Shown here: in pieces, positions 1 to 64,000 of the stretch
Layout of the letters: every line of letters starts with the position of its first letter
Position numbering within the stretch: position 1 is the first letter of the stretch
NCBI GenBank assembly: GCA_003223395.1
Contig: QHUZ01000034.1
Coordinates: forward strand, 1 to 64,000
Source: Gemmatimonadota bacterium
GTDB taxonomy: Bacteria > Gemmatimonadota > Gemmatimonadetes > Gemmatimonadales > GWC2-71-9
Direction of reading: 5' to 3'
DNA: 64,000 bases
The notes under the pieces: generated by a model
Databases searched by the model: none
The model's input: the letters and a program-made list of their open reading frames with translations, nothing else
Told to the model about the DNA's origin: nothing
Program-made: the position numbers and the translations under genes

Positions 1-1
1 G

Positions 2-445
2 CTGAGCTTCATCCTCTCGCGGCTCGTATTCCTGATCGTCGAGGTCGTCGCGCTGGTAGGCTTCGGGTGGTTGCTGTTCGGTGTGGCGGTGCGCGGATCA
101 TTCGTGACGCTGGCCGGGATCACGATCCTCGGCTCGTTCTCCTTCGCCGGACTGGGGCTCCTGGTGGCGAGTCGCGCCAAGACGATCGAGGGTGTCTCGG
201 GATTGATGAACCTGGTAATGCTGCCGATGTGGATCCTGTCGGGGACGTTCTTCTCCTACGCCCGTTTCCCCGATGCGATGATCCCGTTCGTGAAGGCGCT
301 GCCGCTCACCGCGCTCAATGACGCCTTGCGCGCGGTGATGATCGACGGCGCCGCGGTCACGAGCCTCGGCACGCCGCTGGCGATTGTGGGGGCCTGGGGC
401 GCCGTGAGCTTCGTGGTTGCGCTGAAAATCTTTCGCTGGCGCTAG
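2..445 (+). CDS. ABC-2 type transporter permease, C-terminal part (cut by window start)
   Basis: The reading frame is open from the first bases of the window, so the true start lies upstream. The visible part of about 147 residues is hydrophobic with several membrane segments. It contains the ABC-2 permease hallmark region around the phrase LMNLVMLPMWILSGTFFS, followed by a short loop and a last transmembrane helix. ABC-2 permeases pair with an ATPase to export drugs, lipids or polysaccharides; the ATPase is expected upstream, outside the window. The stop codon overlaps the stop of the convergent kinase gene by 4 bases. The substrate cannot be told. Confidence 0.8.
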   Translation: MSFILSRLVFLIVEVVALVGFGWLLFGVAVRGSFVTLAGITILGSFSFAGLGLLVASRAKTIEGVSGLMNLVMLPMWILSGTFFSYARFPDAMIPFVKALPLTALNDALRAVMIDGAAVTSLGTPLAIVGAWGAVSFVVALKIFRWR

Positions 446-2211
446 GATTCTGGTCGAAACAGCGCGGCCAGTCTTCGCAGGAACCCCCCGAACACTCCCT
501 TCACCGCGGCCTGAAACGCGCCGGCGGAATGAAACCGCTCGGCGGGGTCGCTGCGCAATGCGCGCCGCAGCACGTCTTCGAGCTCCCGCGGCACGTCCCG
601 CCGCTCAGCGGACAACGGGGGCAGGTCATCGGTGGTCTGTTTCGCGAGAATCTGCTCCGGCGTCTTCCCGCTGAAGGGCGGGCGTCCCAGCAATACGAAA
701 TAGGCGACCGCCCCCAGGGAATAGAGGTCGGCACGCTGGTCGACACGCTCGCCCAGGAGCTGCTCCGGTGCCGCGAACTGCGGCGCGCCGCTGCGGGAGG
801 TGGCACCACCGAAGCGGGCGCCGCCGCGCAGCGCGATCGCGAGTCCGAAGTCGGTGATCCGGAGCCGGCCGTCCGGCTCGATCAGCATGTTTTCCGGCTT
901 CAGGTCGCGGTGAATCAAGCCTACGCCGTGGGCGTGTTCGAGCGCGGACAGCGTTTCGTTGAGCAATCGCTCGGTCTGCTCCAAGGAGAAGGTCCCGTGG
1001 CGCTGCACCACCTGCGCGAGGTTCGATCCCGGGACGAATTCCATCGTGTACCAGGTCAGGCCGGCGCGGCCCATAATGTCGAGGACGCTGACGATGTTCG
1101 GATGCCGCAGCCGCGCCGCGAGCTGCGCCTCGCGGCGGAAGCGCTCTACCACGCCGGGATCCGCGGTAAGCGCCGGATGCAAGACCTTGATCGCCACGTC
1201 CCGCTCCAGCGCGAGGTCGCGGGCGCGGTAGACGCGGCCAAAGCCTCCGGCACCGATCTCCTCCAGCAACTCATAGTCGTCACCCAATGCGCGCCGCAGT
1301 CGGCGCTCGAACCCCGACTCCGTCACGGTCGGCGCCGCAGCGAGCACCTGGAACGTGCCCGCGTCACTCACGAAGTCCTCGAGCATTTCCGTCGCCGTGT
1401 AATAGCGGTCTTTCGGGATGCGAGACAGCGCGCGGATGATCACGCGCTCGACGGCCGCCGGAATCGCCTGGCGCAGCTGGCGCGGGGGGACGATGCGCGC
1501 GGGATCCGGGTCTGGCGGATTCCCGGTGAGCGCGGCGTAGATGTTGGTGGTGATGCTGTACACGTCGCTGGCCGGCTCGCCCGCTTCGCCGGCGCGGACT
1601 TCCGGCGCCATGTACGCGGCGCTGGGGTCGTCGGGCTGCATCGGCGGGAGGTAGGGCAGGCACCAGTTCGAGTAGCGTAGATCGGTGATGACGCCCTGGC
1701 CGCCGGTGTTGATCATCAGCGTCGAGGGCACGATACGACGCATGATGATCCCGCGCGCATGCGCGTGCTCGAGCGCGGCGAGGAGATCGCGGATGAGCGA
1801 CATGCATTGCGGAATCGGCCGAGGCCCGCGTCGCAGGGCGTCCGCGAGGCTCTCGCCCTCGATCCAGTTCGCGGTGCGATACGCGAACGACGCGATCTCG
1901 CCGGCAGCATAAACGTGCCGGATGGCCGGATGGTCGAGCTGCGCGAGCGTTTCGGTCTCGCGCATGAACCAGGCGCGTCCCGGCGCCTCCGCCGCGAGAT
2001 GCACCCGGATCGACACGGGCCGCTTCAGCACGCGATCCCAGGCGTGATACAGCGCGCGGTCCGACGACAGCGCCACCAGGCTGTCGAGCCGGAAGTCCGG
2101 TTCGAGCGCGCGCAGGGCGTCGTCGAGCAACCCTGCCGGCGGTGTCTGCGCGGCGGCGCCGGTGACGGTCGTCACATTCGCAGGTGTCGAACGACGGTCG
2201 GGCGTGGTCAC
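442..2211 (-). CDS. Tandem pseudokinase / Ser-Thr protein kinase
   Basis: This 589-residue protein carries two Hanks-type kinase folds. The second (about residues 313-575) is complete: Gly loop GAGGFG at 320-325, catalytic Lys342 in VAIK, HRDLKPEN at 434-441, DFG at 454-456 and an APE motif. The first (about 42-285) keeps the fold, including an APE-like motif near 202, but has lost the catalytic residues. The VAIK lysine is Arg69 (SIRV), HRD is replaced by MRR (157-159) and DFG by DLR (177-179). No clear membrane segment or PASTA domain is visible, so it is probably cytoplasmic. The start is GTG with no strong ribosome-binding site. The N-domain is likely a regulatory pseudokinase; substrates are unknown. 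Confidence 0.9.
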   Translation of the reverse strand: MTTPDRRSTPANVTTVTGAAAQTPPAGLLDDALRALEPDFRLDSLVALSSDRALYHAWDRVLKRPVSIRVHLAAEAPGRAWFMRETETLAQLDHPAIRHVYAAGEIASFAYRTANWIEGESLADALRRGPRPIPQCMSLIRDLLAALEHAHARGIIMRRIVPSTLMINTGGQGVITDLRYSNWCLPYLPPMQPDDPSAAYMAPEVRAGEAGEPASDVYSITTNIYAALTGNPPDPDPARIVPPRQLRQAIPAAVERVIIRALSRIPKDRYYTATEMLEDFVSDAGTFQVLAAAPTVTESGFERRLRRALGDDYELLEEIGAGGFGRVYRARDLALERDVAIKVLHPALTADPGVVERFRREAQLAARLRHPNIVSVLDIMGRAGLTWYTMEFVPGSNLAQVVQRHGTFSLEQTERLLNETLSALEHAHGVGLIHRDLKPENMLIEPDGRLRITDFGLAIALRGGARFGGATSRSGAPQFAAPEQLLGERVDQRADLYSLGAVAYFVLLGRPPFSGKTPEQILAKQTTDDLPPLSAERRDVPRELEDVLRRALRSDPAERFHSAGAFQAAVKGVFGGFLRRLAALFRPES

Positions 2212-2276
2212 GGGCGAGTAATGTAGTCGGTGGTTTCGGCTGGCACGAATGACCCAGAGCGAGCAGATTCAACGGG

Positions 2277-2516
2277 ATGGACAGCGAGCACCGCCCGATC
2301 CGGCATCAGGTCGAGCGCCGCGTGCGGCCGGAGCGGCGCTCGGGACTCGATCGCCGCATCACCGAGCGCCGGCAAAAGAAGACCGCGGTCCTGGTGGAAC
2401 GGCGCGGCCTGACGGACCGCCGCGGTCGCGTGGAGCGCCGCACATTCGGGCCGCGGCGCAAGCTGCGGGACCGGCGTGGCTCCGGCCTCACGATGGACGA
2501 CCTCACTCCATCCTGA
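2277..2516 (+). CDS. Small arginine-rich repeat protein (hypothetical)
   Basis: This 79-residue, strongly basic protein is built from repeated ERR/DRR units, for example PERRSGLDRRITERR and DRRGRVERR. No signal peptide or membrane segment is present. It lies in the divergent gap after the kinase gene and its end overlaps the convergent YdjM-like gene by 14 bases. Similar ERR/DRR tracts occur at the N-termini of some PilZ and response-regulator proteins, but no such domain follows here. Upstream GA-rich sequence is only a weak ribosome-binding site. It may be a real nucleic-acid-binding peptide or a by-product of GC-rich sequence, so confidence is moderate. Confidence 0.45.
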   Translation: MDSEHRPIRHQVERRVRPERRSGLDRRITERRQKKTAVLVERRGLTDRRGRVERRTFGPRRKLRDRRGSGLTMDDLTPS

Positions 2517-3561
2517 CTTTCACGACCGCCCAGCCGTCGTGGCTGCCGCGCGCGTAGCGCGCATCCCACAAATAGATCGCCTTGCCGCTCGTATCGACCT
2601 CGGCCGCTAAAAACCGGGCGAATTGAGCCATCGCGCGCCCCTCATGCGTCTGCGTGATCGCGCGCTGCACGCCGGGGGCCCGCAGGTGCCGCGGCTGCTG
2701 CCAGTCGTCGCCCACGATCGTGTCGGTGCTCGCGTACATCGCCTCCCAGGTAAACGGCCGGCCCACATTGGTGAGCGCCGCCCACGACACCCCGCTGCCG
2801 AAGCGTCGCTGCGCCACTTCGTGAATCGCTCGCTTCCGGCCTGCCGCGACAGCCGCTTGCGCGCCGCTGTAGACGACGAGTAGCAGCAGCGCGAGCGTCG
2901 CGGCGCGCTGCCGGCCCACGGGACCAAACCAGTAGCGGATCCATCCGACCGCCGCGGCGACGCACACGATTGCGTACACACCAAGGACCCACGTCGCGAC
3001 GAGATCGTGGGCGCGGACCACAAAGAAGGTGATGGTGCCGCCCACCACGAGCGACGCGGTGAGCGGTGTCCAGTGGCGTTCCGCGCCCCACGCGAGCGCG
3101 ACGAGCGGCACGAGCCAGAAGAACGGATCGACAATGGCGACCCAATCCAGGTAGTACCACGTGCCATTCCATGGCAGAAACGGTCGCCAGCCGTAGGAGC
3201 CCTGCCAGTCCATGTAGAGATGGCTCAGCACGGCTGCCGCGATACCTGCCGCAAGCCATCCCCACGCCGGCACGGCAACCGCGCGACCGCGTCGACCGAG
3301 GTACCAGCGTGCTATGCGCCAGCCGGCTCCGATGAAGAGCGTGAGGCCGACGATTTCCACGAGAGCGCCGACGAGTGAGTGCGTGATGCCGCGATGGAGC
3401 ACGAGGTAATCGGCACGGGTGCCCGGTAGTCCCATGAGGAGCTCGCTCAAATCGGGCGTGTTCGCCGCCACGATGCCAAGCAACGCGGCGCGCGGCACGT
3501 GACGATCGGCGACGGAGCGCATCAGCGCGGCCCCGACGAGCGCGTGGGCGAGGTTGTCCAT
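2503..3561 (-). CDS. YdjM-like membrane-bound metal-dependent hydrolase
   Basis: I start this protein (352 residues) at MDNLAHALVGAAL. The upstream in-frame Met ten codons earlier would add an unrelated tail. It opens with the family's conserved NLAHALVG segment, continues with PDLSELL and HRGITHS, and has several transmembrane helices. Another half-membrane segment cluster lies near residues 180-235. The YdjM family (PF04307, described as LexA-regulated, membrane-bound metal-dependent hydrolases) has the same His/Asp pattern, and its substrate is unknown. The C-terminal 90 residues look soluble and include a conserved-looking YLWDARY segment. The gene is monocistronic. Confidence 0.8.
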   Translation of the reverse strand: MDNLAHALVGAALMRSVADRHVPRAALLGIVAANTPDLSELLMGLPGTRADYLVLHRGITHSLVGALVEIVGLTLFIGAGWRIARWYLGRRGRAVAVPAWGWLAAGIAAAVLSHLYMDWQGSYGWRPFLPWNGTWYYLDWVAIVDPFFWLVPLVALAWGAERHWTPLTASLVVGGTITFFVVRAHDLVATWVLGVYAIVCVAAAVGWIRYWFGPVGRQRAATLALLLLVVYSGAQAAVAAGRKRAIHEVAQRRFGSGVSWAALTNVGRPFTWEAMYASTDTIVGDDWQQPRHLRAPGVQRAITQTHEGRAMAQFARFLAAEVDTSGKAIYLWDARYARGSHDGWAVVKVRME

Positions 3562-3648
3562 GCTACACGATGCGGGAAGACCTCGCGACACGTCCAGCGC
3601 GACCGTAGGGGGAAGGGATTTCAGTACATCGGGCGGGGCTGCGGCAGG

Positions 3649-3676
3649 GACCGGGCTTCGCGCTGTCCGCCCGGTC
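3649..3676. repeat. Inverted repeat, possible terminator hairpin
   Basis: GACCGGGC and GCCCGGTC form a perfect 8-bp stem around a 12-base loop, 9 bases beyond the stop of the small secreted-protein gene on the minus strand. There is no T-tract on either side, so it is either a weak terminator or an mRNA-end stabiliser. Confidence 0.35.
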
Positions 3677-3684
3677 AGGTGTTC

Positions 3685-3957
3685 TCAGTTACGTGAGAAA
3701 TCGACCGTTACCACGATTGCGCTCGGCTTTGACGTCGGACGCTCCGTGGAAATCTGCGCCACCGTCGCGACAGCGTGCTCACTCTGAATTCTGGAATTCG
3801 TAACCGCCTGCCGGACAGCGCTCAGGGCCTGGAAGCCCTGGCGCGTATCCACGACCGTTGCGGTGGCTTGCAGTGTGCCACGGGCTTGGGCTTCTGCATT
3901 CCGCCCCACGAGCGTCAGCGCTGCGACCACGAAAACCGCTACGAGCCCGAACCGCAT
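3685..3957 (-). CDS. Small secreted protein, unknown function
   Basis: The 90-residue protein has a clear Sec signal peptide (residues 1-24, ending NAEAQA). Its mature part of about 66 residues starts GTLQATATVVDT and ends in a short beta-like strand VVTVDFSRN. The start is supported by AGGGGAG about seven bases upstream. It is transcribed divergently from the DUF4402 operon. The beginning of its mature region resembles that of the first DUF4402 protein (ITATASVQTP), but it is far too short for a full domain. It may be an accessory of the fibre system or unrelated. I do not recognise the family. Confidence 0.6.
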   Translation of the reverse strand: MRFGLVAVFVVAALTLVGRNAEAQARGTLQATATVVDTRQGFQALSAVRQAVTNSRIQSEHAVATVAQISTERPTSKPSAIVVTVDFSRN

Positions 3958-4097
3958 TGCCTGCTCCCCTGAGTGAGTGCCGTTGGATTTCGGCTTCCCA
4001 CTAGGGCAGGCGCCGTGCCCAGCAATTGTAACGACGTAACGATCTATTTCACTGCTGCTTGCGCGATTACGCGCGTCCTGCTGCCGTTTCCAAAACC

Positions 4098-4112
4098 GTC
4101 AAGAATTCTGAC
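4098..4112. promoter_or_regulatory. Candidate activator dyad GTCA-N7-TGAC
   Basis: GTCA and TGAC flank AAGAATTC-like sequence. The dyad centre lies about 136 bases upstream of the predicted transcription start of the sigma-54 promoter, which is where enhancer-binding proteins commonly bind. This is a short dyad and only suggestive. Confidence 0.25.
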
Positions 4113-4173
4113 ACCCCAGTTCAGTTGCATTAGCTAACTCGAAGTCCTATTTTGGCTTCCGTTGTTCCAGCCT

Positions 4174-4195
4174 CTGTCGTCAAAAAATTAGACAG
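4174..4195. promoter_or_regulatory. Candidate activator dyad CTGTC-N12-GACAG
   Basis: A perfect 5-bp inverted repeat flanks an AT-rich centre, centred about 56 bases before the predicted transcription start. It could be an enhancer site for a sigma-54 activator, although it is closer to the promoter than is usual. Confidence 0.3.
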
Positions 4196-4214
4196 CGCAC
4201 AAGAATCTGGCGGT

Positions 4215-4230
4215 TGGCATAAGCCTTGCC
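4215..4230 (+). promoter_or_regulatory. Sigma-54 (RpoN) -24/-12 promoter
   Basis: TGGCAT, five bases, then TTGCC matches the RpoN consensus TGGCAC-N5-TTGC with exact spacing. The invariant GG (4216-4217) and GC (4228-4229) are 12 bases apart. Transcription would start near 4241, giving a leader of about 70 bases before the first DUF4402 gene. It drives a plus-strand operon of five genes. Confidence 0.7.
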
Positions 4231-4312
4231 TTGACGGCCATTCCGAAGGCAGGAGGTGCCGAATGGCACTCCTACTGACTAAAAGCTCGACACCAAACAC
4301 AGGAGTTACGCA

Positions 4313-4807
4313 ATGCGTATCACGAAGCTCTCCCTGGTGGTTGCCGCCCTCGTCCTCACGGGTACGGCCCTCCAGGCCCAGTCGAACAATGCCAGCATCA
4401 CGGCGACGGCGAGCGTGCAGACGCCGATCAACGTGCTTGGCGCGCAGCAGTTGAACTTCGGGAACGTCTTCCCGGGCGTGAACAAGACGGTCAACGCGAC
4501 CGACCTCACGAACGGTGGCCGTTTTGACGTCACCGGCCAGGCGAGCACGCCGGTTACCCTGTCGTTCACCCTTCCCGCGACGCTCTCGTCCGGCGGTAAC
4601 ACCATGCCGATCGTGAGCTATACGGGTGTCCATGCGCTGCTCGCCACGCAGGTTGGTGGTGTGGCGTTCTCGCCCGCAGCGGGCGCGACGCCGACCCTCA
4701 GCGGTACCGGCGCGCTGTTCGTGTGGGTTGGTGCGCAGGTGCAGCCGGCGACGAACCAGGTGGCTGGCGTGTATACTGGTTCCGTCGTCATGACGGTGGT
4801 CTACTAA
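4313..4807 (+). CDS. DUF4402 fibre subunit, first and probably major
   Basis: This 164-residue protein has a Sec signal peptide (to about residue 22, ALQAQS) and a mature DUF4402 domain. Typical elements are LNFGNVFPGVNKTV, GGRFDVTGQ and the closing block QPATNQVAGVYTGSVVMTVVY, split here as QPATNQVAGVYTG then SVVMTVVY. DUF4402 proteins are small secreted beta-sandwiches found beside chaperone/usher-like genes and are thought to be surface-structure subunits. AGGAG eight bases upstream sets the start. It is the first gene after the sigma-54 promoter and is followed by a strong intercistronic stem-loop, which fits a highly expressed major subunit. Confidence 0.85.
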   Translation: MRITKLSLVVAALVLTGTALQAQSNNASITATASVQTPINVLGAQQLNFGNVFPGVNKTVNATDLTNGGRFDVTGQASTPVTLSFTLPATLSSGGNTMPIVSYTGVHALLATQVGGVAFSPAAGATPTLSGTGALFVWVGAQVQPATNQVAGVYTGSVVMTVVY

Positions 4808-4837
4808 GCGACTGGCGTTTGGCGTCGAGCTGATGGC

Positions 4838-4872
4838 GCGCCGGCAGGGGATGCAAATTCCTCTGCCGGCGC
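4838..4872 (+). other. Intercistronic 14-bp stem-loop after first subunit gene
   Basis: GCGCCGGCAG pairs perfectly with CTGCCGGCGC, and the inner GGGA/TCCT adds four more pairs around the loop TGCAAAT. No T-tract follows, so it is not a standard intrinsic terminator. In classical fimbrial operons, similar hairpins stabilise the upstream major-subunit transcript. I infer the same role here. Confidence 0.75.
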
Positions 4873-4897
4873 TGTCGCAAGGAGATGCCTCAAACCT

Positions 4898-5362
4898 ATG
4901 AGACGCGAATCGTGGATCGTGATGGGGACGATGCTGCTCGGCGTGCCGCTCGTGGCACAGGGCAAGCCCGTCACCGTCACAGGCATTCGTAGCGTGACGT
5001 TCGGTGCGGTACTGCCGGGTGTGCCGCGCGTGGTGCTTCGCACCGATCCCGCCAACAGCGGCCAGTTCGACATCAAAGGACCCAAGGGTAACGTGCTGTT
5101 GTCGTTCGTCCTGCCGCTCACCATGACCGGACCAGCGGGAGCACAGATGCCTCTGACGTTTGGAGCCAGCGACGCAGGCTACTCCCAGACGCAGTCGATC
5201 GGGAGCCAGGTGGGATTCGATCCGAAGCAGCCGTTCACGGCGGCGATGCCGAACAATGGCCGCGCCTCGGTGTTCGTCGGCGGCACGGCCAATCCGGCCA
5301 CGAACCAGCGCGCCGGCGCCTACACTGCCACGATCATCCTGAACGTGACGGTGCTGCCATGA
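4898..5362 (+). CDS. DUF4402 fibre subunit, second
   Basis: The protein has 154 residues with a signal peptide (to about LVAQG, residue 22). The mature domain shows VTFGAVLPGVPRVV, SGQFDIKGPKGN, VLLSFVLP and the conserved end NPATNQRAGAYTATIILNVTV, here seen as NPATNQRAGAYT plus a terminal strand. It diverges clearly from the first subunit, so it is probably a minor, tip or adaptor subunit. A ribosome-binding site AAGGAG lies about 14 bases upstream. It overlaps the chaperone gene by 4 bases (ATGA), so the two are translationally coupled. Confidence 0.8.
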   Translation: MRRESWIVMGTMLLGVPLVAQGKPVTVTGIRSVTFGAVLPGVPRVVLRTDPANSGQFDIKGPKGNVLLSFVLPLTMTGPAGAQMPLTFGASDAGYSQTQSIGSQVGFDPKQPFTAAMPNNGRASVFVGGTANPATNQRAGAYTATIILNVTVLP

Positions 5363-6222
5363 TGCGGGCGCTCGGTCTCGCCGGCTTGCTGGCGCTCGCC
5401 GGCGCGTCGCTCACCGCCCAGGGCGTGATGGTCGCCCCGCACGCGGTGTTCATCGACCACAGCCGCGGCAGCGGATCGGTGCTCCTCTACAATCCGGGCA
5501 CCGAGCCGGTCGAAGTCTCGATCTCGACCATCTTCGGCTATCCGACTACGGACTCGAGCGGCAACATCAAGCTCAACACCATCGAGAATCCCGACTCGAC
5601 CGTGCCGTCTGCACTCGCATGGATCCAGGCCTTTCCGCGGCGGTTGACGGTGGCGCCGAAAGAGCGTCAGACCGTGCGCCTGCTCGCCCGGCCGCCCATC
5701 GGACTCGCCGACGGCGAATACTGGCTCCGGCTGGTGATTGCCGCTCAGGCCGGCACCGTGCCGATCACCGGTGTATCGGACACGACGGCGATCCAGGTCG
5801 GCCTCAAGCTCGAGGTTCGGACGATCATCGGTGTGAATTACCGCAAGGGCGCCGTTATGACGGGCGTGGCGCTGTCGAATCTGCGCGCCCAGGTCGTCGG
5901 CGACTCGGTCATCACGCGCGCGAGGCTCGAGCGCCGCGGTAACGCCGCTTTCATCGGGATGATTCGCGAGACGATCGTCGACTCGACCGGTGCGGTGCGT
6001 GCGCAACGCATCGGGGATTCACTCATCACGGCGTACCAGTCGCCGATCGGCGTCTACTTCACGATGGAGCCGCGGCTCGCGAGCGCGATCCCGGCGCCGG
6101 GACTGCCACGCGGCCGCTATTGGCTGCGCTACGAAGTCGTCGCTGAGCGCGAGGATCTCGATCCCAAAGTCGTGCTGAAGGCGCCGGCGGTGCGCGATTC
6201 CGTCCAGCTCGTGGTTCCGTGA
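5359..6222 (+). CDS. PapD-like periplasmic chaperone
   Basis: This 287-residue protein has a signal peptide (to about residue 21) and an N-terminal Ig-like domain of the fimbrial chaperone type. Visible elements are VAPHAVFIDHSRGSGSVLL, the strand LYNPGTEPVEVSIS, and FPRRLTVAPKERQTVRLLAR, which matches the G1-strand/hinge region of PapD relatives. A second beta domain follows, ending with RGRYWLRYEVVAERED. Such chaperones donate a strand to fibre subunits in the periplasm and deliver them to the usher. It sits between subunit genes 2 and 3, overlapping both by 4 bases. It is longer than PapD (about 220 mature residues). Confidence 0.75.
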   Translation: MMRALGLAGLLALAGASLTAQGVMVAPHAVFIDHSRGSGSVLLYNPGTEPVEVSISTIFGYPTTDSSGNIKLNTIENPDSTVPSALAWIQAFPRRLTVAPKERQTVRLLARPPIGLADGEYWLRLVIAAQAGTVPITGVSDTTAIQVGLKLEVRTIIGVNYRKGAVMTGVALSNLRAQVVGDSVITRARLERRGNAAFIGMIRETIVDSTGAVRAQRIGDSLITAYQSPIGVYFTMEPRLASAIPAPGLPRGRYWLRYEVVAEREDLDPKVVLKAPAVRDSVQLVVP

Positions 6223-6731
6223 GAAAGATCCTGCTGCTCGTCGTGTGGCTTGGTCTGCCCGGACGTCTCACGGCGCAGTCTGGGGCGACCGTCTCGGCCG
6301 ACGCCGTCGTCGTGACGGTCGGCATGACGATCGCGACGCTGCAGGACTTGAACTTCGGCACGGTCATCAAGGGCGTTCCGACGACCGTGCTGCCGACTGC
6401 CGCGAACGCGGGTCAGTGGCAGGTGAGCGGTAGTGCCAACGCCTTCGTGATCATCAACTTCACGCTGCCGACACAGCTGACCAATATCCAGGCGTTGCCG
6501 GGCTCCACGATGCCCATTTCGTTCAGCGCGGTGTCGGCAATCTGGCGTCGCTCGACGAACAATCCTGTAGGTGGCAACGTGTTCAATCCCGCGGTGGGGG
6601 CCGTTGGTCGCCTGGGTCCGCCTCCGAATTTCAACATGTACGTCTGGGTGGGCGGCACCGTGAACCCCCCGCTGACGGCGAAGCCTGGGATTTATCAAGG
6701 GAACGTCATCGTTTCCCTGATCTACCAGTAG
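6219..6731 (+). CDS. DUF4402 fibre subunit, third
   Basis: This 170-residue protein starts at GTG inside the chaperone stop (GTGA). It has a signal peptide (to about RLTAQS, residue 20) and a DUF4402 domain with LQDLNFGTVIKGVPTTV, AGQWQVSGSANAF, VIINFTLP and a terminal GIYQGNVIVSLIYQ. A longer insert, RRSTNNPVGGNVFNPAVG, precedes the final strands. It is probably another minor subunit, and its gene directly precedes the usher-like gene with a three-base gap. Confidence 0.8.
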   Translation: MRKILLLVVWLGLPGRLTAQSGATVSADAVVVTVGMTIATLQDLNFGTVIKGVPTTVLPTAANAGQWQVSGSANAFVIINFTLPTQLTNIQALPGSTMPISFSAVSAIWRRSTNNPVGGNVFNPAVGAVGRLGPPPNFNMYVWVGGTVNPPLTAKPGIYQGNVIVSLIYQ

Positions 6732-6734
6732 GCC

Positions 6735-9278
6735 ATGCTTGCCTTGCTGGCGGCTCTGACCCTCGGTGCCGTCGCGCCTCAGGACACCACCCCGGAAGCG
6801 GTCGTGATCGAGCTGCGCATCGGTCGCGTCACGGGCACGACGGTGCAGGCGTATCGCGTGCGCTCCGAGGTGCTGCTGCCGCTTTCACAGTTCTTTCAGC
6901 TCGTCGAGGTCCGCCATCGGCTGACCCCGGACGGCCGGCTGGAAGCGACGGTCGATCCCGGCAACGTCCGCATCGTGATCGATCCGCGCAGTGATTCGAT
7001 GCAGTACGGCGCGCGCCGCGTGCGCATCGAGCACGAATTCATTCGCTACGAGTCCGCGGAGCTCTACGTCGGCAGCGAGCGTCTCGGTGACCTCCTCGGC
7101 GTGATGTTCGCCGTCGATTGGTCCGATCTCACCGCCACCGTCATCGATCCGGGCAGCCTGCCCATCGCGCGGCGCTTGCGGCGCGAAGCTGCACGCGAAG
7201 CCTATCTGCGGCGCCCCGACGGCATGCGCGCCGACCTGACGCTCGGTCTGCAGCGCCCCTCGTGGGACGGCGTGGTGGTCGATTATTCGCTCTTTTCACC
7301 GTCGAGCGACCCGCTTGCCGGATCGACCTACGGATTCGGTCTTGGCGCCGACGTCGGCGGCGGATCACTCGAGATGCTGGCGCAGAGTGTCGGTCCGGCG
7401 GAGCAGGGTCGGCTCCACATCGATGGCTCGTGGACCGGCGTGTGGCGCGAGAACCGCTGGGTGAAGCAGCTGCGGTTCGGCGATGTGGCCTCCACGGGCC
7501 CGCGCTCGCGCGCGCTCGAGGGCGTCTCCATCACCAATGCGCCGTTCGTCCGGCCGTCGCTCATCGGTTCGCTGCGCTACGGCGGCAGCCTCGAGCCGGG
7601 ATGGTCGGTCGAGGCGTATCGGGGCGGCGATCTCGTGGCCTACGATTCGGCCGACGCCTCGGGCGGATTCTCCATGGCGCTTCCGGTGCGCTACGGCGAA
7701 AACCCGGTCGACTTCGTCGCCTACGGGCCGTTCGGCGAGATCCGCGAATTCAACCGCACCTACCGCGTGCTGAGCGAGCTGCTGCCCGCCCGCCGGTTCG
7801 AGTATGGGCTGTCGGGAGGCCGCTGCCCGCAGCCGTCGTTCATCTGCAATGCGACGACGAATCTCGATCTGCGGTTCGGCGCCACCGCGCGGTGGACGGT
7901 GCAGGGTGGACTGGATCAGTACTGGCGCGACTCGCTTCCCGATCGGACGCATCCCTACGCGGCACTCGTCGGGAATCCGAGTAACGCCTGGGCGATCCAG
8001 AGTGAGGTGGTGGGTGCGGGACTCGTGCGAGGCGCGCTGCGCTACGAGCCGTCCGTCGATCTCCGGCTTGAAGGGGAGTACGTGCACTTCACGCGGGATT
8101 CGGCATCGGTGCTCGCCGTGCCCGGTCGCCGCGCGCAGTGGACCTTCACAGGCTTTTTCCGCCCCAAGACGAGCCAGGGATTCTTCTTCTTTGAGGGGCG
8201 ATTCGAGCGCATCAGCACCGACGCCGGCGCGTTGACCCGCACCCGCCTGGGCGCATCACTGCAGACCAACGAGATGCGGTTCCTGCCCTACGTGCGTACC
8301 GAACATGGGCAGACCACGACCGGGCCCAGCGGTGTGAACAATCGGGAATATGCGGGTCTTGCGACGTTCCTGATGCCGCAAGCCCGCTGGGGCAGGTTCC
8401 TGAGCCAGACGTTGGTGCGGACGAATGCGGAGATCGAACGGCAGGCTGGACTCGTTTCGTGGTCGGCCTTCGCCGCGCACCCGCTCGCGCGCGGCGTGCG
8501 TGTCGAAGTCGGCGCGAATTGGCTGCGCGGCGATGCCGGACTTACCTACACCGTGACCGTGACCTCGTATTTCTCGGCCCTGCGCGCCGTCACATCGATG
8601 ATCGCGCCTTCGGGTCAGCCCGCCAGCGCCACCCAGTTCCTCCAGGGGTCGGTGCTGTGGGATCGGCGGACCGATCGACTGGGCGTGGCCCCTGGGCCCT
8701 CACTCGAACGGTCCGGCCTGTCGGGCCATGTGTTCATGGATCTCAACGCCAACGGTATCCGTGACGTCGGCGAACCCGCGGTAGCGGACGCGCGCGTGCT
8801 GGTCGGCTCGATGTCGGCTAACACGGACTCGAGCGGCGCCTACCACGTGTGGGATCTGGTTCCCTTCGAGCCGGTCATCGTGAGTCTCGACTCGGTGTCG
8901 CTGGATTCGCCGCTGCTCGTGCCGCTGTTCGCGCGTACGAGCATCGTCCCCGGGCCCAATCGGTTCCGCAGTCTCGACATCCCGGTGGTGGCCGCGGGCG
9001 TCATCGAGGGCCGCGTGCTGCGCAATAATGCCGGGGTGGGCGGCGTGACGCTCATCCTCACCGATCGGCGCACCGGCACGGGGCGCAGCCTCGTCACGTT
9101 CAACGACGGTGCCTTTTATCTGATGGGTGTGAAGCCGGGGGACTACGAGCTGCGGGTGGACGAGCAGGTGCTCGATGCGCTCGCGGTGGACGCGGAGCCG
9201 GTCCGGTTCAGCCTCGCACCTACGGCAAACGGGATCGGGCGATCGGATCTCGAGGTGCGCCTCAAGTCGAGGTTTTAG
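6735..9278 (+). CDS. Usher-like outer-membrane assembly protein with C-terminal Ig/regulatory domains
   Basis: The protein has 847 residues with a short signal peptide (1-15). An N-terminal periplasmic domain (about 20-135) precedes a long beta-barrel-like region. Within this, VEAYRGGDLVAYDS to FGEIREFNRTYRV (about 290-345) resembles the plug/middle-domain sequence of fimbrial ushers. The C-terminus has an SdrD-B-like domain starting GHVFMDLNANGIRDVGEP (about 661) with a Ca-loop-like pattern. A carboxypeptidase-regulatory-like domain follows (IEGRVLRNNAGVGGVTLIL, about 755-815). It is the last gene of the operon and overlaps the convergent sensor kinase gene by 17 bases. The role, secretion and assembly of the DUF4402 subunits, is inferred. 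Confidence 0.75.
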   Translation: MLALLAALTLGAVAPQDTTPEAVVIELRIGRVTGTTVQAYRVRSEVLLPLSQFFQLVEVRHRLTPDGRLEATVDPGNVRIVIDPRSDSMQYGARRVRIEHEFIRYESAELYVGSERLGDLLGVMFAVDWSDLTATVIDPGSLPIARRLRREAAREAYLRRPDGMRADLTLGLQRPSWDGVVVDYSLFSPSSDPLAGSTYGFGLGADVGGGSLEMLAQSVGPAEQGRLHIDGSWTGVWRENRWVKQLRFGDVASTGPRSRALEGVSITNAPFVRPSLIGSLRYGGSLEPGWSVEAYRGGDLVAYDSADASGGFSMALPVRYGENPVDFVAYGPFGEIREFNRTYRVLSELLPARRFEYGLSGGRCPQPSFICNATTNLDLRFGATARWTVQGGLDQYWRDSLPDRTHPYAALVGNPSNAWAIQSEVVGAGLVRGALRYEPSVDLRLEGEYVHFTRDSASVLAVPGRRAQWTFTGFFRPKTSQGFFFFEGRFERISTDAGALTRTRLGASLQTNEMRFLPYVRTEHGQTTTGPSGVNNREYAGLATFLMPQARWGRFLSQTLVRTNAEIERQAGLVSWSAFAAHPLARGVRVEVGANWLRGDAGLTYTVTVTSYFSALRAVTSMIAPSGQPASATQFLQGSVLWDRRTDRLGVAPGPSLERSGLSGHVFMDLNANGIRDVGEPAVADARVLVGSMSANTDSSGAYHVWDLVPFEPVIVSLDSVSLDSPLLVPLFARTSIVPGPNRFRSLDIPVVAAGVIEGRVLRNNAGVGGVTLILTDRRTGTGRSLVTFNDGAFYLMGVKPGDYELRVDEQVLDALAVDAEPVRFSLAPTANGIGRSDLEVRLKSRF

Positions 9279-11820
9279 CCGCTTCGGCCACCTGCCGGAG
9301 CACTTCCTCGAGTTTCGCGAAATCATACGGCTTCACGAGCGACGGTACACCCGCGTCCCTCAGCAACGACGACGTGTCCGCCGCGAACGTGTCGCCGGTC
9401 GTGAAGATGAGGCGCTTCACCATCGCCGGATGCTCGCGGCGCAGCCGTTCCAGAAACTCGCCGCCGCTCATCCCGGGCATGCGGACATCCGAGACGATGA
9501 CATCGAAGCGCTCGCGCCGCAGAACCCGGAGCGCGTCGCCGCCGTCTTCCACCGCGATCACGTGCATGCCGCGCCGTTTGAGGAAGCTCACCACGGCCCG
9601 GCGCAGGCCTTCTTCGTCGTCGATCAGCAGCACGGAAAGCGCGCTCCGCGCGTCCGATTCGCGTGCTTCTGCTGGTATCTCCATGGGTGGCGGCGTCGAC
9701 CGTTGCCGGGTGCGGGCATCCCGCGGTAGCGCGACCGTGAACGTCGCGCCGCTTCCCGGGACGGAGCTCACCGAGATCCGGCCGCCATGGTCGTGTACGA
9801 TTCCGTAACAGATGGACAGGCCGAGTCCCGTCCCCGCGCCTTCCGGCTTGGTCGTGAAGAACGGATCGAAGATTTTTTCCTGGATGTCGGCCGGGATGCC
9901 CGGGCCGGTGTCGGCGACCTGGAGCTCGACGCCGTCCTCGCCGGCGGCCATCGTTCGAATCGTTATGACGCGCCGGCCACTCACCGTGATCAACGCCTGC
10001 TCGGCGTTGATCAGCAGATTGAGCAAGAGCTGCTGCACCTCCGCGCCGTTGGCCCACGCCTTGGGGTTCGCCTCGTCGAGCTCGAGATTCACGGTGATGT
10101 TGAGCGTGGTCAGATGGTACGAGCGCAGCGCGAAGGTGCGGCGGACGATTTCGTTCAACTCCACGAGGGTCCGCTCCTTGCTTCCGGCGCGTGCGAACGC
10201 CAGCAGGTTCGACGTAATGCGGCCGATGCGGGTCGCTTCGTCGTACATCATCTGGACGGTCTCGCGGTGATCGGGCGCGAGCTGATCGAGCAACAGCGTC
10301 TGGGCGAAGCCGGAGATGATGGCGGCGGGGTTGTTGATCTCGTGGGCGACGCCGCTCACGAGCTGGCCCATGGCGGCGAGCTTCTCGGCCTGCTGCAGCT
10401 GCGTTTGCGTGCGGCGCTGCTCCGTGATGTCGCGGACGAGGACCAGAACTTTGGGGATCCGGCCGCCTTCGCGCACCGGTGCGAGCAGGACCTGGCCGGT
10501 GCCATCGGTGCCGTCGGGCCGCTGAAACGGCACCTCGAAACGCCGCAGCTCGCCATCGAATGCCGCGGCGAGATTCTCTCGCGCGATGCGCGCTCCGGGT
10601 CCATCGAGCCATCCCAACGCCGAGCGCCTGCCGCCGCTCTCCCGCACATCGCCCGCGGACGCGTTGACGAGGGCGCGACCGGAGGAATTTTCATCGAGCA
10701 CGTGGCCGTCGCGGTCCACCACGGTGATGGCGTCGGGGACCGCCTCCATGAGCAGCCGGAGGTTGCGCTCGGCCGACGCGGTCGCGCCGAGCGAGCTCAT
10801 CAGCGAACGGGTCTGATTGGCGACCTCATCCTCGAGGATGTGCGCATACCGGCGCGTCACGCCCAGGGAGTAGAGCACGCGGGCGGCGATGATCGCCATC
10901 CCGATGCCGATCATGACGGCGGCGTCGCGTTCCGGCGGATTCAGGACGGCATCGATCGCCATTCCCGTGATCGCGGCGAGGCCGATGACCAGGGCAATGA
11001 AACGCGCGGCGGTCGACTCGCCGGTCGTCTGTCGGCCACGCTGGAGGTGCTGGGCGTAGTCGGGCGCGACCGCCGCCGCCGCCGCAATGAGCAGCAACCC
11101 GACGTCCCACGTGAGATCCAGGGGGCCGCCCGCGTGATAGGTGCCGCGTAGCGCGACGACGGCGTAGACCTGATCGCCGATGACAAACAGAATCGCGGCC
11201 GGAAGCACGAGGGCGGCCGTTGCGGCGGGAAAGACGGGCCGGCGCAGCATCTGCATCAGGATCATCCACAACACCGCGATCGCGCTGATCGACCACGCAA
11301 TGCTCGTGACGAGTGCGGCGGCGGGTACCTGCGCGCCTCCGGCCAGCAAGGGCTCGAGGAGATATTCATACGCGAGGGCGCCGACGGTGAACGTCACGAG
11401 CACGGTGTCGAGGATCAGCTCGGGATCGGAGCGCCGCGCGGGTTGGCCCCGCATGAGCGTCGTGAGACCCACGAACAGGCAGGCATAGAATCCGAGGAAT
11501 CCCACGTCCGCAACCGACGGATACGGTGGGCCGCCGCGGACGAGATCGTAGAAATTCCACGCGAGCTGACCAGCGAAGAACGACGCACACCCCGCGCTGA
11601 TCCATTGCCACGCGCGGCGCTGCTCGGACGTTGTGAGGCCGCGGGCGGAGGCGAAGCAGGCGAACGCGGCGAAGCCGGCCGCCCAGGTCCAGCACAGATC
11701 GCTGATGATGGTGAGCGTGCGCCGGTCGCCGGCCGGGAATGCGTACAGGAGTACCATCGCCACGAGCGATACGGCGGCGATGCTGACCAACACGCGAGCG
11801 GGCCGGCTCAGCGGCATCAT
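9262..11820 (-). CDS. Membrane hybrid sensor histidine kinase with receiver domain
   Basis: This 852-residue protein has about eight to nine hydrophobic segments (residues 8-320) and a PAS domain (about 350-470, starting [17 protein letters not shown]). A HisKA domain carries phospho-acceptor His493 in GVAHEINNP. The ATPase domain shows the N-box ([11 protein letters not shown]), [15 protein letters not shown] and GTGLGLS. The C-terminal receiver domain has Asp778 in VSDVRMPG and the conserved Lys in LVKPYD. The multi-span N-terminus is a MASE-like sensor. It converges on the fibre operon and diverges from the sugar isomerase gene. It could control either one, but no DNA-binding partner is adjacent. 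Confidence 0.9.
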
Positions 11821-11866
11821 CTCAGGACACCCGGGCCTAAATTATCCGCATTATGTTTGCCCGCCA

Positions 11867-13189
11867 ATGAACATGCTCGGATGGATGGGTGCGCCCGAGG
11901 AATCGCTCGCCCAATGGGACGACTTCGTCGCGCTCGCCGCGGCGGTCCGCGCGGACGGGCTGACGCGCACCCTCGTATGCGGCATGGGCGGGTCCAGTCT
12001 CGTCGCCGACGTGCTCGCCCAAACGTTCGGCGCGCGCCAGCTCCACGTCCTGGATAGCACGAATCCGGAAGCCGTGCGCGCGGCTGGCACGCCCGCCGAT
12101 CTGGCCCGCACATTGTTCGTCGTATCCAGCAAGTCCGGCAATACCGTCGAGACGCTCGCGTTCTGTCACTACTTCGCGGCGCGCGCGCGGCCCGAGCAGT
12201 TCATCGTGATCACGGAGACGGGGAGTCCGCTCGCCGGGATCGCGCAGGCTCAGGCGTTCCGGGCGGTTATCCCCCATCCGCCCGACGTGGGCGGCCGCTA
12301 CTCCGCGCTCACGGCGATCGGGATGGTCCCCGCGGCGCTAAGCGGGCTCGATGGCCGCGCACTGCTCGAGCGGACGCGGCGGGTTGACGTCGCAGCGGCG
12401 CGCGCGCTCGGTACCGCGATCGCCGATCGGGCGAAGCAGGGCCAGGACAAGTTGCGCCTGAACCCGCCACCCGCAATCGGTGCGCTGGCGTATTGGATCG
12501 AGCAGCTCATTGCAGAAAGCTCAGGGAAAGATGGACGCGGCGTCGTTCCGATCGTGCAGGATCCGATCCGCCGCGCGTTACCCGATTCGCAGACCGCCGG
12601 TCCCGAGATATTCGCCGCCGATCCGCTCGATCTCGGCGCGGAATTCCTGCGCTGGGAGTACGCGACCGTCGCGTTATGTGAGGGGATCGGCGTCAATGCG
12701 TTCGATCAGCCCGACGTCGAGGAGGCGAAGCAGCTCGCGAGGGTTGAGTTGAATGGTCCGGGAGTAGGGGCGCAGCATGCTGCGCCCCTACCCACGCTGA
12801 TGCCGGGGCAGCTCAGAAAGCGGGCTCGCGCGGGGGACTACGTCGCCATTCTCGCCTACGTGCCGCCCACGCCGGAGATCTTCGTGCAGCTCGAGGAGCT
12901 GCGGGCTACCTGGGGCCAAACACTTGGTTGCGCGACGACACTCGGCATTGGTCCGCGCTACCTCCACTCCACCGGTCAGCTGCACAAGGGCGGACCCAAT
13001 ACCGGCCTGTTTCTGGTGATCACGACGGATATCGGTGAGGACCTGGCGATCCCGTCGATGAGTTGGACATTTGGCGAGCTGCATCACGCGCAGGCGCGCG
13101 GCGACGTCCGGGCCCTCCTCGCGCGCGGCCGGCGCGTCGCCCACGTGCACCTCAGGAGCACTGCGGAGCTGTCGCAGCTGAAGCCGTGA
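11867..13189 (+). CDS. SIS-type glucose-6-phosphate isomerase
   Basis: I start this at ATG 11867 (440 residues). The longer frame would run through the sensor-kinase gene's start. Motifs are GMGGSSLVADV, VVSSKSGNTVET, the metal-independent PGI C-terminal signatures FDQPDVEEAK and GPRYLHSTGQLHKGGPN, and a final IPSMSWTFGELHHAQ. These match the isomerase half of bifunctional transaldolase/phosphoglucose isomerases, here as a stand-alone enzyme. No clear ribosome-binding site is visible, and it may be leaderless. A 28-bp palindrome (12764-12791) adds the in-frame peptide VGAQHAAPL just after the FDQPDVEEAK block. It overlaps the mannosidase gene (GTGA). Confidence 0.85.
   Translation: MNMLGWMGAPEESLAQWDDFVALAAAVRADGLTRTLVCGMGGSSLVADVLAQTFGARQLHVLDSTNPEAVRAAGTPADLARTLFVVSSKSGNTVETLAFCHYFAARARPEQFIVITETGSPLAGIAQAQAFRAVIPHPPDVGGRYSALTAIGMVPAALSGLDGRALLERTRRVDVAAARALGTAIADRAKQGQDKLRLNPPPAIGALAYWIEQLIAESSGKDGRGVVPIVQDPIRRALPDSQTAGPEIFAADPLDLGAEFLRWEYATVALCEGIGVNAFDQPDVEEAKQLARVELNGPGVGAQHAAPLPTLMPGQLRKRARAGDYVAILAYVPPTPEIFVQLEELRATWGQTLGCATTLGIGPRYLHSTGQLHKGGPNTGLFLVITTDIGEDLAIPSMSWTFGELHHAQARGDVRALLARGRRVAHVHLRSTAELSQLKP
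12764..12791. repeat. 28-bp perfect palindrome inside the isomerase gene
   Basis: Each half reads GTAGGGGCGCAGCA, meeting at the central GCATGC. It is read in frame as VGAQHAAPL. The GTAGGGGCG...CGCCCCTAC form is typical of REP/MITE-like repeats dispersed in several phyla. It is unusual here because it is inside a conserved gene without breaking the frame. Confidence 0.85.
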
Positions 13190-15813
13190 CGGCGTTCATC
13201 TTTCATCTCATTCCGCATACCCATTGGGACCGGGAGTGGTTTCTCCCGCGCGCCGCATTTCACGCGCGTTTGATCCTGATGTTCGACGAGTTGATCGACC
13301 GCCTTCAGGCCGACTCTGCCTTCCGCTCGTTCCTGCTCGATGGCCAGACCGTGCTCGTAGAGGACTACCTGCGCGCGCGTCCCGAGCGGGAGGGCGACGT
13401 CAAGACGCTCGTGAAGACGGGACGTTTGCAGGTTGGTCCGTGGTACGTGCTCGCCGACGAGTTGATCCCCTCGGGGGAATCGCTGATCCGCAACCTGTTG
13501 CTCGGCACGACGGACGCCGAGCGCCTCGGTGGCCGCCTTGATGTGCTGTACTCCCCCGATGCGTTCGGGCATCCCGCGGTGCTGCCCACGCTCGCGCGGG
13601 AGTTTGGTGTGAAGTACGGCGTCCTGTGGCGCGGCCTTGGCGGCGAGCCCGGACAGGAGGGCGATGTGTTTCGCTGGCGCGCGCCCGACGGGCGGGACGT
13701 CCTGCTCTGGCATCTCCCGCCCGACGGCTATGAAATCGGGGCCGCCTTGCCCGGCGCCGGAGCGCGGCTGCCCGACATCTGGACGCAGGTGCGCGCCACG
13801 CTCGTGCAGCGGGCGGCGGGGAAGCACATCCCGCTATTTGTCGGGGCCGATCATCACGCGCCGCATCCCACACTCCCGCGCCTGCGCGACCTGCTGGCCG
13901 ATCTCGAGCCCGCGAGTGCGTTCCGTCTGTCGCGTCTCGATGAATTCTTCCAGGCGGCCGAGAGCACGCCGGCGAAACCGCTCGCGGGCGAATTGCGGTG
14001 GTCGTACGGCTACACCTGGACGCTGCAAGGCGTGCACGGCACGCGCGCGCCGCTCAAGCGGCGCCACGGACAAGTCGAGCTGTGGCTGGAACGCCTGGCC
14101 GAGCCACTCGTCGCGCTGTCCCGGCAGGCAGGGGGTCGCGATCGCCGGGCGATTCTCGAAATCGCGTGGCGCACGCTGGTGCGGACGCAGTTTCACGACA
14201 CGATCGCGGGATGCACGGCCGACGCTGTTGCTGCAGCGGCCGAGCATCGCCTCACCGCAGTCGCCGCGTATGCCGCCGAGCTGACGCGCGGCGGACTGAT
14301 GGACCTCGTGGCGCATGACCCCGACGTCCAGCGCGAGCGGGCGGATGGGAGCAAGCCCCAGCTGGTGCTGTGGAATCCCGTGCCGCGCGCGCGTGGCGGC
14401 GTCACCGTCGCCGATGTCACGCTGTTTCGTCGTGACGTGTTGGTGGGGCCGCCGTCGGAAGGTCGGCTGCCGCGCCAGGGCGTGGGCTATCGGTCCCTTG
14501 CGCTCTACGGACCGGGGGAGGGGCGCGCGATCCCGGTGCAGGTACTCGCGCAGCGCGTGACGCAGGAGCGAACCGACGCGGCGCGTCATTACCCGGACCA
14601 GGACGAAGTCGATCAGGTGCGGATCGCGTTTCGCGCGCCGCCCGTGCCCGGGCTCGGTCTCGCGGCCCTGACGTCGGGCGCCGCCGCGCCACTGCCGCGG
14701 ACTGAGGACGCGCGCGTGCGGGGACGGTCGCTCGAGAATCGCTTCGTCGCGGTCACGCTCGAGCCGAATGGCGCCCTGACGCTGCTCGATCGGCGCCGGA
14801 ACGAGCGCTATGGCGAGTTGCTGCGCCTCGAGGATGCCGGAGACGCGGGGGACGCCTACACATACTGCCCCCCGGCGCGCGACCGCCTCAAGCCGAGCCG
14901 CGGTCCGATCACGGTGCGGCGCCTCGCGGCGGGTCCTTTGGTCGCCGCGCTCGAAGCACGTTGGGAGGTGCTCCACGGAATCGACGCGCGGCTCGACGTA
15001 CAGTTATTTGCCGACAGTCCAATCGTCCGCCTGACCCTCGACATCGAAAATCGCAATCGCTACCACCGGCTCCGCGCGCGCCTCGTCACCGGCCTCGCCG
15101 GCGTACCGGCGACCGCGGGCGCTGCGTTCGGCGCGGTCGAACGGAATGCCGTGCGCGTTGATCCCGCGGCGCACCCACGCGAGACGCCGGTGCGCACCGC
15201 GCCCGCGCAGCGCTTCGTGGCCGCAGCCCGCGGCGGGCGCGGCCTCGCCGTGCTCGCGCCGGCGTTCTTCGAATCTGAATGGACGGCGAAAGGCGATTTG
15301 CTCGTCACGTTGTTGCGCGCGATCGGCGACCTCTCACGCGCCGATCTGCCGACTCGGCCGGGCAACGCAGGCTGGCCGACGGCGATCCCTGCGGCTCAGT
15401 GCCTGGGGACGAGCCGCATCGATCTCGCGATTGTGCCGGTGACGGCGAGCGAAGTCGATCGCGGGGACGTGCTTCCCCAGCTGTGGGAGGAGGCATTCTT
15501 GCCGCTGCACGGGCTCTGGTTGCGCGACGCCGGCACGCTCACCCCGGCGCCGGTGAACATCGCCCTCGAGGGCACGGGGCTCGTGTTCTCATCACTCAAG
15601 CCCGCACAGATCGGTTCGCCGATGGTACTGCGGTGTTACAACGCCACGAACCGCAAAGCGGCAGGCGCCTGGCGGTTCGGGAACGGCGTGAAGACGGCGC
15701 ATCGGGTCCGGGCCGATGAACGCGAAGCCGTCGCCCTCGTCCTGGAGCAGCGCGGCAACATCGTGCGGTTTGTCGCCGAGCCGCATGAAATCGTGTCGAT
15801 TCTGGTGACGTGA
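13186..15813 (+). CDS. GH38 family alpha-mannosidase
   Basis: The start is GTG 13186, overlapping the isomerase stop by 4 bases, giving 875 residues. The N-terminal (beta/alpha) domain begins with IPHTHWDREWF (residues 10-20, zinc His/Asp). The catalytic nucleophile Asp125 lies in YSPDAFGHP. FVGADHH around residue 221 and the mid-domain QFHDTIAGCT complete the GH38 active-site set. The C-terminal half is the usual beta-rich mannosidase domain. GH38 enzymes cleave alpha-mannosides, or mannosylglycerate in the MngB branch. No signal peptide is seen, so it should act on imported oligosaccharides in the cytoplasm. It is followed immediately by an esterase. Confidence 0.9.
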   Translation: MTAFIFHLIPHTHWDREWFLPRAAFHARLILMFDELIDRLQADSAFRSFLLDGQTVLVEDYLRARPEREGDVKTLVKTGRLQVGPWYVLADELIPSGESLIRNLLLGTTDAERLGGRLDVLYSPDAFGHPAVLPTLAREFGVKYGVLWRGLGGEPGQEGDVFRWRAPDGRDVLLWHLPPDGYEIGAALPGAGARLPDIWTQVRATLVQRAAGKHIPLFVGADHHAPHPTLPRLRDLLADLEPASAFRLSRLDEFFQAAESTPAKPLAGELRWSYGYTWTLQGVHGTRAPLKRRHGQVELWLERLAEPLVALSRQAGGRDRRAILEIAWRTLVRTQFHDTIAGCTADAVAAAAEHRLTAVAAYAAELTRGGLMDLVAHDPDVQRERADGSKPQLVLWNPVPRARGGVTVADVTLFRRDVLVGPPSEGRLPRQGVGYRSLALYGPGEGRAIPVQVLAQRVTQERTDAARHYPDQDEVDQVRIAFRAPPVPGLGLAALTSGAAAPLPRTEDARVRGRSLENRFVAVTLEPNGALTLLDRRRNERYGELLRLEDAGDAGDAYTYCPPARDRLKPSRGPITVRRLAAGPLVAALEARWEVLHGIDARLDVQLFADSPIVRLTLDIENRNRYHRLRARLVTGLAGVPATAGAAFGAVERNAVRVDPAAHPRETPVRTAPAQRFVAAARGGRGLAVLAPAFFESEWTAKGDLLVTLLRAIGDLSRADLPTRPGNAGWPTAIPAAQCLGTSRIDLAIVPVTASEVDRGDVLPQLWEEAFLPLHGLWLRDAGTLTPAPVNIALEGTGLVFSSLKPAQIGSPMVLRCYNATNRKAAGAWRFGNGVKTAHRVRADEREAVALVLEQRGNIVRFVAEPHEIVSILVT

Positions 15814-16433
15814 TGCAGGAACATCATTTTTCGACGCGCCGGACCGCGCGGTTCTTCACGCTGGGATCGCCCGAGCGGAGTACCGATCTGTGGATCGTCT
15901 GCCATGGGTACGGTCAGTTGGCGTCCCGTTTTCTCGAGCGCTTTCGTCCGATCGAAGCGGAACAGCGCTGCATCCTCGCGCCGGAGGGCCTGTCCCGCTT
16001 CTACCTGACCGAAAGTCCCACCGAGCGGCGCGTCGGCGCGAGCTGGATGACGCGAGAAGACCGGCTGCAGGAGATCGACGACTACGTCCGCTATCTCGAC
16101 GGGGTGTACGCCAAGATCGTCACACGCGACGCGCGCGTGACTGCGCTCGGCTTCTCGCAGGGCACCGCGACGGTGTGCCGCTGGGCCGCGCTCGGGTCGT
16201 CGCGCATAGATCGCGTGATCGTCTGGGGCGGGGAAGTACCGCCCGACCTCGATCTGAAACGGCTACGCGTTCCCCGACTAACACTCGTGCACGGGACCCG
16301 AGACGAATTCTTCACACCCAAGATCATCGCGGCCACGGAGTCGCGCCTGCGCGAGCACAAGATCCCCTACGACTTGATACCGTTCGAGGGCGGGCACGAA
16401 ATCGACGCGGCGACGCTGCGTCGGCTGATTTAG
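15813..16433 (+). CDS. Alpha/beta-hydrolase, phospholipase/carboxylesterase type
   Basis: The start ATG overlaps the mannosidase stop (TGATG); a GTG one codon earlier is also possible. The 206-residue protein has the serine nucleophile in GFSQGTAT. The acid residue is likely the Asp in HGTRDEFF and the catalytic His lies in FEGGHEID, the standard order for this family. CHGYGQLASRF near the N-terminus is the oxyanion-hole region. It may deacylate imported glycans or act as a general esterase. The context argues for the former. Confidence 0.8.
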   Translation: MQEHHFSTRRTARFFTLGSPERSTDLWIVCHGYGQLASRFLERFRPIEAEQRCILAPEGLSRFYLTESPTERRVGASWMTREDRLQEIDDYVRYLDGVYAKIVTRDARVTALGFSQGTATVCRWAALGSSRIDRVIVWGGEVPPDLDLKRLRVPRLTLVHGTRDEFFTPKIIAATESRLREHKIPYDLIPFEGGHEIDAATLRRLI

Positions 16434-17272
16434 CGGCGCAGGTTCGGATCCAACACGTCGCGCAGCGCATCACCCAGCTGCGTGCAGGCGATCACCACCA
16501 ACACGAGCGCCACGCCCGGCGCGGTCGCGACCCAGGGTGCGTTCACCAGCGTGTCGCCACCGGACGCGATCATGTTGCCCCACGAGGGCGTCGGCGCCTG
16601 CACGCCAAGGCCCAGGTACGACAGCCCGCCCTCGAGAATGATTGCGTTGCCGATGCCGAGGGCGGCGGCAACGATGACGGGAGTGAGCGCGTTGGGGAGA
16701 ATGTGGCGGGCCAGGATGCGGAGGCGGCGCGCGCCGACGGCGACCGCCCCTTCGACGAATGGACGCGCGGCGAGCGATCGCACTTCGCCGTGCACCAGCC
16801 GGGCAATGCCCATCCATCCCGTCAGCCCCAGCACCGTCACCACGAGTGTCGTACTCGGCTGCCACAGTGCCGCGAGTAACAGGAGCAGCACCACCCGGGG
16901 CACCGCCAGCGCGAAGTCGGTGAGTCCCAGCAGCGCCAGGGACACAGGCCCGCGCCAGAACCCCGCCAGCGCGCCGACGACCACACCCACCGCGAGCGAT
17001 ATCAACACGGCCAGCACGCCGACACCCATCGAGATGCGCGCGCCGTACACGAGCCGCGTCCACACGTCCCGGCCGAACCGGTCCGTGCCGAGGGGATGAA
17101 AGACGCCATGCGGGTCGCTCGACAGCGGTGGTATGAATCGCGTCGCGACGATGTCGTGTTGCCCGACGGGATCGCCGTTCGTCACGAGCGGGGCGGCGAG
17201 GGCGCACACGACGACGACGAGCAGGACGAGAAAGCCGAACGCGCCGCGCCGGTCCCGCAGCAGCCGTTTCAC
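16430..17272 (-). CDS. Dipeptide/oligosaccharide ABC transporter permease, DppC type
   Basis: The start is GTG 17272, overlapping the DppB stop by 4 bases, giving 280 residues. The longer open frame is only the shadow of DppB. The N-terminal helix is followed by the DppC-specific segment HPLGTDRFGRDVWTRLVYG, then five hydrophobic segments. The EAA loop (VEGAVAVGARRLRILARHILPNA, positions about 180-202) contacts the ATPase. YLGLGVQAPTPSWG near the end is diagnostic of the family. No DppD/DppF ATPase genes are in the window. The stop overlaps that of the convergent esterase gene by 4 bases. Confidence 0.9.
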   Translation of the reverse strand: MKRLLRDRRGAFGFLVLLVVVVCALAAPLVTNGDPVGQHDIVATRFIPPLSSDPHGVFHPLGTDRFGRDVWTRLVYGARISMGVGVLAVLISLAVGVVVGALAGFWRGPVSLALLGLTDFALAVPRVVLLLLLAALWQPSTTLVVTVLGLTGWMGIARLVHGEVRSLAARPFVEGAVAVGARRLRILARHILPNALTPVIVAAALGIGNAIILEGGLSYLGLGVQAPTPSWGNMIASGGDTLVNAPWVATAPGVALVLVVIACTQLGDALRDVLDPNLRR

Positions 17273-18255
17273 GACGGCGCGCTCCCGCCCTGCGCACCCC
17301 GGACACGCGGATCGACCCATGCAGCCAGCACGTCGGCGATCATGTTGCCGGCGACGACCAGGACGGCGCTGATCGCCGTCGCGGCCATCACCACAGGATA
17401 GTCGCGGGCTCGGACGGCCTCCACGAGCACCCGACCGACACCCGGCCACGCGAACACCGCTTCCACGAACACGGCGCCCGAGAACAACGCCGGGAGCGAC
17501 AGACCCAGCATCGTCACCACCGGCGTGAGCGCGTTGCGCAGCGCATGATGGCTTACGACGCGCCGCGGTTTCAGTCCTTTGGCGTACGCCGTCGTGATGA
17601 ACGGCTGGCTCAGCGTCTCGAGCATGCCGCCGCGGACGAATCGCGCGGCTCCCCCGATCCCAACGAGTGTCAGCGTCGCCAGCGGCAGGGCGAGATGTCG
17701 CAGGCGATCGATCACCCAGCCCGCGCCCTGCAAATAATCGGAGTCCAGGCCGGCGATTCCGAACGCCGGAAGCACCCGCGCCCAATACGTGAAGAGGAGG
17801 ACGAGCATCAGCCCGAGCCAGTAGCCCGGCATCGCGAACAGCGTGACGGTCGATACGGAAAGCAGCGTATCGAGTCGCGATCCACTTCGAGCCGCCTGGA
17901 CGGCGCCGATCGCGAGACCGATGAGGTAGCTGAGCAGCAACGACAGCGCGATCAGCCAGGCGGTGTGGCGCCACGCGGCGGCCAGGAGCCCGCGTACTGG
18001 CCGGCCCTTGGCAATGCTGTTTCCCCAATCGCCACGCGCGAAACGACTCAACCAGGTTGCGAACTGCGCCGGCAGGGGACGGTCGAGCCCAAGCGCCGTC
18101 CGCTGGTCCGCGCGCTGCTCAGCCGTTGCGGCCGGGCCGAGCATTATGTCGCTAGGATCGCCTGGTGCCAGGTGCAACAAGAAGAACGTGAGCGTCACGA
18201 CGCCGAGCACGACGGCAATTCCGGCGAGCAGACGATGTCCGAACCGGGCGAGCAT
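17269..18255 (-). CDS. Dipeptide/oligosaccharide ABC transporter permease, DppB type
   Basis: The 328-residue protein has an N-terminal helix (VVTLTFFLLHLAPGDP) with the conserved PGDP. The GLDRPLPAQFATWL periplasmic segment, six membrane segments and the EAA motif (TAYAKGLKPRRVVSHHALRNA) complete the DppB pattern. It heads a two-gene minus-strand unit with dppC and is 46 bases from the divergent binding-protein gene, so they probably share a regulatory region. Family-5 systems import peptides, but also oligosaccharides in some bacteria. The neighbouring GH38 and heparinase genes favour sugars here (inference). Confidence 0.9.
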   Translation of the reverse strand: MLARFGHRLLAGIAVVLGVVTLTFFLLHLAPGDPSDIMLGPAATAEQRADQRTALGLDRPLPAQFATWLSRFARGDWGNSIAKGRPVRGLLAAAWRHTAWLIALSLLLSYLIGLAIGAVQAARSGSRLDTLLSVSTVTLFAMPGYWLGLMLVLLFTYWARVLPAFGIAGLDSDYLQGAGWVIDRLRHLALPLATLTLVGIGGAARFVRGGMLETLSQPFITTAYAKGLKPRRVVSHHALRNALTPVVTMLGLSLPALFSGAVFVEAVFAWPGVGRVLVEAVRARDYPVVMAATAISAVLVVAGNMIADVLAAWVDPRVRGAQGGSAPS

Positions 18256-18301
18256 CGCCGGGAATCTCGCGCCACCCCTCGTGCCCCGCTAGAATCCGTG
18301 C

Positions 18302-19768
18302 GTGTCGCGCGTGGTCGTGCCCATGCTGCTGGCGATGGCAGTCCTGATGACGTGCGCTTGCGGCGACGAGGCCGTGCGCCGCGGCGGCACGGTCTTGTTT
18401 GCCTCCGGCGCCGATCTCCAAAGCATCAACCCGCTGCTCACGCTGCACCCGCTCGCCCGTCAGGTGCAACGCTACGTGTTGCTCATGACGCTCGCCCGCT
18501 ACGACTCGCTCCTCGTGCCCAGGCCGTACCTCGCGCGCAGCTGGCGCTGGTCGGACGGCGGACGCGCGCTGACCTTCCGGCTGCGGACCGACGTGCGCTG
18601 GCACGACGGCAGTGCGACGACAGCGCGGGATGTCGTCTGGACGCTGCAGGCGGCGCGCGATCCGGCCACCGGCTACCCCCGATACACGGAGCTGCAGGCG
18701 GTGACGGCGGTCGCGGCGTTGGATGACTCGACCGTCGAGCTGCGATTTGCCGACGCGACGGTGCCCCGCGCTGGGGCAGAGCTGCCCGACGTCCTCACCG
18801 ACCTCGCGATTCTGCCCGCCCATCTGCTCGACAGCGTGCCGCACGCTCGGCTGCGGGACGCCTCGTGGAACGTGAATCCGGTTGGCAACGGACCCTTCCG
18901 GTTCGTCACACACGAACCAAACCGGCGCTGGGTGTTCACGCGCAACGCCGATTTTCCTCGTGACCTCGGGGGGCCACCACAAGTCGAACGGCTGATCATC
19001 GTCGTCGTCGACGAGCCGATGGTCAAACTCTCGGCGCTCGTTTCCGGCGAGCTCGACTTCGCGGGGATCAGTCCTCAGCATGCCGCGTTTGTGCGCCGTC
19101 ATCATGAGCTCGCGCTGCGCGAGTATCCGCTGATCTTCCCGTACGGCCTCGTCTTCAACACGCGCCGGCCGCCCTTCAACGACCCGCGCGCGCGATTTGC
19201 GGCTGCCCTGGCGATCGACCGGCAGGAAATCGTGGATGGCTACCTCTTCGGCTTCGGGACGGTCGCGGAGGGACCGGTGCCGCCGGGTGTACCGCACTAC
19301 GCCGCGCCGCCGTTCGTCCCGTTCGCGCCCGATTCGGCGCGGCGACTCGTGGCCGCGCTCGGCGCGACGCCCCGCTTCGAGTTGCTCACCGTGGGAAGTG
19401 GCGAGGCAGCGCTCGAGCAGATGTTGCAAGCGCGTCTCAACGCGGCCGGCTTCGAGGTGACCATTCGCCAGCTGGAGAACGCGACGTTCCAGGCCCGCCT
19501 GAACGGAGAGCAACACGATTTTGCCGCGGCGGTTACGGGAATCTCGGGAGATCCAGACCTCGGCTATCTGCAATCTCTGGGCAAACTCACGGGCATTTTC
19601 GTCCCCGCCGATCCGGTTGCCGCGCAGCGCGTCTTCGCGGAGCAGATGCCGGTTGTGTGGCTGTATCACGCGCGCGGCGTGCAGGCCATGAACAGTCGAG
19701 TACTCGGCGTCCGCATGGACATGCGAGGCGAGCTGCCGACCGTGGCCACCTGGCGCGTGCAGCCATGA
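18302..19768 (+). CDS. Family-5 extracellular solute-binding lipoprotein
   Basis: This 488-residue protein starts at GTG. It has a hydrophobic signal with a Cys at residue 18 or 20 (LMTCAC), suggesting a lipoprotein. The SBP_bac_5 family features are INPLLT, the block LARSWRWSDGGRALTFRLR, and VRWHDGSATTARDVVWTL, which matches the family signature WHDG.P.TA.DV. AALAIDRQEIVDGYLFG and the C-terminal segment follow. It partners with the divergent dppBC genes and is the first gene of a plus-strand run through the aminotransferase. It overlaps the GHMP kinase gene by 4 bases. Confidence 0.9.
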   Translation: MSRVVVPMLLAMAVLMTCACGDEAVRRGGTVLFASGADLQSINPLLTLHPLARQVQRYVLLMTLARYDSLLVPRPYLARSWRWSDGGRALTFRLRTDVRWHDGSATTARDVVWTLQAARDPATGYPRYTELQAVTAVAALDDSTVELRFADATVPRAGAELPDVLTDLAILPAHLLDSVPHARLRDASWNVNPVGNGPFRFVTHEPNRRWVFTRNADFPRDLGGPPQVERLIIVVVDEPMVKLSALVSGELDFAGISPQHAAFVRRHHELALREYPLIFPYGLVFNTRRPPFNDPRARFAAALAIDRQEIVDGYLFGFGTVAEGPVPPGVPHYAAPPFVPFAPDSARRLVAALGATPRFELLTVGSGEAALEQMLQARLNAAGFEVTIRQLENATFQARLNGEQHDFAAAVTGISGDPDLGYLQSLGKLTGIFVPADPVAAQRVFAEQMPVVWLYHARGVQAMNSRVLGVRMDMRGELPTVATWRVQP

Positions 19769-20778
19769 GGCGGCGGGATCTTCCCACTACGTTTCACGCG
19801 ACGGCGCCGCTGCGGCTGGACTTTGCGGGAGGATGGACCGATGTCGCGCCGTTCTCGGCGCGTGAAGGTGGAGTCGTGGTGAACGGTGCGATCGCGCTAC
19901 GCGCGCATGTCGAGCTGCACCTCGGCGGGACGCTGCTGCGCCTCGTGTCTGAAGAGCTCGGCGAGACGCTCGAGTGCGCGAACTCGGGTGGACTCGTTCC
20001 CCACGGCAAGCTCCCCCTGCTCACGGCGGCACTGCGGCGGTTTCCGGTGCTCGGCGGTTTCACGCTGACGACGCGATGCGATGCGCCTCCGGGCTCGGGG
20101 CTGGGGAGCTCGGGCGCGCTCGGCGTCGCGCTGGTGGGCGTGCTGACGCGCGCGCGCCAGGAGGTGCTCAACGGTGCGGAATTTGCCGACCACGCGTGGC
20201 AGGTGGAGACCATCGAGGCCGAGCTGCCTGGCGGCAAGCAGGATCAGTACGGTGCGGCGCTCGGCGGTTTCCATCGTTTCAGCTTCCGCGATCCCGACGT
20301 GGGCGTCGAGCCTGTGACACTGGATCCGGCGTTCGCTGCCGCGCTCGAGCACCAGACATTGATTTGCTACACCAACAAATCTCGAGTTTCAGGTGACACG
20401 ATTTCACGAGTGATGGGGGCCTACGAGCGTGGCGATACGAAGGTGACGGGCGCCCTGCGCGGGTTGAAGGACACGGGAAACGCGATGGCCGAAGCGCTGC
20501 GTGCCGGGGACCTGGCGCGCGTCGGGACTCTGCTCAGCGAAAACTGGCAACACCAGCAGGTACTCGATCCCGGGATGCGAACCACCGAAATGGGGCAGCT
20601 CGAGGCCGCGGCCACCAAGGCCGGCGCGCTCGGTGGGAAGGCGGCGGGTGCCGGCGCGGGTGGCTGCATGTTTTTCTTGATGCGTGGCGACGCCCGCGAG
20701 GCAGCGAACGCCGTCGCCAGCGCCGGCGCAAGAGTGTTGCCGCTGTCGTGGGCGCCCGAGGGAGTCCGGACGTGGTGA
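19765..20778 (+). CDS. GHMP sugar kinase, heptose-7-phosphate kinase (HddA) type
   Basis: The start ATG overlaps the binding-protein stop (ATGA), giving 337 residues. Motif 1 is PLRLDFAGGWTD, typical of the HddA / L-fucokinase branch. The ATP loop PPGSGLGSSGALGVAL is at about residues 108-123. QDQYGAALGGFH and a C-terminal GGKAAGAGAGGCMFF motif 3 follow. Relatives phosphorylate D-glycero-D-manno-heptose 7-phosphate or related sugars at C1. No other heptose pathway genes are nearby, so a kinase for a sugar released by the local hydrolases is equally possible. Confidence 0.85.
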   Translation: MRRRDLPTTFHATAPLRLDFAGGWTDVAPFSAREGGVVVNGAIALRAHVELHLGGTLLRLVSEELGETLECANSGGLVPHGKLPLLTAALRRFPVLGGFTLTTRCDAPPGSGLGSSGALGVALVGVLTRARQEVLNGAEFADHAWQVETIEAELPGGKQDQYGAALGGFHRFSFRDPDVGVEPVTLDPAFAAALEHQTLICYTNKSRVSGDTISRVMGAYERGDTKVTGALRGLKDTGNAMAEALRAGDLARVGTLLSENWQHQQVLDPGMRTTEMGQLEAAATKAGALGGKAAGAGAGGCMFFLMRGDAREAANAVASAGARVLPLSWAPEGVRTW

Positions 20779-23552
20779 CCGCCGAAGAGCTCGCCGCGCG
20801 CGCGCAGGACGTCCGCGGCTCGCGTGACCTCACCGCGCTGTTGGCGCATCTGCGTGAGCGCGGACGGCCGCTGCTCGAGCGCATGCCGGTCATCCCGGAG
20901 CACAAGGCGGTACTCACCGTGGACGGGGGCGTCTGTCCCGATGACGGGACGGCGCTCACGTTCGATCCCTGGAGTCCGGAGGAGCATCGATGTCCGCGCT
21001 GCGGCAAGACGTGGCGCGGCGAGCGCCACACCTGGAGCTGGACGCGCTATCAACACCTCTGGCTTGCCGAGCGTGCCGCGCACCTGGCGACCCTCGCGGG
21101 GTTGGGTGACGAGACCGATCGTCCCGCGGCGCTGCGCGCTCGCGAGATCCTCAACGCCTACGCGCAGCGTTACTGGCGCTATCCCAACCGCGACAACGTG
21201 CTCGGCCCCAGCCGCCTTTTTTTCTCTACGTATCTCGAATCGTTGTGGACATGCAACTTCGTTGCCGCGGCCGCGCTGCTGCGCGCCTGTGAGCATCTCG
21301 ACGACGCGACCACCCGCGCCGTAAATCAGATCGTGGAAGAAGCAGCGACACTCATCGGGGAGTACGACGAGGGGTTCTCGAACCGGCAAACGTGGAACAA
21401 CGCGGCGCTCGCCGCCGCCGCGGTGTGGTTCGAAGATGAAGAGCTCGCGCAGCGTGCCATCGAAGGCGAGACGGGTCTCATCGCCCATCTGGTGCGTGGG
21501 TACGGGCGCGACGGCATGTGGTACGAAGGAGAGAACTACCATCTGTTCGCGTTGCGGGGCCTGCTGACCGGGGCCGCGTGGGCGCGACTCGCCGGAATCG
21601 ATTTTCGCGAGGATCAGCGACTCGCGGACCGGCTGACTGCCGCGCTCGTCGCGCCATCGTTGACCGCGTTGCCCGACTTCACGTATCCGGCGCGCAAAGA
21701 CTCACGCTTCCGGGTCTCGCTGGCGCAGCCGGGATATCTGGAGCTGTGGGAAATCGGACTCGCCAGACTCGTGCGCCGTGCGCCGGACGCCACAGGCGGA
21801 ATTGATCTCGGGGCCTGGCTTGCGGCGCTGTATCAGGTGCCGCCGCCAACCCCGGAGCCACAGGAATCCTATCTGCACGACGCGGGCGCACAGCGCACGG
21901 CGCACGGCGGACGCATTTCGTTGTCCTGGTGGTCGTTGCTGGAGATGCTGCCGGACCTTCCCGCGAGCGAGGCAGCGTGGGAGCCGAAGACTGTCCTGCT
22001 CGAGAGCCAAGGCCTGGCGGTGCTCCGGCGGGGCAGCCGCTACGTGAGTCTCGAGTGCGGTCCGCAAGGCGGCGGTCACGGCCATCCCGACCGGCTGCAG
22101 CTGATGCTGCATGCGGACGGCGTGTACTGGCTTCCTGACCCGGGCACGGGCTCGTACGTCGCGCACGATCTGTTCTGGTACCGTTCGACGCTGGCACACA
22201 ACGCCCCGCGCCTGGATGGAGAATCGCAGCCGCCGGGCAACGCCAGCTGCGAGTGCTTCGACGACCTGGGTGAGTGGGCGTGGGTCCAGGGGCGATTCAA
22301 CGCCTTCACTCGTATGGTGGCGACGGGGCCCGCCTATCTCATCGACGTGACGGTGTTCGGCGGGCAGGAAGAACACCTGCTCGAGCTGCCGTGGCATATG
22401 GCGGGTCGCGGCCAGGTGGAGACGCGGGGCCGCTGGGTGACTGACGAGCTGCCGGACGAGTTTGTCACGCGCGTGCAACGCTTTGTTCCGGATGCCGGGG
22501 GGGAGCCGGTGGTAGTGTCGCATCACGAGCAGCGCGCTCAGCTCACGGCGCATTTCGTCTTCGACGGCGCGCTGCTGGAAATGGAAGGACCCGGCCTCCC
22601 CGGCGATCCCGCGCGTGCGAAGTTCTACGTTGTGCGCGCGCTCGGACGCAACCCTCGCTTCATCACCCTGCTCGAGACCCATCAGGACCAGCCCGTGATT
22701 CGTTCCGTGCGCATGCGTGGCGATACGGTCGAGGTCGAGACGAACGCAGGTGTGGAGCGACACCGGTTCGGCAGATCGGAATGGATCGTCGAGCGGGAAG
22801 GGCAGAGTGCGGTGGCGCTGGGGGGGCACCGGGAGGAAATGCCGCCGTTCGTGCCGCTCCTCGAAATCGATGTTCCCACACCCGCGACGGCCCCGGCGTT
22901 CCGGGTCGGCGGATCGCCGCCGCTCGACGGGACACTCGCCGGCTTCGACCCGTCGGAGCCGCTGGAGCTGGGCCTGGAGGACCAATATCGGCGCAGCGAG
23001 GACGCGTATCCCGGTCCGGAAGATTTTTCCGCGGTGGCGTACGCCGCGTGGGACGAGGCCGCGCTGTATCTCGCCGTCGAGGTGACCAAGCCGGATCTCG
23101 TGCTGCGACCAGCGAACGCGCCGCCGCTGAAGCTGGACAACGAGCCGGACGAGATCCATTCCGACGGGCTGCAAGTGTACCTTGGCGCTGCGCGCCGTCA
23201 CGCCACCGATGATGTCGGGGCGCCGGTTGGCTATCTCATCATCCCGAATGACGACGGTCACTCCATCCGCGCCCGCGCCACCACCGACACACACGGGACT
23301 ACTGGAGTGGTGAGCGGTGGCTGGGGCCGGACCGACACCGGCTATTGCGTGACCGTAGCGATCCCGTGGCCTGCGGGCGCATATCCCCACGCGGGCGGCC
23401 GCGTGAGCTTCGATCTCATCATCAATGAAATGCTCCCCGGCCACCTGCGGCGCGTGGGCCAGCTGGTCTGGAGCGGCGGCGGTGGGTGGGTATGGTTGCG
23501 GGGCGATCGCCAGGACCCGAAACGGTTCGGCATTCTGGAGCTCGTGGGATGA
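20775..23552 (+). CDS. Heparinase II/III-like polysaccharide lyase with C-terminal CBM9-like domain
   Basis: The start is GTG 20775 inside the kinase stop, giving 925 residues with no signal peptide. A small four-Cys treble (CPDDG...CPRCGKTW, about residues 54-77) precedes an alpha-helical toroid. GMWYEGENYHLFALRG carries the likely catalytic Tyr/His. The heparinase II/III beta domain has GGHGHPDRLQLMLHADG (about 432-448) and PDPGTGSY. The last 200 residues (about 715-920) match a CBM9-like sugar-binding fold (AAWDEAALYLAVEV, DGLQVYLGA). Lyases of this group cleave uronic-acid glycans. It overlaps the next gene by 4 bases. Confidence 0.85.
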   Translation: MTAEELAARAQDVRGSRDLTALLAHLRERGRPLLERMPVIPEHKAVLTVDGGVCPDDGTALTFDPWSPEEHRCPRCGKTWRGERHTWSWTRYQHLWLAERAAHLATLAGLGDETDRPAALRAREILNAYAQRYWRYPNRDNVLGPSRLFFSTYLESLWTCNFVAAAALLRACEHLDDATTRAVNQIVEEAATLIGEYDEGFSNRQTWNNAALAAAAVWFEDEELAQRAIEGETGLIAHLVRGYGRDGMWYEGENYHLFALRGLLTGAAWARLAGIDFREDQRLADRLTAALVAPSLTALPDFTYPARKDSRFRVSLAQPGYLELWEIGLARLVRRAPDATGGIDLGAWLAALYQVPPPTPEPQESYLHDAGAQRTAHGGRISLSWWSLLEMLPDLPASEAAWEPKTVLLESQGLAVLRRGSRYVSLECGPQGGGHGHPDRLQLMLHADGVYWLPDPGTGSYVAHDLFWYRSTLAHNAPRLDGESQPPGNASCECFDDLGEWAWVQGRFNAFTRMVATGPAYLIDVTVFGGQEEHLLELPWHMAGRGQVETRGRWVTDELPDEFVTRVQRFVPDAGGEPVVVSHHEQRAQLTAHFVFDGALLEMEGPGLPGDPARAKFYVVRALGRNPRFITLLETHQDQPVIRSVRMRGDTVEVETNAGVERHRFGRSEWIVEREGQSAVALGGHREEMPPFVPLLEIDVPTPATAPAFRVGGSPPLDGTLAGFDPSEPLELGLEDQYRRSEDAYPGPEDFSAVAYAAWDEAALYLAVEVTKPDLVLRPANAPPLKLDNEPDEIHSDGLQVYLGAARRHATDDVGAPVGYLIIPNDDGHSIRARATTDTHGTTGVVSGGWGRTDTGYCVTVAIPWPAGAYPHAGGRVSFDLIINEMLPGHLRRVGQLVWSGGGGWVWLRGDRQDPKRFGILELVG

Positions 23553-24301
23553 TTACCATCGTTCTGCACGAGCCTCAGGATCTCGTCAACATCGCGCATG
23601 TCGTGCGCGGCATGAAGAACTTTGGCGTGGGCGACCTGCGGCTCGTGAACCCGCGCGAGTATGAAGCGTACCGGGTTGAGGGCATCGCGCACCAGACACA
23701 GGACGTGCTTGCGCGCGTGCGGACGTATGCGACGCTCGAAGCGGCGCTGGCCGATTGCGTGCACATCGTCGGGTTCACGGCGCGCGGTCGGACGGCGAAG
23801 CGAAATCTGCAGCGTCCCCGCGAGGCGGCGGCCGAACTGGTTGCGCTGGCCGAGGGCGGGGGAGGGCCGGTCGCCTTACTCTTCGGGCGTGAGGATAAGG
23901 GTCTCTCGAACGATGCGCTCGATCGCTGCCACCGGGTCGTCACGATTCCCAGCGATCCGAGTTACGCCTCGCTCAATCTGGGGCATGCGGTCATCATCAT
24001 GTTGTACGAGCTGGCGCTCGCGCGGGGTGCCGAGACGCGTCCATTCAAGGCGCCCCGGCGACCGTCGGCGCCGCCTGACGCCGCGGAGCTCGAGCGCCTG
24101 TTTGCGGATGTCGCCCGTGCGCTGCACGCGATCGAATTCTTCAAGACGCGCAATGCGGCCGGCGTGATGCGGACGATGCGAGAGATTGCCCATCGGGTCC
24201 CGCTGGACGCTCGCGAGGTGAAACTGTTGCGGGCCATGGCCATCGAGGTGACCAAATACGGTGAACGACTGGCGCGTTCCGGGCTTCACGTCGACCGGTA
24301 G
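23549..24301 (+). CDS. TrmH/SpoU family RNA methyltransferase, TrmJ-like
   Basis: The 250-residue start at ATG 23549 is coupled to the lyase stop (ATGA). SPOUT motifs are visible: N-terminal VLHEPQDLVNIAHVVRGMKN, LLFGREDKGLSNDAL and IPSDPSYASLNLGHAV, which forms the SAM-binding trefoil knot. The C-terminal helical extension with LFADVARALHAIEFFK and REIAHRVPLDAREVKLLR is like that of TrmJ, which 2'-O-methylates tRNA position 32. It is a housekeeping RNA enzyme placed inside a sugar-degradation operon, which is odd. Confidence 0.9.
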   Translation: MITIVLHEPQDLVNIAHVVRGMKNFGVGDLRLVNPREYEAYRVEGIAHQTQDVLARVRTYATLEAALADCVHIVGFTARGRTAKRNLQRPREAAAELVALAEGGGGPVALLFGREDKGLSNDALDRCHRVVTIPSDPSYASLNLGHAVIIMLYELALARGAETRPFKAPRRPSAPPDAAELERLFADVARALHAIEFFKTRNAAGVMRTMREIAHRVPLDAREVKLLRAMAIEVTKYGERLARSGLHVDR

Positions 24302-25412
24302 CAAGCGCCCCGACGCGCTCTTCGGGACACCTGCGCGCATGACGCGGGCATCGGGCTGCCGCGTCTGGGACGAGAACGGCCGCGAGCATATCGATTTCGT
24401 GATGGCGCTCGGCGCGGTGGCGCTCGGATATGGCCACCCCGATGTCAATCGCGCAGCGACGGCGGCGATCGCCGCCGGTGTCGTGGGGCCGCTGCCCCCG
24501 GTCGCCGAGGAAGAGCTGGCCGAGGCGCTGTGCGACCAGATCCCCTGGCTCGAGCGGGTGCGCTTTCTCAAGACCGGCGCCGAGGCGGTCGCCGCGGCGG
24601 TGCGCCTGGCGCGCGTCGCGACCGGGCGTGACGAAGTCCTGGGCTGTGGCTACCACGGCTGGCTCGATTGGTGCCAGGGCGCGACCGAGGGCGTGCCGGC
24701 GCCGGTGCGCAATCTCTTCGCGGAATTGCCGTTCAACGACGTCGCCGCCGGGCGCGAGATGATTCGCGCGCGCGCGCCGCGCCTCGCCGCGGTCGTGGTG
24801 GAGCCGGTGATCGTGTCCGAGCCCACGCGCGAATGGCTGCAGATGCTGCGCGTCGAGACCGAGCGCGCGGGCGCAATCCTGATCTTTGACGAGATCAAGA
24901 CGGCCTTCCGACTCGCGATCGGGGGCGCGGTCGCGCGCTACCACGTGACGCCGGCGCCCGACCTCGTCGTGCTGGGCAAGGCGCTGGCAAACGGATTTCC
25001 GCTCGCGGCGGTGGGCGGCCGGGCCGATCTGATGAACGCCGCGAGCCGCACCTGGATTTCTTCGACGCTGGCGACGGAGGGTGTGGCGCTCGCGGCCGCG
25101 CGCGCGACGCTGGACGTGTTCGTGCGGGACGACGTCTGCGGTCATCTCCATCGCGTCGGGACACGGCTGTTGCACGGCCTGCACGAGGTGCAACGCGCGC
25201 ACGCGGGAATAGTGACGGGAGTCGCCGGTATCGCTGAGATGTGCTTCCTGCATTGCGCGACCGAGGATCTGTCGCGTGCCGTGGCAGTGCAGGCCGCCGG
25301 GCGCGGCCTGTTGTTCAAGCGCACGGCGTACAACTTCGTCTCCCTGGCGCACGACGAGAGCACGGTGGACCGTGCCCTCGCCATGCTGCATGAGGCCCTG
25401 CGCGCGAGCTAG
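24261..25412 (+). CDS. Class-III PLP aminotransferase, glutamate-1-semialdehyde aminomutase-like
   Basis: This 383-residue protein starts at GTG and overlaps the methyltransferase by 41 bases; an ATG at 24340 would remove conserved N-terminal sequence. Fold-type I features are DFVMALGAVALGYGHP, LKTGAEAVAAAVRLAR, YHGWLDWCQG, and EPVIVSEPTREWLQ. IFDEIKTAFRLA has the PLP-binding Asp, and LGKALANGFPLAAVGG carries the catalytic Lys. It is shorter than HemL (about 430) and lacks its N-terminal segment. In this context it may act on an amino-sugar or ketose rather than in haem synthesis. Confidence 0.85.
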   Translation: MNDWRVPGFTSTGSKRPDALFGTPARMTRASGCRVWDENGREHIDFVMALGAVALGYGHPDVNRAATAAIAAGVVGPLPPVAEEELAEALCDQIPWLERVRFLKTGAEAVAAAVRLARVATGRDEVLGCGYHGWLDWCQGATEGVPAPVRNLFAELPFNDVAAGREMIRARAPRLAAVVVEPVIVSEPTREWLQMLRVETERAGAILIFDEIKTAFRLAIGGAVARYHVTPAPDLVVLGKALANGFPLAAVGGRADLMNAASRTWISSTLATEGVALAAARATLDVFVRDDVCGHLHRVGTRLLHGLHEVQRAHAGIVTGVAGIAEMCFLHCATEDLSRAVAVQAAGRGLLFKRTAYNFVSLAHDESTVDRALAMLHEALRAS

Positions 25413-25975
25413 AAGAGCGTGTACGTGCTCACGAGCAGGAACACCACAATCGCCGCGATGATCACGACCGCGGTGTAGCCCATCGATCGATCCTGCGGCA
25501 CTTTCATGAGCGTCGGCAGGCCCAGGTAGAACAGGTACAGGCTGTACAGCGAAACGAAGACGCCGACCATGAGGAAGCGGCCGTGAAGGTTGAAGATGCC
25601 GGCCAACCACATCGGCGTGCTCGCATACGCCGCGACCTTGAGGGCCTGGACGTCGTTCTTCTGTCCACCGAACCCTGGGGCCAGCAGGCTGATGATCTGC
25701 GTCAGCGCGAACACCGCGGCCAGCTGCAGCACCAGCGCGATGCCAAACCAGGTAGCCGCGCCGGTGATCGTGACGGACTCCGGCAGGCTCGTTCCCGCGA
25801 TGCGCTTCCCGAAAACCAGTCGCCCGATGGCGCCGGCCAGCGGGCCGATCACGGCGAGCGGCACGATGTACCGGCCCCAGATGGCCCCCGGCTTGGTGAA
25901 TTCGGAGTCGACTTCTTTGAATGTCGCGCGAGGCTCGAACAGCACGCCCCGCGCACGGCCCACCGTCGTCTCCAT
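25409..25975 (-). CDS. Yip1-domain membrane protein
   Basis: I start this 188-residue protein at METTVGRARGVLFEPRATF, the usual Yip1-family opening in which a short region with a W/F-P motif precedes the first helix. Five hydrophobic helices follow, with FGGQKNDVQALKVAAYASTP as the conserved cytoplasmic loop before helix 3. Bacterial Yip1 proteins (PF04893) have no firm function. The stop overlaps that of the convergent aminotransferase gene by 4 bases. Confidence 0.85.
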   Translation of the reverse strand: METTVGRARGVLFEPRATFKEVDSEFTKPGAIWGRYIVPLAVIGPLAGAIGRLVFGKRIAGTSLPESVTITGAATWFGIALVLQLAAVFALTQIISLLAPGFGGQKNDVQALKVAAYASTPMWLAGIFNLHGRFLMVGVFVSLYSLYLFYLGLPTLMKVPQDRSMGYTAVVIIAAIVVFLLVSTYTLF

Positions 25976-26023
25976 CCCGATCTCCCCACTGAGGAAGCCC
26001 CCAAGATAAAAGGGGCGTAGATT

Positions 26024-26830
26024 GTGGCAATGCTTGTCGACGTCCACGCTCATTTTTACCACCAACGGACGCCCCGGGCCGACTGGCGCGAGCGCAATGA
26101 GAGCCGCATCACAGCGGGCGCCAGGATCGGTATTTCGGTCCACGTCGCCTCGATTCTGGGCAGTTTCGGCCTCACGTCCCCGACCTATTTCCCCTCGCCG
26201 CGGGACGTCACAGCCGGGAACGATGCGTTGCTCGCCTTACAACGCGCCCACCCCGACCGCATTCGCGGCTATGTCTGCGTGAACCCGAACTACGGCGCGC
26301 ACGCCCGCGCCGAGATCGTGCGCTGCCTGGACGCAGGGATGATCGGAATCAAGCTGGCAGCGAGCCGGCGGGCGGACGATCCGCTGCTCGATCCGATCGC
26401 CGCGCTGGCGCTGCAGCGCCGCGTCCCGATCCTGCAGCACATTTGGCAGCACCGCCGCCGCGACTGGCCGGGACAAGAGGCGTCCGACGCGACCGAGCTG
26501 TGCACGCTCGCGCGCCGGCATCCGGATGTCCCGTTCATCCTGGCGCACATCGGCGGCGGCGGGGACTGGCTGCACTCGCTCCACGCGGTGGCGAATGTGC
26601 CTAATGTGTACGTCGATCTCTCGGGCAGCGGCGTGGACGGCGGCATGCTCGAGGCCTGCATCGCAAGCGTCGGCGTGAATCGCCTGCTGTGGGGCAGCGA
26701 CATCACGATGGACACCGGCTGGGCCAAACTGCGCTACCTCGAGACCTTCCTCTCCAAGGACGACATGGCACTGGTGCGCTGGAAAAATGCCGCGCGGATC
26801 TTTCCGCCGGGCGCCTTTCCGACCGACTGA
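26024..26830 (+). CDS. Amidohydrolase (Amidohydro_2 family)
   Basis: The start is GTG 26024, with AGGGG eight bases upstream; ATG 26030 is an alternative. The 268-residue TIM-barrel protein keeps the metal-ligand pattern: DVHAHFYH (HxH near the N-terminus), ILQHIWQHRR with the third-strand His, FILAHIGGGGDW, and the final Asp in LLWGSDITMD. Such enzymes hydrolyse or decarboxylate cyclic amides, lactones or carboxylates. The gene is divergent from the Yip1 gene. It heads a run of seven co-directional genes and overlaps the next by one base (TGATG). Confidence 0.85.
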   Translation: MAMLVDVHAHFYHQRTPRADWRERNESRITAGARIGISVHVASILGSFGLTSPTYFPSPRDVTAGNDALLALQRAHPDRIRGYVCVNPNYGAHARAEIVRCLDAGMIGIKLAASRRADDPLLDPIAALALQRRVPILQHIWQHRRRDWPGQEASDATELCTLARRHPDVPFILAHIGGGGDWLHSLHAVANVPNVYVDLSGSGVDGGMLEACIASVGVNRLLWGSDITMDTGWAKLRYLETFLSKDDMALVRWKNAARIFPPGAFPTD

Positions 26831-27600
26831 TGCGAATCGACTGCAACGCCTTTCTGGGCGCGTATCCGTGGCGCAAAGTGCCGGGCACGTCACCGGACGC
26901 GCTGCTGCAGGCGCTCGAGCGGACGAAGATCGATGCCGCCTGGATCACGCATCTCCCCAGCCTGTTCTGGCGCGATCCCACCGAAGGCAATGCCTGGCTG
27001 TACGACACTGCGCGGCAGGAGACGCGCTTCAAGCCGGTCCCGACTGTACATCCCGGCTTGGCGGAGTGGGAGCAGGTGATTGGCGACGCGGCAAACGCCG
27101 GCGCGCCCGCGATCCGCTGTGATCCGTTGTATCTGGGACTCGATCCCACGGGCGGCGAGATGCGGGTTCTCACGGCCGCGTGTGGTGCGGCCCGCATGCC
27201 GCTCATGCTCGCCGTGCGGCTCGAGGACGGCCGGCAGCGCCACCCCAACGATCACGTTCCGGAGTTGCCAGCGGCTGCGGTGCGAGCGTTGATTCGCAGC
27301 GATGCCGACGTGCGACTCCTGGTCACGCACGCCGATCGCGCCTTCATCGAGGAAGTCCACTTCGGCTCCGCGCCCGAAGAGGCGCGCCGCATCTGGTGGG
27401 ACATCTGTTGGATCTGGGGCCCTCCCGAGGACCATCTCGCCACGCTGCTGGACACGATTGGTCCAGAGCGGTTCGTCTTCGGCACGGGACAGCCGCTGCG
27501 TTTGCCCGAAACCAGCATCGCGAAACTCGATCTCCTGGATGTGTCACCCGATAAACGGGAAGCAATCGAATCGAAGAACGTGCGGGAGTTAGTGAGCTGA
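26830..27600 (+). CDS. Amidohydrolase-like protein lacking metal ligands
   Basis: The start ATG overlaps the preceding stop, giving 256 residues. It has the same fold as its neighbour but has lost most of the metal site. The HxH motif reads CNAF (RIDCNAFLGAYPW), and the terminal GSD Asp is replaced (FVFGTGQPLRLPE). A single His remains in RLLVTHADRAF. It may be a pseudoenzyme that pairs with the first amidohydrolase, or an enzyme with a different mechanism. The pair is encoded together and is probably produced in equal amounts. Confidence 0.75.
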   Translation: MRIDCNAFLGAYPWRKVPGTSPDALLQALERTKIDAAWITHLPSLFWRDPTEGNAWLYDTARQETRFKPVPTVHPGLAEWEQVIGDAANAGAPAIRCDPLYLGLDPTGGEMRVLTAACGAARMPLMLAVRLEDGRQRHPNDHVPELPAAAVRALIRSDADVRLLVTHADRAFIEEVHFGSAPEEARRIWWDICWIWGPPEDHLATLLDTIGPERFVFGTGQPLRLPETSIAKLDLLDVSPDKREAIESKNVRELVS

Positions 27601-27632
27601 CCGTCCGTCTCGAGGGCGGCCTCATTCCCGCC

Positions 27633-28463
27633 GTGCCGGTCCCGTTTCGAGGCGATACGATGGACTGTGCCGCACAGCGCGCGTACGCGAGCTGGATGGC
27701 GCGGCAGCCCATCGCCGGCGTCGCGGTGTGGGCGCACACAGGGCGTGGTCCCCATCTCTCGGACGAGCAACGACGTGTGGTCTTGGAGGAGTGGCGCGCC
27801 GCGCTTCCCGGCAAAGTCATCGTCGCCGGCGCCAACGGCCTGAGCATGGCGCGCGAGGCGAAACGGGGCGGTGCGGATGCGTTGCTCGCGTTTCCCGTTC
27901 CCGAGAACGCACTCGTCTATCATGACGAGTTGTCGCAGGAGCTGCCCGTCATCGCCTTCTACTTGTATGAGGGGGCCGGCGGTGTGGACTACGACGACAC
28001 GGTCCTGCACGGCATTCTGTCATTGCCGAACGTAGTGGGAATCAAAGTCGCGACGCTCGATTCGATCATGACGTTCCAACGGATCGCGGTGGTGATGCGC
28101 GATCATCCCGACAAGCTCCTGATCACCGGTGAAGACCGGTTCCTCGGCTACTCGCTGATGCTGGGCGCGCGTGCGGCCTTGATTGGCATGGGCTCGGCGC
28201 TCACGGACATACAGGCGGCACTGCTGAACGCTCACGCGAGCGGCGACGACCACGCCTTCCTGCGCCTTTCCACGCAGATAGACGCCTTTGGGCAAGCCAC
28301 CTTCACTGAGCCCATGGACGGCTACATTCGGCGTATGCTCTGGGCCCTCGCCGCCGAGGGTGTGATCCCGGACGACGCATGCGACGATCCGTGGGGTCCG
28401 CAGTTGCCGGCGGCACAGCGCGAGGCAGTCCGGCGCGCGGTGCGCGAGGCGCGCCTACGGTAG
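27633..28463 (+). CDS. DapA/NAL-family aldolase-lyase
   Basis: The TIM-barrel protein has 276 residues from GTG 27633. The Schiff-base Lys is in VVGIKVATLDS, the catalytic Tyr probably in IAFYLYEGAGG, and WAHTGRGPHLSDEQRR occupies the place of the usual TGGTGE loop. The family resemblance continues upstream of the GTG (LEGGLIPA), yet there is no ATG, GTG or TTG between the upstream stop and 27633. The true start may therefore be CTG 27597 or ATT 27624. Relatives cleave or condense pyruvate with aldehydes; the substrate is unknown. Confidence 0.8.
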   Translation: MPVPFRGDTMDCAAQRAYASWMARQPIAGVAVWAHTGRGPHLSDEQRRVVLEEWRAALPGKVIVAGANGLSMAREAKRGGADALLAFPVPENALVYHDELSQELPVIAFYLYEGAGGVDYDDTVLHGILSLPNVVGIKVATLDSIMTFQRIAVVMRDHPDKLLITGEDRFLGYSLMLGARAALIGMGSALTDIQAALLNAHASGDDHAFLRLSTQIDAFGQATFTEPMDGYIRRMLWALAAEGVIPDDACDDPWGPQLPAAQREAVRRAVREARLR

Positions 28464-29668
28464 ATCGCCGCTCGTTCCTCAAGACTAGCGCCGCAGTGGC
28501 GCTCGGAGGGGGAGTCTTGATGCCAACAGCCAAGCAACCGCACATCGTGGTGGTTGGCGCCGGCGCGTTCGGTGGTTGGACGGCGCTGTTCTTACGGCGC
28601 CAGGGTGCCCGCGTCACACTGGTCGATGCGTGGGGCCCCGGCAATTCGCGCGCGAGCTCCGGCGGGGAGACCCGCGTGATTCGCGCGACGTATGGACCGC
28701 GCGCGGTCTACACGCGGATGGCGGCACGCGCGCTGGCGCTGTGGAAAGAGCATCAGACGCAGTGGCACAGGCCGCTCTACCACGGCATCGGTGTGCTGTG
28801 GTTGGTCGAGAGCGACGAGCAGTACGAGAAGGCGGCCCTGCCGATCCTGCGCGAGGCGCGCGTCACGTTCGAAGAGCTGCTAGGCGCCGAGGTCGCGCGG
28901 CGCTTCCCCCAGATCAACTGTGAGCAGGTGCGCTGGGCAATTCTGGAGAAAGACGGCGGCTATCTCACCGCGCGGCGCGCGTGTGCCGCCGTGCTGGAAG
29001 GCTTTTTGGCCGAAGGCGGCGAGTATCGCCAGCTCGCGGTGCAATCCCCAATTCAGCCCGAGCGGGGAGAGCTGTCTTCAGTCACGCTATCTGATGGCAG
29101 TCGGCTGATGGCAGATGGCTTTGTCTTTGCGTGCGGACCGTGGCTCGGCTCACTGTTTCCGGGCGTGATCGGCGACCGCGTCCGTCCGACGCGGCAGGAG
29201 GTCTTCTTCTTTGGGACGCCTGCCGGCGATCGGCGCTTCACGGAGGAAGCGCTGCCCGTCTGGGCGGATCACGGCGCGCGCTTCATGTACGGCATCCCGG
29301 GTAACGAGTGGCGCGGCTTCAAAGTGGCCGACGATACCAGAGGACCCGTCATCGATCCGACTACTGAGTCCCGAGTCCCCAGTCCCGACGCCCTCCAAAT
29401 CGCGCGCGACTATCTCGCCTACCGGTTCCCCGGCCTGAAAGGCGCGCCGCTGCTCGAGTCGCGCGTCTGCCAGTACGAACAGTCTCCCGACGAGCATTTC
29501 ATCATCGATCGGCACCCGCAGGCGTCGAACGCGTGGATCGTCGGTGGGGGATCGGGGCACGGGTTCAAACACGGCCCCGCCGTGGGAGAGCTGGTCGCGC
29601 GACTGGTACTGAGCGGCGCGGCGGGGGCGCCCGATGAGCAATTCCGGCTCTCTCGCTTCGCTCACTAG
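28379..29668 (+). CDS. Tat-exported sarcosine-oxidase-like flavoprotein (covalent FAD)
   Basis: This 429-residue protein carries a twin-arginine signal DRRSFLKTSAAVALGGG (Arg30-Arg31). A Rossmann GAGAFGG (60-66), SSGGETRVIRATYG and a C-terminal GGGSGHGFKHGP follow. Cys364 in RVCQYEQSPDEHFIID is placed exactly where monomeric sarcosine oxidases attach FAD covalently. The oxidase family acts on N-methyl or secondary amino acids and makes peroxide. The start (ATG 28379 or GTG 28391) lies 85 bases inside the preceding gene. Two heptamer repeat tracts (29092-29119, 29367-29394) lie in its coding sequence. Confidence 0.85.
   Translation: MRRSVGSAVAGGTARGSPARGARGAPTVDRRSFLKTSAAVALGGGVLMPTAKQPHIVVVGAGAFGGWTALFLRRQGARVTLVDAWGPGNSRASSGGETRVIRATYGPRAVYTRMAARALALWKEHQTQWHRPLYHGIGVLWLVESDEQYEKAALPILREARVTFEELLGAEVARRFPQINCEQVRWAILEKDGGYLTARRACAAVLEGFLAEGGEYRQLAVQSPIQPERGELSSVTLSDGSRLMADGFVFACGPWLGSLFPGVIGDRVRPTRQEVFFFGTPAGDRRFTEEALPVWADHGARFMYGIPGNEWRGFKVADDTRGPVIDPTTESRVPSPDALQIARDYLAYRFPGLKGAPLLESRVCQYEQSPDEHFIIDRHPQASNAWIVGGGSGHGFKHGPAVGELVARLVLSGAAGAPDEQFRLSRFAH
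29092..29119. repeat. Heptanucleotide tandem repeat in the flavoprotein gene
   Basis: Four consecutive 7-mers read TGATGGC, AGTCGGC, TGATGGC and AGATGGC. Together they span 28 bases in the segment encoding LSDGSRLMADGF. Similarity between units far exceeds chance. Confidence 0.65.
29367..29394. repeat. Heptanucleotide tandem repeat, AGTCCCG type
   Basis: Consecutive 7-mers AGTCCCG, AGTCCCC, AGTCCCG and ACGCCCT lie in the region encoding TESRVPSPDA. This is a second heptamer tract in the same gene, with a different unit sequence. Confidence 0.75.
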
Positions 29669-30776
29669 AGACTTCGAGCGGTTCAAGCGGGAGCTGCCGC
29701 GCGATTTTCCCTCGCTCGTGCGCGACACCTACCGCATCAACCTCGCCGCGCGGTACCTCGGCCGGCCGCTGCCGCATCCCATCGGCAAGGGGTCCGGCCA
29801 GCTGTCGCTCAACAGTGGGCAGCTCGAGACCGACGCCGAGGCCGGGCTCGCGTTCGCGGTGCTGAAGACGGTGATCGCCCAGGACGCGGCCGGTGATCAA
29901 TCGATGGCCGCGTGGGCGATTCACGAGTCGAAAATGAAAGTCGAGCGCCGCGGTGCGGGATGGACGGTCACCTGGAAGGGGAGGGGATGGGATCGTTCGT
30001 TCGACGAGTATCTGGCGTTGGTGCGCGCGGGCCGCGATCTCACACGGGCCGGCCGCCTGCTCGCCGTGCCGTCGGTGAAATATCACCTACCGCGTCTGGA
30101 TGAAGCGTTTCGTGATAGCGAGTATGCGTACACGACGCGCGCGCTGGCGACGGCGTGGAGAGACGCGCCGCTGCTGCTTGAGAAGGATTTCTCGCCGACG
30201 CTCGCGGGCGACGCCCTCGCTGAAGAGAAGCAACAGATCCTGCGCTGGCTGCGCGAGGTGCCGCAGCGCATTCGCGCGCACGGCGATGTGCGGCTGTCCA
30301 TGAAACTGATGAACGCCCGTTTCGATGATGACTTTCAGGCCGAGATGATGAAGGCTGCAGCCAGTGCGGATGCCCTGGTGGTGTTCAATCGGCTGTTCGA
30401 TTCAACGGCGGGTGTAGCATATGGTGGACCCGAATTGAGTGATCGCAATCTGCGGGTTTTGGCCTGTCTGACCCCGGGCGCAAGCCCGGGGATCCCGGAA
30501 CTCTCCGGGACAGGAGACATTCACTCTGGCCGCATGATCGTCCACTACGCATTGCGCGGCTGCTCGTCCGTCCAGCTGCACACCTTCTTCCAGCTCCCGC
30601 TCGAGGAATATCCCGCGACTGACGGCTCGCGCACGCAGCGTGCGCTCCATGCGCTGGTTTTCGATCCGCGCGACGGATTGCTCGCTGTAATGCTCGAACG
30701 CGAAGCCGCGGGAACGCTTGCACGCCGCGGCGGCGAGCTGCGCTTTCTCGATCTCCTACCGGGAGAGGACCGGTGA
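29634..30776 (+). CDS. Divergent dihydroorotate-dehydrogenase-like TIM-barrel protein
   Basis: This 380-residue protein overlaps the flavoprotein gene by 35 bases. I recognise the DHODH/PreA pattern only in pieces. INLAARYLGRPLPHPIGKGSGQ corresponds to the substrate/FMN entry segment, and AVLKTVIAQD to the KT-V motif. SADALVVFNRLFD then ELSDRNLRVL follow, and TGDIHSGRMIVHYALRGCSSVQL matches the GGI...D...Y...GA..VQ phosphate-binding end. The catalytic Cys/Ser loop is not obvious. A double hairpin (30472-30510) is read as TPGASPGIPELSG just before the phosphate-binding end. It is probably an FMN-dependent reductase of unknown substrate. Confidence 0.6.
   Translation: MSNSGSLASLTRDFERFKRELPRDFPSLVRDTYRINLAARYLGRPLPHPIGKGSGQLSLNSGQLETDAEAGLAFAVLKTVIAQDAAGDQSMAAWAIHESKMKVERRGAGWTVTWKGRGWDRSFDEYLALVRAGRDLTRAGRLLAVPSVKYHLPRLDEAFRDSEYAYTTRALATAWRDAPLLLEKDFSPTLAGDALAEEKQQILRWLREVPQRIRAHGDVRLSMKLMNARFDDDFQAEMMKAAASADALVVFNRLFDSTAGVAYGGPELSDRNLRVLACLTPGASPGIPELSGTGDIHSGRMIVHYALRGCSSVQLHTFFQLPLEEYPATDGSRTQRALHALVFDPRDGLLAVMLEREAAGTLARRGGELRFLDLLPGEDR
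30472..30510. repeat. Double hairpin repeat inside a coding sequence
   Basis: CCCCGGGC-GCAA-GCCCGGGG (8-bp stem, GNRA loop, 30472-30491) is followed at once by TCCCGGA-ACTC-TCCGGGA (7-bp stem, 30493-30510). The compound form is typical of REP-like mobile repeats. It is read in frame. Confidence 0.75.
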
Positions 30777-31141
30777 CCGAACGTCGTCGCTTGGGAGGCC
30801 TCGCCTTTCTCGTGCTCGCCGGTCTCTTGGCATGGGGCGGCACCGTCGATCCCACCAGGGCGTGGGCGCGTTGGCCCGCCGTCGTCGTGCTGGGATGCTT
30901 CGGGGCTGTCGTCCTATTGTCCGATCGGATGCGGTGGCTGCAAGAGCGCGACCGGATCGAGGGCGCCTACCTCTTGATGATCATGCTCGGCCTCGCCATC
31001 GCTGCCGTGGCGTGGTTGGTCCCGTCGAGTGGGAGCAAGGGGCTCCTCGCGGTCGGCGGGCTGCTCGCAATCATTCCGCTTGGTCTCTGGATCCTGGCGC
31101 GGCGCCGCGGAGATGACGATGACCCGAATCGCCCGCGCTGA
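30773..31141 (+). CDS. Small four-helix membrane protein, unknown
   Basis: The 122-residue protein starts at GTG inside the previous stop (GTGA). It has four hydrophobic segments (about 9-22, 34-50, 68-84, 90-108) and an acidic-basic tail RRRGDDDDPNRPR. Co-transcription with the surrounding enzymes is likely from the overlaps. I do not recognise the family, and no catalytic motif is seen. Confidence 0.7.
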   Translation: MTERRRLGGLAFLVLAGLLAWGGTVDPTRAWARWPAVVVLGCFGAVVLLSDRMRWLQERDRIEGAYLLMIMLGLAIAAVAWLVPSSGSKGLLAVGGLLAIIPLGLWILARRRGDDDDPNRPR

Positions 31142-32258
31142 GCTGTTCGAGCTCACCCTGCCGCTCCTCGAGCCGTTCGTGATTTCGGGGGGCGCGATGA
31201 CGGAGCGGCGCTCGCTCATCGTGGTGTTGCACGATGATGCCGGGCACGTGGGCTACGGCGAGTGCCCGCCGTTTGAGCTCCCGTTTTATTCGGAAGAAAC
31301 GCTCGCCGGTGCGCGCCATCTCATCGCGCACGTGCTGCTGCCGCGCGTCGTGGACCGCGAGTTCGAGCGCCCGCTGCCCGAAGCCGTGGATGCCGTGCTG
31401 CGCGAAGGGGTGCGCGGGAATTGGTTCGCCCGCGCCGGCGTGGAGACTGCGGCGTGGGATCTCGAGGCGCATCAGCGGGGCACGGGTCTCGCCGCGCTGC
31501 TCGGCGAGCGGCTGGGCGTGGCGCCGGCGGCCGCCGTTCCCTGCGGTGTCGCGCTCGGCATTCCCGCGGGCCGCGACCCCGCCGAGCTGACGCGCGCGGT
31601 GTATGATGCGGTCCGGCATGGCTACGCACGCGTCAAGATCAAAGTGGCCCCGGGCTGGGACGCGGCCGCGGTCCGCGCGGCGCGGCAGGGGCTCGACGGA
31701 AGCGATCTCCCGCTCACGGTCGACGCGAACGGCGCCTACGAGTGGCCGCGCGACGAGGCGGCGCTGCGCGCGCTCGACGATGCGGGCCTGCTGTATATCG
31801 AGCAACCACTCCACCCCGACGAGTTGGTCGGGCACGCCCGACTCGGCGAAACACTGCGCACCCCGATCTGCCTCGACGAAACGCTGCGCGATGCGCGCGC
31901 GGCCCGCCAGATTATGGCATTGAACGGACCGAGAATTTGGAACATCAAAGTCCACCGCGTCGGTGGGCTGAGCGAGGTCTGCCGGATTTACCGGCTGGCG
32001 GCCGAGTACGACGCCCAGCTTTGGGCCGGCACCATGCCCGAGTCGGGCATCGGGTCCCAGGCCGCGCTCGCGGCGGCATCGCTGCCCCTGTTCGTCTATC
32101 CGTCCGATCTCGAACCGTCCGCCCGGTGGTTCGGCAGGAACGGCGACGTCATCAAGCTGACAATGGGCCGGGGCGGGCGTATGGCAGTGCCGCAGCAGTC
32201 GTGTGGCCGGCTCCTCGATCCCGCCCGCTTTCGCCTCTTGACCGTGCCTGTACTTTAG
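31119..32258 (+). CDS. menC: Enolase-superfamily OSB synthase / N-succinylamino-acid racemase
   Basis: I choose ATG 31119 (379 residues) because GGAG lies six bases upstream; ATG 31113 is two codons earlier. Motifs are the acid-base pair in RVKIKVAPGWD (KxK), metal ligands in VDANGAY, YIEQPL and CLDETL, and the second-side Lys in NIKVHRVGG. The sequence fits the MenC/NSAR subfamily. In menaquinone makers it dehydrates SHCHC to o-succinylbenzoate. Beside the DapA-like and oxidase genes it could instead racemise N-acyl amino acids. No other men genes are in the window, so the symbol is tentative. Confidence 0.8.
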   Translation: MTRIARAELFELTLPLLEPFVISGGAMTERRSLIVVLHDDAGHVGYGECPPFELPFYSEETLAGARHLIAHVLLPRVVDREFERPLPEAVDAVLREGVRGNWFARAGVETAAWDLEAHQRGTGLAALLGERLGVAPAAAVPCGVALGIPAGRDPAELTRAVYDAVRHGYARVKIKVAPGWDAAAVRAARQGLDGSDLPLTVDANGAYEWPRDEAALRALDDAGLLYIEQPLHPDELVGHARLGETLRTPICLDETLRDARAARQIMALNGPRIWNIKVHRVGGLSEVCRIYRLAAEYDAQLWAGTMPESGIGSQAALAAASLPLFVYPSDLEPSARWFGRNGDVIKLTMGRGGRMAVPQQSCGRLLDPARFRLLTVPVL

Positions 32259-32266
32259 GGGCGCGA

Positions 32267-32728
32267 ATGAACAAACCAACGACTGACTACTGGGCCGGTC
32301 ATCTCTACCTGAGCCCGCGCCAGCGTCCCAAGCCCGATCAGCCGGTGCGTGATCTGTCGCCACGCGCCGCCCAACGATTCAAGACCGCCCGCGAACAGCT
32401 CCGCAACCTGCGCCACGTGACCGAGCAAATCGTCTACCTCGGCACCACCTGGAAATGGGTCTGGATGTACGAGGTGGGAGGCCGGAAGCTGGGCTACCTG
32501 CACCCCATGCAGACAGGTGTCAGCGGCACGTTCGTTCTGTCGGGACTCGAGGAGCAGGAAATCAGCGCGACGAACGGATTACCGCGAGTCATCAAACAGG
32601 CGGTGCGTGACGGAACGCTGTCCGACGGCGTGCGCCACTGCTGGATGGAATTCGACGATCTCGAGGCGGTCAACGCGTTCGTCGACGTCGTGCGATTGAA
32701 ATACCAACTACTGGCGCGGCCGGAGTAG
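32267..32728 (+). CDS. DUF3788-like small protein
   Basis: This 153-residue cytoplasmic protein starts at ATG 32267 with AGGGG eight bases upstream. Its central part, TTWKWVWMYEVGGRKLGYL then a beta-rich segment and a C-terminal FVDVVRLKYQL, resembles DUF3788 proteins. These have a conserved W...Y...GRKL.YL pattern and unknown function. It stands between menC and the respiratory operon. Confidence 0.6.
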   Translation: MNKPTTDYWAGHLYLSPRQRPKPDQPVRDLSPRAAQRFKTAREQLRNLRHVTEQIVYLGTTWKWVWMYEVGGRKLGYLHPMQTGVSGTFVLSGLEEQEISATNGLPRVIKQAVRDGTLSDGVRHCWMEFDDLEAVNAFVDVVRLKYQLLARPE

Positions 32729-32742
32729 CCGTTGTTACATTC

Positions 32743-33405
32743 GTGAGCCTTCGGGCTCAACCACTGATCAGCCTTAGAGGGAATCTGCGTTCAGCTGCGG
32801 TCGTGGTGTTGATCCTCGCCCTCCCGCCTGCGGCCCTTAGCGGCCAGCAGGCCCAATCGACTTCTTCACCGTCGTCCCGGTACCAGGCTCCCGTCATCAG
32901 CGACACCGGTGACCTCAAAGGGCCGCGCCAGCCGATCTTCTTTCGACACGACGTGCACGCGGGTGAAGACCAGATCCCCTGCATGTACTGTCATTACTCC
33001 GCCGCCGTCTCGAGCGAGCCGGGGATCCCGTCGCTGCAGACGTGCATTGGCTGCCATCAAGTGGTCGGCGGTGGCTCCCGCCGGGGACTAAAGGGCGACA
33101 CGACCGCCGCGCGCGCGGAACGCGCGCAGGTCCAGCTCCTGCGCAACGCGTGGCGCGAGCGGCAACCGCCGGAGTGGATCCGCGTCCACGCGTTGCCTGG
33201 CTTCGTGCGCTTCCCGCACATGCGTCACATCAAGGGACTTAGCACCAGGCAGGGCGTCGAGGCTAACGCCACCTGTGCGACGTGCCACGGCGACGTGAAA
33301 CACATGACCCAGGTCGAGCAGGTCTCGACGCTCCGCATGGGATGGTGCGTCCACTGTCACATGCAAAACACCGTGACGCGCGACTGCAGCGTGTGCCATT
33401 ACTGA
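32743..33405 (+). CDS. actA: ACIII subunit ActA, pentahaem cytochrome c
   Basis: The protein has 220 residues with a hydrophobic export segment (about 18-33). Five CxxCH haem sites are visible: CMYCH, CIGCH, CATCH, CVHCH and CSVCH. They match the pentahaem ActA subunit of alternative complex III, which passes electrons from menaquinol oxidation to periplasmic carriers. GTG 32743 is the likely start. It overlaps a UUCG-capped hairpin (32744-32759), and no strong ribosome-binding site is close. The gene opens the actABCDEF operon. Confidence 0.9.
   Translation: MSLRAQPLISLRGNLRSAAVVVLILALPPAALSGQQAQSTSSPSSRYQAPVISDTGDLKGPRQPIFFRHDVHAGEDQIPCMYCHYSAAVSSEPGIPSLQTCIGCHQVVGGGSRRGLKGDTTAARAERAQVQLLRNAWRERQPPEWIRVHALPGFVRFPHMRHIKGLSTRQGVEANATCATCHGDVKHMTQVEQVSTLRMGWCVHCHMQNTVTRDCSVCHY
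32744..32759 (+). other. UUCG hairpin over the actA start
   Basis: TGAGCC-TTCG-GGCTCA forms a perfect 6-bp stem with a stable UUCG tetraloop. The predicted GTG start of actA lies at its foot. No T-tract follows, so it is not an intrinsic terminator. Confidence 0.5.
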
Positions 33406-33406
33406 T

Positions 33407-36400
33407 ATGACCGACTCGATCGATCGCAGACGCTTCCTGAAGGTCCTCGGCGTCACCAGCGCCGGTGCGGCAGCCGTCTCGGCCTGTGGCATCGGTCCCG
33501 AGCCCACCGAGCGGCTGATCCCGTATTTAGTGCAGCCCGAAGACCAAATACCGGGTACCGCGACGTATTACGCCACGACCTGCCGCGAATGTGCGGCGGG
33601 ATGCGGTGTGCGCGTGCGCGTGCGTGAGGGACGGGCCGTCAAGCTCGAGGGCAATCCGGACTCCCCGATCAATCGCGGGCGGCTCTGCGCGCGTGGGCAG
33701 GCGGCGCTCCAGGGACTCTACAACCCGGATCGTATCGCGCACCCAATGGTGCGGAACGCGAGCGGGAAGTTCGAGGACATCGACTGGGACGGGGCGCTGC
33801 AGCGGGTCACCGCCAAGGTGCGCGAAGCGCAGGGGAAGGGCATCGTCTTCCTGACGGGCGCCGAGCAGTCCACGTTCGGCGATCTCGTCGATGAATGGAT
33901 GAAGCAGGTGGGCGGTCGGCGCATGAGCTACGAGGCCTTCGGCTTCGAGGCGCTCCGGGCCGGCAATCGCATGGCGTTCGGCACCGCGACGCTGCCCACC
34001 TACGACTTCGCGAATGCGAAGTACGTGTTGTCGTTCGGGGCCGACTTCCTCGACACCTGGCTCTCGCCGGTCGAATTCCAGAACGGCTTCTCGCGCGCGC
34101 ACGCGTTCGATGCCGGTCGTCCCGCATCGATGGCAAAGTTCACGTATGTGGGGCCGCGTCTCTCCCTCACGGGCATGAACGCCGATGAGTGGATCGCGCC
34201 GAAGCCGGGTAGCGAGGGCTTGCTGGCCCTCGCGATGGCGCAGGTGATCATGAGCCAGCACTTGGCGCGCGTCCCGGCGGACGCCAGCAAGCTCGTGAGC
34301 GTGCTGGCAGCGCACACGCCGCGTGCCGTCGCGCAAGTGATCGGGATCGACGAGGCAACGATCGCCCGGCTGGCACGCGAGTTCGCCCGGTCGGGTGGCG
34401 GACTCGCCGTCGCCGGCGGGATGGCGACACAGGCCGCGAACGGCGCAGAGATCGTCGCCGCGGTGAACATCCTGAACTACGTCGTCGGCGCGGTCGGTAC
34501 GCTCGTGAAGTTCGGCGCCGATTTGGGCGTAGGTGCGACGAACACGTTCGCCGACCTTGCGACGCTCACCTCGGAAATGACCAACGGCCGGGTGGCGCTC
34601 CTGTTCGTGTACGGCACGAACCCGGCGCACTCGCTCCCCGGCGCCTTCCAGCAAGCGCTCGGCAAAGTGGCGTTCAAGGTCAGCTTCTCGTCCTACATGG
34701 ACGAGACGGCGGCCGCCTGCGACCTGATCCTCCCCGATCACCATCCGCTCGAACAGTGGGGCGACAGCCGGCCGCGGGCTGGTGTCATCGGGTTGCAGCA
34801 GCCAGTGGTGCAGCCGGTGTTCGGCACGCAGCCGACCGGGGATGTGATCCTAAAACTGTCCGGCAGGACTGGGACGTTCCAGGACTATCTCCAGGCGAAG
34901 TGGCGGGCGCGGCACGGGGCGAATTTCGATCAATACTGGATGGACTCGCTGGCCAAGGGCGGCGTGTACGGCGAAGCGCCGACGCGGCCCGTGCGGCTCG
35001 CAACAACCGCGGGAAACTTCAGCACCACGTTCGCCGAGGTGCCGTCGTGGGGTGGTGACGGCGATCAGACGGTGGTCGTGTTCCCGCACCCCGCACTGCA
35101 CGATGGCCGCGGCGCGAACAAGCCGTGGTTGCAGGAGCTCCCAGATCCGGTCTCGAAGATCGCCTGGCATAGCTGGGTCGAGGTGCATCCCGACACGGCA
35201 GCCAAGTGGGGCCTTGCCACCGGGGACTTCCTGCTGCTCCAGTCAAAATTTGGCGGTCAGAAATTCCCAGCCTGGATAACGCCCTCGGTCCGGCCCGACG
35301 TGCTGGCGGTCCCCACGGGGCAGGGTCACAGCGCGTACGGTCGCTACGCCAAAGACCGCTCGGCGAACGCGTTCGAGCTGCTCGGTGGTCAGGCGACCGT
35401 ATACGGCGGCCGCTCGTTCATCGTTCGCGCCACGGCGTCGAAGACGGGTGAGCATCAACGCCGCATCGCTACGATTGAAGGCAACGCGCGGGACCTCGGC
35501 ATGGGCACGACGGAGGTGCTCCCGCTCGCCCGCGCCAAGGCGCTCCATCCGGGCGACCACCCATTCCATTTCGAAGAGACGCCCGAGTACGCGAAGGATG
35601 CCGTCGAATGGTGGGCCGAGCGCCAGCACGAAAAGGCGGAGCTTGGCAACTACAAGGGAGAGCAGCCACGCTGGGGCCTCGCGATCGATCTCTCGAAGTG
35701 CACGGGGTGCTCGGCGTGCGTGACCGCGTGTTATGCCGAGAACAACATCGCGACCGTCGGCGAAGAGTTGACGGAGCGGCGGCGCGAAATGGCGTGGCTC
35801 AGGCTCGAGCGCTACTGGCGCGTCGATGAACACGACAACCTGCAGGGCGCCGTCAATCAGCCGATGCTGTGCCAGCAGTGCGGCAACGCGCCCTGCGAGC
35901 CGGTGTGCCCCGTGTACGCCGCCTATCACACGCCCGACGGGCTGAACGGCCAGGTCTACAATCGCTGCGTCGGCACGCGCTATTGCTCCAACAACTGCCC
36001 GTACAAGGTCCGCTACTTCAACTGGTACAACTACGCCGAGAAAGACGGCAAGTACGAGGCGTTCCCCGAGCCGCTGTCGATGCTGCTCAATCCCGACGTC
36101 ACGGTGCGCGAGAAGGGCGTGATGGAGAAGTGCACCTTCTGCGTGCAGCGGATCCGCGGCGCGCAGAACCAGGCCCGACTCGAGAACCGGAACGTGCGCG
36201 ACGGCGACATCGTCACCGCCTGCCAGCAGACCTGCCCGTCCGACGCAATCGTGTTCGGCGATCTCAACGACCGGAACTCGCGCGTCTTCGAGCTCGCCGG
36301 CAACCCGCGCGGTTATCACGTGCTCGCGGGGCTGAACACGAAGCCGGCGATCACGTATCTGGCTCGCGTCGTGGCACAGGATACGCCCGGTAATGGCTGA
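33407..36400 (+). CDS. actB: ACIII subunit ActB, molybdopterin-like/iron-sulfur protein
   Basis: This 997-residue protein has a Tat signal (IDRRRFLKVLGVTSAG, residues 5-20). A molybdopterin-oxidoreductase-like domain (about 45-700) has an N-terminal Cys cluster motif CRECAAGC...LCARGQ. The C-terminal ferredoxin-like domain (about 750-970) contains four Cys groups: CTGCSACVTACY, CQQCGNAPCEPVCP, CVGTRYCSNNCP, and CTFC with CQQTCPSD. The fused layout is the ActB form known from ACIII, where the large domain lacks a molybdenum cofactor. It lies one base after actA and overlaps actC. Confidence 0.93.
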   Translation: MTDSIDRRRFLKVLGVTSAGAAAVSACGIGPEPTERLIPYLVQPEDQIPGTATYYATTCRECAAGCGVRVRVREGRAVKLEGNPDSPINRGRLCARGQAALQGLYNPDRIAHPMVRNASGKFEDIDWDGALQRVTAKVREAQGKGIVFLTGAEQSTFGDLVDEWMKQVGGRRMSYEAFGFEALRAGNRMAFGTATLPTYDFANAKYVLSFGADFLDTWLSPVEFQNGFSRAHAFDAGRPASMAKFTYVGPRLSLTGMNADEWIAPKPGSEGLLALAMAQVIMSQHLARVPADASKLVSVLAAHTPRAVAQVIGIDEATIARLAREFARSGGGLAVAGGMATQAANGAEIVAAVNILNYVVGAVGTLVKFGADLGVGATNTFADLATLTSEMTNGRVALLFVYGTNPAHSLPGAFQQALGKVAFKVSFSSYMDETAAACDLILPDHHPLEQWGDSRPRAGVIGLQQPVVQPVFGTQPTGDVILKLSGRTGTFQDYLQAKWRARHGANFDQYWMDSLAKGGVYGEAPTRPVRLATTAGNFSTTFAEVPSWGGDGDQTVVVFPHPALHDGRGANKPWLQELPDPVSKIAWHSWVEVHPDTAAKWGLATGDFLLLQSKFGGQKFPAWITPSVRPDVLAVPTGQGHSAYGRYAKDRSANAFELLGGQATVYGGRSFIVRATASKTGEHQRRIATIEGNARDLGMGTTEVLPLARAKALHPGDHPFHFEETPEYAKDAVEWWAERQHEKAELGNYKGEQPRWGLAIDLSKCTGCSACVTACYAENNIATVGEELTERRREMAWLRLERYWRVDEHDNLQGAVNQPMLCQQCGNAPCEPVCPVYAAYHTPDGLNGQVYNRCVGTRYCSNNCPYKVRYFNWYNYAEKDGKYEAFPEPLSMLLNPDVTVREKGVMEKCTFCVQRIRGAQNQARLENRNVRDGDIVTACQQTCPSDAIVFGDLNDRNSRVFELAGNPRGYHVLAGLNTKPAITYLARVVAQDTPGNG

Positions 36401-37751
36401 GACGCCTCCCCCGACGACGCCGACGCGCGTGACGTACGACTACGTCACGCGGACTATCGCACGAACCCTCAGCACGCCCTCGCGGGGCTATTTCCTGCTG
36501 CTCGGCGCCGCCGTTGCGTTGCTCGCCATCGGCATCGTCACGCTGCTGTACCTGCTGCGCTACGGACTGGGACTCGCCGGCTATTCGCACCCCGTGTACT
36601 GGGCGGTGTTCATCACCTGTTTCGTCTTCTGGGTGGGTATCGCGCACTCCGGGACGCTGATCTCGGCGATTTTGTTCCTGTTCCGCTCGGGCTGGCGTAC
36701 GGCGGTGTACCGCACCGCCGAAGCGATGACGGTGTTCGCGGTGATGACCGCCGGGCTATTCCCGCTGATTCACATCGGGCGGCAGTGGTACTTCTACTGG
36801 CTGATTCCGTATCCGAACGAGCGCGGGCTGTGGCCCAACTTCAAATCGCCGCTCATCTGGGACGAGTTTGCGATCGGGACGTACTTCACCGTCTCGACCG
36901 TGTTCCTGATCATGGGCCTGATCCCCGACATCGCAGCGGTGCGCGATCTCGCGACCGGGTGGCGCAAGAAGCTCTACGCGCTCACATCGATCGGCTGGAC
37001 GGGGTCCAACGAGCAGTGGCGCCACTACAGCCGCGGCTACCTGTACCTTGCCGCGCTCGCGACGCCGCTCGTACTGTCGGTGCACAGCGTCGTGTCGTGG
37101 GACTTCGCGATGGCGCTCGTCCCCGGCTGGCACGCCACGATCTTCGCCCCGTACTTCGTCGCCGGCGCGATCTACTCGGGCTGCGGCATGGTGATCACGC
37201 TGCTCACGCCGATTCGCACTTTGTTCGGCCTCGAGGAAATCATCACCGTCAAGCATTTCGAGAACCTGGCGAAGCTATGCCTACTGACCGGCTCGATCGT
37301 GGGGTACGCGTACGTCTGTGAGTATTTCATGGCGTGGTACAGTGGCAACCCGACCGAACGCGCCGCCTTCTGGTATCGCGCCTTCGGGCCCTACTGGTGG
37401 GCCAGCTGGACGATGATCATCTGCAACGGCTTCCTCCCGTTGTTGCTCTGGGTAAAAAAGATTCGGACGAACATCACCGCGCTGTTCGTGATCTCGATCT
37501 TCGTGAACATCGGGATGTGGTTCGAGCGCTACGTCATCATCGTCGTGTCGCTGGCGGGTGAGCCGTTCACCAAGTGGGCGAACGCGGTCTACAATCCGAC
37601 CTGGGCTGACTGGGGCATTATGGCCGGCAGTTTCGGCTGGTTCTTCATGTGGTTCCTGCTGTTCGTGAAGAACTTCCCGGCGGTGTCGATCTCCGAGGTG
37701 AAGGAAGTACTGCCGCCGCCTCGGAGTAAGCCGTCGAAGGTACATGTATGA
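36393..37751 (+). CDS. actC: ACIII subunit ActC, NrfD-like quinol-binding membrane protein
   Basis: This 452-residue protein of the NrfD/PsrC family has about ten transmembrane helices and no export signal. Characteristic segments are PVYWAVFITCFVFWVGIAHSGT, HIGRQWYFYWLIPYPNERG and LVLSVHSVVSWDFAMALVPGWH. These match ActC, the main menaquinol oxidation site of ACIII. It overlaps actB by 8 bases and actD by 4. Confidence 0.93.
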   Translation: MAETPPPTTPTRVTYDYVTRTIARTLSTPSRGYFLLLGAAVALLAIGIVTLLYLLRYGLGLAGYSHPVYWAVFITCFVFWVGIAHSGTLISAILFLFRSGWRTAVYRTAEAMTVFAVMTAGLFPLIHIGRQWYFYWLIPYPNERGLWPNFKSPLIWDEFAIGTYFTVSTVFLIMGLIPDIAAVRDLATGWRKKLYALTSIGWTGSNEQWRHYSRGYLYLAALATPLVLSVHSVVSWDFAMALVPGWHATIFAPYFVAGAIYSGCGMVITLLTPIRTLFGLEEIITVKHFENLAKLCLLTGSIVGYAYVCEYFMAWYSGNPTERAAFWYRAFGPYWWASWTMIICNGFLPLLLWVKKIRTNITALFVISIFVNIGMWFERYVIIVVSLAGEPFTKWANAVYNPTWADWGIMAGSFGWFFMWFLLFVKNFPAVSISEVKEVLPPPRSKPSKVHV

Positions 37752-38296
37752 TGGCGCTTCCCAAGCCGCTGCACGATCTGTTTCGGCCGCCGCCGACGCC
37801 CGGGGTGCTCGCGGTGTTCTCCCACCTGGATACGACGCTCGCTGCCATCAAGAGGCTGCGGGCGGCGGGGCACACCGATTTCACGGTCTACTCCCCCATC
37901 CCGCGCCACGAAATCGAAGACGCACTCGGCCAGCCGGTGAGCCCGGTCCGGGCGTTCACGCTGGTCGGCGGCATTGCCGGATGCGCCATCGGCGCGTGGA
38001 TCACGCTGTGGATGTCGGCTGACTGGCCGATCGTCGTCGGCGGGAAGCCCGTGGGGTCGATTCCGCCCTACGTCGTCATCATGTTCGAAATGACGATTCT
38101 GTTCGGCGCGTTGTCGACGATCCTCGGGATCCTCTTCAATTCGCTGTTTGCCGCGCGGCGGTTGGGGACGATCCTCTACGATCCGCGCTTCACGAACGAC
38201 CGCTTTGGCATCTTCGTCCCGGCGGGATCGGACAAGGTCGCCAAGGTCGAGTCGCTGCTGCGCGAGGCCGGCGCGGAGGAAGTGCGCCGTGGCTAG
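37748..38296 (+). CDS. actD: ACIII subunit ActD (DUF3341)
   Basis: The 182-residue protein has two membrane helices (about 75-95 and 113-135) and a cytoplasmic N-domain beginning GVLAVFSHLDTTLAAIKRLRAAG. FTVYSPIPRHEIEDAL is the DUF3341 signature found in ActD. The C-terminal part (NDRFGIFVPAG...) is also conserved. It links ActC and ActF in the membrane core and overlaps both neighbouring genes. Confidence 0.92.
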   Translation: MMALPKPLHDLFRPPPTPGVLAVFSHLDTTLAAIKRLRAAGHTDFTVYSPIPRHEIEDALGQPVSPVRAFTLVGGIAGCAIGAWITLWMSADWPIVVGGKPVGSIPPYVVIMFEMTILFGALSTILGILFNSLFAARRLGTILYDPRFTNDRFGIFVPAGSDKVAKVESLLREAGAEEVRRG

Positions 38297-38825
38297 ACGC
38301 TGGCTGCTCGTCGCCGCGCTCGCGCTCCTCGGCGGCGCCTGCGATCCCGACACCGTCGTGCACAAGGTCGGTTGGTTCGCCACGATGCGACATCAGCGCA
38401 ACATCAAGCCGTACGCCCGGCCGATTCCACCGGTCGCCGGCGCGGTCCCGGTCTCAGGCGCGGAGCTCCCGCTCACGCGCGAGACGGCTGACCGGCTGGC
38501 GAATCCGCGCACACGCACCGCGGAGTCGTTGAACCGCGGGCAGTGGGTGTATTCGACGTATTGCCAGGTCTGTCACGGCGAGCACGGCCGCGGCGATGGT
38601 CCGGTGTCGCTGGCGGGTGGTGGTCCGTTCCCCGGAATTCCCTCGCTCGTCGATCCGTCGCGTCCCAAGATGACCGACGGCGCGATCTACGGCATGATCG
38701 TCGAGGCGCAGCGCATGGGCCGCGGCTTGATGCCACGCTACGGAGACAAGATCCACGGCAACGACCGCTGGGATCTCGTCAACTTCGTCCGCAATCTCCA
38801 GCTCAACGCTCGAGCCAATCAGTGA
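38289..38825 (+). CDS. actE: ACIII subunit ActE, monohaem cytochrome c lipoprotein
   Basis: The start is GTG 38289, overlapping actD by 8 bases, giving 178 residues. The leader LLVAALALLGGAC suggests a lipid-anchored Cys near residue 17. A single haem motif CQVCHGEHGRGDGP is followed by a distal Met in GLMPRYGDKI. This is the ActE pattern, the periplasmic cytochrome facing the electron acceptor. It overlaps actF by 4 bases. Confidence 0.92.
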   Translation: MARRWLLVAALALLGGACDPDTVVHKVGWFATMRHQRNIKPYARPIPPVAGAVPVSGAELPLTRETADRLANPRTRTAESLNRGQWVYSTYCQVCHGEHGRGDGPVSLAGGGPFPGIPSLVDPSRPKMTDGAIYGMIVEAQRMGRGLMPRYGDKIHGNDRWDLVNFVRNLQLNARANQ

Positions 38826-40030
38826 GCGTGGCCACGGTCAACCGCTCTGAGCTCGTCCAGAAAGCGCGCCAGGCTCCGCTTGCGCGATTCATGCTGTTCG
38901 GAGCGTTCGCCGCGGGTTTGGGCGCCATCGTCCTCCTGCTTGGCCTGCTCAGCGGCCATCCGGAGCGGACGTGGTGGACGTACCAGACGAACTTCGTGTT
39001 CTGGGTCGGCATGGCGCAGGGGATGGTGGTATTCGCGGCGACTCAGAAACTCGCCAAGGGCCACTGGTCCGGCGTCATCATTCGCTTCGCCGAGGCGGGA
39101 GCGGCATTTACGGCGGTAGCCGTGGTGTTGTTCGTCGGCCTGATCATCGGCCGCCAGTACATCTTCACCTGGATCCACGAGCCGCGGCCCGAGGTCGGCT
39201 GGTGGCTGACGAGCAAGTGGTTCTTCGTGCGCAATGGCGCGATCCTGGCCGTGCTCTCGTGGCTGTCGTGGCGCTTCGTCCGGCACGACACCGCTCCCGA
39301 TGTGCGTGAGGTGACGGGCGGTGAGGTGGTGGCCCGCACGGAGGACGCCGCCCGCATTTCGCGCGACGCCGCGATCCTGATTCTCGCGTTTGCGTTTGGC
39401 TACAGTCTGCTCGGCTACGATTTGATCATGTCGCTGGCGACAAAGTGGGTGAGCAATCTGTTCGGCGCGTTCTATTTCATGGGGAGCTTCCTCGCGGGCC
39501 TGATGCTACTCGCCGTGCTTGCCATCGTGTTGCGGCGCGCGATGGGCCTGGCCGGCATCTACACGTCTCGCCAGCAGCACGACCTCGGCAAGCTCTGCTT
39601 TGGATTCACGGTCTTCTGGGCGTATCTCATGTGGTCGCAATTCCTCGTGATTTGGTACGGGAATCTGCCGGAAGAGACGTACTTCATCTTCTATCGCTTG
39701 TACGGTGTGTGGCGCCCCGTCGGGATCGCAGTATTCCTGCTCGTGTTCCTGATCCCGTTCGTTGGATTGCTCGGGGTGAAGCCGAAGTTGTTCGCGCCAA
39801 CCATGGTGGGCTTTGCCCTCGTGAGTCTCGTGGGCATCTGGCTCGAGCGCTATCTCGAGGTCGTGCCCGCGATCAACCAAGGCGCCGGGCCGGCGATCGG
39901 CCTGCCCGAAATCGGCGTGACCTTGTTCTTCGGTGGTCTCTTCTGCATGTCGTGGGCGTGGTTCGCGAGCCGCTACCCCATCATCTCCCCTCGTCTTGCC
40001 GCTGACGCGCTGGAGCGCGAGCAGCACTAG
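38822..40030 (+). CDS. actF: ACIII subunit ActF, second NrfD-like membrane protein
   Basis: GTG 38822 (GTGA overlap) gives 402 residues with about ten helices. Segments WWTYQTNFVFWVGMAQGMVVFA, RQYIFTWIH, SLLGYDLIMSLATKWVSNLFGAF and MWSQFLVIWYGNLPEET are typical of ActF, the shorter paralogue of ActC. It closes the complex. The longer open frame upstream is a shadow of actE. No cytochrome oxidase genes follow; a cupredoxin gene does. Confidence 0.92.
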   Translation: MSVATVNRSELVQKARQAPLARFMLFGAFAAGLGAIVLLLGLLSGHPERTWWTYQTNFVFWVGMAQGMVVFAATQKLAKGHWSGVIIRFAEAGAAFTAVAVVLFVGLIIGRQYIFTWIHEPRPEVGWWLTSKWFFVRNGAILAVLSWLSWRFVRHDTAPDVREVTGGEVVARTEDAARISRDAAILILAFAFGYSLLGYDLIMSLATKWVSNLFGAFYFMGSFLAGLMLLAVLAIVLRRAMGLAGIYTSRQQHDLGKLCFGFTVFWAYLMWSQFLVIWYGNLPEETYFIFYRLYGVWRPVGIAVFLLVFLIPFVGLLGVKPKLFAPTMVGFALVSLVGIWLERYLEVVPAINQGAGPAIGLPEIGVTLFFGGLFCMSWAWFASRYPIISPRLAADALEREQH

Positions 40031-40081
40031 CCTCCCCCCCCCACCGTCCCACGCTATTACGTCCGGCCGTTTGCCGGCACC

Positions 40082-40123
40082 GGGTGTACGACAGCACGTT
40101 ACGAGAGTCAAATCGTACGACCC
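40082..40123. repeat. Inverted repeat before the cupredoxin gene
   Basis: GGGTGTACGA and TCGTACGACCC are reverse complements apart from one extra base, separated by 21 bases. They lie between actF and the cupredoxin. It could be an operator or an intercistronic hairpin. Confidence 0.35.
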
Positions 40124-40144
40124 TACTTCCCGTATGGAGGGGCT

Positions 40145-40519
40145 ATGCGGAGGTCTCGTTGGCTCATGATCGCGTGTCTGGTCGGCGCAGCGGCCTGTGG
40201 TAATAGCACGGGGTATGGCGGCAGTCCGCCTCCTCCACCGCCGCCGCCCGGAGGCGGTCATTCGACCACGGTCACCGTTTCCAACAATAAATTCTCGCCG
40301 ACGCCCGATACCATTAGCGCCGGCACGATCACGTTTCATTGGGCGGGTGGTCCTACCGTACACAATGTCACCTGGCTGACGGCCCCTGGCTCGCTCCCGG
40401 TCGGCTCCGGTGATCGGGTGCAGGGTGATGCGGATTTCCAGCCCACACTCGCGGCGGGTGATTACACATACCATTGCACGCACCACGTCGGCATGAATGG
40501 TGCGATTCACGTGAACTAA
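40145..40519 (+). CDS. Plastocyanin-like cupredoxin lipoprotein
   Basis: The 124-residue protein has a lipobox ending GAAAC (Cys18), a polyproline linker (residues about 28-35) and a cupredoxin domain. Copper ligands are His in PTVHNVTW and Cys-His-Met in YHCTHHVGMNG. The ribosome-binding site GGAGG lies just upstream. Its place right after actF and before a terminator suggests it is the copper electron carrier for ACIII, as auracyanin is in Chloroflexota (inference from context). Confidence 0.88.
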   Translation: MRRSRWLMIACLVGAAACGNSTGYGGSPPPPPPPPGGGHSTTVTVSNNKFSPTPDTISAGTITFHWAGGPTVHNVTWLTAPGSLPVGSGDRVQGDADFQPTLAAGDYTYHCTHHVGMNGAIHVN

Positions 40520-40539
40520 GGGTGAGTATCATGGCGTAC

Positions 40540-40578
40540 AGCTCCCGGGGCAGATACGGCTCCGGGAGCTTAGTTTTT
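40540..40578 (+). terminator. Intrinsic terminator after the cupredoxin gene
   Basis: AGCTCCCGG and CCGGGAGCT form a perfect 9-bp stem followed by TAGTTTTT. It ends the act operon just before the XdhC-like gene. Confidence 0.9.
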
Positions 40579-40583
40579 CCGAT

Positions 40584-41543
40584 ATGAATGTCTGGCAAGC
40601 CGCCGCTGACCTCGTTCGTCGCTCCGGTTCGGGCGCGCTCGCGACCGTGGCGCGCGTACGCGGCTCGACGCCGGTGCCGGCCGGCACCAAGATGCTCGTC
40701 GGCGCCGAAGGCCGATTGATCGGATCGGTCGGGGGCGGGTGCGTGGAAGCCGACGTCATCGGTGCCGCGCTCGATGCGCAGGCCAGCCGTCGTCCTTCGC
40801 TCCTCACGCACCATCTGAATGCCGATCTCGCCGGCGACCTCGGCCTCTCCTGCGGCGGCACCGTGGACATCTTCGTGGAGCCACTGCTCGCCGACGAGGC
40901 GTACGTGCGCGTGCTCGACGCGGCCGCGTCAGCGGAGGCAGGGTTGGTCCGCACCGCCACCGAGTGGAGCGGGATAGAGCCTCGCAAGACATTCGAGCCG
41001 CTCGCTCGCGCCGCCTTTTCCGGCGCCGCCGCGACCCTGACTCGCGACGGGCGCTACATGGAAGAGCGGCTACTCCCGGCGCCGCGCGTGTTCGTATTCG
41101 GGGCAGGGCACGTCGGGACCGCGATCGCCCGCGCCGCTGCGGCAGCCGGTTTCCGTGTCGTCGTCATCGACGATCGCGCCGAGTACGCCGATGCCGCGCG
41201 CTTTCCTGACGGGATCGCAGTGCTCGCAGCGGACGTGGAAACCGCATTCACGCGGTATCCGCTGACGTCGGGTGACGCGGTCGTCATCGCGACACGGGGA
41301 CATCGCAACGACGCGTTGATTCTGGAGCGCGTCGCGACGTCGCCGGCCGGCTACGTTGGACTGCTCGGGAGCCGTCGCAAGAAGGCGGTGGTCACGAAGG
41401 GACTGAAGGCGGCCGGAGTCCCCGCGAAGAGCCTGCAGCGCGTCCGGGTGCCGGTCGGGCTCCCGATCGGCGCCGTCACGCCGGAGGAAATCGCCGTCAG
41501 CGTGGTGGCCGAGCTGATCGGGTGGAGACGCGGCGAGCCTTAA
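40584..41543 (+). CDS. XdhC/CoxI-family accessory protein
   Basis: The 319-residue protein has the N-terminal XdhC domain (GALATVARVRGSTPVPAGTK, GSVGGGCVEADV, LGLSCGGTVDIFVEP). A C-terminal Rossmann domain (RVFVFGAGHVGTAIARA, about 168-184) ends in GLLGSRRKKAVV and LPIGAVTPEEIAVSV. XdhC proteins insert or sulfurate the molybdenum cofactor of xanthine/CO dehydrogenase-type enzymes. No such dehydrogenase is in the window, so its client is elsewhere. It converges on the anti-sigma gene with a 4-base overlap. Confidence 0.88.
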   Translation: MNVWQAAADLVRRSGSGALATVARVRGSTPVPAGTKMLVGAEGRLIGSVGGGCVEADVIGAALDAQASRRPSLLTHHLNADLAGDLGLSCGGTVDIFVEPLLADEAYVRVLDAAASAEAGLVRTATEWSGIEPRKTFEPLARAAFSGAAATLTRDGRYMEERLLPAPRVFVFGAGHVGTAIARAAAAAGFRVVVIDDRAEYADAARFPDGIAVLAADVETAFTRYPLTSGDAVVIATRGHRNDALILERVATSPAGYVGLLGSRRKKAVVTKGLKAAGVPAKSLQRVRVPVGLPIGAVTPEEIAVSVVAELIGWRRGEP

Positions 41544-42541
41544 GGGAGCGGCGCGACCTGGTCGAGCAGCCGGTTGAGCGAGTCCGGCGAGAGCGGACCC
41601 GTGATTTCCACTCGCAGGCCCTTCACGAAGCGCGCGAACAGGCGATTGCCGCGCTCCCGCGCTTGATCTTCGCTCGCATACCCACGCACGCGCAGGCGGC
41701 CCTCATTTGCGTAGCCGCTCCCGGTTGAGTCGTAGGGGTAGGCGGGCCGCTGAAAGATCTGAATCACCGTGGACGAGTCGATCGCCTGCTCGACGACGAT
41801 CGTGCCCTCGGTTCCCGGCACGCGCCGGAAGTGTCGCGCGGCCAAGCCGGGAAGTCCGACCGGCTCTTCGCCGAGAATCGACTTCGCCATCCGCCGGCTG
41901 ATCACCGGCCAATTCGTCGCCGCCAGCTGTTGCGCGACAATACCGTCGACGACGAGTGCCGGGGCGCCGGCAGCGGGGACGGCGCCGGAGATCACCTTGG
42001 CCTCGATCCTGATCGAGTCGGCGGTTCTGGGCGCAGGCGCGGCGACACTGCTGCGCGCGTCAAATTTCGGAGTTTCCGCGGCGGCGACTTCATCCAGACG
42101 TCTTTGGTCGTGCGCGCGCGCGGGGGCCGGGGCCGGTGATTTGTCCCTTTCTTCTTCAGTCTCCGCGGCGCGATGCTGAGCGATGGCAACGGGCTGTTCC
42201 GTAAGATCCGCAATAGGGGCCGTTCGGCCACTGGGACTCCGCATGTAGTAGCCAACCCCCAGCGCCAGGGCGAGCGATGCCGCCCAGGCGAACGATCGGC
42301 GCACCCGCCAGGGCGAGCGCTTCGGTTCGCGCCGCAGTTGGTCCAACGGCGGCGCCGGCCGCTCGGCGGGCCGAGCAGATCCCAACACCGCACTGGCCCG
42401 CTCGCGCAGCGACCGTTCTTCAATGAGGTTCCCGCGACACGTCGCGCAGCCTGCGAGGTGCGCCTCGAGTGCCGCCCGCTCGGCCGAGGGCAGCTCGCCG
42501 TCGAGGTATGCGTGCAGCGTTCCCTCATCCACGTGCGACAT
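41540..42541 (-). CDS. Anti-sigma factor with zinc-finger (ZAS) domain
   Basis: The start MSHVDEG at 42541 has GAAGGAGG upstream, giving 333 residues. The ZAS motif His-x3-Cys-x2-Cys (EAHLAGCATC, about 28-37) is the classic sigma-binding zinc finger. A transmembrane helix (about 92-108) precedes a long periplasmic domain of about 220 residues of unknown fold. It overlaps the ECF sigma gene by 17 bases and presumably holds that sigma at the membrane. Confidence 0.88.
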   Translation of the reverse strand: MSHVDEGTLHAYLDGELPSAERAALEAHLAGCATCRGNLIEERSLRERASAVLGSARPAERPAPPLDQLRREPKRSPWRVRRSFAWAASLALALGVGYYMRSPSGRTAPIADLTEQPVAIAQHRAAETEEERDKSPAPAPARAHDQRRLDEVAAAETPKFDARSSVAAPAPRTADSIRIEAKVISGAVPAAGAPALVVDGIVAQQLAATNWPVISRRMAKSILGEEPVGLPGLAARHFRRVPGTEGTIVVEQAIDSSTVIQIFQRPAYPYDSTGSGYANEGRLRVRGYASEDQARERGNRLFARFVKGLRVEITGPLSPDSLNRLLDQVAPLP

Positions 42542-43031
42542 GCTGTCCTCCTTCCAATCCTGCATCATAAGCTTCGACCAATCTCCGGCGCGCCCGCGCC
42601 AACGTGGTGCCAATCGCGCCGCGCGCCAATCCCGTCTGCGCGGCGATTTCGTCGTATGACATCCCCGCATCCCACAACAGCAGCGCTTCTCTGTCGCGCG
42701 GCGTCAGCTCGTCGAGTGCCGCGCGAACGTGCTTGGTGCGCGTCTCGGCGTCGATGTCGTCTTCGGGCGAGCTGTGGACGGCGTCCGGCTCACTCTTTAA
42801 CAGCGTGAGGTGCCGTTTCTCCCGCGCCGCGCGGCGCGCTTCGTCACGCGCCATGTTTGCCGCCACCACGAATAGCCATCCTCGTGTGTTCTCCGGCCGG
42901 TGGACCAGGGCACGCGCAAACGCTTCTTGCGCGAGATCCTCCGCGCGCTCGGCGTCCCAGACCTTGCGGTACAGGAAGCGCACGAGCGCGGGATAGGTGT
43001 TCCGATACACTTCTGCGATGTCGTCAGGCAC
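42525..43031 (-). CDS. ECF-type RNA polymerase sigma factor
   Basis: The protein has 168 residues from a GTG start. Region 2 is visible as NTYPALVRFLYRKVWD, then ERAEDLAQEAFARAL, and region 4 as ALDELTPRDREALLLWDAGMSYDEIA with the helix-turn-helix GLARGAIGTTLARARRRL. It is the middle gene of a VIT/VWA, sigma, anti-sigma operon, so it probably responds to an envelope signal sensed by the anti-sigma. Confidence 0.92.
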   Translation of the reverse strand: MPDDIAEVYRNTYPALVRFLYRKVWDAERAEDLAQEAFARALVHRPENTRGWLFVVAANMARDEARRAAREKRHLTLLKSEPDAVHSSPEDDIDAETRTKHVRAALDELTPRDREALLLWDAGMSYDEIAAQTGLARGAIGTTLARARRRLVEAYDAGLEGGQHVARG

Positions 43032-43035
43032 GTGT

Positions 43036-45240
43036 TTATCCGCGGAAATCCCTCACGAGTCGCTCCAGTTCACCAGGATTCCACCGTGTCTTCCCACGTG
43101 CCTCAATCTTGATGCTCGCGCGCCGCCCGGCCACCAGCACCGCCGGCTCGAGTGCCGCCGGGTCCCGTAGATCCGGCAGCGCTTTCAGCAACTCAAAGTA
43201 GGCTTCGCTGTACGGAGCAATGCTGACCACGCGCAGTGAGTCGCCATGGCCGAGGTCGGTCCAGGTGCTGTCGCGCATGATGAAGAGCCGGCCGCCGACG
43301 CGCTGGGTCGGATTGATGCCTGAGCGCGCTCGCCGCGCTTCGTCCAGTGCTACGCCGTCTACGGTTACGACGACTTCTTGAAGTTGTGCGGTTTCGGTCA
43401 TTGCACGATCCCGCGCAGCCTTTCCGACAGCGGCCGCGCCCGCCTGGTCGACCGGTGCGGGAGCCGACGCCTGCAGCGCCCGGTTCTCGGCCTCGCGGCG
43501 CAACGCGATACTCGGTTCCTGCACGAGATACGAGGTGTACTCGGTCAGTATCCCGTACCGCAACGCGAGCTGCTTCAACGCGTCCATGAGCTCCTTCGTC
43601 TGACCGTGCAGGCGGATCTCGCGCGACAACGTGCCCGCTTTTCGAGCAGCCCACAGCTGCTCGATGTACCGGGCGTCATCGTTGGAGCGATCGGTGAACG
43701 TCGTGCGGAATTCTTCCTGACGTCCACTGCGTCGTCCCATCACCGTCACGGACTGCTCTCCGCTCCCCGTTCCCCGGTACCTGCCGAGCACGACCATTTC
43801 GTCGCCCGCGAACAGGTCCGGGAGGTTGCCGGGCTGCCCGTCGTACAGCTCGATACCCGAGCCCGCGGCAATCGTCACATCGGTGAGCACCGGACTGGCG
43901 ACCTTGGCTGCGAGCGTACCGACCGCCCGCTCGATGTTCTCGCCGGGGCGGATGTACTCCGTGGTGCCTCGGGCACGCTCGGTGAGCCGGTCGAGCAGGT
44001 ACGTATTCACGTCGTCGCCGACGCCGAACGAAAAGACGCGGAACTTGCCGCGGTCCTGCTCGGCGCTCGCGGCGATCTTTTCGGGGTCCGTCTCGCCGGT
44101 GCTGGCCTGGCCGTCGGTGAGGAATACGACCACGCCCAACGACTGCTCGGCGGGTGCCTGGGCAAACGCTTCAGTGAGCGCGCCCGCGATGTTCGTCCCG
44201 CCTTCCGCCTCGAGACTGCGAATCCAGGCTTCAGCGTCGCGGCGAGTATCTGCCGACACGGCGGTCCATCCCTGCGCGAAGCGTCGGACGCCCCCCGAGA
44301 ACGCGACCAAACGGAATCGGTCGCCCTCGCGCAGCGTGCCGAGGAGCTGAATCAACGCGGACTTCGCCTGTTGAATTTTCTCGCCCGACATCGAGCCCGA
44401 GACATCGATCACGGCGACCACGTCGCGCTGCAGCGTCGCCGCATTGGCGGCTGCGCCCGGAGCGAGCAGCAGCATGAAGTAGCCGTCCTCGCCGACGGGG
44501 TGATGTGGGACGAGCGAGAGACCAATCAGCCCACGGGCCAGCGGCAGGAACAGCTCGAAGTCGCCGCCGGCCGCGCTGGCCTCGCTGAGCGTCACTTCCA
44601 GGCGATCGTCGCGCCGCGTGACCTGGACTTGGTGCGTGGGCGAGTACGGATCGCTGAAGCGCGCCGCGCTGTCGACTTCCAGCCGGAAGCTGCGCGGGGC
44701 GGTCTGCCGATTGCGGTCGCCCAGATAGCGGAACCGCCAGGCGTCGCCGGCGCGGTCGAGCAGCTGCGTGTATTTCAGCGTGATCTTACGGGTCTCGCCG
44801 GGTCCGATGGGAAACACCCGCGCGCGGATCAACCCCTGCCCGGCGAGCTCGATCAACGCAGGATCGCGTTTCTGGCGGACGATGGCCTCATAGATGGCGC
44901 GGGCCTGCGCCGCGTCCATCGCTTCGCCGCGCAGCTCCTGGTCCCCCTGCCAGAGTGAGTAGCTCGAGAAGACGGCGTCGCCGGGGAGCGGGAAGTGATA
45001 CATCCCCTCGTTCAGCGTCGGCCCGTTGTTGCGGAACCACTCTTCTACGGTGACGCGCGCGACGCGCCCGCTGATGCTGACCTGTACCGCACTGCGGAGG
45101 CGCTCGACCGCTCCGTTCAGGACTTGCGGGCCGGACGGAGGCCGCACCGGGTCGATCCAGCCTTGCGCGGGCAAGGCGGACGAGATGGTACACAAAAAGG
45201 CGGCGGCTTCCAATACCCGCAACGTTCGCATGGACTGCAC
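43036..45240 (-). CDS. VIT and von Willebrand A domain surface protein
   Basis: This 734-residue protein has a signal peptide (to about residue 26). A VIT domain (about 40-165, with VEEWFRNNGPTLNEGMYHFPLPG) precedes a VWA domain (about 285-460). The VWA has a full MIDAS: VIDVSGSMSG and VVFLTDGQAS. A C-terminal region of mixed strands follows. VIT/VWA proteins are secreted or cell-surface metal-ion-dependent adhesion proteins. The gene lies 4 bases before the sigma gene and is the first of the operon. It may be the sensor-side partner or a target of the ECF system. Confidence 0.88.
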   Translation of the reverse strand: MQSMRTLRVLEAAAFLCTISSALPAQGWIDPVRPPSGPQVLNGAVERLRSAVQVSISGRVARVTVEEWFRNNGPTLNEGMYHFPLPGDAVFSSYSLWQGDQELRGEAMDAAQARAIYEAIVRQKRDPALIELAGQGLIRARVFPIGPGETRKITLKYTQLLDRAGDAWRFRYLGDRNRQTAPRSFRLEVDSAARFSDPYSPTHQVQVTRRDDRLEVTLSEASAAGGDFELFLPLARGLIGLSLVPHHPVGEDGYFMLLLAPGAAANAATLQRDVVAVIDVSGSMSGEKIQQAKSALIQLLGTLREGDRFRLVAFSGGVRRFAQGWTAVSADTRRDAEAWIRSLEAEGGTNIAGALTEAFAQAPAEQSLGVVVFLTDGQASTGETDPEKIAASAEQDRGKFRVFSFGVGDDVNTYLLDRLTERARGTTEYIRPGENIERAVGTLAAKVASPVLTDVTIAAGSGIELYDGQPGNLPDLFAGDEMVVLGRYRGTGSGEQSVTVMGRRSGRQEEFRTTFTDRSNDDARYIEQLWAARKAGTLSREIRLHGQTKELMDALKQLALRYGILTEYTSYLVQEPSIALRREAENRALQASAPAPVDQAGAAAVGKAARDRAMTETAQLQEVVVTVDGVALDEARRARSGINPTQRVGGRLFIMRDSTWTDLGHGDSLRVVSIAPYSEAYFELLKALPDLRDPAALEPAVLVAGRRASIKIEARGKTRWNPGELERLVRDFRG

Positions 45241-45300
45241 CTGGTTAGGGACGCCATGAGAGACGCGCGGTCCTGGGGGAGTTGCACAACACCGTGCGCA

Positions 45301-45370
45301 GCGCGCCGTAAGCCGTACGCCAGGAAGCGCTTACCGGCTCACAGCGCACGGCTCACGGCGCACGCATTAC
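45301..45370. repeat. Intergenic heptanucleotide repeat tract
   Basis: Ten consecutive 7-mers, most ending CC, AC or GC, include GTAAGCC, GTACGCC, GCTTACC, GGCTCAC, AGCGCAC, GGCTCAC and GGCGCAC. The tract runs to the stop codon of the rhodanese-beta-lactamase gene. Confidence 0.75.
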
Positions 45371-46518
45371 ATCACCGCGCACTGATTCGGACCGGACTCG
45401 AGTATCTCGGCGTCCTCATCCGACAGCTGCACCAAACCCAGGTTGGCTTCCTTGATCATTCGGTAGGCATCGGGGAACGTCGTGGCATGATCCGCAATCC
45501 ACTTCAGAAAAACCCGCTCGTCCTGGATTGCGGCAGCGGTATTGGTCGCGCTGATCACATCGAAGCGCGCGGCGACCGCGCGATCGGCGCGGCGTTCGTC
45601 TTCGCTGGCGTAATGCGCCGGCAGGACCAACCACTCACCGGGCCACCCTTCGCGCGCACGCTCGAGACTGTGCCAGAGCAGTTTCGCCCAGGAGTCGGAC
45701 TGGCCCGCGAGGTCGGGCCGGCCGACCGACTTTACGAACAGGAAATCGCCGGTAAGGGCCAGGCCGTCGTCTGCGAGGAGCGCGATGCTGCCGAGGGTGT
45801 GCCCGGGCACGTGCGCCGCGCGCAGCGTGGCGCGCCCAAACGCGATCGTGTCGCCCTCGCGCAGCGCCTGGCACGTCAATTTGCCGGGCGTCTGGTCGTA
45901 GGGGGAAACCGCGTCGTCAGGATGCAGAAAGTATGGCACCTGCCAGCGGGCCGCCGCCGCGCGAGCTCCGCTCACGTAGTCGGCGTGAATGTGTGTGTCC
46001 ACTACCGCCGCGGGCGTGGCGCGCAGCTCGGCCATGAGCGCGTCGTAGCGCTCCAGGTGGCGCCCCGGATCCACGACAACAGCGTCACCATCACTCACCA
46101 GGACATAGCTGAGCGCGCCTTTGCCGACGCGATCGAGCTGCACCACATGCGACAGGGACGGCGTGGGCGACAAGTGGCGGGCAACATACACTGTCTCCCA
46201 CGCCGCCATGCCGCCGACGACCGAGTACGCCTCATAGCCCCGCTCGCGCAAGAACGCCGTCGCCTTCTTGCTGGAGTTGCCGTGGCCGCAGACGACCGCG
46301 ATGGGCCGGGCGGTGTCGAGGTGGAGCTCGCCGACATCGGGGAGCGCGAAGAGCCTGGAGTTCGGGTGCGCATGGAAGTCGAGCTCTGATCCGAGCACGA
46401 TATGGCCGCGCTCTACTTTCTCCGGAGTGCGGACGTCGAGGACCTGCAATGGCTCCCCGCGGTCGAGCCGCTCGGCGAGCTCCTGGGGTGCGATCTGCGG
46501 CAAACGCTCGTGCGACAT
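45367..46518 (-). CDS. Rhodanese-metallo-beta-lactamase fusion, persulfide-dioxygenase-like
   Basis: I start this at MSHERLPQIAPQEL (383 residues), one base after the upstream stop. The N-terminal rhodanese domain (about 5-110) has active Cys in VVCGHGNSS. The metallo-beta-lactamase domain (about 120-350) has DTHIHADYVSGARA, HVPGHTLGSIALL, GDFLF and LPAHYASE. The usual HxHxDH ends in Tyr here, a variant seen in single-metal ETHE1-like proteins. It probably handles glutathione- or protein-bound persulfides. It is co-transcribed with the outer-membrane protein. Confidence 0.85.
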   Translation of the reverse strand: MSHERLPQIAPQELAERLDRGEPLQVLDVRTPEKVERGHIVLGSELDFHAHPNSRLFALPDVGELHLDTARPIAVVCGHGNSSKKATAFLRERGYEAYSVVGGMAAWETVYVARHLSPTPSLSHVVQLDRVGKGALSYVLVSDGDAVVVDPGRHLERYDALMAELRATPAAVVDTHIHADYVSGARAAAARWQVPYFLHPDDAVSPYDQTPGKLTCQALREGDTIAFGRATLRAAHVPGHTLGSIALLADDGLALTGDFLFVKSVGRPDLAGQSDSWAKLLWHSLERAREGWPGEWLVLPAHYASEDERRADRAVAARFDVISATNTAAAIQDERVFLKWIADHATTFPDAYRMIKEANLGLVQLSDEDAEILESGPNQCAVM

Positions 46519-46519
46519 G

Positions 46520-47611
46520 CTATCGCAGCACCATGGCCACTCCCAGCAGCACGGCGATCGTGTTCTGGGCGAGCGGAAAATCCTGCCGCTCCTTGAACAT
46601 GGTATACGTGATGTCGACGCGCCCCTCGAGCGGTTGAACGATCGAGAAACGATATCCGGCCCCAACGTTTGCGCCGGCAAACCCGATGCCCTTTGATCCG
46701 CTCTGTTCGACGTATTGCAGATTGCCGCCGGCACCGGCATACAGGCCGCGATAGATCGCGACGTTCAACCGCGGGGCGATGTGGCCGTCAAACAGTGTGG
46801 TCCCGCGCTGCTGGATGCGTTGTCCGCCCAAGCCAATTTCGAGGGCCAATCGACCCACCAGGGGCGCGTCGAGAAACAAGGGAGGTGGGGTCGTCGCGCC
46901 CGACCCCGGGACAGCGATGTCCGTCTCGTGGGCGTCGAAGTAGACTCCCAACGCGGTTCCGTAAAGATGGTTGCGAGCGTACCCACCGGCAGCGCCCAAC
47001 TGCAAGCGCCATGGCCTGAACGTCGGCGCATCGGATACAGCGCGCACGCCCTGTGATCGGTACGGGTGCGATAGTCCGAACAGCAGCGCATAGACATTGC
47101 TCGGTCCAATCGAGCCTGCCCGTCGCTGCGTGATCCATTCGGCTTCGAGCCGGGCGTCCAGGCCGGCTCCAATTCCGTGGTGGTACCCGAACGCTCCGAC
47201 CGCGCCGGTCTGGGTAGAATGCCCGCCATTGAGCTCTCGGCGTCGCAGCATTCCCCCCGCGGCGACGTACACATTCGCGGTTACAGCGATATCGGCGCGG
47301 ACGGTAAGACGGATGTCGGTACTTGTTGACGTGGGTATGAGACCGCTCGATTCGCTGAACTTAGCACGCATGGCACCGAGGCTGGACTCCAACCCTGCTC
47401 GTTCTGAGAGCGGCAGGATGACGAAGAGCGCCGGCTGGAGCGAGCCGCTGTTGGGGAGCTCCCACCGGTCGATTTCATCGTGTTGTCCCGTTCCCGCGGG
47501 CTTCTGGCGGGATATCCCGCCCGCAATGCCGAGCTGAGGAGTCCAGGTTTGGCCATCGACTGGGGAGCGGGCCAAAGCAATCATTAGTGAGAGCACGACC
47601 GCGGTTTTCAT
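46520..47611 (-). CDS. Outer-membrane beta-barrel protein, unknown
   Basis: The 363-residue protein starts at MKTAVVLSLMIALARSPVDG, a signal peptide. The mature part consists of alternating Gly/aromatic strands (LQLGAAGGYARNHLYGTALG, GLYAGAGGNLQYVEQSG, FAGANVGAGYRFSIV) ending in a hydrophobic strand without a C-terminal aromatic. This is the look of a small outer-membrane barrel. The upstream extension of the frame has no homology-like sequence. It precedes the rhodanese fusion gene by one base. Confidence 0.7.
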   Translation of the reverse strand: MKTAVVLSLMIALARSPVDGQTWTPQLGIAGGISRQKPAGTGQHDEIDRWELPNSGSLQPALFVILPLSERAGLESSLGAMRAKFSESSGLIPTSTSTDIRLTVRADIAVTANVYVAAGGMLRRRELNGGHSTQTGAVGAFGYHHGIGAGLDARLEAEWITQRRAGSIGPSNVYALLFGLSHPYRSQGVRAVSDAPTFRPWRLQLGAAGGYARNHLYGTALGVYFDAHETDIAVPGSGATTPPPLFLDAPLVGRLALEIGLGGQRIQQRGTTLFDGHIAPRLNVAIYRGLYAGAGGNLQYVEQSGSKGIGFAGANVGAGYRFSIVQPLEGRVDITYTMFKERQDFPLAQNTIAVLLGVAMVLR

Positions 47612-47752
47612 CGCCCGGAAGCTAGTGCTTTCGTGGTACTCCCGTTTTGCGGTCCGCCTTCTATATTCACGGCTATTGTGAAAGAGTTCACAAGCAACAC
47701 CGGCAGCGACACTATCCCCCAGTCTCCAGTCCACGTCCGGAGGAGTCCCGCA

Positions 47753-48211
47753 ATGCGCTTCGCTTTGCTCACCACCGTCGTCGCCATCGGCGCGGTCGCC
47801 TGTGGCAAGAAGGACCAGACCCAGACCCAAACGCAGAGCGCGCCCCCGGCGGCGCCCGCCGCCGCGGTGCCGGCCGGCCCCGTCGTCGAAGTGAAGATGA
47901 CTGGTAACGGCAGCACCCGCGCCGCGTTCGAGCCCAGCACGATCACGATTCCGGTGGGCGCGACGGTGCGCTTCACCAGCGTCAGCGGCTTCCCGCACAA
48001 CGTCGCGTTTTGGCAGGATTCGGTTCCGGCGGGCGGCGCAGCGGTCCTCAATGCGAACATGAAGAACACCATCGATAATCTTTCAGGGCCATTCCTGCAG
48101 CAGAACGAGACCTACGAAGTGTCGTTCGCCAACGCGCCGAAGGGGACGTACAAAGCCTATTGCACCCCTCACCAGGCCATCGGCATGAAGATCGCCATCA
48201 AGGTCGAGTAG
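47753..48211 (+). CDS. Second cupredoxin (plastocyanin-like) lipoprotein
   Basis: ATG 47753 (GGAGGAG upstream) gives 152 residues. The lipobox GAVAC has Cys17, followed by a linker rich in QT and Ala/Pro (about 20-42). Copper ligands are His in FPHNVAFW and Cys-His-Met in YCTPHQAIGMK. It is longer than the ACIII-linked cupredoxin and has its own terminator, so the cell has at least two copper carriers. Degenerate 7-mers (CCAGT types) lie just upstream of its ribosome-binding site. Confidence 0.85.
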   Translation: MRFALLTTVVAIGAVACGKKDQTQTQTQSAPPAAPAAAVPAGPVVEVKMTGNGSTRAAFEPSTITIPVGATVRFTSVSGFPHNVAFWQDSVPAGGAAVLNANMKNTIDNLSGPFLQQNETYEVSFANAPKGTYKAYCTPHQAIGMKIAIKVE

Positions 48212-48233
48212 TGATTGCCTGGCAGGAAACCAG

Positions 48234-48267
48234 CGGCCTCGGCAGATGCCGGGGCCGTTTTCTTGTT
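48234..48267 (+). terminator. Intrinsic terminator after the second cupredoxin
   Basis: CGGCCTCGGC and GCCGGGGCCG pair over 10 positions (one G-T wobble) around AGAT, followed by TTTTCTTGTT. Confidence 0.85.
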
Positions 48268-48281
48268 CTACATTCCCATTG

Positions 48282-49727
48282 ATGGCGGACGGCTCGCGCA
48301 GAGCGGTTCTCGTACTCATCGACGGCGCCCGTTGCGATGTGCTGCGGGAGCTGCTCGGACGCGGCGACCTCCCCAATCTCTCGCGTTGGGTCATCGAGCG
48401 CGGTGGCCTGACAACCGGCACGACGGTGTTTCCATCGACGACCGGTGTGGCGTATATCCCGTTCCTGTTCGGCCGGTATCCCGGCAGCGTCGGCATTCCC
48501 GGCATTCGCTGGCTCGATCGGCCCGGCGCAGCCGGAGGCTGGCGCGAGCAATGGCGTGCCGCCCGGAGCTATTGCGGCGTACAAGGGGGCTGGCTGAACC
48601 GGGATATCGCGCCGGCGCCGTCCCTGTTCGACCTGGTCCCGGAGAGCATCGCGATCTGTACGCCGCTGACCCGGGGCCTCGGTCCCGGCGCAAACCGTCT
48701 GGCGTTCCGTCGCGCTGCGCTCGGCGCCGCGGCTCATTACGTGGGGACATATCCCGCGCTCGATCGGGCGATTGCGCGCACCTGGCTCGATGCCGCCGCC
48801 GAGCCGTGGCGCTTCATCTTTGTTGTGTTCCCAGGCGTGGACGGCATCTCCCACCTCAAGGATCCGTTCCATCCGGCGGTGCTGGAGAGCTATCGCCTGG
48901 TGGACCGCGCGTTGGGCGCCTTCGTCGCGCGTGTCAGCAAGGAAGGGAAAGGGGACCTTCCGGAATTCTTCGTCGTTTCCGACCATGGGATGACGGCCAT
49001 GCGCGAGCACGCCGACCCCGCGGTGCTGCTCGAGGGCGACGGTGTCCGGACGTTGCGGCACCCCGTCCACGTGTGGCGCCGGGGAGCCAGGGTTGCGACG
49101 ATGGTGTCAGGCAATGCGAGCGTGCAGCTCTATTTCGATCCGCGGTCGGGTCGAGCCGCGCCCCTGACTGAATCGGGCATCCCGACGGCAATCCTCGAGC
49201 GCCTGCTCGCATTGCCTGCCGTTCGGCTCGTCGGCTGCCGCGGCGACACCGGCGGCGTCGTCGTGCGAACCCCGCGCGGCCGCGCGCGGTTAACTGAGGC
49301 AGCCGGCTTAATTCGCTATCAACCCGAGAGTGGCGATCCGCTGGGCCTCGGCGGGTATCTAGAGCTCGACGATCGCGATCTGTTGTCACGCACGAGGGAG
49401 ACCGACGTGCCCGACGCGCCGCGTCAATTGCTCCAGCTCTTCCAGACATCCCGGGCCGGCGATCTGGTGCTGGCGGGGGTGCCGGGCGCAGATTTCCGTG
49501 GCCCCTGGGAAATCCCGGCACACCGGGCCGGCCACGGCAGTCTCATTGCGGAACATATGGAGGTCCCGATCGCGGCCAGTGTGGCTCTTCCGGACTCTCC
49601 CATTCGTACAGTAGATCTGATGCCGACGATATTGGAGCGCCTCGATGTCGCCGTCCCATCCGGTGTCGTTCTCGATGGCGTTCCTTTCTCCAAAATCGTT
49701 GCCACAACGGAACCGCTGACTCGGTGA
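48282..49727 (+). CDS. Alkaline-phosphatase-superfamily phosphodiesterase
   Basis: I take ATG 48282 (481 residues). Superfamily motifs are VLVLIDGARCDVLRELLG with the first metal Asp and GTTVFPSTTGVAYIPFLFG with the nucleophile Thr in STTG. VVFPGVDGISHLKDP, FFVVSDHGMTAM and a late RAGHGSL supply the remaining Asp and His ligands. The family includes nucleotide pyrophosphatases/phosphodiesterases and phosphonate hydrolases. No signal peptide is seen, so it acts in the cytoplasm or is membrane-associated. The substrate is not evident. Confidence 0.85.
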   Translation: MADGSRRAVLVLIDGARCDVLRELLGRGDLPNLSRWVIERGGLTTGTTVFPSTTGVAYIPFLFGRYPGSVGIPGIRWLDRPGAAGGWREQWRAARSYCGVQGGWLNRDIAPAPSLFDLVPESIAICTPLTRGLGPGANRLAFRRAALGAAAHYVGTYPALDRAIARTWLDAAAEPWRFIFVVFPGVDGISHLKDPFHPAVLESYRLVDRALGAFVARVSKEGKGDLPEFFVVSDHGMTAMREHADPAVLLEGDGVRTLRHPVHVWRRGARVATMVSGNASVQLYFDPRSGRAAPLTESGIPTAILERLLALPAVRLVGCRGDTGGVVVRTPRGRARLTEAAGLIRYQPESGDPLGLGGYLELDDRDLLSRTRETDVPDAPRQLLQLFQTSRAGDLVLAGVPGADFRGPWEIPAHRAGHGSLIAEHMEVPIAASVALPDSPIRTVDLMPTILERLDVAVPSGVVLDGVPFSKIVATTEPLTR

Positions 49728-49738
49728 GGGACGTCCCG

Positions 49739-50812
49739 ATGCCTCCACGTGCGTTCGTGGTCGTAGCCGCACTCCGCCTGGCCATCTCTGTCTACGCGGC
49801 GAGCGCCGATCCGGTACCGCCGCCACCAGTTGCGGACGACTGGAGCGCGCTGGAGCGAACCACGATCACGAAGAATCCCGTGCGCGACGAGCTCACGATG
49901 GATTTGCCGGCCGTGGATCTCCCGGCGGGCACCGTCGTTGATCAGGCCGCGTCGGTGGGGGAGTTCCCGGTGAATGGGTCGATCTACGCGCTCCACGCCG
50001 AAATCATCGACGAGCACGGGCAGCGGTTGCCCAACGACCTGTTGCACCACATGAACGTGATGAACCCGGCGGAGCGCGAGCTCTTCCTTCCTATCTCCCG
50101 CCGCATTCTCGCGTCGGGGCGGGAAACGGGCGAGATCCGGTTCCCGTGGCTCTTGTTTGGGTCACCGATTCGCGCCGGCGAGCGTATCCTGGCGAATGCC
50201 ATGGTACACAATCCGACAGCGGTGAACTACCACGGCGTGCACGTCCGGCTCGTGCTGAGCTACGTGCCGGACCACCGGCCGTGGCCGTTTTTCGCCGTGA
50301 TCCCGTGGCAGCTGGATGTCGGATTCCCGGTGGGTGACAAGTCCTTCGATTTGCCGCCCGGACGCAGCGAGCGGTCATATGAAGGAAGCCCGGCGGTCCC
50401 CGGGAAGCTCATCGTCATCGGTGGGCATATGCACGAATACGGCAAGACGATCGAGTTCTGGGACATCACGACGGGAAAACGGCTGTGGCACGGCGAACCA
50501 GCGCCGGCGCCCCCCGGCGAACCCCGCGCAGTCCCATTGGGCAAGCTCTACGGCCTGGCCGGACTCGGTATGCGCATCACTCCCACGCACCGCTATCGCG
50601 TGCGGGTGATATACCAGAATCCAACAGGCCAGACGATTCCGAACGGCGGGATGGGGGTGGTGGGGGGCTTGTTCATGCCGGACCGCAAAGCGACGTGGCC
50701 GGCGACCAACCAGGCCGACTCACTCTACCAGCAGGACCTCCGGCACTTCATGGGCCCGGTGGGCAGGTCGGCGGTCGCGGTGCCGATGTCCCACATGCAC
50801 ATGGAGCACTAG
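49739..50812 (+). CDS. Secreted copper-binding protein, PHM-like monooxygenase fold
   Basis: I choose ATG 49739 (357 residues, GAGGGA upstream); the in-frame GTG at 49724 would touch the previous stop. The protein has a signal peptide (to about ASADP). Three His clusters are visible: LLHHMNVMNP, IGGHMHEYGKT, and the C-terminal MSHMHMEH. The HH and HxH pairs recall the two copper sites of peptidylglycine/dopamine-type monooxygenases. I would place it in that broad fold or the SURNod19 group rather than claim a reaction. The stop overlaps that of the convergent PAP2 gene. Confidence 0.65.
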   Translation: MPPRAFVVVAALRLAISVYAASADPVPPPPVADDWSALERTTITKNPVRDELTMDLPAVDLPAGTVVDQAASVGEFPVNGSIYALHAEIIDEHGQRLPNDLLHHMNVMNPAERELFLPISRRILASGRETGEIRFPWLLFGSPIRAGERILANAMVHNPTAVNYHGVHVRLVLSYVPDHRPWPFFAVIPWQLDVGFPVGDKSFDLPPGRSERSYEGSPAVPGKLIVIGGHMHEYGKTIEFWDITTGKRLWHGEPAPAPPGEPRAVPLGKLYGLAGLGMRITPTHRYRVRVIYQNPTGQTIPNGGMGVVGGLFMPDRKATWPATNQADSLYQQDLRHFMGPVGRSAVAVPMSHMHMEH

Positions 50813-51750
50813 ACGCTGCTGCCGGACTCCACTCCGTAATCGGCGACCGGCACGCGTTGCTGCGCGGTCGCTTCCGCGGTCTGCATGACGCCGAGCATCA
50901 ACGCCGCTACGATCAGTCCGGCAAGCGCGTCCACGGCGTAGTGGAACTGTCCGTACACCACGGCGAGAATCAGCCCGGCGGTGAAGGGCAAGAGCACGAG
51001 ACCCAGCGCACGCCAGTAGCGCAGCGCCATGCCCGTCGCTACGACCGAGGCGGCGACGTGTGACGACGGGAACGCGGCGCCCCACGAGTCCCCTCGATCC
51101 AGCAGCCAAGCGGCGAAGCGCGCCGGTCCGACTTCGGTGGCCGCATTGTGCGCGCCGTCGAAGGCGTAGCGCGGTCCCGCCACGGGGAAGAAGAGGAACG
51201 CCACGTAGCAGAGATAGAACGTCGCCATGACGGCAAAAATCGTGTGCCGGGACGCGTCGCGCCGGCCCGCCATCCAGAGCGCAAACGGCGCGGTGTACAG
51301 AATCGGATAGTACGCGAGATAACAGGCGTGCAGCACCCACGACCACACGACATTGGGCGACTCGCGAATCCAGCGATACGAGATCTGCGAGCCGAAGACC
51401 CAGGTCTCGAGCCGCTGGATGAGCAAATCGTTCTGGAAGCCGGCGCTGAGCGTGAGCACGCCGATCTCGCCGTACAGCGCGGGGAGCAGCAGCATCGGAT
51501 ACCAGTCGCCCAGGAACCGCCCGACGCGGCCGACGGTGCGCGCGCGCGGGGCGAGCAACACCAGCGCCGCAACCAGCGCATGCGCCGTCAGGACCCACGG
51601 CCAACCGCGAATGCCGTCGCCGCGGAAGGAGAGCAGGACGGCGCCCGTCGCCACGGCGATGTAGGCGCCAGTCGCGAGGTCGATGGCGGTGTAGCCCCGC
51701 CATAAGCCGTCAGTCCCACTCCACTTCCAGCCCCGGCTGTTCACAGCCAT
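50809..51750 (-). CDS. PAP2/Aur1-type phosphotransferase, candidate ceramide head-group enzyme
   Basis: MAVNSRGW at 51750 has a strong GGGAGG ribosome-binding site, giving 313 residues. About six transmembrane helices flank the PAP2 motifs: FFPVAGPRYAFD, WGAAFPSSHVAAS (catalytic His) and YGQFHYAVDALAG (His, Asp). The layout matches the Aur1/Ipt1 inositolphosphotransferase branch (PAP2_3). It overlaps the ceramide reductase gene by 10 bases and is last in the operon, so a role in adding or removing a sphingolipid head group is the natural inference. Other PAP2 substrates are not excluded. Confidence 0.8.
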   Translation of the reverse strand: MAVNSRGWKWSGTDGLWRGYTAIDLATGAYIAVATGAVLLSFRGDGIRGWPWVLTAHALVAALVLLAPRARTVGRVGRFLGDWYPMLLLPALYGEIGVLTLSAGFQNDLLIQRLETWVFGSQISYRWIRESPNVVWSWVLHACYLAYYPILYTAPFALWMAGRRDASRHTIFAVMATFYLCYVAFLFFPVAGPRYAFDGAHNAATEVGPARFAAWLLDRGDSWGAAFPSSHVAASVVATGMALRYWRALGLVLLPFTAGLILAVVYGQFHYAVDALAGLIVAALMLGVMQTAEATAQQRVPVADYGVESGSSV

Positions 51751-52712
51751 CCCACCTCCCGATACCAATTCGCGGCGCGCCGCAGCCCGGTTTCGAGCCT
51801 GATCTCGGCACGCCAGCCGGTGTCGCGCGTCAGGGCATCGCCCAGGCAGGTCCACGCTGGGGCCAGGTATTCGTTGCCCTTGTCGGCCGACAGCAAAGTG
51901 GCGCGGCCGGCCAGATGCGCAAGGGTGCCCGTCACCCAGAGCACGCCGCGCACGACGAGAGGGGGCATCGGAATGATGCGCGGGGTGGTACCAACCGCCT
52001 CCCCGATACGGCGTACGAACGCGCGGCTCGTGATCGGTTCCGGATGTGTCGCGAAGTAGACGTGCCCCGCCGTCCCCTTCGTCACCGCGGCGGCAATCAA
52101 CGCCCGCGCGAGATCCTCGGCATGAATAACCGACAGTTCCTGCGATCCATCCCCAAAGACCGGGACGACGCCGCGCCGGGCGAGCCGGAAAACGGTGAGC
52201 GTGCCACGGTCCCATTCCCCATACACCACCGGCGGCCGCACGATCGTCCACTCCATTGGCATGGCCCGTACGAGGACTTCCGCCGCGAGCTTGGAGCGTC
52301 CGTAATCCGTGATGGGAGCGGGGGGCCGCGCCTCGTCGATCGGGTGGCCGGGGGTCGTCGGACCGGCGACCGCGAGGGAGGAGATGTGGACGAAGCGCCG
52401 CACGCCGGCGTCCCGCGCCGCTTCCAGCACATTGGCCGTACCGTCGCGATTGGTCGCCATGAACTCGGCGGCCGAGCGGGCTACGATCTTGCCGGCGACA
52501 TGAAATACCACGTCGGCACCGGTGCACCCGTCCCGCAGCGCGGCCTCATCGTCGAGATCGCCGCGCACGAGCCGAATCTCTGGTCCCCATCCCAACTCCT
52601 TCACCAGCGCAGGGCGCCGGACCAGCGTCGTGACGGAATCACCACGCGCACGAAGCGCCCGGACCAGGTGAGCACCGACGAAGCCGGTGCCGCCGGTCAC
52701 GAAGACGTTCAC
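51741..52712 (-). CDS. cerR: NAD-dependent epimerase/dehydratase-like ceramide reductase (CerR)
   Basis: GTG 52712 overlaps the upstream gene's stop (GTGA), giving 323 residues of the extended short-chain reductase family. The protein shows the Rossmann motif VTGGTGFVGAHLVRAL, VVFHVAGKI, catalytic Tyr/Lys in DYGRSK and Ser in HISSLAV. In Caulobacter an enzyme of this family reduces 3-oxo-ceramide and is encoded with serine palmitoyltransferase and the GNAT-like ceramide synthase. The same three families are adjacent here. The name rests on that context. Confidence 0.75.
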   Translation of the reverse strand: MNVFVTGGTGFVGAHLVRALRARGDSVTTLVRRPALVKELGWGPEIRLVRGDLDDEAALRDGCTGADVVFHVAGKIVARSAAEFMATNRDGTANVLEAARDAGVRRFVHISSLAVAGPTTPGHPIDEARPPAPITDYGRSKLAAEVLVRAMPMEWTIVRPPVVYGEWDRGTLTVFRLARRGVVPVFGDGSQELSVIHAEDLARALIAAAVTKGTAGHVYFATHPEPITSRAFVRRIGEAVGTTPRIIPMPPLVVRGVLWVTGTLAHLAGRATLLSADKGNEYLAPAWTCLGDALTRDTGWRAEIRLETGLRRAANWYREVGWL

Positions 52713-53821
52713 AGCGGCTTGTCGTAGACGCGGTAGGTTTTGGAGACTTCGAATCCAAGCTGCAGCGCGGCCTTGGTCATCGGTACGTTGTCTTCCAGGA
52801 TCCACCCGCCTTCGCCGTTCGGCATGCCGTGTTTGACACAGGCCTGCCAAACCCAGTTGTAGAGCGTTCCGTCGATCCCTTTGCCGCGCAATTCGGGGAC
52901 GACGCCCAGCAGCAGGACGCGCGCACGGTGGATTTTGCGGGAATACCACAGGACCTTGAGGATCCCCGGGAAGAAGCGGCCCGAGCGATTGTGCAGTAGC
53001 GCGAGGTTGAAATCGGGCAGGGCGACGCCGAATCCGACGACCTCACCGGCGCGCTCGGCGAAGACGACCAGATCGGGGATCACGATCGGCTTCAGCTGTT
53101 TGGCGAGGTGATCGATTTCCGCTTCCGTCAGCGGCACAAAACCCCAGTTTTTCTCCCAGGCCTTGTTGTACAGCGCTTTTACGAGCTCTACCTCTTCGGC
53201 GAACCGTTTCTTGTTCAGCGGGCGCAGCGTGATGCCCGCGCGCTGTGCCACGCGCTGAGCCAGGCGCTGGAACCGCTCGGGCGGCTTCGCCGAGCCGCCC
53301 CCTTCAAAGGCGAGCAGGTCTTTCGCTTTCGTGAAGCCGTACCGCTCGTGGAGTGCCTCGTAGTAGGGAGGGTTGTAGGGCATCATTAACGACGGCGGCA
53401 TGCCGTTGTTTTTGATCAAGAGGCCGCACTCATCGTTGATCGAGGGGCTCATCGGGCCGCGCATCGTGTCGAAGCCGCGCTGCTTGAGCCAGGTGGCAGC
53501 TGTGTCCCACAGCGCGTTGGCGACCGTCTGATCGTTTATCGATTCAAAGAAACCGTAGAACCCGACGCGGTCCTCATGCTCCTTGTTGTGCATGTCATTC
53601 TTGATCGCGCCAATGCGTCCAACCATCTGGCCGTCTGGCGTTCGGGCCGTCCAGTACTGCGCTTCGGCGTGCTGAAAAAACGGATTCTTCGAAGGCGAGA
53701 GCAGCGTCTGGACGTCGCGACGCAGCTGGGGCACCCACAACGGATCATCGCGGTAGTGGTCGTACGGGAAGGCGATAAAACGATCGAGACCGCGCCCGTC
53801 GGAGACGGGCACGATCTCCAC
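52709..53821 (-). CDS. bcerS: GNAT-like acyltransferase, bacterial ceramide synthase candidate
   Basis: GTG 53821 is the only standard start between the upstream stop and the conserved region (370 residues). It lies five bases after the serine-palmitoyltransferase gene. Conserved stretches are FIAFPYDHYRDDPLWVPQLR, GPMSPSINDECGLL, PYNPPYYEALHERYGFTKAKD, and a GNAT motif A, LLLGVVPELRGKGID. Bacterial ceramide synthases are known to have a GNAT fold rather than the eukaryotic TLC fold. The sequence and its gene order agree with that family, which N-acylates 3-ketosphinganine. Confidence 0.75.
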   Translation of the reverse strand: MEIVPVSDGRGLDRFIAFPYDHYRDDPLWVPQLRRDVQTLLSPSKNPFFQHAEAQYWTARTPDGQMVGRIGAIKNDMHNKEHEDRVGFYGFFESINDQTVANALWDTAATWLKQRGFDTMRGPMSPSINDECGLLIKNNGMPPSLMMPYNPPYYEALHERYGFTKAKDLLAFEGGGSAKPPERFQRLAQRVAQRAGITLRPLNKKRFAEEVELVKALYNKAWEKNWGFVPLTEAEIDHLAKQLKPIVIPDLVVFAERAGEVVGFGVALPDFNLALLHNRSGRFFPGILKVLWYSRKIHRARVLLLGVVPELRGKGIDGTLYNWVWQACVKHGMPNGEGGWILEDNVPMTKAALQLGFEVSKTYRVYDKPL

Positions 53822-53826
53822 TGCGG

Positions 53827-55032
53827 TCAGATGACCCCCAACTCTTTTCCGAGGCGGCCGAACACCTCGAGGGCGAGGTCGATCTGTTCGGCCGTGTGGG
53901 TCGCCATCAGGCTGGTGCGCAACCGGCACTGCGAGGGCGGCACCGCCGGCGGCACCACGGGGTTCGTGAAGACGCCGGCGTCGAACAGCTTCCGCCAGAA
54001 GAGGAAGGTTTTCTCGAGCGGCCCGATCAGCACGGGGATGATCGGCGTCTCGGTCGGACCGATGTCGAATCCGAGCGCGCGCATCCCTTCCTGCAGGCGG
54101 CGGGTGTTCCGCCACAGCTGCTCGCGCCGCTCCGGCTCACGCTGCATCACGTGCAACGCCGCGAGGACGCCGGCCGTGTTGGCAGGCGGCAGGGCGGCGG
54201 TGAAGATCAGCGGCCGCGAGTGATGCCGCAGGTAGTGGATCACGTTCTCCGATCCCGCCGCGAACCCGCCGATCGACGCGAGCGACTTCGAGAACGTCCC
54301 CACGATCAGGTCGACTTCGTCCACCAGGTCGTAATGGGCCGCGGTTCCTTGGCCGTTGGGGCCGAGCACCCCGACTGAGTGTGCGTCGTCGATCGCGAGC
54401 GCGGCGCCGTATTTCTGGCAAATGCGGAGGAGGCCGGGGACGTCCGCGATGTCACCTTCCATCGAATAGATGCCGTCCACGATCACCATGCTGCCGGTGC
54501 CCTCGGGCAGCTTCTGGAGCTTCCGCTCGAGGCCCGCGAGGTCGCCATGGTTGAAGCGCATGGTCTCCCCATGCGACATCTTGGCGCCATCGACGATCGA
54601 GGCGTGGTCCAGCTTGTCCAGGAAGACGACGTCGCTGCGGCCCACGAGGCCCGAAATGACGCCCAGGTTGGCCTGGTACCCCGTCGAGAAGACGAGGCAC
54701 GACTCCTTATTGAAGAACTCCGCGAGCTCGGCTTCGAGCTGCTCGTGGAGATCGAGCGTGCCGTTGAGGAAGCGGCTTCCGGTGCATCCCGACCCATAGC
54801 GCTCGAGCGCCCCACGCGCCGCCGCCAGGACTTCCGGATGATGGGTGAGGCCGAGGTAGTTGTTCGACCCCATCATGATCCGCTCCTGGCCTTCGATGAT
54901 GACGACCGTGTCTTCGGAGCGGGAGATGGGTTTGAAATAGGGATACAGCCCCGCAGCTTGGACCTCGCGCGCCCGGGTGAAGTTCTTACACTTGTCGAAC
55001 AGCGCGATATGCTGCAGGGTCTCTGTGCGCAA
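53827..55032 (-). CDS. spt: Serine palmitoyltransferase-like alpha-oxoamine synthase
   Basis: This 401-residue protein starts at TTG (GAGG upstream). No ATG/GTG is available before the conserved FFKPISRSED-like segment (YPYFKPISRSE). The alpha-oxoamine synthase fold shows MGSNNYLGLTHHP, GSGCTGSRFLNG and LDHASIVDG (His143). IDDAHSVGVLGPNG (Asp215) and the PLP Lys249 in GTFSKSLASIGGF complete the set. The TFSKS sequence fits serine palmitoyltransferase better than KBL or BioF, which have TLGK-type sites. It would condense serine and a fatty acyl-CoA to 3-ketosphinganine and starts the operon. Confidence 0.85.
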   Translation of the reverse strand: MRTETLQHIALFDKCKNFTRAREVQAAGLYPYFKPISRSEDTVVIIEGQERIMMGSNNYLGLTHHPEVLAAARGALERYGSGCTGSRFLNGTLDLHEQLEAELAEFFNKESCLVFSTGYQANLGVISGLVGRSDVVFLDKLDHASIVDGAKMSHGETMRFNHGDLAGLERKLQKLPEGTGSMVIVDGIYSMEGDIADVPGLLRICQKYGAALAIDDAHSVGVLGPNGQGTAAHYDLVDEVDLIVGTFSKSLASIGGFAAGSENVIHYLRHHSRPLIFTAALPPANTAGVLAALHVMQREPERREQLWRNTRRLQEGMRALGFDIGPTETPIIPVLIGPLEKTFLFWRKLFDAGVFTNPVVPPAVPPSQCRLRTSLMATHTAEQIDLALEVFGRLGKELGVI

Positions 55033-55090
55033 TGAAGCCTCGGGTTGCTATGAGTAAGCGGTGGTACAGCTTAGCCCTGTGGTCTCGAAA

Positions 55091-55117
55091 TGGCAAGGCT
55101 CAATGTGAGACCTGCCA
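55091..55117. promoter_or_regulatory. Imperfect dyad in the divergent spt/protease region
   Basis: TGGCAAGGCTCA and TGAGACCTGCCA are inverted with 10 of 12 positions matching, around ATG. It lies between the divergent spt and M6 protease genes, a plausible operator location. No regulator can be named. Confidence 0.3.
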
Positions 55118-55195
55118 CAGCTTTCCGGGCCCCAGCAGCCTAGCCTAGATTGCTGCATTCGCGCAGGGTTAGGCCGTTCCTCCCGGAGGTTGATA

Positions 55196-57733
55196 GTGGT
55201 GTCACACGTTGTTCGGAGCCTGGGCGTTACAGTCCTGCTGTGTTTCCTTGTTTCGAATACGTCGGCCGCGCAGGACCAGCGACATCCTCGATGGGAAATC
55301 CCCGGATTCGACTTCCGGCGGGACGGCGTGTGGCGCAAGAAAGCCCGCGAGGTCCGCGCGATGCGCGCTCGCCTGCGCACCGCGGGACGTTTCGCCGAGC
55401 TCGCCGCGCCGATCGCTGGCGGTGCGCAACTCAGTCAAGCTGCGGGTCCGGGGCCTTCGGCGACACAGATCAACGGCGTGCTCAAGGTCCCCGCCATTCT
55501 CTTTCGCTATAAAGACTCGCAGGCGCCGGTATTCGTCGCCGCTGATTTCGATGCCGTGCTCTTCGCCGCAACTCCGACGGGCGGTCGGCCGTACACCTAT
55601 CGTTCGTTTTACAACCAGATGTCGAACGGCGTGTTCGACATTCAGGGTAAGACCTACGGCTATGCGAGTCTCGACAGCAACGAGGTTTACTATACCGGTG
55701 GTACGAACCCAGATTGTGTCGCGGCGAATCCATACGGGTCGAGCAATTGCAACGGGCTCTTCGACGCCATCGCGATCAGCCGGATGCAATCAGCGCTGAC
55801 GCAGGCGATCGCCAAGCTGGATGCCCAGATCGACTTTTCCCAGTACGTCGATCCCGCGACCGGCATCGTCCCGCTAGTGCTCTTCATGCATGAAGCGATG
55901 GGCGGAGAGTGCGGGCCGTCGAGCGCGCCGCAAAACCATTTGTGGGCGCACCGTTATTCGCTGCCGGCCTATCCGACCCAGGATGACTGGCCCGGCCATC
56001 CGGGTCAGAAGATCAAGATCAGCGATTACATCCTGCAACCGGCGGTCGGTGGTGCAACCAACTGCAATACTTCGCAGATCATGCCGATCGGTACGGTCGC
56101 ACACGAGACGGGACATGGGTTCGGCCTCCCCGACTTGTACGACACACAGGGGCCGACTGAGGGCATCGGGCAGTGGGGGCTGATGAGCTCAGGCAGCTTC
56201 ACTTCGCCGTTGAGCCCCGCGCGCATGGAAGCGTGGTCGCTCAATGAGCTCGGCTGGATCACGCTCGCGCCGCTGACCTCGAACGGCACCTATTCCTTCG
56301 ATGCCGCGCCCCTGTCGGACACCGCCTATTACGTGAACGTTCAGGGCGCCAACCCACGGGGGGAGTATTTTCTCCTGGAGAACAGGCAACGCCAGCAGTC
56401 GGACAGCGCGCTGATTCGAATTCACTGCCAGCGCGCAGGAAATCCTCCCAACTGTGGCGGTGGGCTTCTGATTTGGCACGTGGATCAGACAAAAATGACC
56501 CAAGGTGGCAACGCCTTGAACTCAGGGACGCCCCATGGGCTCGAGTTGATGCAGGCCGACGGGTTCGGCAACCTCGACGCTTCGGCATCGGGGAACTCCT
56601 GCCCCGCGACGTCGATGTATTTGGGTTGCTCCAATCGCGGCGACGCCGGTGATCCGTTTCCCGGCACAACCGTGAATACGGGCTTCGTTTTTCGCACCAA
56701 CCCCGCTTCGCTCAAGAATTCGGACGGTTCGTTTTCAGGCGTGGCGATCGATTTCATCAAGCAAGTCATCACGGACCGGACAATGTCGTTCCGGCTGCAG
56801 TTCGGTTCTCTCACTGTCGCCCGCGCGAGTGATACCGCCGCGACAATCCAATTCGACGCCGCGACCTACAACGTCTTCCGCGACCTCCTGGACCAAGGGT
56901 CGACGCATACCGTGGGTTTCGGTAGCGGCCAGGTGTCGAGCGACGGCCGGACGCGCTGGTATTTTTCGTCCTGGTCGGATGGCGGCGCCATCAGTCACCC
57001 CATTACGGGAAGCCTTGGCGGCGGCACGCTGACCGCAAGTCTCGCTCGCCAGTTCAAACTGATTGCCACGGCGACGAGCGGCGGATCGATCACCGCAGAC
57101 ACGGCGATCAATCTCTCCGGCGACTTCGTCCCCGACGGACGCGCGGTGCAGCTCACCCCGATCGATGGCGCGGCCAACTTCTGCGGCTGGACGGGCGATT
57201 CGACCACGACGGACTCCGTCATCTCGGTTTCGATGCAGCGGCCGTACACGGTGACGGCAAATTTTGGGACCAGCCCGACCATCACCTCCGCCAACGCGCG
57301 GCCGAACGGTGTCATGGGCGCCACCTACGCCGACACGCTGCGCATCTCGGGCGGCGGCGGCGTGACTATCTGGACCGTGACCGGTGGAGCATTGCCGCAA
57401 GGTCTCAGTCTCAGCGCAGCCGGCGTGGCGTCGGGGTTCCCGCGACAGAGCGGCAACTTCTCCTACACGGCGACAGTCTCGTCGTGCGACACGACCAGCC
57501 GCACATTCACGTTATCGGTGTCGGTGCCGACGCTCGCGACCGCGGACGTGACGGCGCAGCTGCTTGGCCCGACCTCGCCGCTCACTCAGGATCAGATTCG
57601 CTACCTCGATTTCCAAGGGAATAACAACGGCGGCTTCGATATCGGAGACTTCCTGGCCTGGGTGAAAGCCACCGGGGCGCCGCTGGGTGCCGCTGCCATG
57701 CAAGCGCGACAGCGGAAAGGAGGCCCGCGATGA
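55196..57733 (+). CDS. Secreted M6-family metalloprotease with Ig-like and dockerin-like C-terminus
   Basis: GTG 55196 (GGAGG seven bases upstream) gives 845 residues with a signal peptide (to about NTSAAQD). The M6/InhA catalytic domain carries zinc motif HETGHGFGLPDLYD (His303, Glu304, His307) and GLMSSGSF, the Met-turn. Downstream are a BACON-like/Ig-type region with TSGGSITADTAINLSG and a putative Ig domain (about 700-790). A tail, YLDFQGNNNGGFDIGDFLAW, looks like a single dockerin-type Ca loop. It overlaps a small lipoprotein gene by 4 bases. Confidence 0.9.
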   Translation: MVSHVVRSLGVTVLLCFLVSNTSAAQDQRHPRWEIPGFDFRRDGVWRKKAREVRAMRARLRTAGRFAELAAPIAGGAQLSQAAGPGPSATQINGVLKVPAILFRYKDSQAPVFVAADFDAVLFAATPTGGRPYTYRSFYNQMSNGVFDIQGKTYGYASLDSNEVYYTGGTNPDCVAANPYGSSNCNGLFDAIAISRMQSALTQAIAKLDAQIDFSQYVDPATGIVPLVLFMHEAMGGECGPSSAPQNHLWAHRYSLPAYPTQDDWPGHPGQKIKISDYILQPAVGGATNCNTSQIMPIGTVAHETGHGFGLPDLYDTQGPTEGIGQWGLMSSGSFTSPLSPARMEAWSLNELGWITLAPLTSNGTYSFDAAPLSDTAYYVNVQGANPRGEYFLLENRQRQQSDSALIRIHCQRAGNPPNCGGGLLIWHVDQTKMTQGGNALNSGTPHGLELMQADGFGNLDASASGNSCPATSMYLGCSNRGDAGDPFPGTTVNTGFVFRTNPASLKNSDGSFSGVAIDFIKQVITDRTMSFRLQFGSLTVARASDTAATIQFDAATYNVFRDLLDQGSTHTVGFGSGQVSSDGRTRWYFSSWSDGGAISHPITGSLGGGTLTASLARQFKLIATATSGGSITADTAINLSGDFVPDGRAVQLTPIDGAANFCGWTGDSTTTDSVISVSMQRPYTVTANFGTSPTITSANARPNGVMGATYADTLRISGGGGVTIWTVTGGALPQGLSLSAAGVASGFPRQSGNFSYTATVSSCDTTSRTFTLSVSVPTLATADVTAQLLGPTSPLTQDQIRYLDFQGNNNGGFDIGDFLAWVKATGAPLGAAAMQARQRKGGPR

Positions 57734-58134
57734 AACGGCTCTGCGGTGCGGTATTGCTCGTGGGCGTGGTGACGGTCGGGCTCAGCTGCGGAGGGAAGGA
57801 ACCGACGATGACGGGACCGGGCGAGGTGAAGGTCCGGCTGACATCGCCCAACTCGGGACTCGACTCTGCCATCACCTTCACCATTACCGGCCCGGCGGCG
57901 CTGACCAGCGCGGTGCCCGGCGCCGGATTGCGCCTGTTTCAGCAGCCACTCGGCGGGACGTCCACGCGATTTGCGCTGATCGGCCAGCTCAGCACCGGCG
58001 CGGTGATCCTGACGATCGGCGTGCAGGATATCAGTGAACTCACCCAATACAGCGGCTCGATCACCGGCGTCGCGCTGCCGAATTACAACCTCCGCCCGCT
58101 TCCCGGAGGCTACGCGCTCGCGTTGACGCGCTAG
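57730..58134 (+). CDS. Small lipoprotein, possible cohesin-like partner of the protease
   Basis: The protein has 134 residues with a lipobox VTVGLSC (Cys20). The mature part is one beta-sandwich-like domain (VKVRLTSPNSGLDSAITFTI, LRLFQQPL, FALIGQLSTGAVILTIGVQD, a final GGYALALTR). The strand pattern recalls cohesin-like domains. Because its start overlaps the stop of a protease with a dockerin-like tail, I suspect it anchors that protease to the cell surface. This is inference from pattern and context. Confidence 0.7.
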   Translation: MKRLCGAVLLVGVVTVGLSCGGKEPTMTGPGEVKVRLTSPNSGLDSAITFTITGPAALTSAVPGAGLRLFQQPLGGTSTRFALIGQLSTGAVILTIGVQDISELTQYSGSITGVALPNYNLRPLPGGYALALTR

Positions 58135-58499
58135 TCGCCGGCTTGCGCCGCCGCTTCTGGCTCCTGTGTCTCCCAGGCACTCGCCAGAATCTCTTCGAGC
58201 CTGCGGCGGAGGTCCTGGTAGAGCGCGAGCAACCGGCGGCATTCGTCGGTCAACGTCGTGGCACCGCCGCCGGGTCCACCGGCACGCGATACGACCACGG
58301 GTCTGCCGAGTGCCCGCTCCATTTCTTGAATCGCACTCCAGGCCGTGCGGTAACTAATCCCCGCCTCTGCCGCCGCATCCTTGATCGAGCGCACGCGATC
58401 CACCGCCTCCAGCAACCGCGCTTCGCGCTCGCCGATGACCGAGACGCCGCGCTTGGTCAGCGTCACGAGCCCGTGGGGAACCAAATCCTCGAATTGCAT
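58131..58499 (-). CDS. modE: ModE-type winged-helix regulator, DNA-binding domain only
   Basis: The 122-residue protein has a strong AGGAGG ribosome-binding site. The ModE N-domain is complete: IGEREARLLEAVDRVRSIKDAAA, SYRTAWSAIQEME, and RAGGPGGGATTLTDECRRLL. The C-terminal molybdate-binding TOBE domains of full ModE are absent. It follows the tungstate-binding-protein gene by nine bases, consistent with control of molybdate/tungstate uptake. The stop overlaps that of the convergent lipoprotein gene. Confidence 0.85.
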   Translation of the reverse strand: MQFEDLVPHGLVTLTKRGVSVIGEREARLLEAVDRVRSIKDAAAEAGISYRTAWSAIQEMERALGRPVVVSRAGGPGGGATTLTDECRRLLALYQDLRRRLEEILASAWETQEPEAAAQAGD

Positions 58500-58508
58500 A
58501 CGATCCTC

Positions 58509-59336
58509 CTACCGTCCGGCGACCGCGACGGGCGGGGCGCATTCACCTGCGGCCGGCGCAAATGCCGCCGCGCCGTCAGGCAAGCGCACCGCGAGCAGCC
58601 GGGGGCGCCAATTCGCCATCGCCCAGCTGCTGAATCGCATCGCGGCGCTGTCATGCGACGCCGAACGAATCACGTACAACGTATACGGGTTGCCGAGTGC
58701 CGTGTCGGCCGTGAACAGCACATGTAAATCGATGCCCGTTAATCGCGTAAACGTGGGCAAGTCGGCGAGCGCGTACGCGGCGCGCTCGTCGGCAATGCGC
58801 AGTGTAGCTGCCTGATCTCCACCGGCTTGCACGTACCAGGTATCCTGCGGAACGGCAGGTGCCACACCTGCCGACTTCCACAGCGATAACTCCTTGATGT
58901 GAGTACCAGACGAATCCGCGCGCGATATGAAACGGGCCCGTACCGTGGCGATGCGACGCAAAGCCTCCGCCGCATTGGCCGCCGTCGCCACATGCGCCGG
59001 ATCGGCAGCCGGTCCCACAATCGCGAATCGACTCGTGACGAACGGACAGCGGAGCGCCGCGTGTCCGGGTTCGAGCAACAGCCGCTGTTCGAGACTGGGC
59101 GCATGCGTGATGACGACGTCGAGATCCCCCGCGGCTGCCGAGCGAATGATCGTGCCCGACGCACCGACCACGACGCGCACGGGAATCGTCGGATGCAGCG
59201 AATCGAGCAGCGCCAGCGCCCCCGATTGGTCGACGGTCGTCGTCGTGCCGAGGCGCAGGGGCGGTGCCTGTGTGCCGCGCGTGCAAGCAGCCTGCACAAA
59301 GCAGGCGAGAGCGAGTGAAAGAGTGTGTCGCGTCAT
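58509..59336 (-). CDS. tupA: Tungstate/molybdate-binding lipoprotein, TupA type
   Basis: MTRHTLSLAL at 59336 (GGAGGAATG upstream) gives 275 residues with lipobox FVQAAC (Cys17). TupA features are GTTTTVDQSGALALLDSL, AAGDLDVVITHAPS, FVTSRFAIVGPAADPAHV, and FISRADSSGTHIKELSLW. The transporter's TupB/TupC genes are not in the window, so uptake would need a distant permease. With XdhC in the same window, a molybdo/tungsto-enzyme elsewhere in the genome is likely. Confidence 0.85.
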   Translation of the reverse strand: MTRHTLSLALACFVQAACTRGTQAPPLRLGTTTTVDQSGALALLDSLHPTIPVRVVVGASGTIIRSAAAGDLDVVITHAPSLEQRLLLEPGHAALRCPFVTSRFAIVGPAADPAHVATAANAAEALRRIATVRARFISRADSSGTHIKELSLWKSAGVAPAVPQDTWYVQAGGDQAATLRIADERAAYALADLPTFTRLTGIDLHVLFTADTALGNPYTLYVIRSASHDSAAMRFSSWAMANWRPRLLAVRLPDGAAAFAPAAGECAPPVAVAGR

Positions 59337-59684
59337 GTCGCCATTCCTCCATGCGTATACCCGAGCGGCGAAATCGTTCCAGTCCTTTGGCAATGTCGCA
59401 GGCGCGCAACGGGAGAGTTAATTCTTCGTCAGCGCGGCCTCCATCGAGCGGTGATCGTGTTTGCTCTACCCCTCCACCCGTCGCGCATCTATTTTCGTTG
59501 CGGGGGGCGGTAGCTCAGTTGGGAGAGCACCTGGTTTGCAACCAGGGGGTCGTGGGTTCGAATCCCATCCGCTCCATACAAAAGCATTAATCCCCAGCGC
59601 CCCAGAGGATCGGGGGCCAGGAACAGCGGTCCTCGTCGACGCGCTGCGTCGGCTGATTCAATCCATCCTGGCTTCGGAGACACC
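59337..59684. other. 348-base region around the tRNA gene
   Basis: This region separates the divergent tupA and DUF2911 genes. Apart from the tRNA-Ala gene (59504-59576) I see no credible gene. An AT-rich stretch (ATTTTCGTTG) sits just before the tRNA. No clear -35/-10 pair can be assigned. Confidence 0.5.
59504..59576 (+). tRNA. tRNA-Ala (anticodon UGC)
   Basis: The cloverleaf is complete. The acceptor GGGGCGG pairs with CCGCTCC, with one G-T pair, and the D-arm is GCTC...GAGC. The anticodon arm CTGGT-TTGCAAC-CAG has anticodon TGC, and the T-arm GTGGG-TTCGAAT-CCCAT has the standard loop. The discriminator is A, and CCA is not encoded. The gene has 73 bases. Confidence 0.97.
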
Positions 59685-60284
59685 ATGATCATTGGCTTGC
59701 TGATTCCGGCTGTCATCCTCGCCCAAGCACAACAGCCTGCGACGCCGCTGCGCATCGCGGCGAGCAGCCTTGCGTCGGTGGAGGTACATCTCAACGCACG
59801 CCGCATCGGTAATCAGTGGTACGAAGAAGATGCGAGCCTGTCCGGCCCGTCGCGCATCGCCATCTCGTACGGTCAGCCGCACGCCCGCGGCCGCAAGATC
59901 GAAGGCGGCCTGATCCCGATCGATACGGTCTGGCGCTTCGGGGCAAACATGGCGACGACGCTCCATACCGATCTCAACATCACCCTGGGCGACATGAAGC
60001 TGCCGCAGGGCGATTATTCGCTCTTCATCCTCTACACCCGCACGGGCTACGCATTGATCGTGAATCGCGGCACGGGTCAGTGGGGCACCGAGCGCGATCC
60101 ATCCAAGGACATCGGGCGGATCCCGCTGGCGAGCCGCACCATGGCGGAGCCCGAGCCTTCACTGTCGATTTATCTCGTCCCCGATGCGCCGGACCCCCGG
60201 ACGGGGTATGCCGACCTCCGCGGTACGCTGCGCATCAAGTGGGGTACCACGGAATTGACGACCAACTGGCGAGTGGACCAGTGA
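59685..60284 (+). CDS. DUF2911 secreted protein
   Basis: The 199-residue protein has a short signal peptide (to about AQAQQ). The DUF2911 core is visible: SGPSRIAISYGQPHARGRKI, WRFGANMATTLHTDLNITLG, LPQGDYSLFILYTRTGYALIVN and the final IKWGTTELTTNWRV. These proteins are common in Bacteroidota and Gemmatimonadota and have no assigned function. It overlaps the DinB-like gene by 4 bases (GTGA). Confidence 0.85.
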   Translation: MIIGLLIPAVILAQAQQPATPLRIAASSLASVEVHLNARRIGNQWYEEDASLSGPSRIAISYGQPHARGRKIEGGLIPIDTVWRFGANMATTLHTDLNITLGDMKLPQGDYSLFILYTRTGYALIVNRGTGQWGTERDPSKDIGRIPLASRTMAEPEPSLSIYLVPDAPDPRTGYADLRGTLRIKWGTTELTTNWRVDQ

Positions 60285-60808
60285 GCGACGAGCGGTATCC
60301 GATCGGCAAGTTCACACCCGTGAGCGCGCTCTCGACGGCAGAGCGGGTTGCGGCGATCGAGCAGGTCACCGCCGCACCGGCAAACTTTCGGCGCGCGGTG
60401 GCCGGCCTCGACGACTCGCAGCTCGACACGCCATACCGGACCGGGGGGTGGACCGTGCGCCAGGTGGCGCATCATCTCCCCGACAGTCACATGAACGCGT
60501 ACATGCGCTTCAAGTGGGGCCTGACGGAGCAGAATCCGGCGATCAAGACCTATGAAGAGAAGGACTGGGCGATGACGCCGGAGACGCGCGCTCCGATCGC
60601 GATGTCGCTCGATCTGCTGGCGGCGCTGCATACCCGTTGGGTCACGCTGTTGCAAGCGATGTCGCCGGCCGATTTCGCGCGCACGATCAAACACCCCGAA
60701 TGGGGAACGCCGTCGCTCGACACGATGCTGGCGCTGTACGCGTGGCACGGCCGGCATCACACGGCGCACGTCACCGCACTGCGGCAGCGCCTGGGATGGG
60801 GCGACTGA
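60281..60808 (+). CDS. DinB/YfiT-family metal-dependent thiol transferase
   Basis: The 175-residue protein starts at GTG 60281. The YfiT signature RYPIGKF opens it. Metal His ligands are in VRQVAHHLPDSHMNAYMRFK and in WHGRHHTAHVTALR, forming the DinB four-helix metal site. Relatives transfer bacillithiol or other thiols, or hydrolyse small substrates. It is followed by a CPXCG protein gene overlapping by one base. Confidence 0.88.
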   Translation: MSDERYPIGKFTPVSALSTAERVAAIEQVTAAPANFRRAVAGLDDSQLDTPYRTGGWTVRQVAHHLPDSHMNAYMRFKWGLTEQNPAIKTYEEKDWAMTPETRAPIAMSLDLLAALHTRWVTLLQAMSPADFARTIKHPEWGTPSLDTMLALYAWHGRHHTAHVTALRQRLGWGD

Positions 60809-61053
60809 TGGTCGATTTCGCCGACGACGATCTGGATGAGGACTTTCCGCTCGGCGACGGGACCGCGGACACTGAGGGGATCGTGATGTGCCCCTACTGC
60901 GGCGAGCCGAACGAAATCGGCATCGACGCGGGCGGAGGCGCTAATCAGGATTACGTCGAAGACTGCCAGGTTTGCTGTCGGCCATGGCGTGTGACCGTCG
61001 TCTACGATGACGAGGGGAGCGCCCAGATCTCAGCCTCACCGCTCGATGAGTGA
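60808..61053 (+). CDS. CPXCG-motif cysteine-rich protein
   Basis: ATG 60808 (TGATG overlap) gives 81 residues. The N-terminus is acidic, followed by MCPYCGEPNEIGID and VEDCQVCCRPWRVTV, the two Cys pairs of this small zinc-binding family (PF14255). The function is unknown. Confidence 0.85.
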   Translation: MVDFADDDLDEDFPLGDGTADTEGIVMCPYCGEPNEIGIDAGGGANQDYVEDCQVCCRPWRVTVVYDDEGSAQISASPLDE

Positions 61054-61128
61054 ATCCCTCCCCCCCTCCGAAGATCTAACCCCAACGATTCTCGCACTCC
61101 CGGCTCTGCTCCATTACTCTCATCACCG

Positions 61129-61494
61129 ATGGCTGCAATCCTATTAGTAGATGACGAAATGGACACCCGCCTGGCCCTCAGGGACTTCCTGACGGAGGCT
61201 GGGTTTGTCGTTCATACGGCTCGTGACGGTCAGCACGCCCTGCATGTGCTCGAGAAGATGGACCCGCCCGATCTGATCCTGCTCGATTACAAGATGCCGG
61301 TGATGGACGGGAAGCAGTTCCTGGCGGTCCAGCGGACGATTCCCCGGCTGCAGGGGATTCCGGTGGTGATCCTCTCGGCGGCAACGCGAGAATGGTCCGG
61401 CGCGCACCTCGAGGTCGAAGAGGTCCTGTCGAAACCCGTCGACCTCGAGCTGCTGCTGGTTACCGTGAACAAGATTTTCGCGAATCGTTCATAG
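61129..61494 (+). CDS. Single-domain response regulator
   Basis: This 121-residue receiver domain has no output domain. The acidic pocket is VDDEMDT, the phospho-acceptor Asp lies in [19 protein letters not shown] gives the Thr/Ser position and LSKPVD the conserved Lys. CheY-like stand-alone receivers usually relay phosphate. A cognate kinase is not adjacent. The stop overlaps that of the convergent superoxide dismutase gene by 6 bases. Confidence 0.92.
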
Positions 61495-62145
61495 GGCCGC
61501 TGCGTAGCGGCGCGCCACTTCTTCCCAGTTGACCACGTTCCACCAGGCCGTCAGGTACTCCGGGCGGCGGTTCTGGTACTTGAGGTAGTAGGCGTGCTCC
61601 CAGACATCGACGCCGAGGATGGGGACCTTCCCGTCCATCAGCGGGCTGTCCTGATTCGGCCGGCCGCCGATTTCGAGCTTGCCGTTGGCGACCGTCAGCC
61701 ACCCCCAACCACTCCCGAACTGCGTGATCGCGGCGTTGGAGAGCTGCTCCTTGAATTTCGCGAATTCGCCGAACGTGCGTCTGATGGCGTCGGCGAGCTT
61801 GCCGGTCGGTTCGCCGCCGCCGCCTTTGCCGGCCGGGGCCATGATCGTCCAGAACAACGAGTGATTGTGATGTCCACCGCCGTTGTTGCGAACGGCCGTG
61901 CGAATGTCGTCGGGGATGGAATTAATGCCCCGCAGCAGATCGTCGATGCCCTTGTCGAGCAGCTCGGGATGCTTGTTCAGGGCGTTGGTCAGATTGGTGA
62001 TGTAAGCCTGATGATGTTTGCCGTGGTGGATCTGCATCGTTTGCGCGTCGATGTACGGCTCGAGGGCCGCGAAATCGTACGGCAGCGGCGGAAGTCCGTG
62101 TCGCGTCTCGGGCGTAACCGTGCGTTGTTCTTTTACCTGTGCCAT
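61489..62145 (-). CDS. sodA: Fe/Mn superoxide dismutase
   Basis: I take the ATG at 62145 (218 residues) because AGGA lies eight bases upstream; ATG 62151 is closer. Metal ligands are His in [14 protein letters not shown], His in [11 protein letters not shown], Asp in [13 protein letters not shown] and the following His. GGHxNH and GSGWGWL favour Mn or cambialistic use. A short N-terminal extension precedes the usual [15 protein letters not shown]. No export signal is present, so it is cytoplasmic. Confidence 0.92.
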
Positions 62146-62254
62146 CGCCATTATCCTGAGAAGTTTGTTTTTCAAACCCCGCATTGCGCGGCACAGTTCC
62201 CCCCATATCTTGGCTGCGCGGACGTGCTGTCCTCTCCCACAACAGGAGGCGCTC

Positions 62255-62947
62255 GTGGCGGAGTTCCTGCTGCGCTGGTTCCATTACCTGGGCGGCATTA
62301 CGTGGATCGGGCTGCTGTACTATTTCAATTTTGTACAAGGCCCGTTCATGGCCGAGGCGGACCCCGGTGCAAAAAGCACCGCGACGCAAAAGCTGCTGCC
62401 GCGCGCGCTGTCCTGGTTCCGCGGCGGCGCCATCGTCACGTTCTTGACTGGCGTCCTCATCATCGCGAAACGCTTCGGCGAATCACCGCTCGGCGCCGCC
62501 GCATGGTCGACGCCGTGGGCGATCACGATTCTCACCGGCGCGCTGTTCGGCACGCTGATGTTCTTCAATGTCGTCCTCGTCATCTGGCCCAAACAGCAGA
62601 TCGTCATCGCCTCGGCGAAGGCGGCCGCGTCGGGGGGGCAGGCGAATGTGGCGGCGCCGGTGGCTGCGCGACGCGCGTTCCTCGCCTCGCGCACCAACGT
62701 CGTGTTCTCGATTCCGATGCTGTTCTTCATGGGCGCGGCATCGCACTTCACGTTGCCGGGGGGCGGGAATCACGCCCTGTACTGGGCGACCGTCATCGCC
62801 GTGGCGGCCCTCCTCGAGGTCAATGCGCTCGCCGCGACGACCGGCACCACCACGAAGCCGATTGAAAAGATCCCGGGTGTGATCGTCACGGGATTCGTCG
62901 TATGGGCCGTCGTGTACGCGCTTGCCCGGGCGTTCCTATCGCCCTGA
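62255..62947 (+). CDS. PuuD/urate-oxidase N-terminal-like membrane protein
   Basis: The start is GTG 62255, with AGGAGG five bases upstream, giving 230 residues with about six helices. [21 protein letters not shown] opens it, and [20 protein letters not shown] matches the conserved block of the membrane domain of PuuD, a urate hydroxylase. The C-terminal cytochrome c of PuuD is absent. The role here is unknown; it may be a haem-binding membrane protein. The ABC ATPase gene starts 12 bases later. Confidence 0.75.
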
Positions 62948-62958
62948 TCGGCTAACGG

Positions 62959-64000
62959 ATGGCGTCGGTCACAATCCGCCGGCTGAGCAAAGTCTTCGAC
63001 GGCGGCGTGCAGGCTTTGCACGAGCTGGATCTCGAGGTGCGGGACGGGGAGTTGCTCGTGCTCCTCGGCCCGTCGGGATCCGGCAAGACAACGGTGCTCC
63101 GCTGCGTCGCGGGATTGGAAGAGCCGACCACGGGTGACGTCGTGATCGGCGAGCGCGTGGTGACGCACGCTCCGCCTGCCGAGCGCGACGTCGCGATGGT
63201 GTTTCAAACTCCTGCGCTCTACCCCCACCTCACGGTCCGCGACAACATCGCCTTCCCACTCGAGCTCCGCAGCGTTGCGGATGCCCAGATCGCCCGGCGC
63301 GTGCTCGAGGCCGCGCAGCGCCTGGGGCTGGAGAGCGTGCTCGATCGCCTGCCGGCGCAGCTGTCGGAGGGACAACGCCAACGTGCCGCTCTCGGTCGGG
63401 CGATCGTTCGCGGTCCGCAAGCCTTTCTCCTCGACGAACCGCTGTCCCGGCTGGACGCGCCGCTCCGCATCGAGCTGCGCGGCGAACTGCTGGCGCTGCA
63501 CCGGGCCCTCGGTGCGACGATGATCTATGTGACACACGATCAGACCGAAGCGATGACGATGGGCCAGCGCATCGCCGTGCTGCACGAGGGACGGCTGCGG
63601 CAGGTCGGCACGCCCGAAGATGTGTACCAGCGTCCTGCCGACGTGCACGTCGCGCGCTTTATCGGCACGCCGGGGATGAATGTGCTCCAAGGACGGGGAA
63701 GAGGGACGGGGGAAGAGGGAAGGGTCATCGAAGCGGGAAGCCTGATCATCCCCGTCGAGCTGTCCACCTATGAAGGTGAGCTGCAACTCGGCATCCGTCC
63801 GGAGTTCGTGGGCCTCTGCGCCGTCGACAAGGGGGTGGGGAACGCGGACGTGTTGGTCGTCGAGCCACTGGGCAGCGAGACCCTGGTTCATCTGAACGCT
63901 GGAGGCCAATCGCTGGTCGCGCGCCTGCCCGGCTTCGCCGAGGTGCGCGTCGGGACGCGCGTCGGCGTCAAAGTCGATCGGCGCCGGCTGTATCTGTTCG
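62959..64000 (+). CDS. CUT1-type ABC transporter ATP-binding protein (cut by window end)
   Basis: ATG 62959 opens a frame that continues past the window. Walker A is GPSGSGKT, the Q-loop VFQTPALYPH, the signature LSEGQRQR (usual LSGGQ), Walker B AFLLDEPLSRLD and the switch His VTHD. A TOBE-like region follows (LQLGIRPEFVGL). The order fits the MalK/UgpC family that powers sugar uptake. Between the ATPase and TOBE parts, a purine-rich heptamer tract encodes GRGRGTGEEGR. No permease genes are visible. Confidence 0.88.
   Translation, partial: MASVTIRRLSKVFDGGVQALHELDLEVRDGELLVLLGPSGSGKTTVLRCVAGLEEPTTGDVVIGERVVTHAPPAERDVAMVFQTPALYPHLTVRDNIAFPLELRSVADAQIARRVLEAAQRLGLESVLDRLPAQLSEGQRQRAALGRAIVRGPQAFLLDEPLSRLDAPLRIELRGELLALHRALGATMIYVTHDQTEAMTMGQRIAVLHEGRLRQVGTPEDVYQRPADVHVARFIGTPGMNVLQGRGRGTGEEGRVIEAGSLIIPVELSTYEGELQLGIRPEFVGLCAVDKGVGNADVLVVEPLGSETLVHLNAGGQSLVARLPGFAEVRVGTRVGVKVDRRRLYLF
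63691..63725. repeat. Purine-rich heptanucleotide repeat in the ABC ATPase gene
   Basis: 7-mers GGACGGG, GAAGAGG, GACGGGG, GAAGAGG and GAAGGGT run in tandem. They encode a GRGRGTGEEGR insert between the nucleotide-binding and TOBE parts. Confidence 0.6.

Follow-up and report, generated by a model that had tools for sequence, protein, structure and literature searches.

Chaperone-usher pili have classical (beta, gamma, kappa and pi), alternative and archaic branches, represented by Fim/Pap, by the alpha-clade ECP system (EcpB/EcpC) and by sigma-clade systems such as Csu (CsuC/CsuD/CsuA/B), respectively. The most characteristic feature of the non-classical chaperones is a conserved arginine, Arg89 in CsuC (PMC4654587). 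Clusters on plasmids of four Proteobacteria (Polaromonas JS666 and E5S, Sphingopyxis indica and Pseudoalteromonas xiamenensis) are uncharacterised, and their products are annotated as a carboxypeptidase regulatory-like protein and a molecular or fimbrial chaperone. Searching the literature, we found no report of chaperone-usher pili in Gemmatimonadota and no mention of DUF4402, the protein family of the subunits described here.

Analysis of a 64,000-nucleotide stretch of Gemmatimonadota DNA (the window) identified what is very probably a divergent, non-classical chaperone-usher pilus operon, driven by sigma-54 and encoding subunits that would be joined by donor-strand exchange. Five genes lie at 4313-9278, and these and all features below are on the + strand: the subunit genes S1 (4313..4807) and S2 (4898..5362), the chaperone gene CH (5359..6222), a third subunit gene S3 (6219..6731) and the outer-membrane usher gene US (6735..9278). 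They are co-directional and, as described in the first-pass annotation, near-contiguous or overlapping, with the start of CH overlapping the end of S2 via ATGA, and S3 beginning at a GTG that overlaps the CH stop. GC3 values of 0.82-0.85 in all five genes give a strong coding signal. When the five-gene order was sought in other genomes, syntenic sets sharing the order S-S-CH-(S)-US turned up on over 30 further contigs from Gemmatimonadota, on a single Krumholzibacteriia contig and on the plasmids of the four Proteobacteria. Among 249 Gemmatimonadota genomes sampled, no fewer than 45 encode this usher. The Proteobacterial clusters share the gene set, gene order and homologous ushers and chaperones with this locus, but the usher pieces are only 27-36% identical and the DUF4402 proteins are very divergent. 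One exception, L084, has an usher-like gene with no S or CH detectable nearby. A small divergent gene, X0, was considered as a further subunit, which found no support: it encodes a short secreted protein kept in close relatives only.

Neither the chaperone nor the usher was identified by single-sequence Pfam, NCBIfam or PDB searches. CH alone had no Pfam or NCBIfam match, and US matched only SdrD_B and CarboxypepD_reg at its C-terminus, which is why "PapD-like" and "usher-like" began as inferences. The PapD-like assignment of CH is now backed by PapD_N matches in its relatives, by the CH family profile, which matches the chaperones of E. coli at an E of 7.1e-11 (Prob 97), and by the AlphaFold2 model of the L053 orthologue, which matched FimC, CsuC and CupB2 in Foldseek. 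The proline conserved across the superfamily is the invariant P93 of CH, within an aligned PR/PP segment. At the positions aligned to the classical cleft residues Arg8 and Lys112, CH has Ala29 and Gly158, while R124, invariant in 21 sequences, aligns to the conserved strand F1 Arg (Arg89 in CsuC and EcpB) of an archaic chaperone and of EcpB. CH is a two-domain, periplasmic PapD-like chaperone without the classical cleft Arg/Lys that keeps the archaic/alternative-type Arg. The Foldseek matches to CsuC and a wide phylum distribution are further likenesses to archaic pili. One expected likeness was dropped: the donor P0 position, a large aromatic in CsuC (Tyr116), aligns to Thr155 in CH. In domain 2, into which the alignment was not reliable, CH has an invariant Y254 and an almost invariant R239, candidate counterparts of the non-classical anchors Tyr196 and Arg174.

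The subunits set this locus further apart from described systems. Three DUF4402 proteins had been annotated, and against the Pfam cut-off of 25.2 bits (PF14352) this holds clearly for S3 (30.2 bits) and marginally for S1 (25.4 bits), whereas S2 falls just under it (23.7 bits). Across the whole genome, DUF4402 occurs at this operon only. Archaic pili instead use SCPU subunits, a family (PF05229) with no match in this genome, and the classical subunit family is unrelated by sequence. The DUF4402 profile had no match to known pilins (Prob 11% against archaic SCPU and 0.3% against E. coli pilins). The earlier view that the system is distinct from classical Pap/Fim is borne out.

S1 and S3 carry N-terminal extensions of 10-12 residues with hydrophobics at alternating positions, and S2 has none; the distance from the mature N-terminus to the FG motif is 14 residues in S2 versus 24-28 in the S1/S3 classes. 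Nearly every operon encodes one extension-less subunit, even where the gene order is swapped (L053, L081), with extension length ambiguous in L029 and L087 and intermediate in L051. In a model of a subunit-chaperone fusion, the subunit core was confident and ended on its last strand, and the N-terminal extension was disordered. The C-terminus of the subunits is pilin-like (GxY...TVxY), and S3 ends in LIYQ. From these sequence features the extension of S1 and S3 is likely a donor strand, S1 is likely the major subunit, and S2, lacking an extension and therefore expected to start the fibre, is probably the tip subunit. A multi-subunit operon with one subunit without an extension is also a property of classical Fim/Pap systems, but no FimH-like two-domain adhesin is encoded here. 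DUF4402 thereby gains a concrete, testable function as a fibre subunit, in a system whose tip subunit can be named from its sequence alone.

Instead of an extended pilus, the same machinery could export a coat, either thin and capsule-like or short and adhesive, in which DUF4402 proteins make up flexible fibres like those of F1-antigen-type systems. The small subunits of one type and the operon's lack of a two-domain tip adhesin fit such a coat, and the machinery would be identical, but we consider an extended pilus the better reading and a coat rather unlikely, as an ordered fibre that has a tip is suggested by the dedicated extension-less subunit and by operons with as many as four different subunits (L040/L041, L141). 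It is much less probable that the chaperone-usher pair is real and secretes DUF4402 proteins as complete domains without donor-strand polymerisation. The missing match between DUF4402 profiles and pilin families speaks for this reading; the alternating-hydrophobic extension of S1 and S3 and its absence from S2, the pilin-like C-terminus and the strict linkage of DUF4402 to chaperone and usher speak against it.

The usher, too, is hidden from family models. The Usher family (PF00577) had no match in US (847 aa) or in the whole genome at E values up to 10, and the best score among US relatives was 9.8 bits against a cut-off of 27.1. PDB profile searches returned look-alikes of the C-terminal domains only (NOMO2, SdrD). 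An AlphaFold2 model of US (pLDDT 87.6) nevertheless had the full set of usher features: an N-terminal domain, six barrel strands, a plug, 18 further barrel strands and two C-terminal sandwiches. When the model was compared to the PDB using Foldseek, the top 15 matches were all FimD/PapC (best E 3.4e-30). That US is an unrelated porin or TonB-type barrel with carboxypeptidase-like domains, in an operon for surface-protein export or nutrients, is barely conceivable, since the C-terminal Pfam matches and the annotation of the Proteobacterial homologues as carboxypeptidase regulatory-like proteins are outweighed by a 24-strand barrel whose plug follows strand 6 and precedes strand 7, and by Foldseek scores placing ushers more than 20 orders of magnitude ahead of other barrels such as LptD or FrpB.

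Profile alignment agreed with the fold. The US family profile matched seven E. coli ushers end to end (E 1.5e-17 over 759 columns), a strength that needed the addition of four Proteobacterial relatives to the profile; in hhalign, a usher profile restricted to Gemmatimonadota could not be matched usefully to the seven K-12 ushers and matched the classical usher set only weakly (E 0.0017). Negative cross-pairs (chaperone profile versus usher, usher profile versus chaperone) stayed empty. By AlphaFold2 secondary structure, the N-terminal domain spans residues 20-136 (6792..7142). The plug, at about residues 270-346 (7542..7772; modeled strands 276-345) after barrel strand 6, aligns with the FimD plug. 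The SdrD_B match at about residues 660-745 (8712..8969) aligns with the TD-G and P-G motifs of FimD CTD1, and the CarboxypepD_reg match at about residues 755-845 (8997..9269) aligns with FimD CTD2, so that what were first taken for extra domains occupy the places of the standard usher CTD1 and CTD2. The plugged 24-strand architecture with NTD, CTD1 and CTD2 and the PapD-like chaperone are shared with Fim/Pap, although CTD1 and CTD2 here resemble SdrD_B and CarboxypepD_reg. Against ECP, the aligned chaperone Arg is the likeness; the US profile finds no match in EcpC (Prob 0.2%), the subunits are different, and there is one chaperone here. US is a genuine but very divergent usher that standard family models miss.

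The usher fold, chaperone homology and synteny place the assembly system built on DUF4402 subunits, as first proposed, within the chaperone-usher type. Computation established the gene set and its synteny, the fold of the usher, the homology of the chaperone, the split between subunits with and without an extension, and the conserved promoter; the mechanism that we infer includes donor-strand exchange, a tip role, fibre formation, activator binding and a role for a hairpin. In this mechanism, S1, S2 and S3 would enter the periplasm by export, each an incomplete beta-sandwich, and CH would keep them soluble by lending its G1 strand and would deliver them to US. The plugged outer-membrane barrel would then join subunits by donor-strand exchange and secrete the fibre, with S2 at the tip, S1 (and S3) forming the shaft, and the N-terminal extension of each incoming subunit completing the preceding one. 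Gemmatimonadota soil bacteria probably build surface fibres with this operon.

Because domain models are blind to this machinery, surveys that rely on them would credit Gemmatimonadota, and soil bacteria related to them, with few chaperone-usher pili or none; the archaic SCPU type was found in only 2 of 150 sampled genomes. The locus widens the sequence space of both ushers and chaperones. We tentatively suggest that it may represent a fourth main chaperone-usher branch beside the classical, alternative and archaic ones, with its own DUF4402 subunits and usher C-terminal domains, present in Gemmatimonadota, on a Krumholzibacteriia contig and in Alpha-, Beta- and Gammaproteobacteria, and with conserved sigma-54 plus paired-enhancer control in one Gemmatimonadota family.

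That control, together with a usher too divergent for Pfam, also differs from archaic pili. A sigma-54 -24/-12 element with one mismatch, TGGCATAAGCCTTGCC, lies at 4215..4230. Since 1.28 matches are expected by chance in the window, this site is insignificant there alone and the case for the promoter comes from comparison across operons: of 30 non-redundant operons, 26 have the strict pattern at a constant distance from the first subunit gene, against a background of 1 match in 623 kb, bearing out the RpoN-type promoter originally noted. It is conserved in the window's family and missing in other families. Upstream are two palindromes with a shared motif, the distal GTCAAGAATTCTGAC (GTC-N9-GAC; 4098..4112) and the proximal GTCAAAAAATTAGAC (4179..4193), which are candidate enhancer-protein sites where an activator would switch on the promoter. 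This palindrome class is enriched about 5-fold, at gap 9 only. The distal copy is placed 116-118 nt ahead of the -24 box in eight operons and 96 nt ahead of it in one more, and the proximal copy 36-39 nt ahead of it in eight. The regulatory region reaches further upstream than first noted, to about 4098. The genome encodes rpoN, along with some 10 strong matches to AAA+ activators, and in the activator search the paired palindrome was absent from the genome's other four strict sigma-54 sites. The locus provides a defined sigma-54 promoter and candidate enhancer sites for a poorly studied phylum.

A GC-rich stem-loop also occupies the gap between S1 and S2 (4834..4877). Compared to mononucleotide shuffles its stability has a z of -4.4 in the window and -2 to -8 in most other operons, and although absent in L083, a stable hairpin recurs in this gap in most operons despite differing sequences. 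Judging from this recurrence, the stem-loop likely lowers downstream expression relative to S1, which would make S1 the most abundant product.

The genome bearing the window is a 3.41 Mb Gemmatimonadota draft in 123 contigs, with named Gemmatimonadetes MAGs as its nearest public relatives. Its operon comprises five co-directional genes at 4313-9278, in the order S1, S2, CH, S3 and US, all with strong coding statistics and with stop/start overlaps at the S2-CH and CH-S3 junctions. The first-pass annotation had described three DUF4402 subunits, a PapD-like chaperone and an usher-like barrel under an RpoN-type promoter. S1 (164 aa) and S3 (170 aa, GTG start) scored above the DUF4402 cut-off and S2 (154 aa) just under it. 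The chaperone CH (287 aa) had no Pfam or NCBIfam match, and the usher US (847 aa) matched only at its C-terminus, to SdrD_B and CarboxypepD_reg. A domain search of the rest of the genome found no further DUF4402.

AlphaFold2 modeling of US with 24 family members (mean pLDDT 87.6, pTM 0.71) gave, in order, an N-terminal domain (residues 20-136), 6 barrel strands at 177-267, a plug sandwich at 276-345, another 18 barrel strands at 355-643 and a C-terminal pair of sandwiches (660-745 and 755-845). The predicted strand order, 24 strands with the plug inserted between strands 6 and 7, is that of an usher. When the model was compared to the PDB using Foldseek, FimD and PapC filled ranks 1-15 (best E 3.4e-30), and LptD, FrpB and other unrelated barrels came after them at 1e-5 to 1e-4. 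Adding four Proteobacterial relatives to the family profile gave a collinear alignment to seven E. coli K-12 ushers that spans 759 columns (E 1.5e-17) and, together with the model, bears out the usher-like barrel. In it, FimD C-terminal domain CTD1 is covered by the SdrD_B-like stretch, which shares its TD..G and P..G motifs, and CTD2 by the CarboxypepD_reg-like one; the domains earlier regarded as extra are therefore ordinary, diverged CTD1 and CTD2. Two cysteines just past the plug, C364 and C371, are invariant in the family.

Sequence and fold comparisons support a PapD-like chaperone. Its family profile matched the E. coli counterparts at Prob 97.3 and E 7.1e-11, and Pfam PapD_N recognized three of the four Proteobacterial plasmid chaperones, two of them above cut-off, and gave weak matches to 7 of 21 from Gemmatimonadota. 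The CH orthologue at locus L053, modeled as a read-through fusion with the adjacent subunit, retrieved FimC, CupB2, CsuC, CfaA and Caf1M from the PDB (best E 5e-8). In classical chaperones a pair of basic residues in domain 1 anchors the subunit C-terminus; in archaic and alternative chaperones Arg89 does so together with Tyr196/Arg174 (PMC4654587). CH has Ala29 and Gly158 where the classical pair aligns, while its Arg124, unchanged across 21 sequences, lines up with the arginine of EcpB and of a CsuC homologue, the archaic chaperone at locus L138; CH is therefore non-classical as judged by its anchor-residue signature. At donor position P0 CH has Thr155, in contrast to Tyr in CsuC. L138 (G114:C1:3706000-3711500) is a separate archaic Csu-like system in one sampled Gemmatimonadota genome, with SCPU subunits, a CsuC-like chaperone and an usher, and differs from the DUF4402 type.

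Profile comparison of DUF4402 with known pilins gave no sequence match. After signal-peptide removal (the automatic cleavage call being clearly wrong for a few), 24-28 residues precede the conserved FG motif in S1-class and post-chaperone subunits, versus about 9-17 in S2-class subunits. The 10-12 residues added in the S1 and S3 classes alternate between hydrophobic and polar, the donor-strand pattern of chaperone-usher pilins. Among 32 first-gene sequences, positions -20, -18, -16 and -14 are hydrophobic in 75-84% and those between in just 6-38%; the S3 class alternates likewise at -21, -19, -17 and -15. In nearly every complete operon just one subunit lacks the extension, and it usually adjoins the chaperone. 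L053 and L081 have the extension on the pre-chaperone subunit and lack it on the post-chaperone one, and L029, L087 and L051 are exceptions or ambiguous. In the L053 fusion model the subunit extension is disordered (pLDDT < 50) and the confident core ends at the subunit C-terminus, so the predicted subunit looks as a chaperone-bound pilin should. In the best reading, chaperone-usher assembly would build DUF4402 fibres via donor-strand exchange, with S1 and S3 as the putative shaft and S2 as the candidate tip. The computations show the folds, the homology, the synteny, the split between extended and extension-less subunits and the conservation of the promoter; strand exchange, the tip role, the fibres and the regulation are inferences.

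The strict -24/-12 sigma-54 site TGGCATAAGCCTTGCC at 4215-4230 is unremarkable alone, as 1.28 matches are expected by chance in one window, and comparison across operons is what substantiates the promoter. In 26 of 30 non-redundant operons the pattern [TCG]GGCA[CT][GAT]N4TTGC precedes the first subunit domain by 100-190 nt, versus one other match in the 623,404 strand-bases of those loci, a ratio that is not an exact probability because the genomes are related and the strict pattern was picked after a first scan with looser weights. Usher identity within this set nevertheless drops to 32-35%. Three other-family operons with upstream sequence checked (L140-L142) had no site. Upstream lies a GTC-N9-GAC palindrome (consensus about YGTCAA-N5-TTGACA), five-fold enriched at gap 9 only, with copies 36-39 and 116-118 nt from the -24 box. 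The genome encodes rpoN and about ten strong AAA+ activator matches, and sigma-54 with an activator may switch the operon on. Its five strict sites, versus three in a reversed control, are near chance; the other four (L133, L130, L132 and L129) lack the paired palindrome and precede unrelated genes, including a 220-aa predicted outer-membrane-like protein (L133) and a probable malate synthase (L130). Most operons also have a GC-rich hairpin 3' of S1 (4834-4877 in the window) with unrelated stem sequences, which would fit excess production of S1.

The usher was matched in 34 of 61 same-family genomes (E <= 0.001), mostly over most of the protein; across the phylum, at least 45 of 249 sampled genomes carried it at full or almost full length, counting strong matches only since weaker ones were mostly SdrD_B domains alone. 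More than 30 contigs share the order S-S-CH-(S)-US, with one to four subunit genes, as do a Krumholzibacteriia contig (L087), two plasmids of Polaromonas, one of Sphingopyxis and one of Pseudoalteromonas. On the plasmids the DUF4402 genes are so annotated, and one Polaromonas chaperone is already called a 'fimbria/pilus periplasmic chaperone'. The machinery itself is of a known kind, and it is well established that sigma-54 can govern pili and flagella (PMC3162934). The novelty lies in the subunit family, in divergence beyond the reach of the Pfam Usher model PF00577, in the distribution and in sigma-54 control that is conserved. In the library searched, no paper named DUF4402, and a 2023 Gemmatimonadota survey covers flagella and type IV pili without naming fimbriae or ushers (PMC10581226).

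L040/L041 and L141 have four subunit genes rather than two or three, suggesting subunit duplication. At L084/L050, an usher homologue of ~1170 aa has a membrane-like N-terminal extension. Neither DUF4402 nor chaperone genes could be detected around it, and it may be a repurposed usher or reflect a sequencing fault. Beside the window operon, a small divergent gene (3685-3957, minus strand) without a Pfam match encodes a 90-aa secreted protein with the motif AQxRGTLQATATVVD...VVTVDFxRN and is kept there in several close relatives. The convergent neighbor (9262-11820, minus strand) encodes a hybrid PAS histidine kinase with a C-terminal receiver, and its 3' end shares 17 nt with that of the usher gene.
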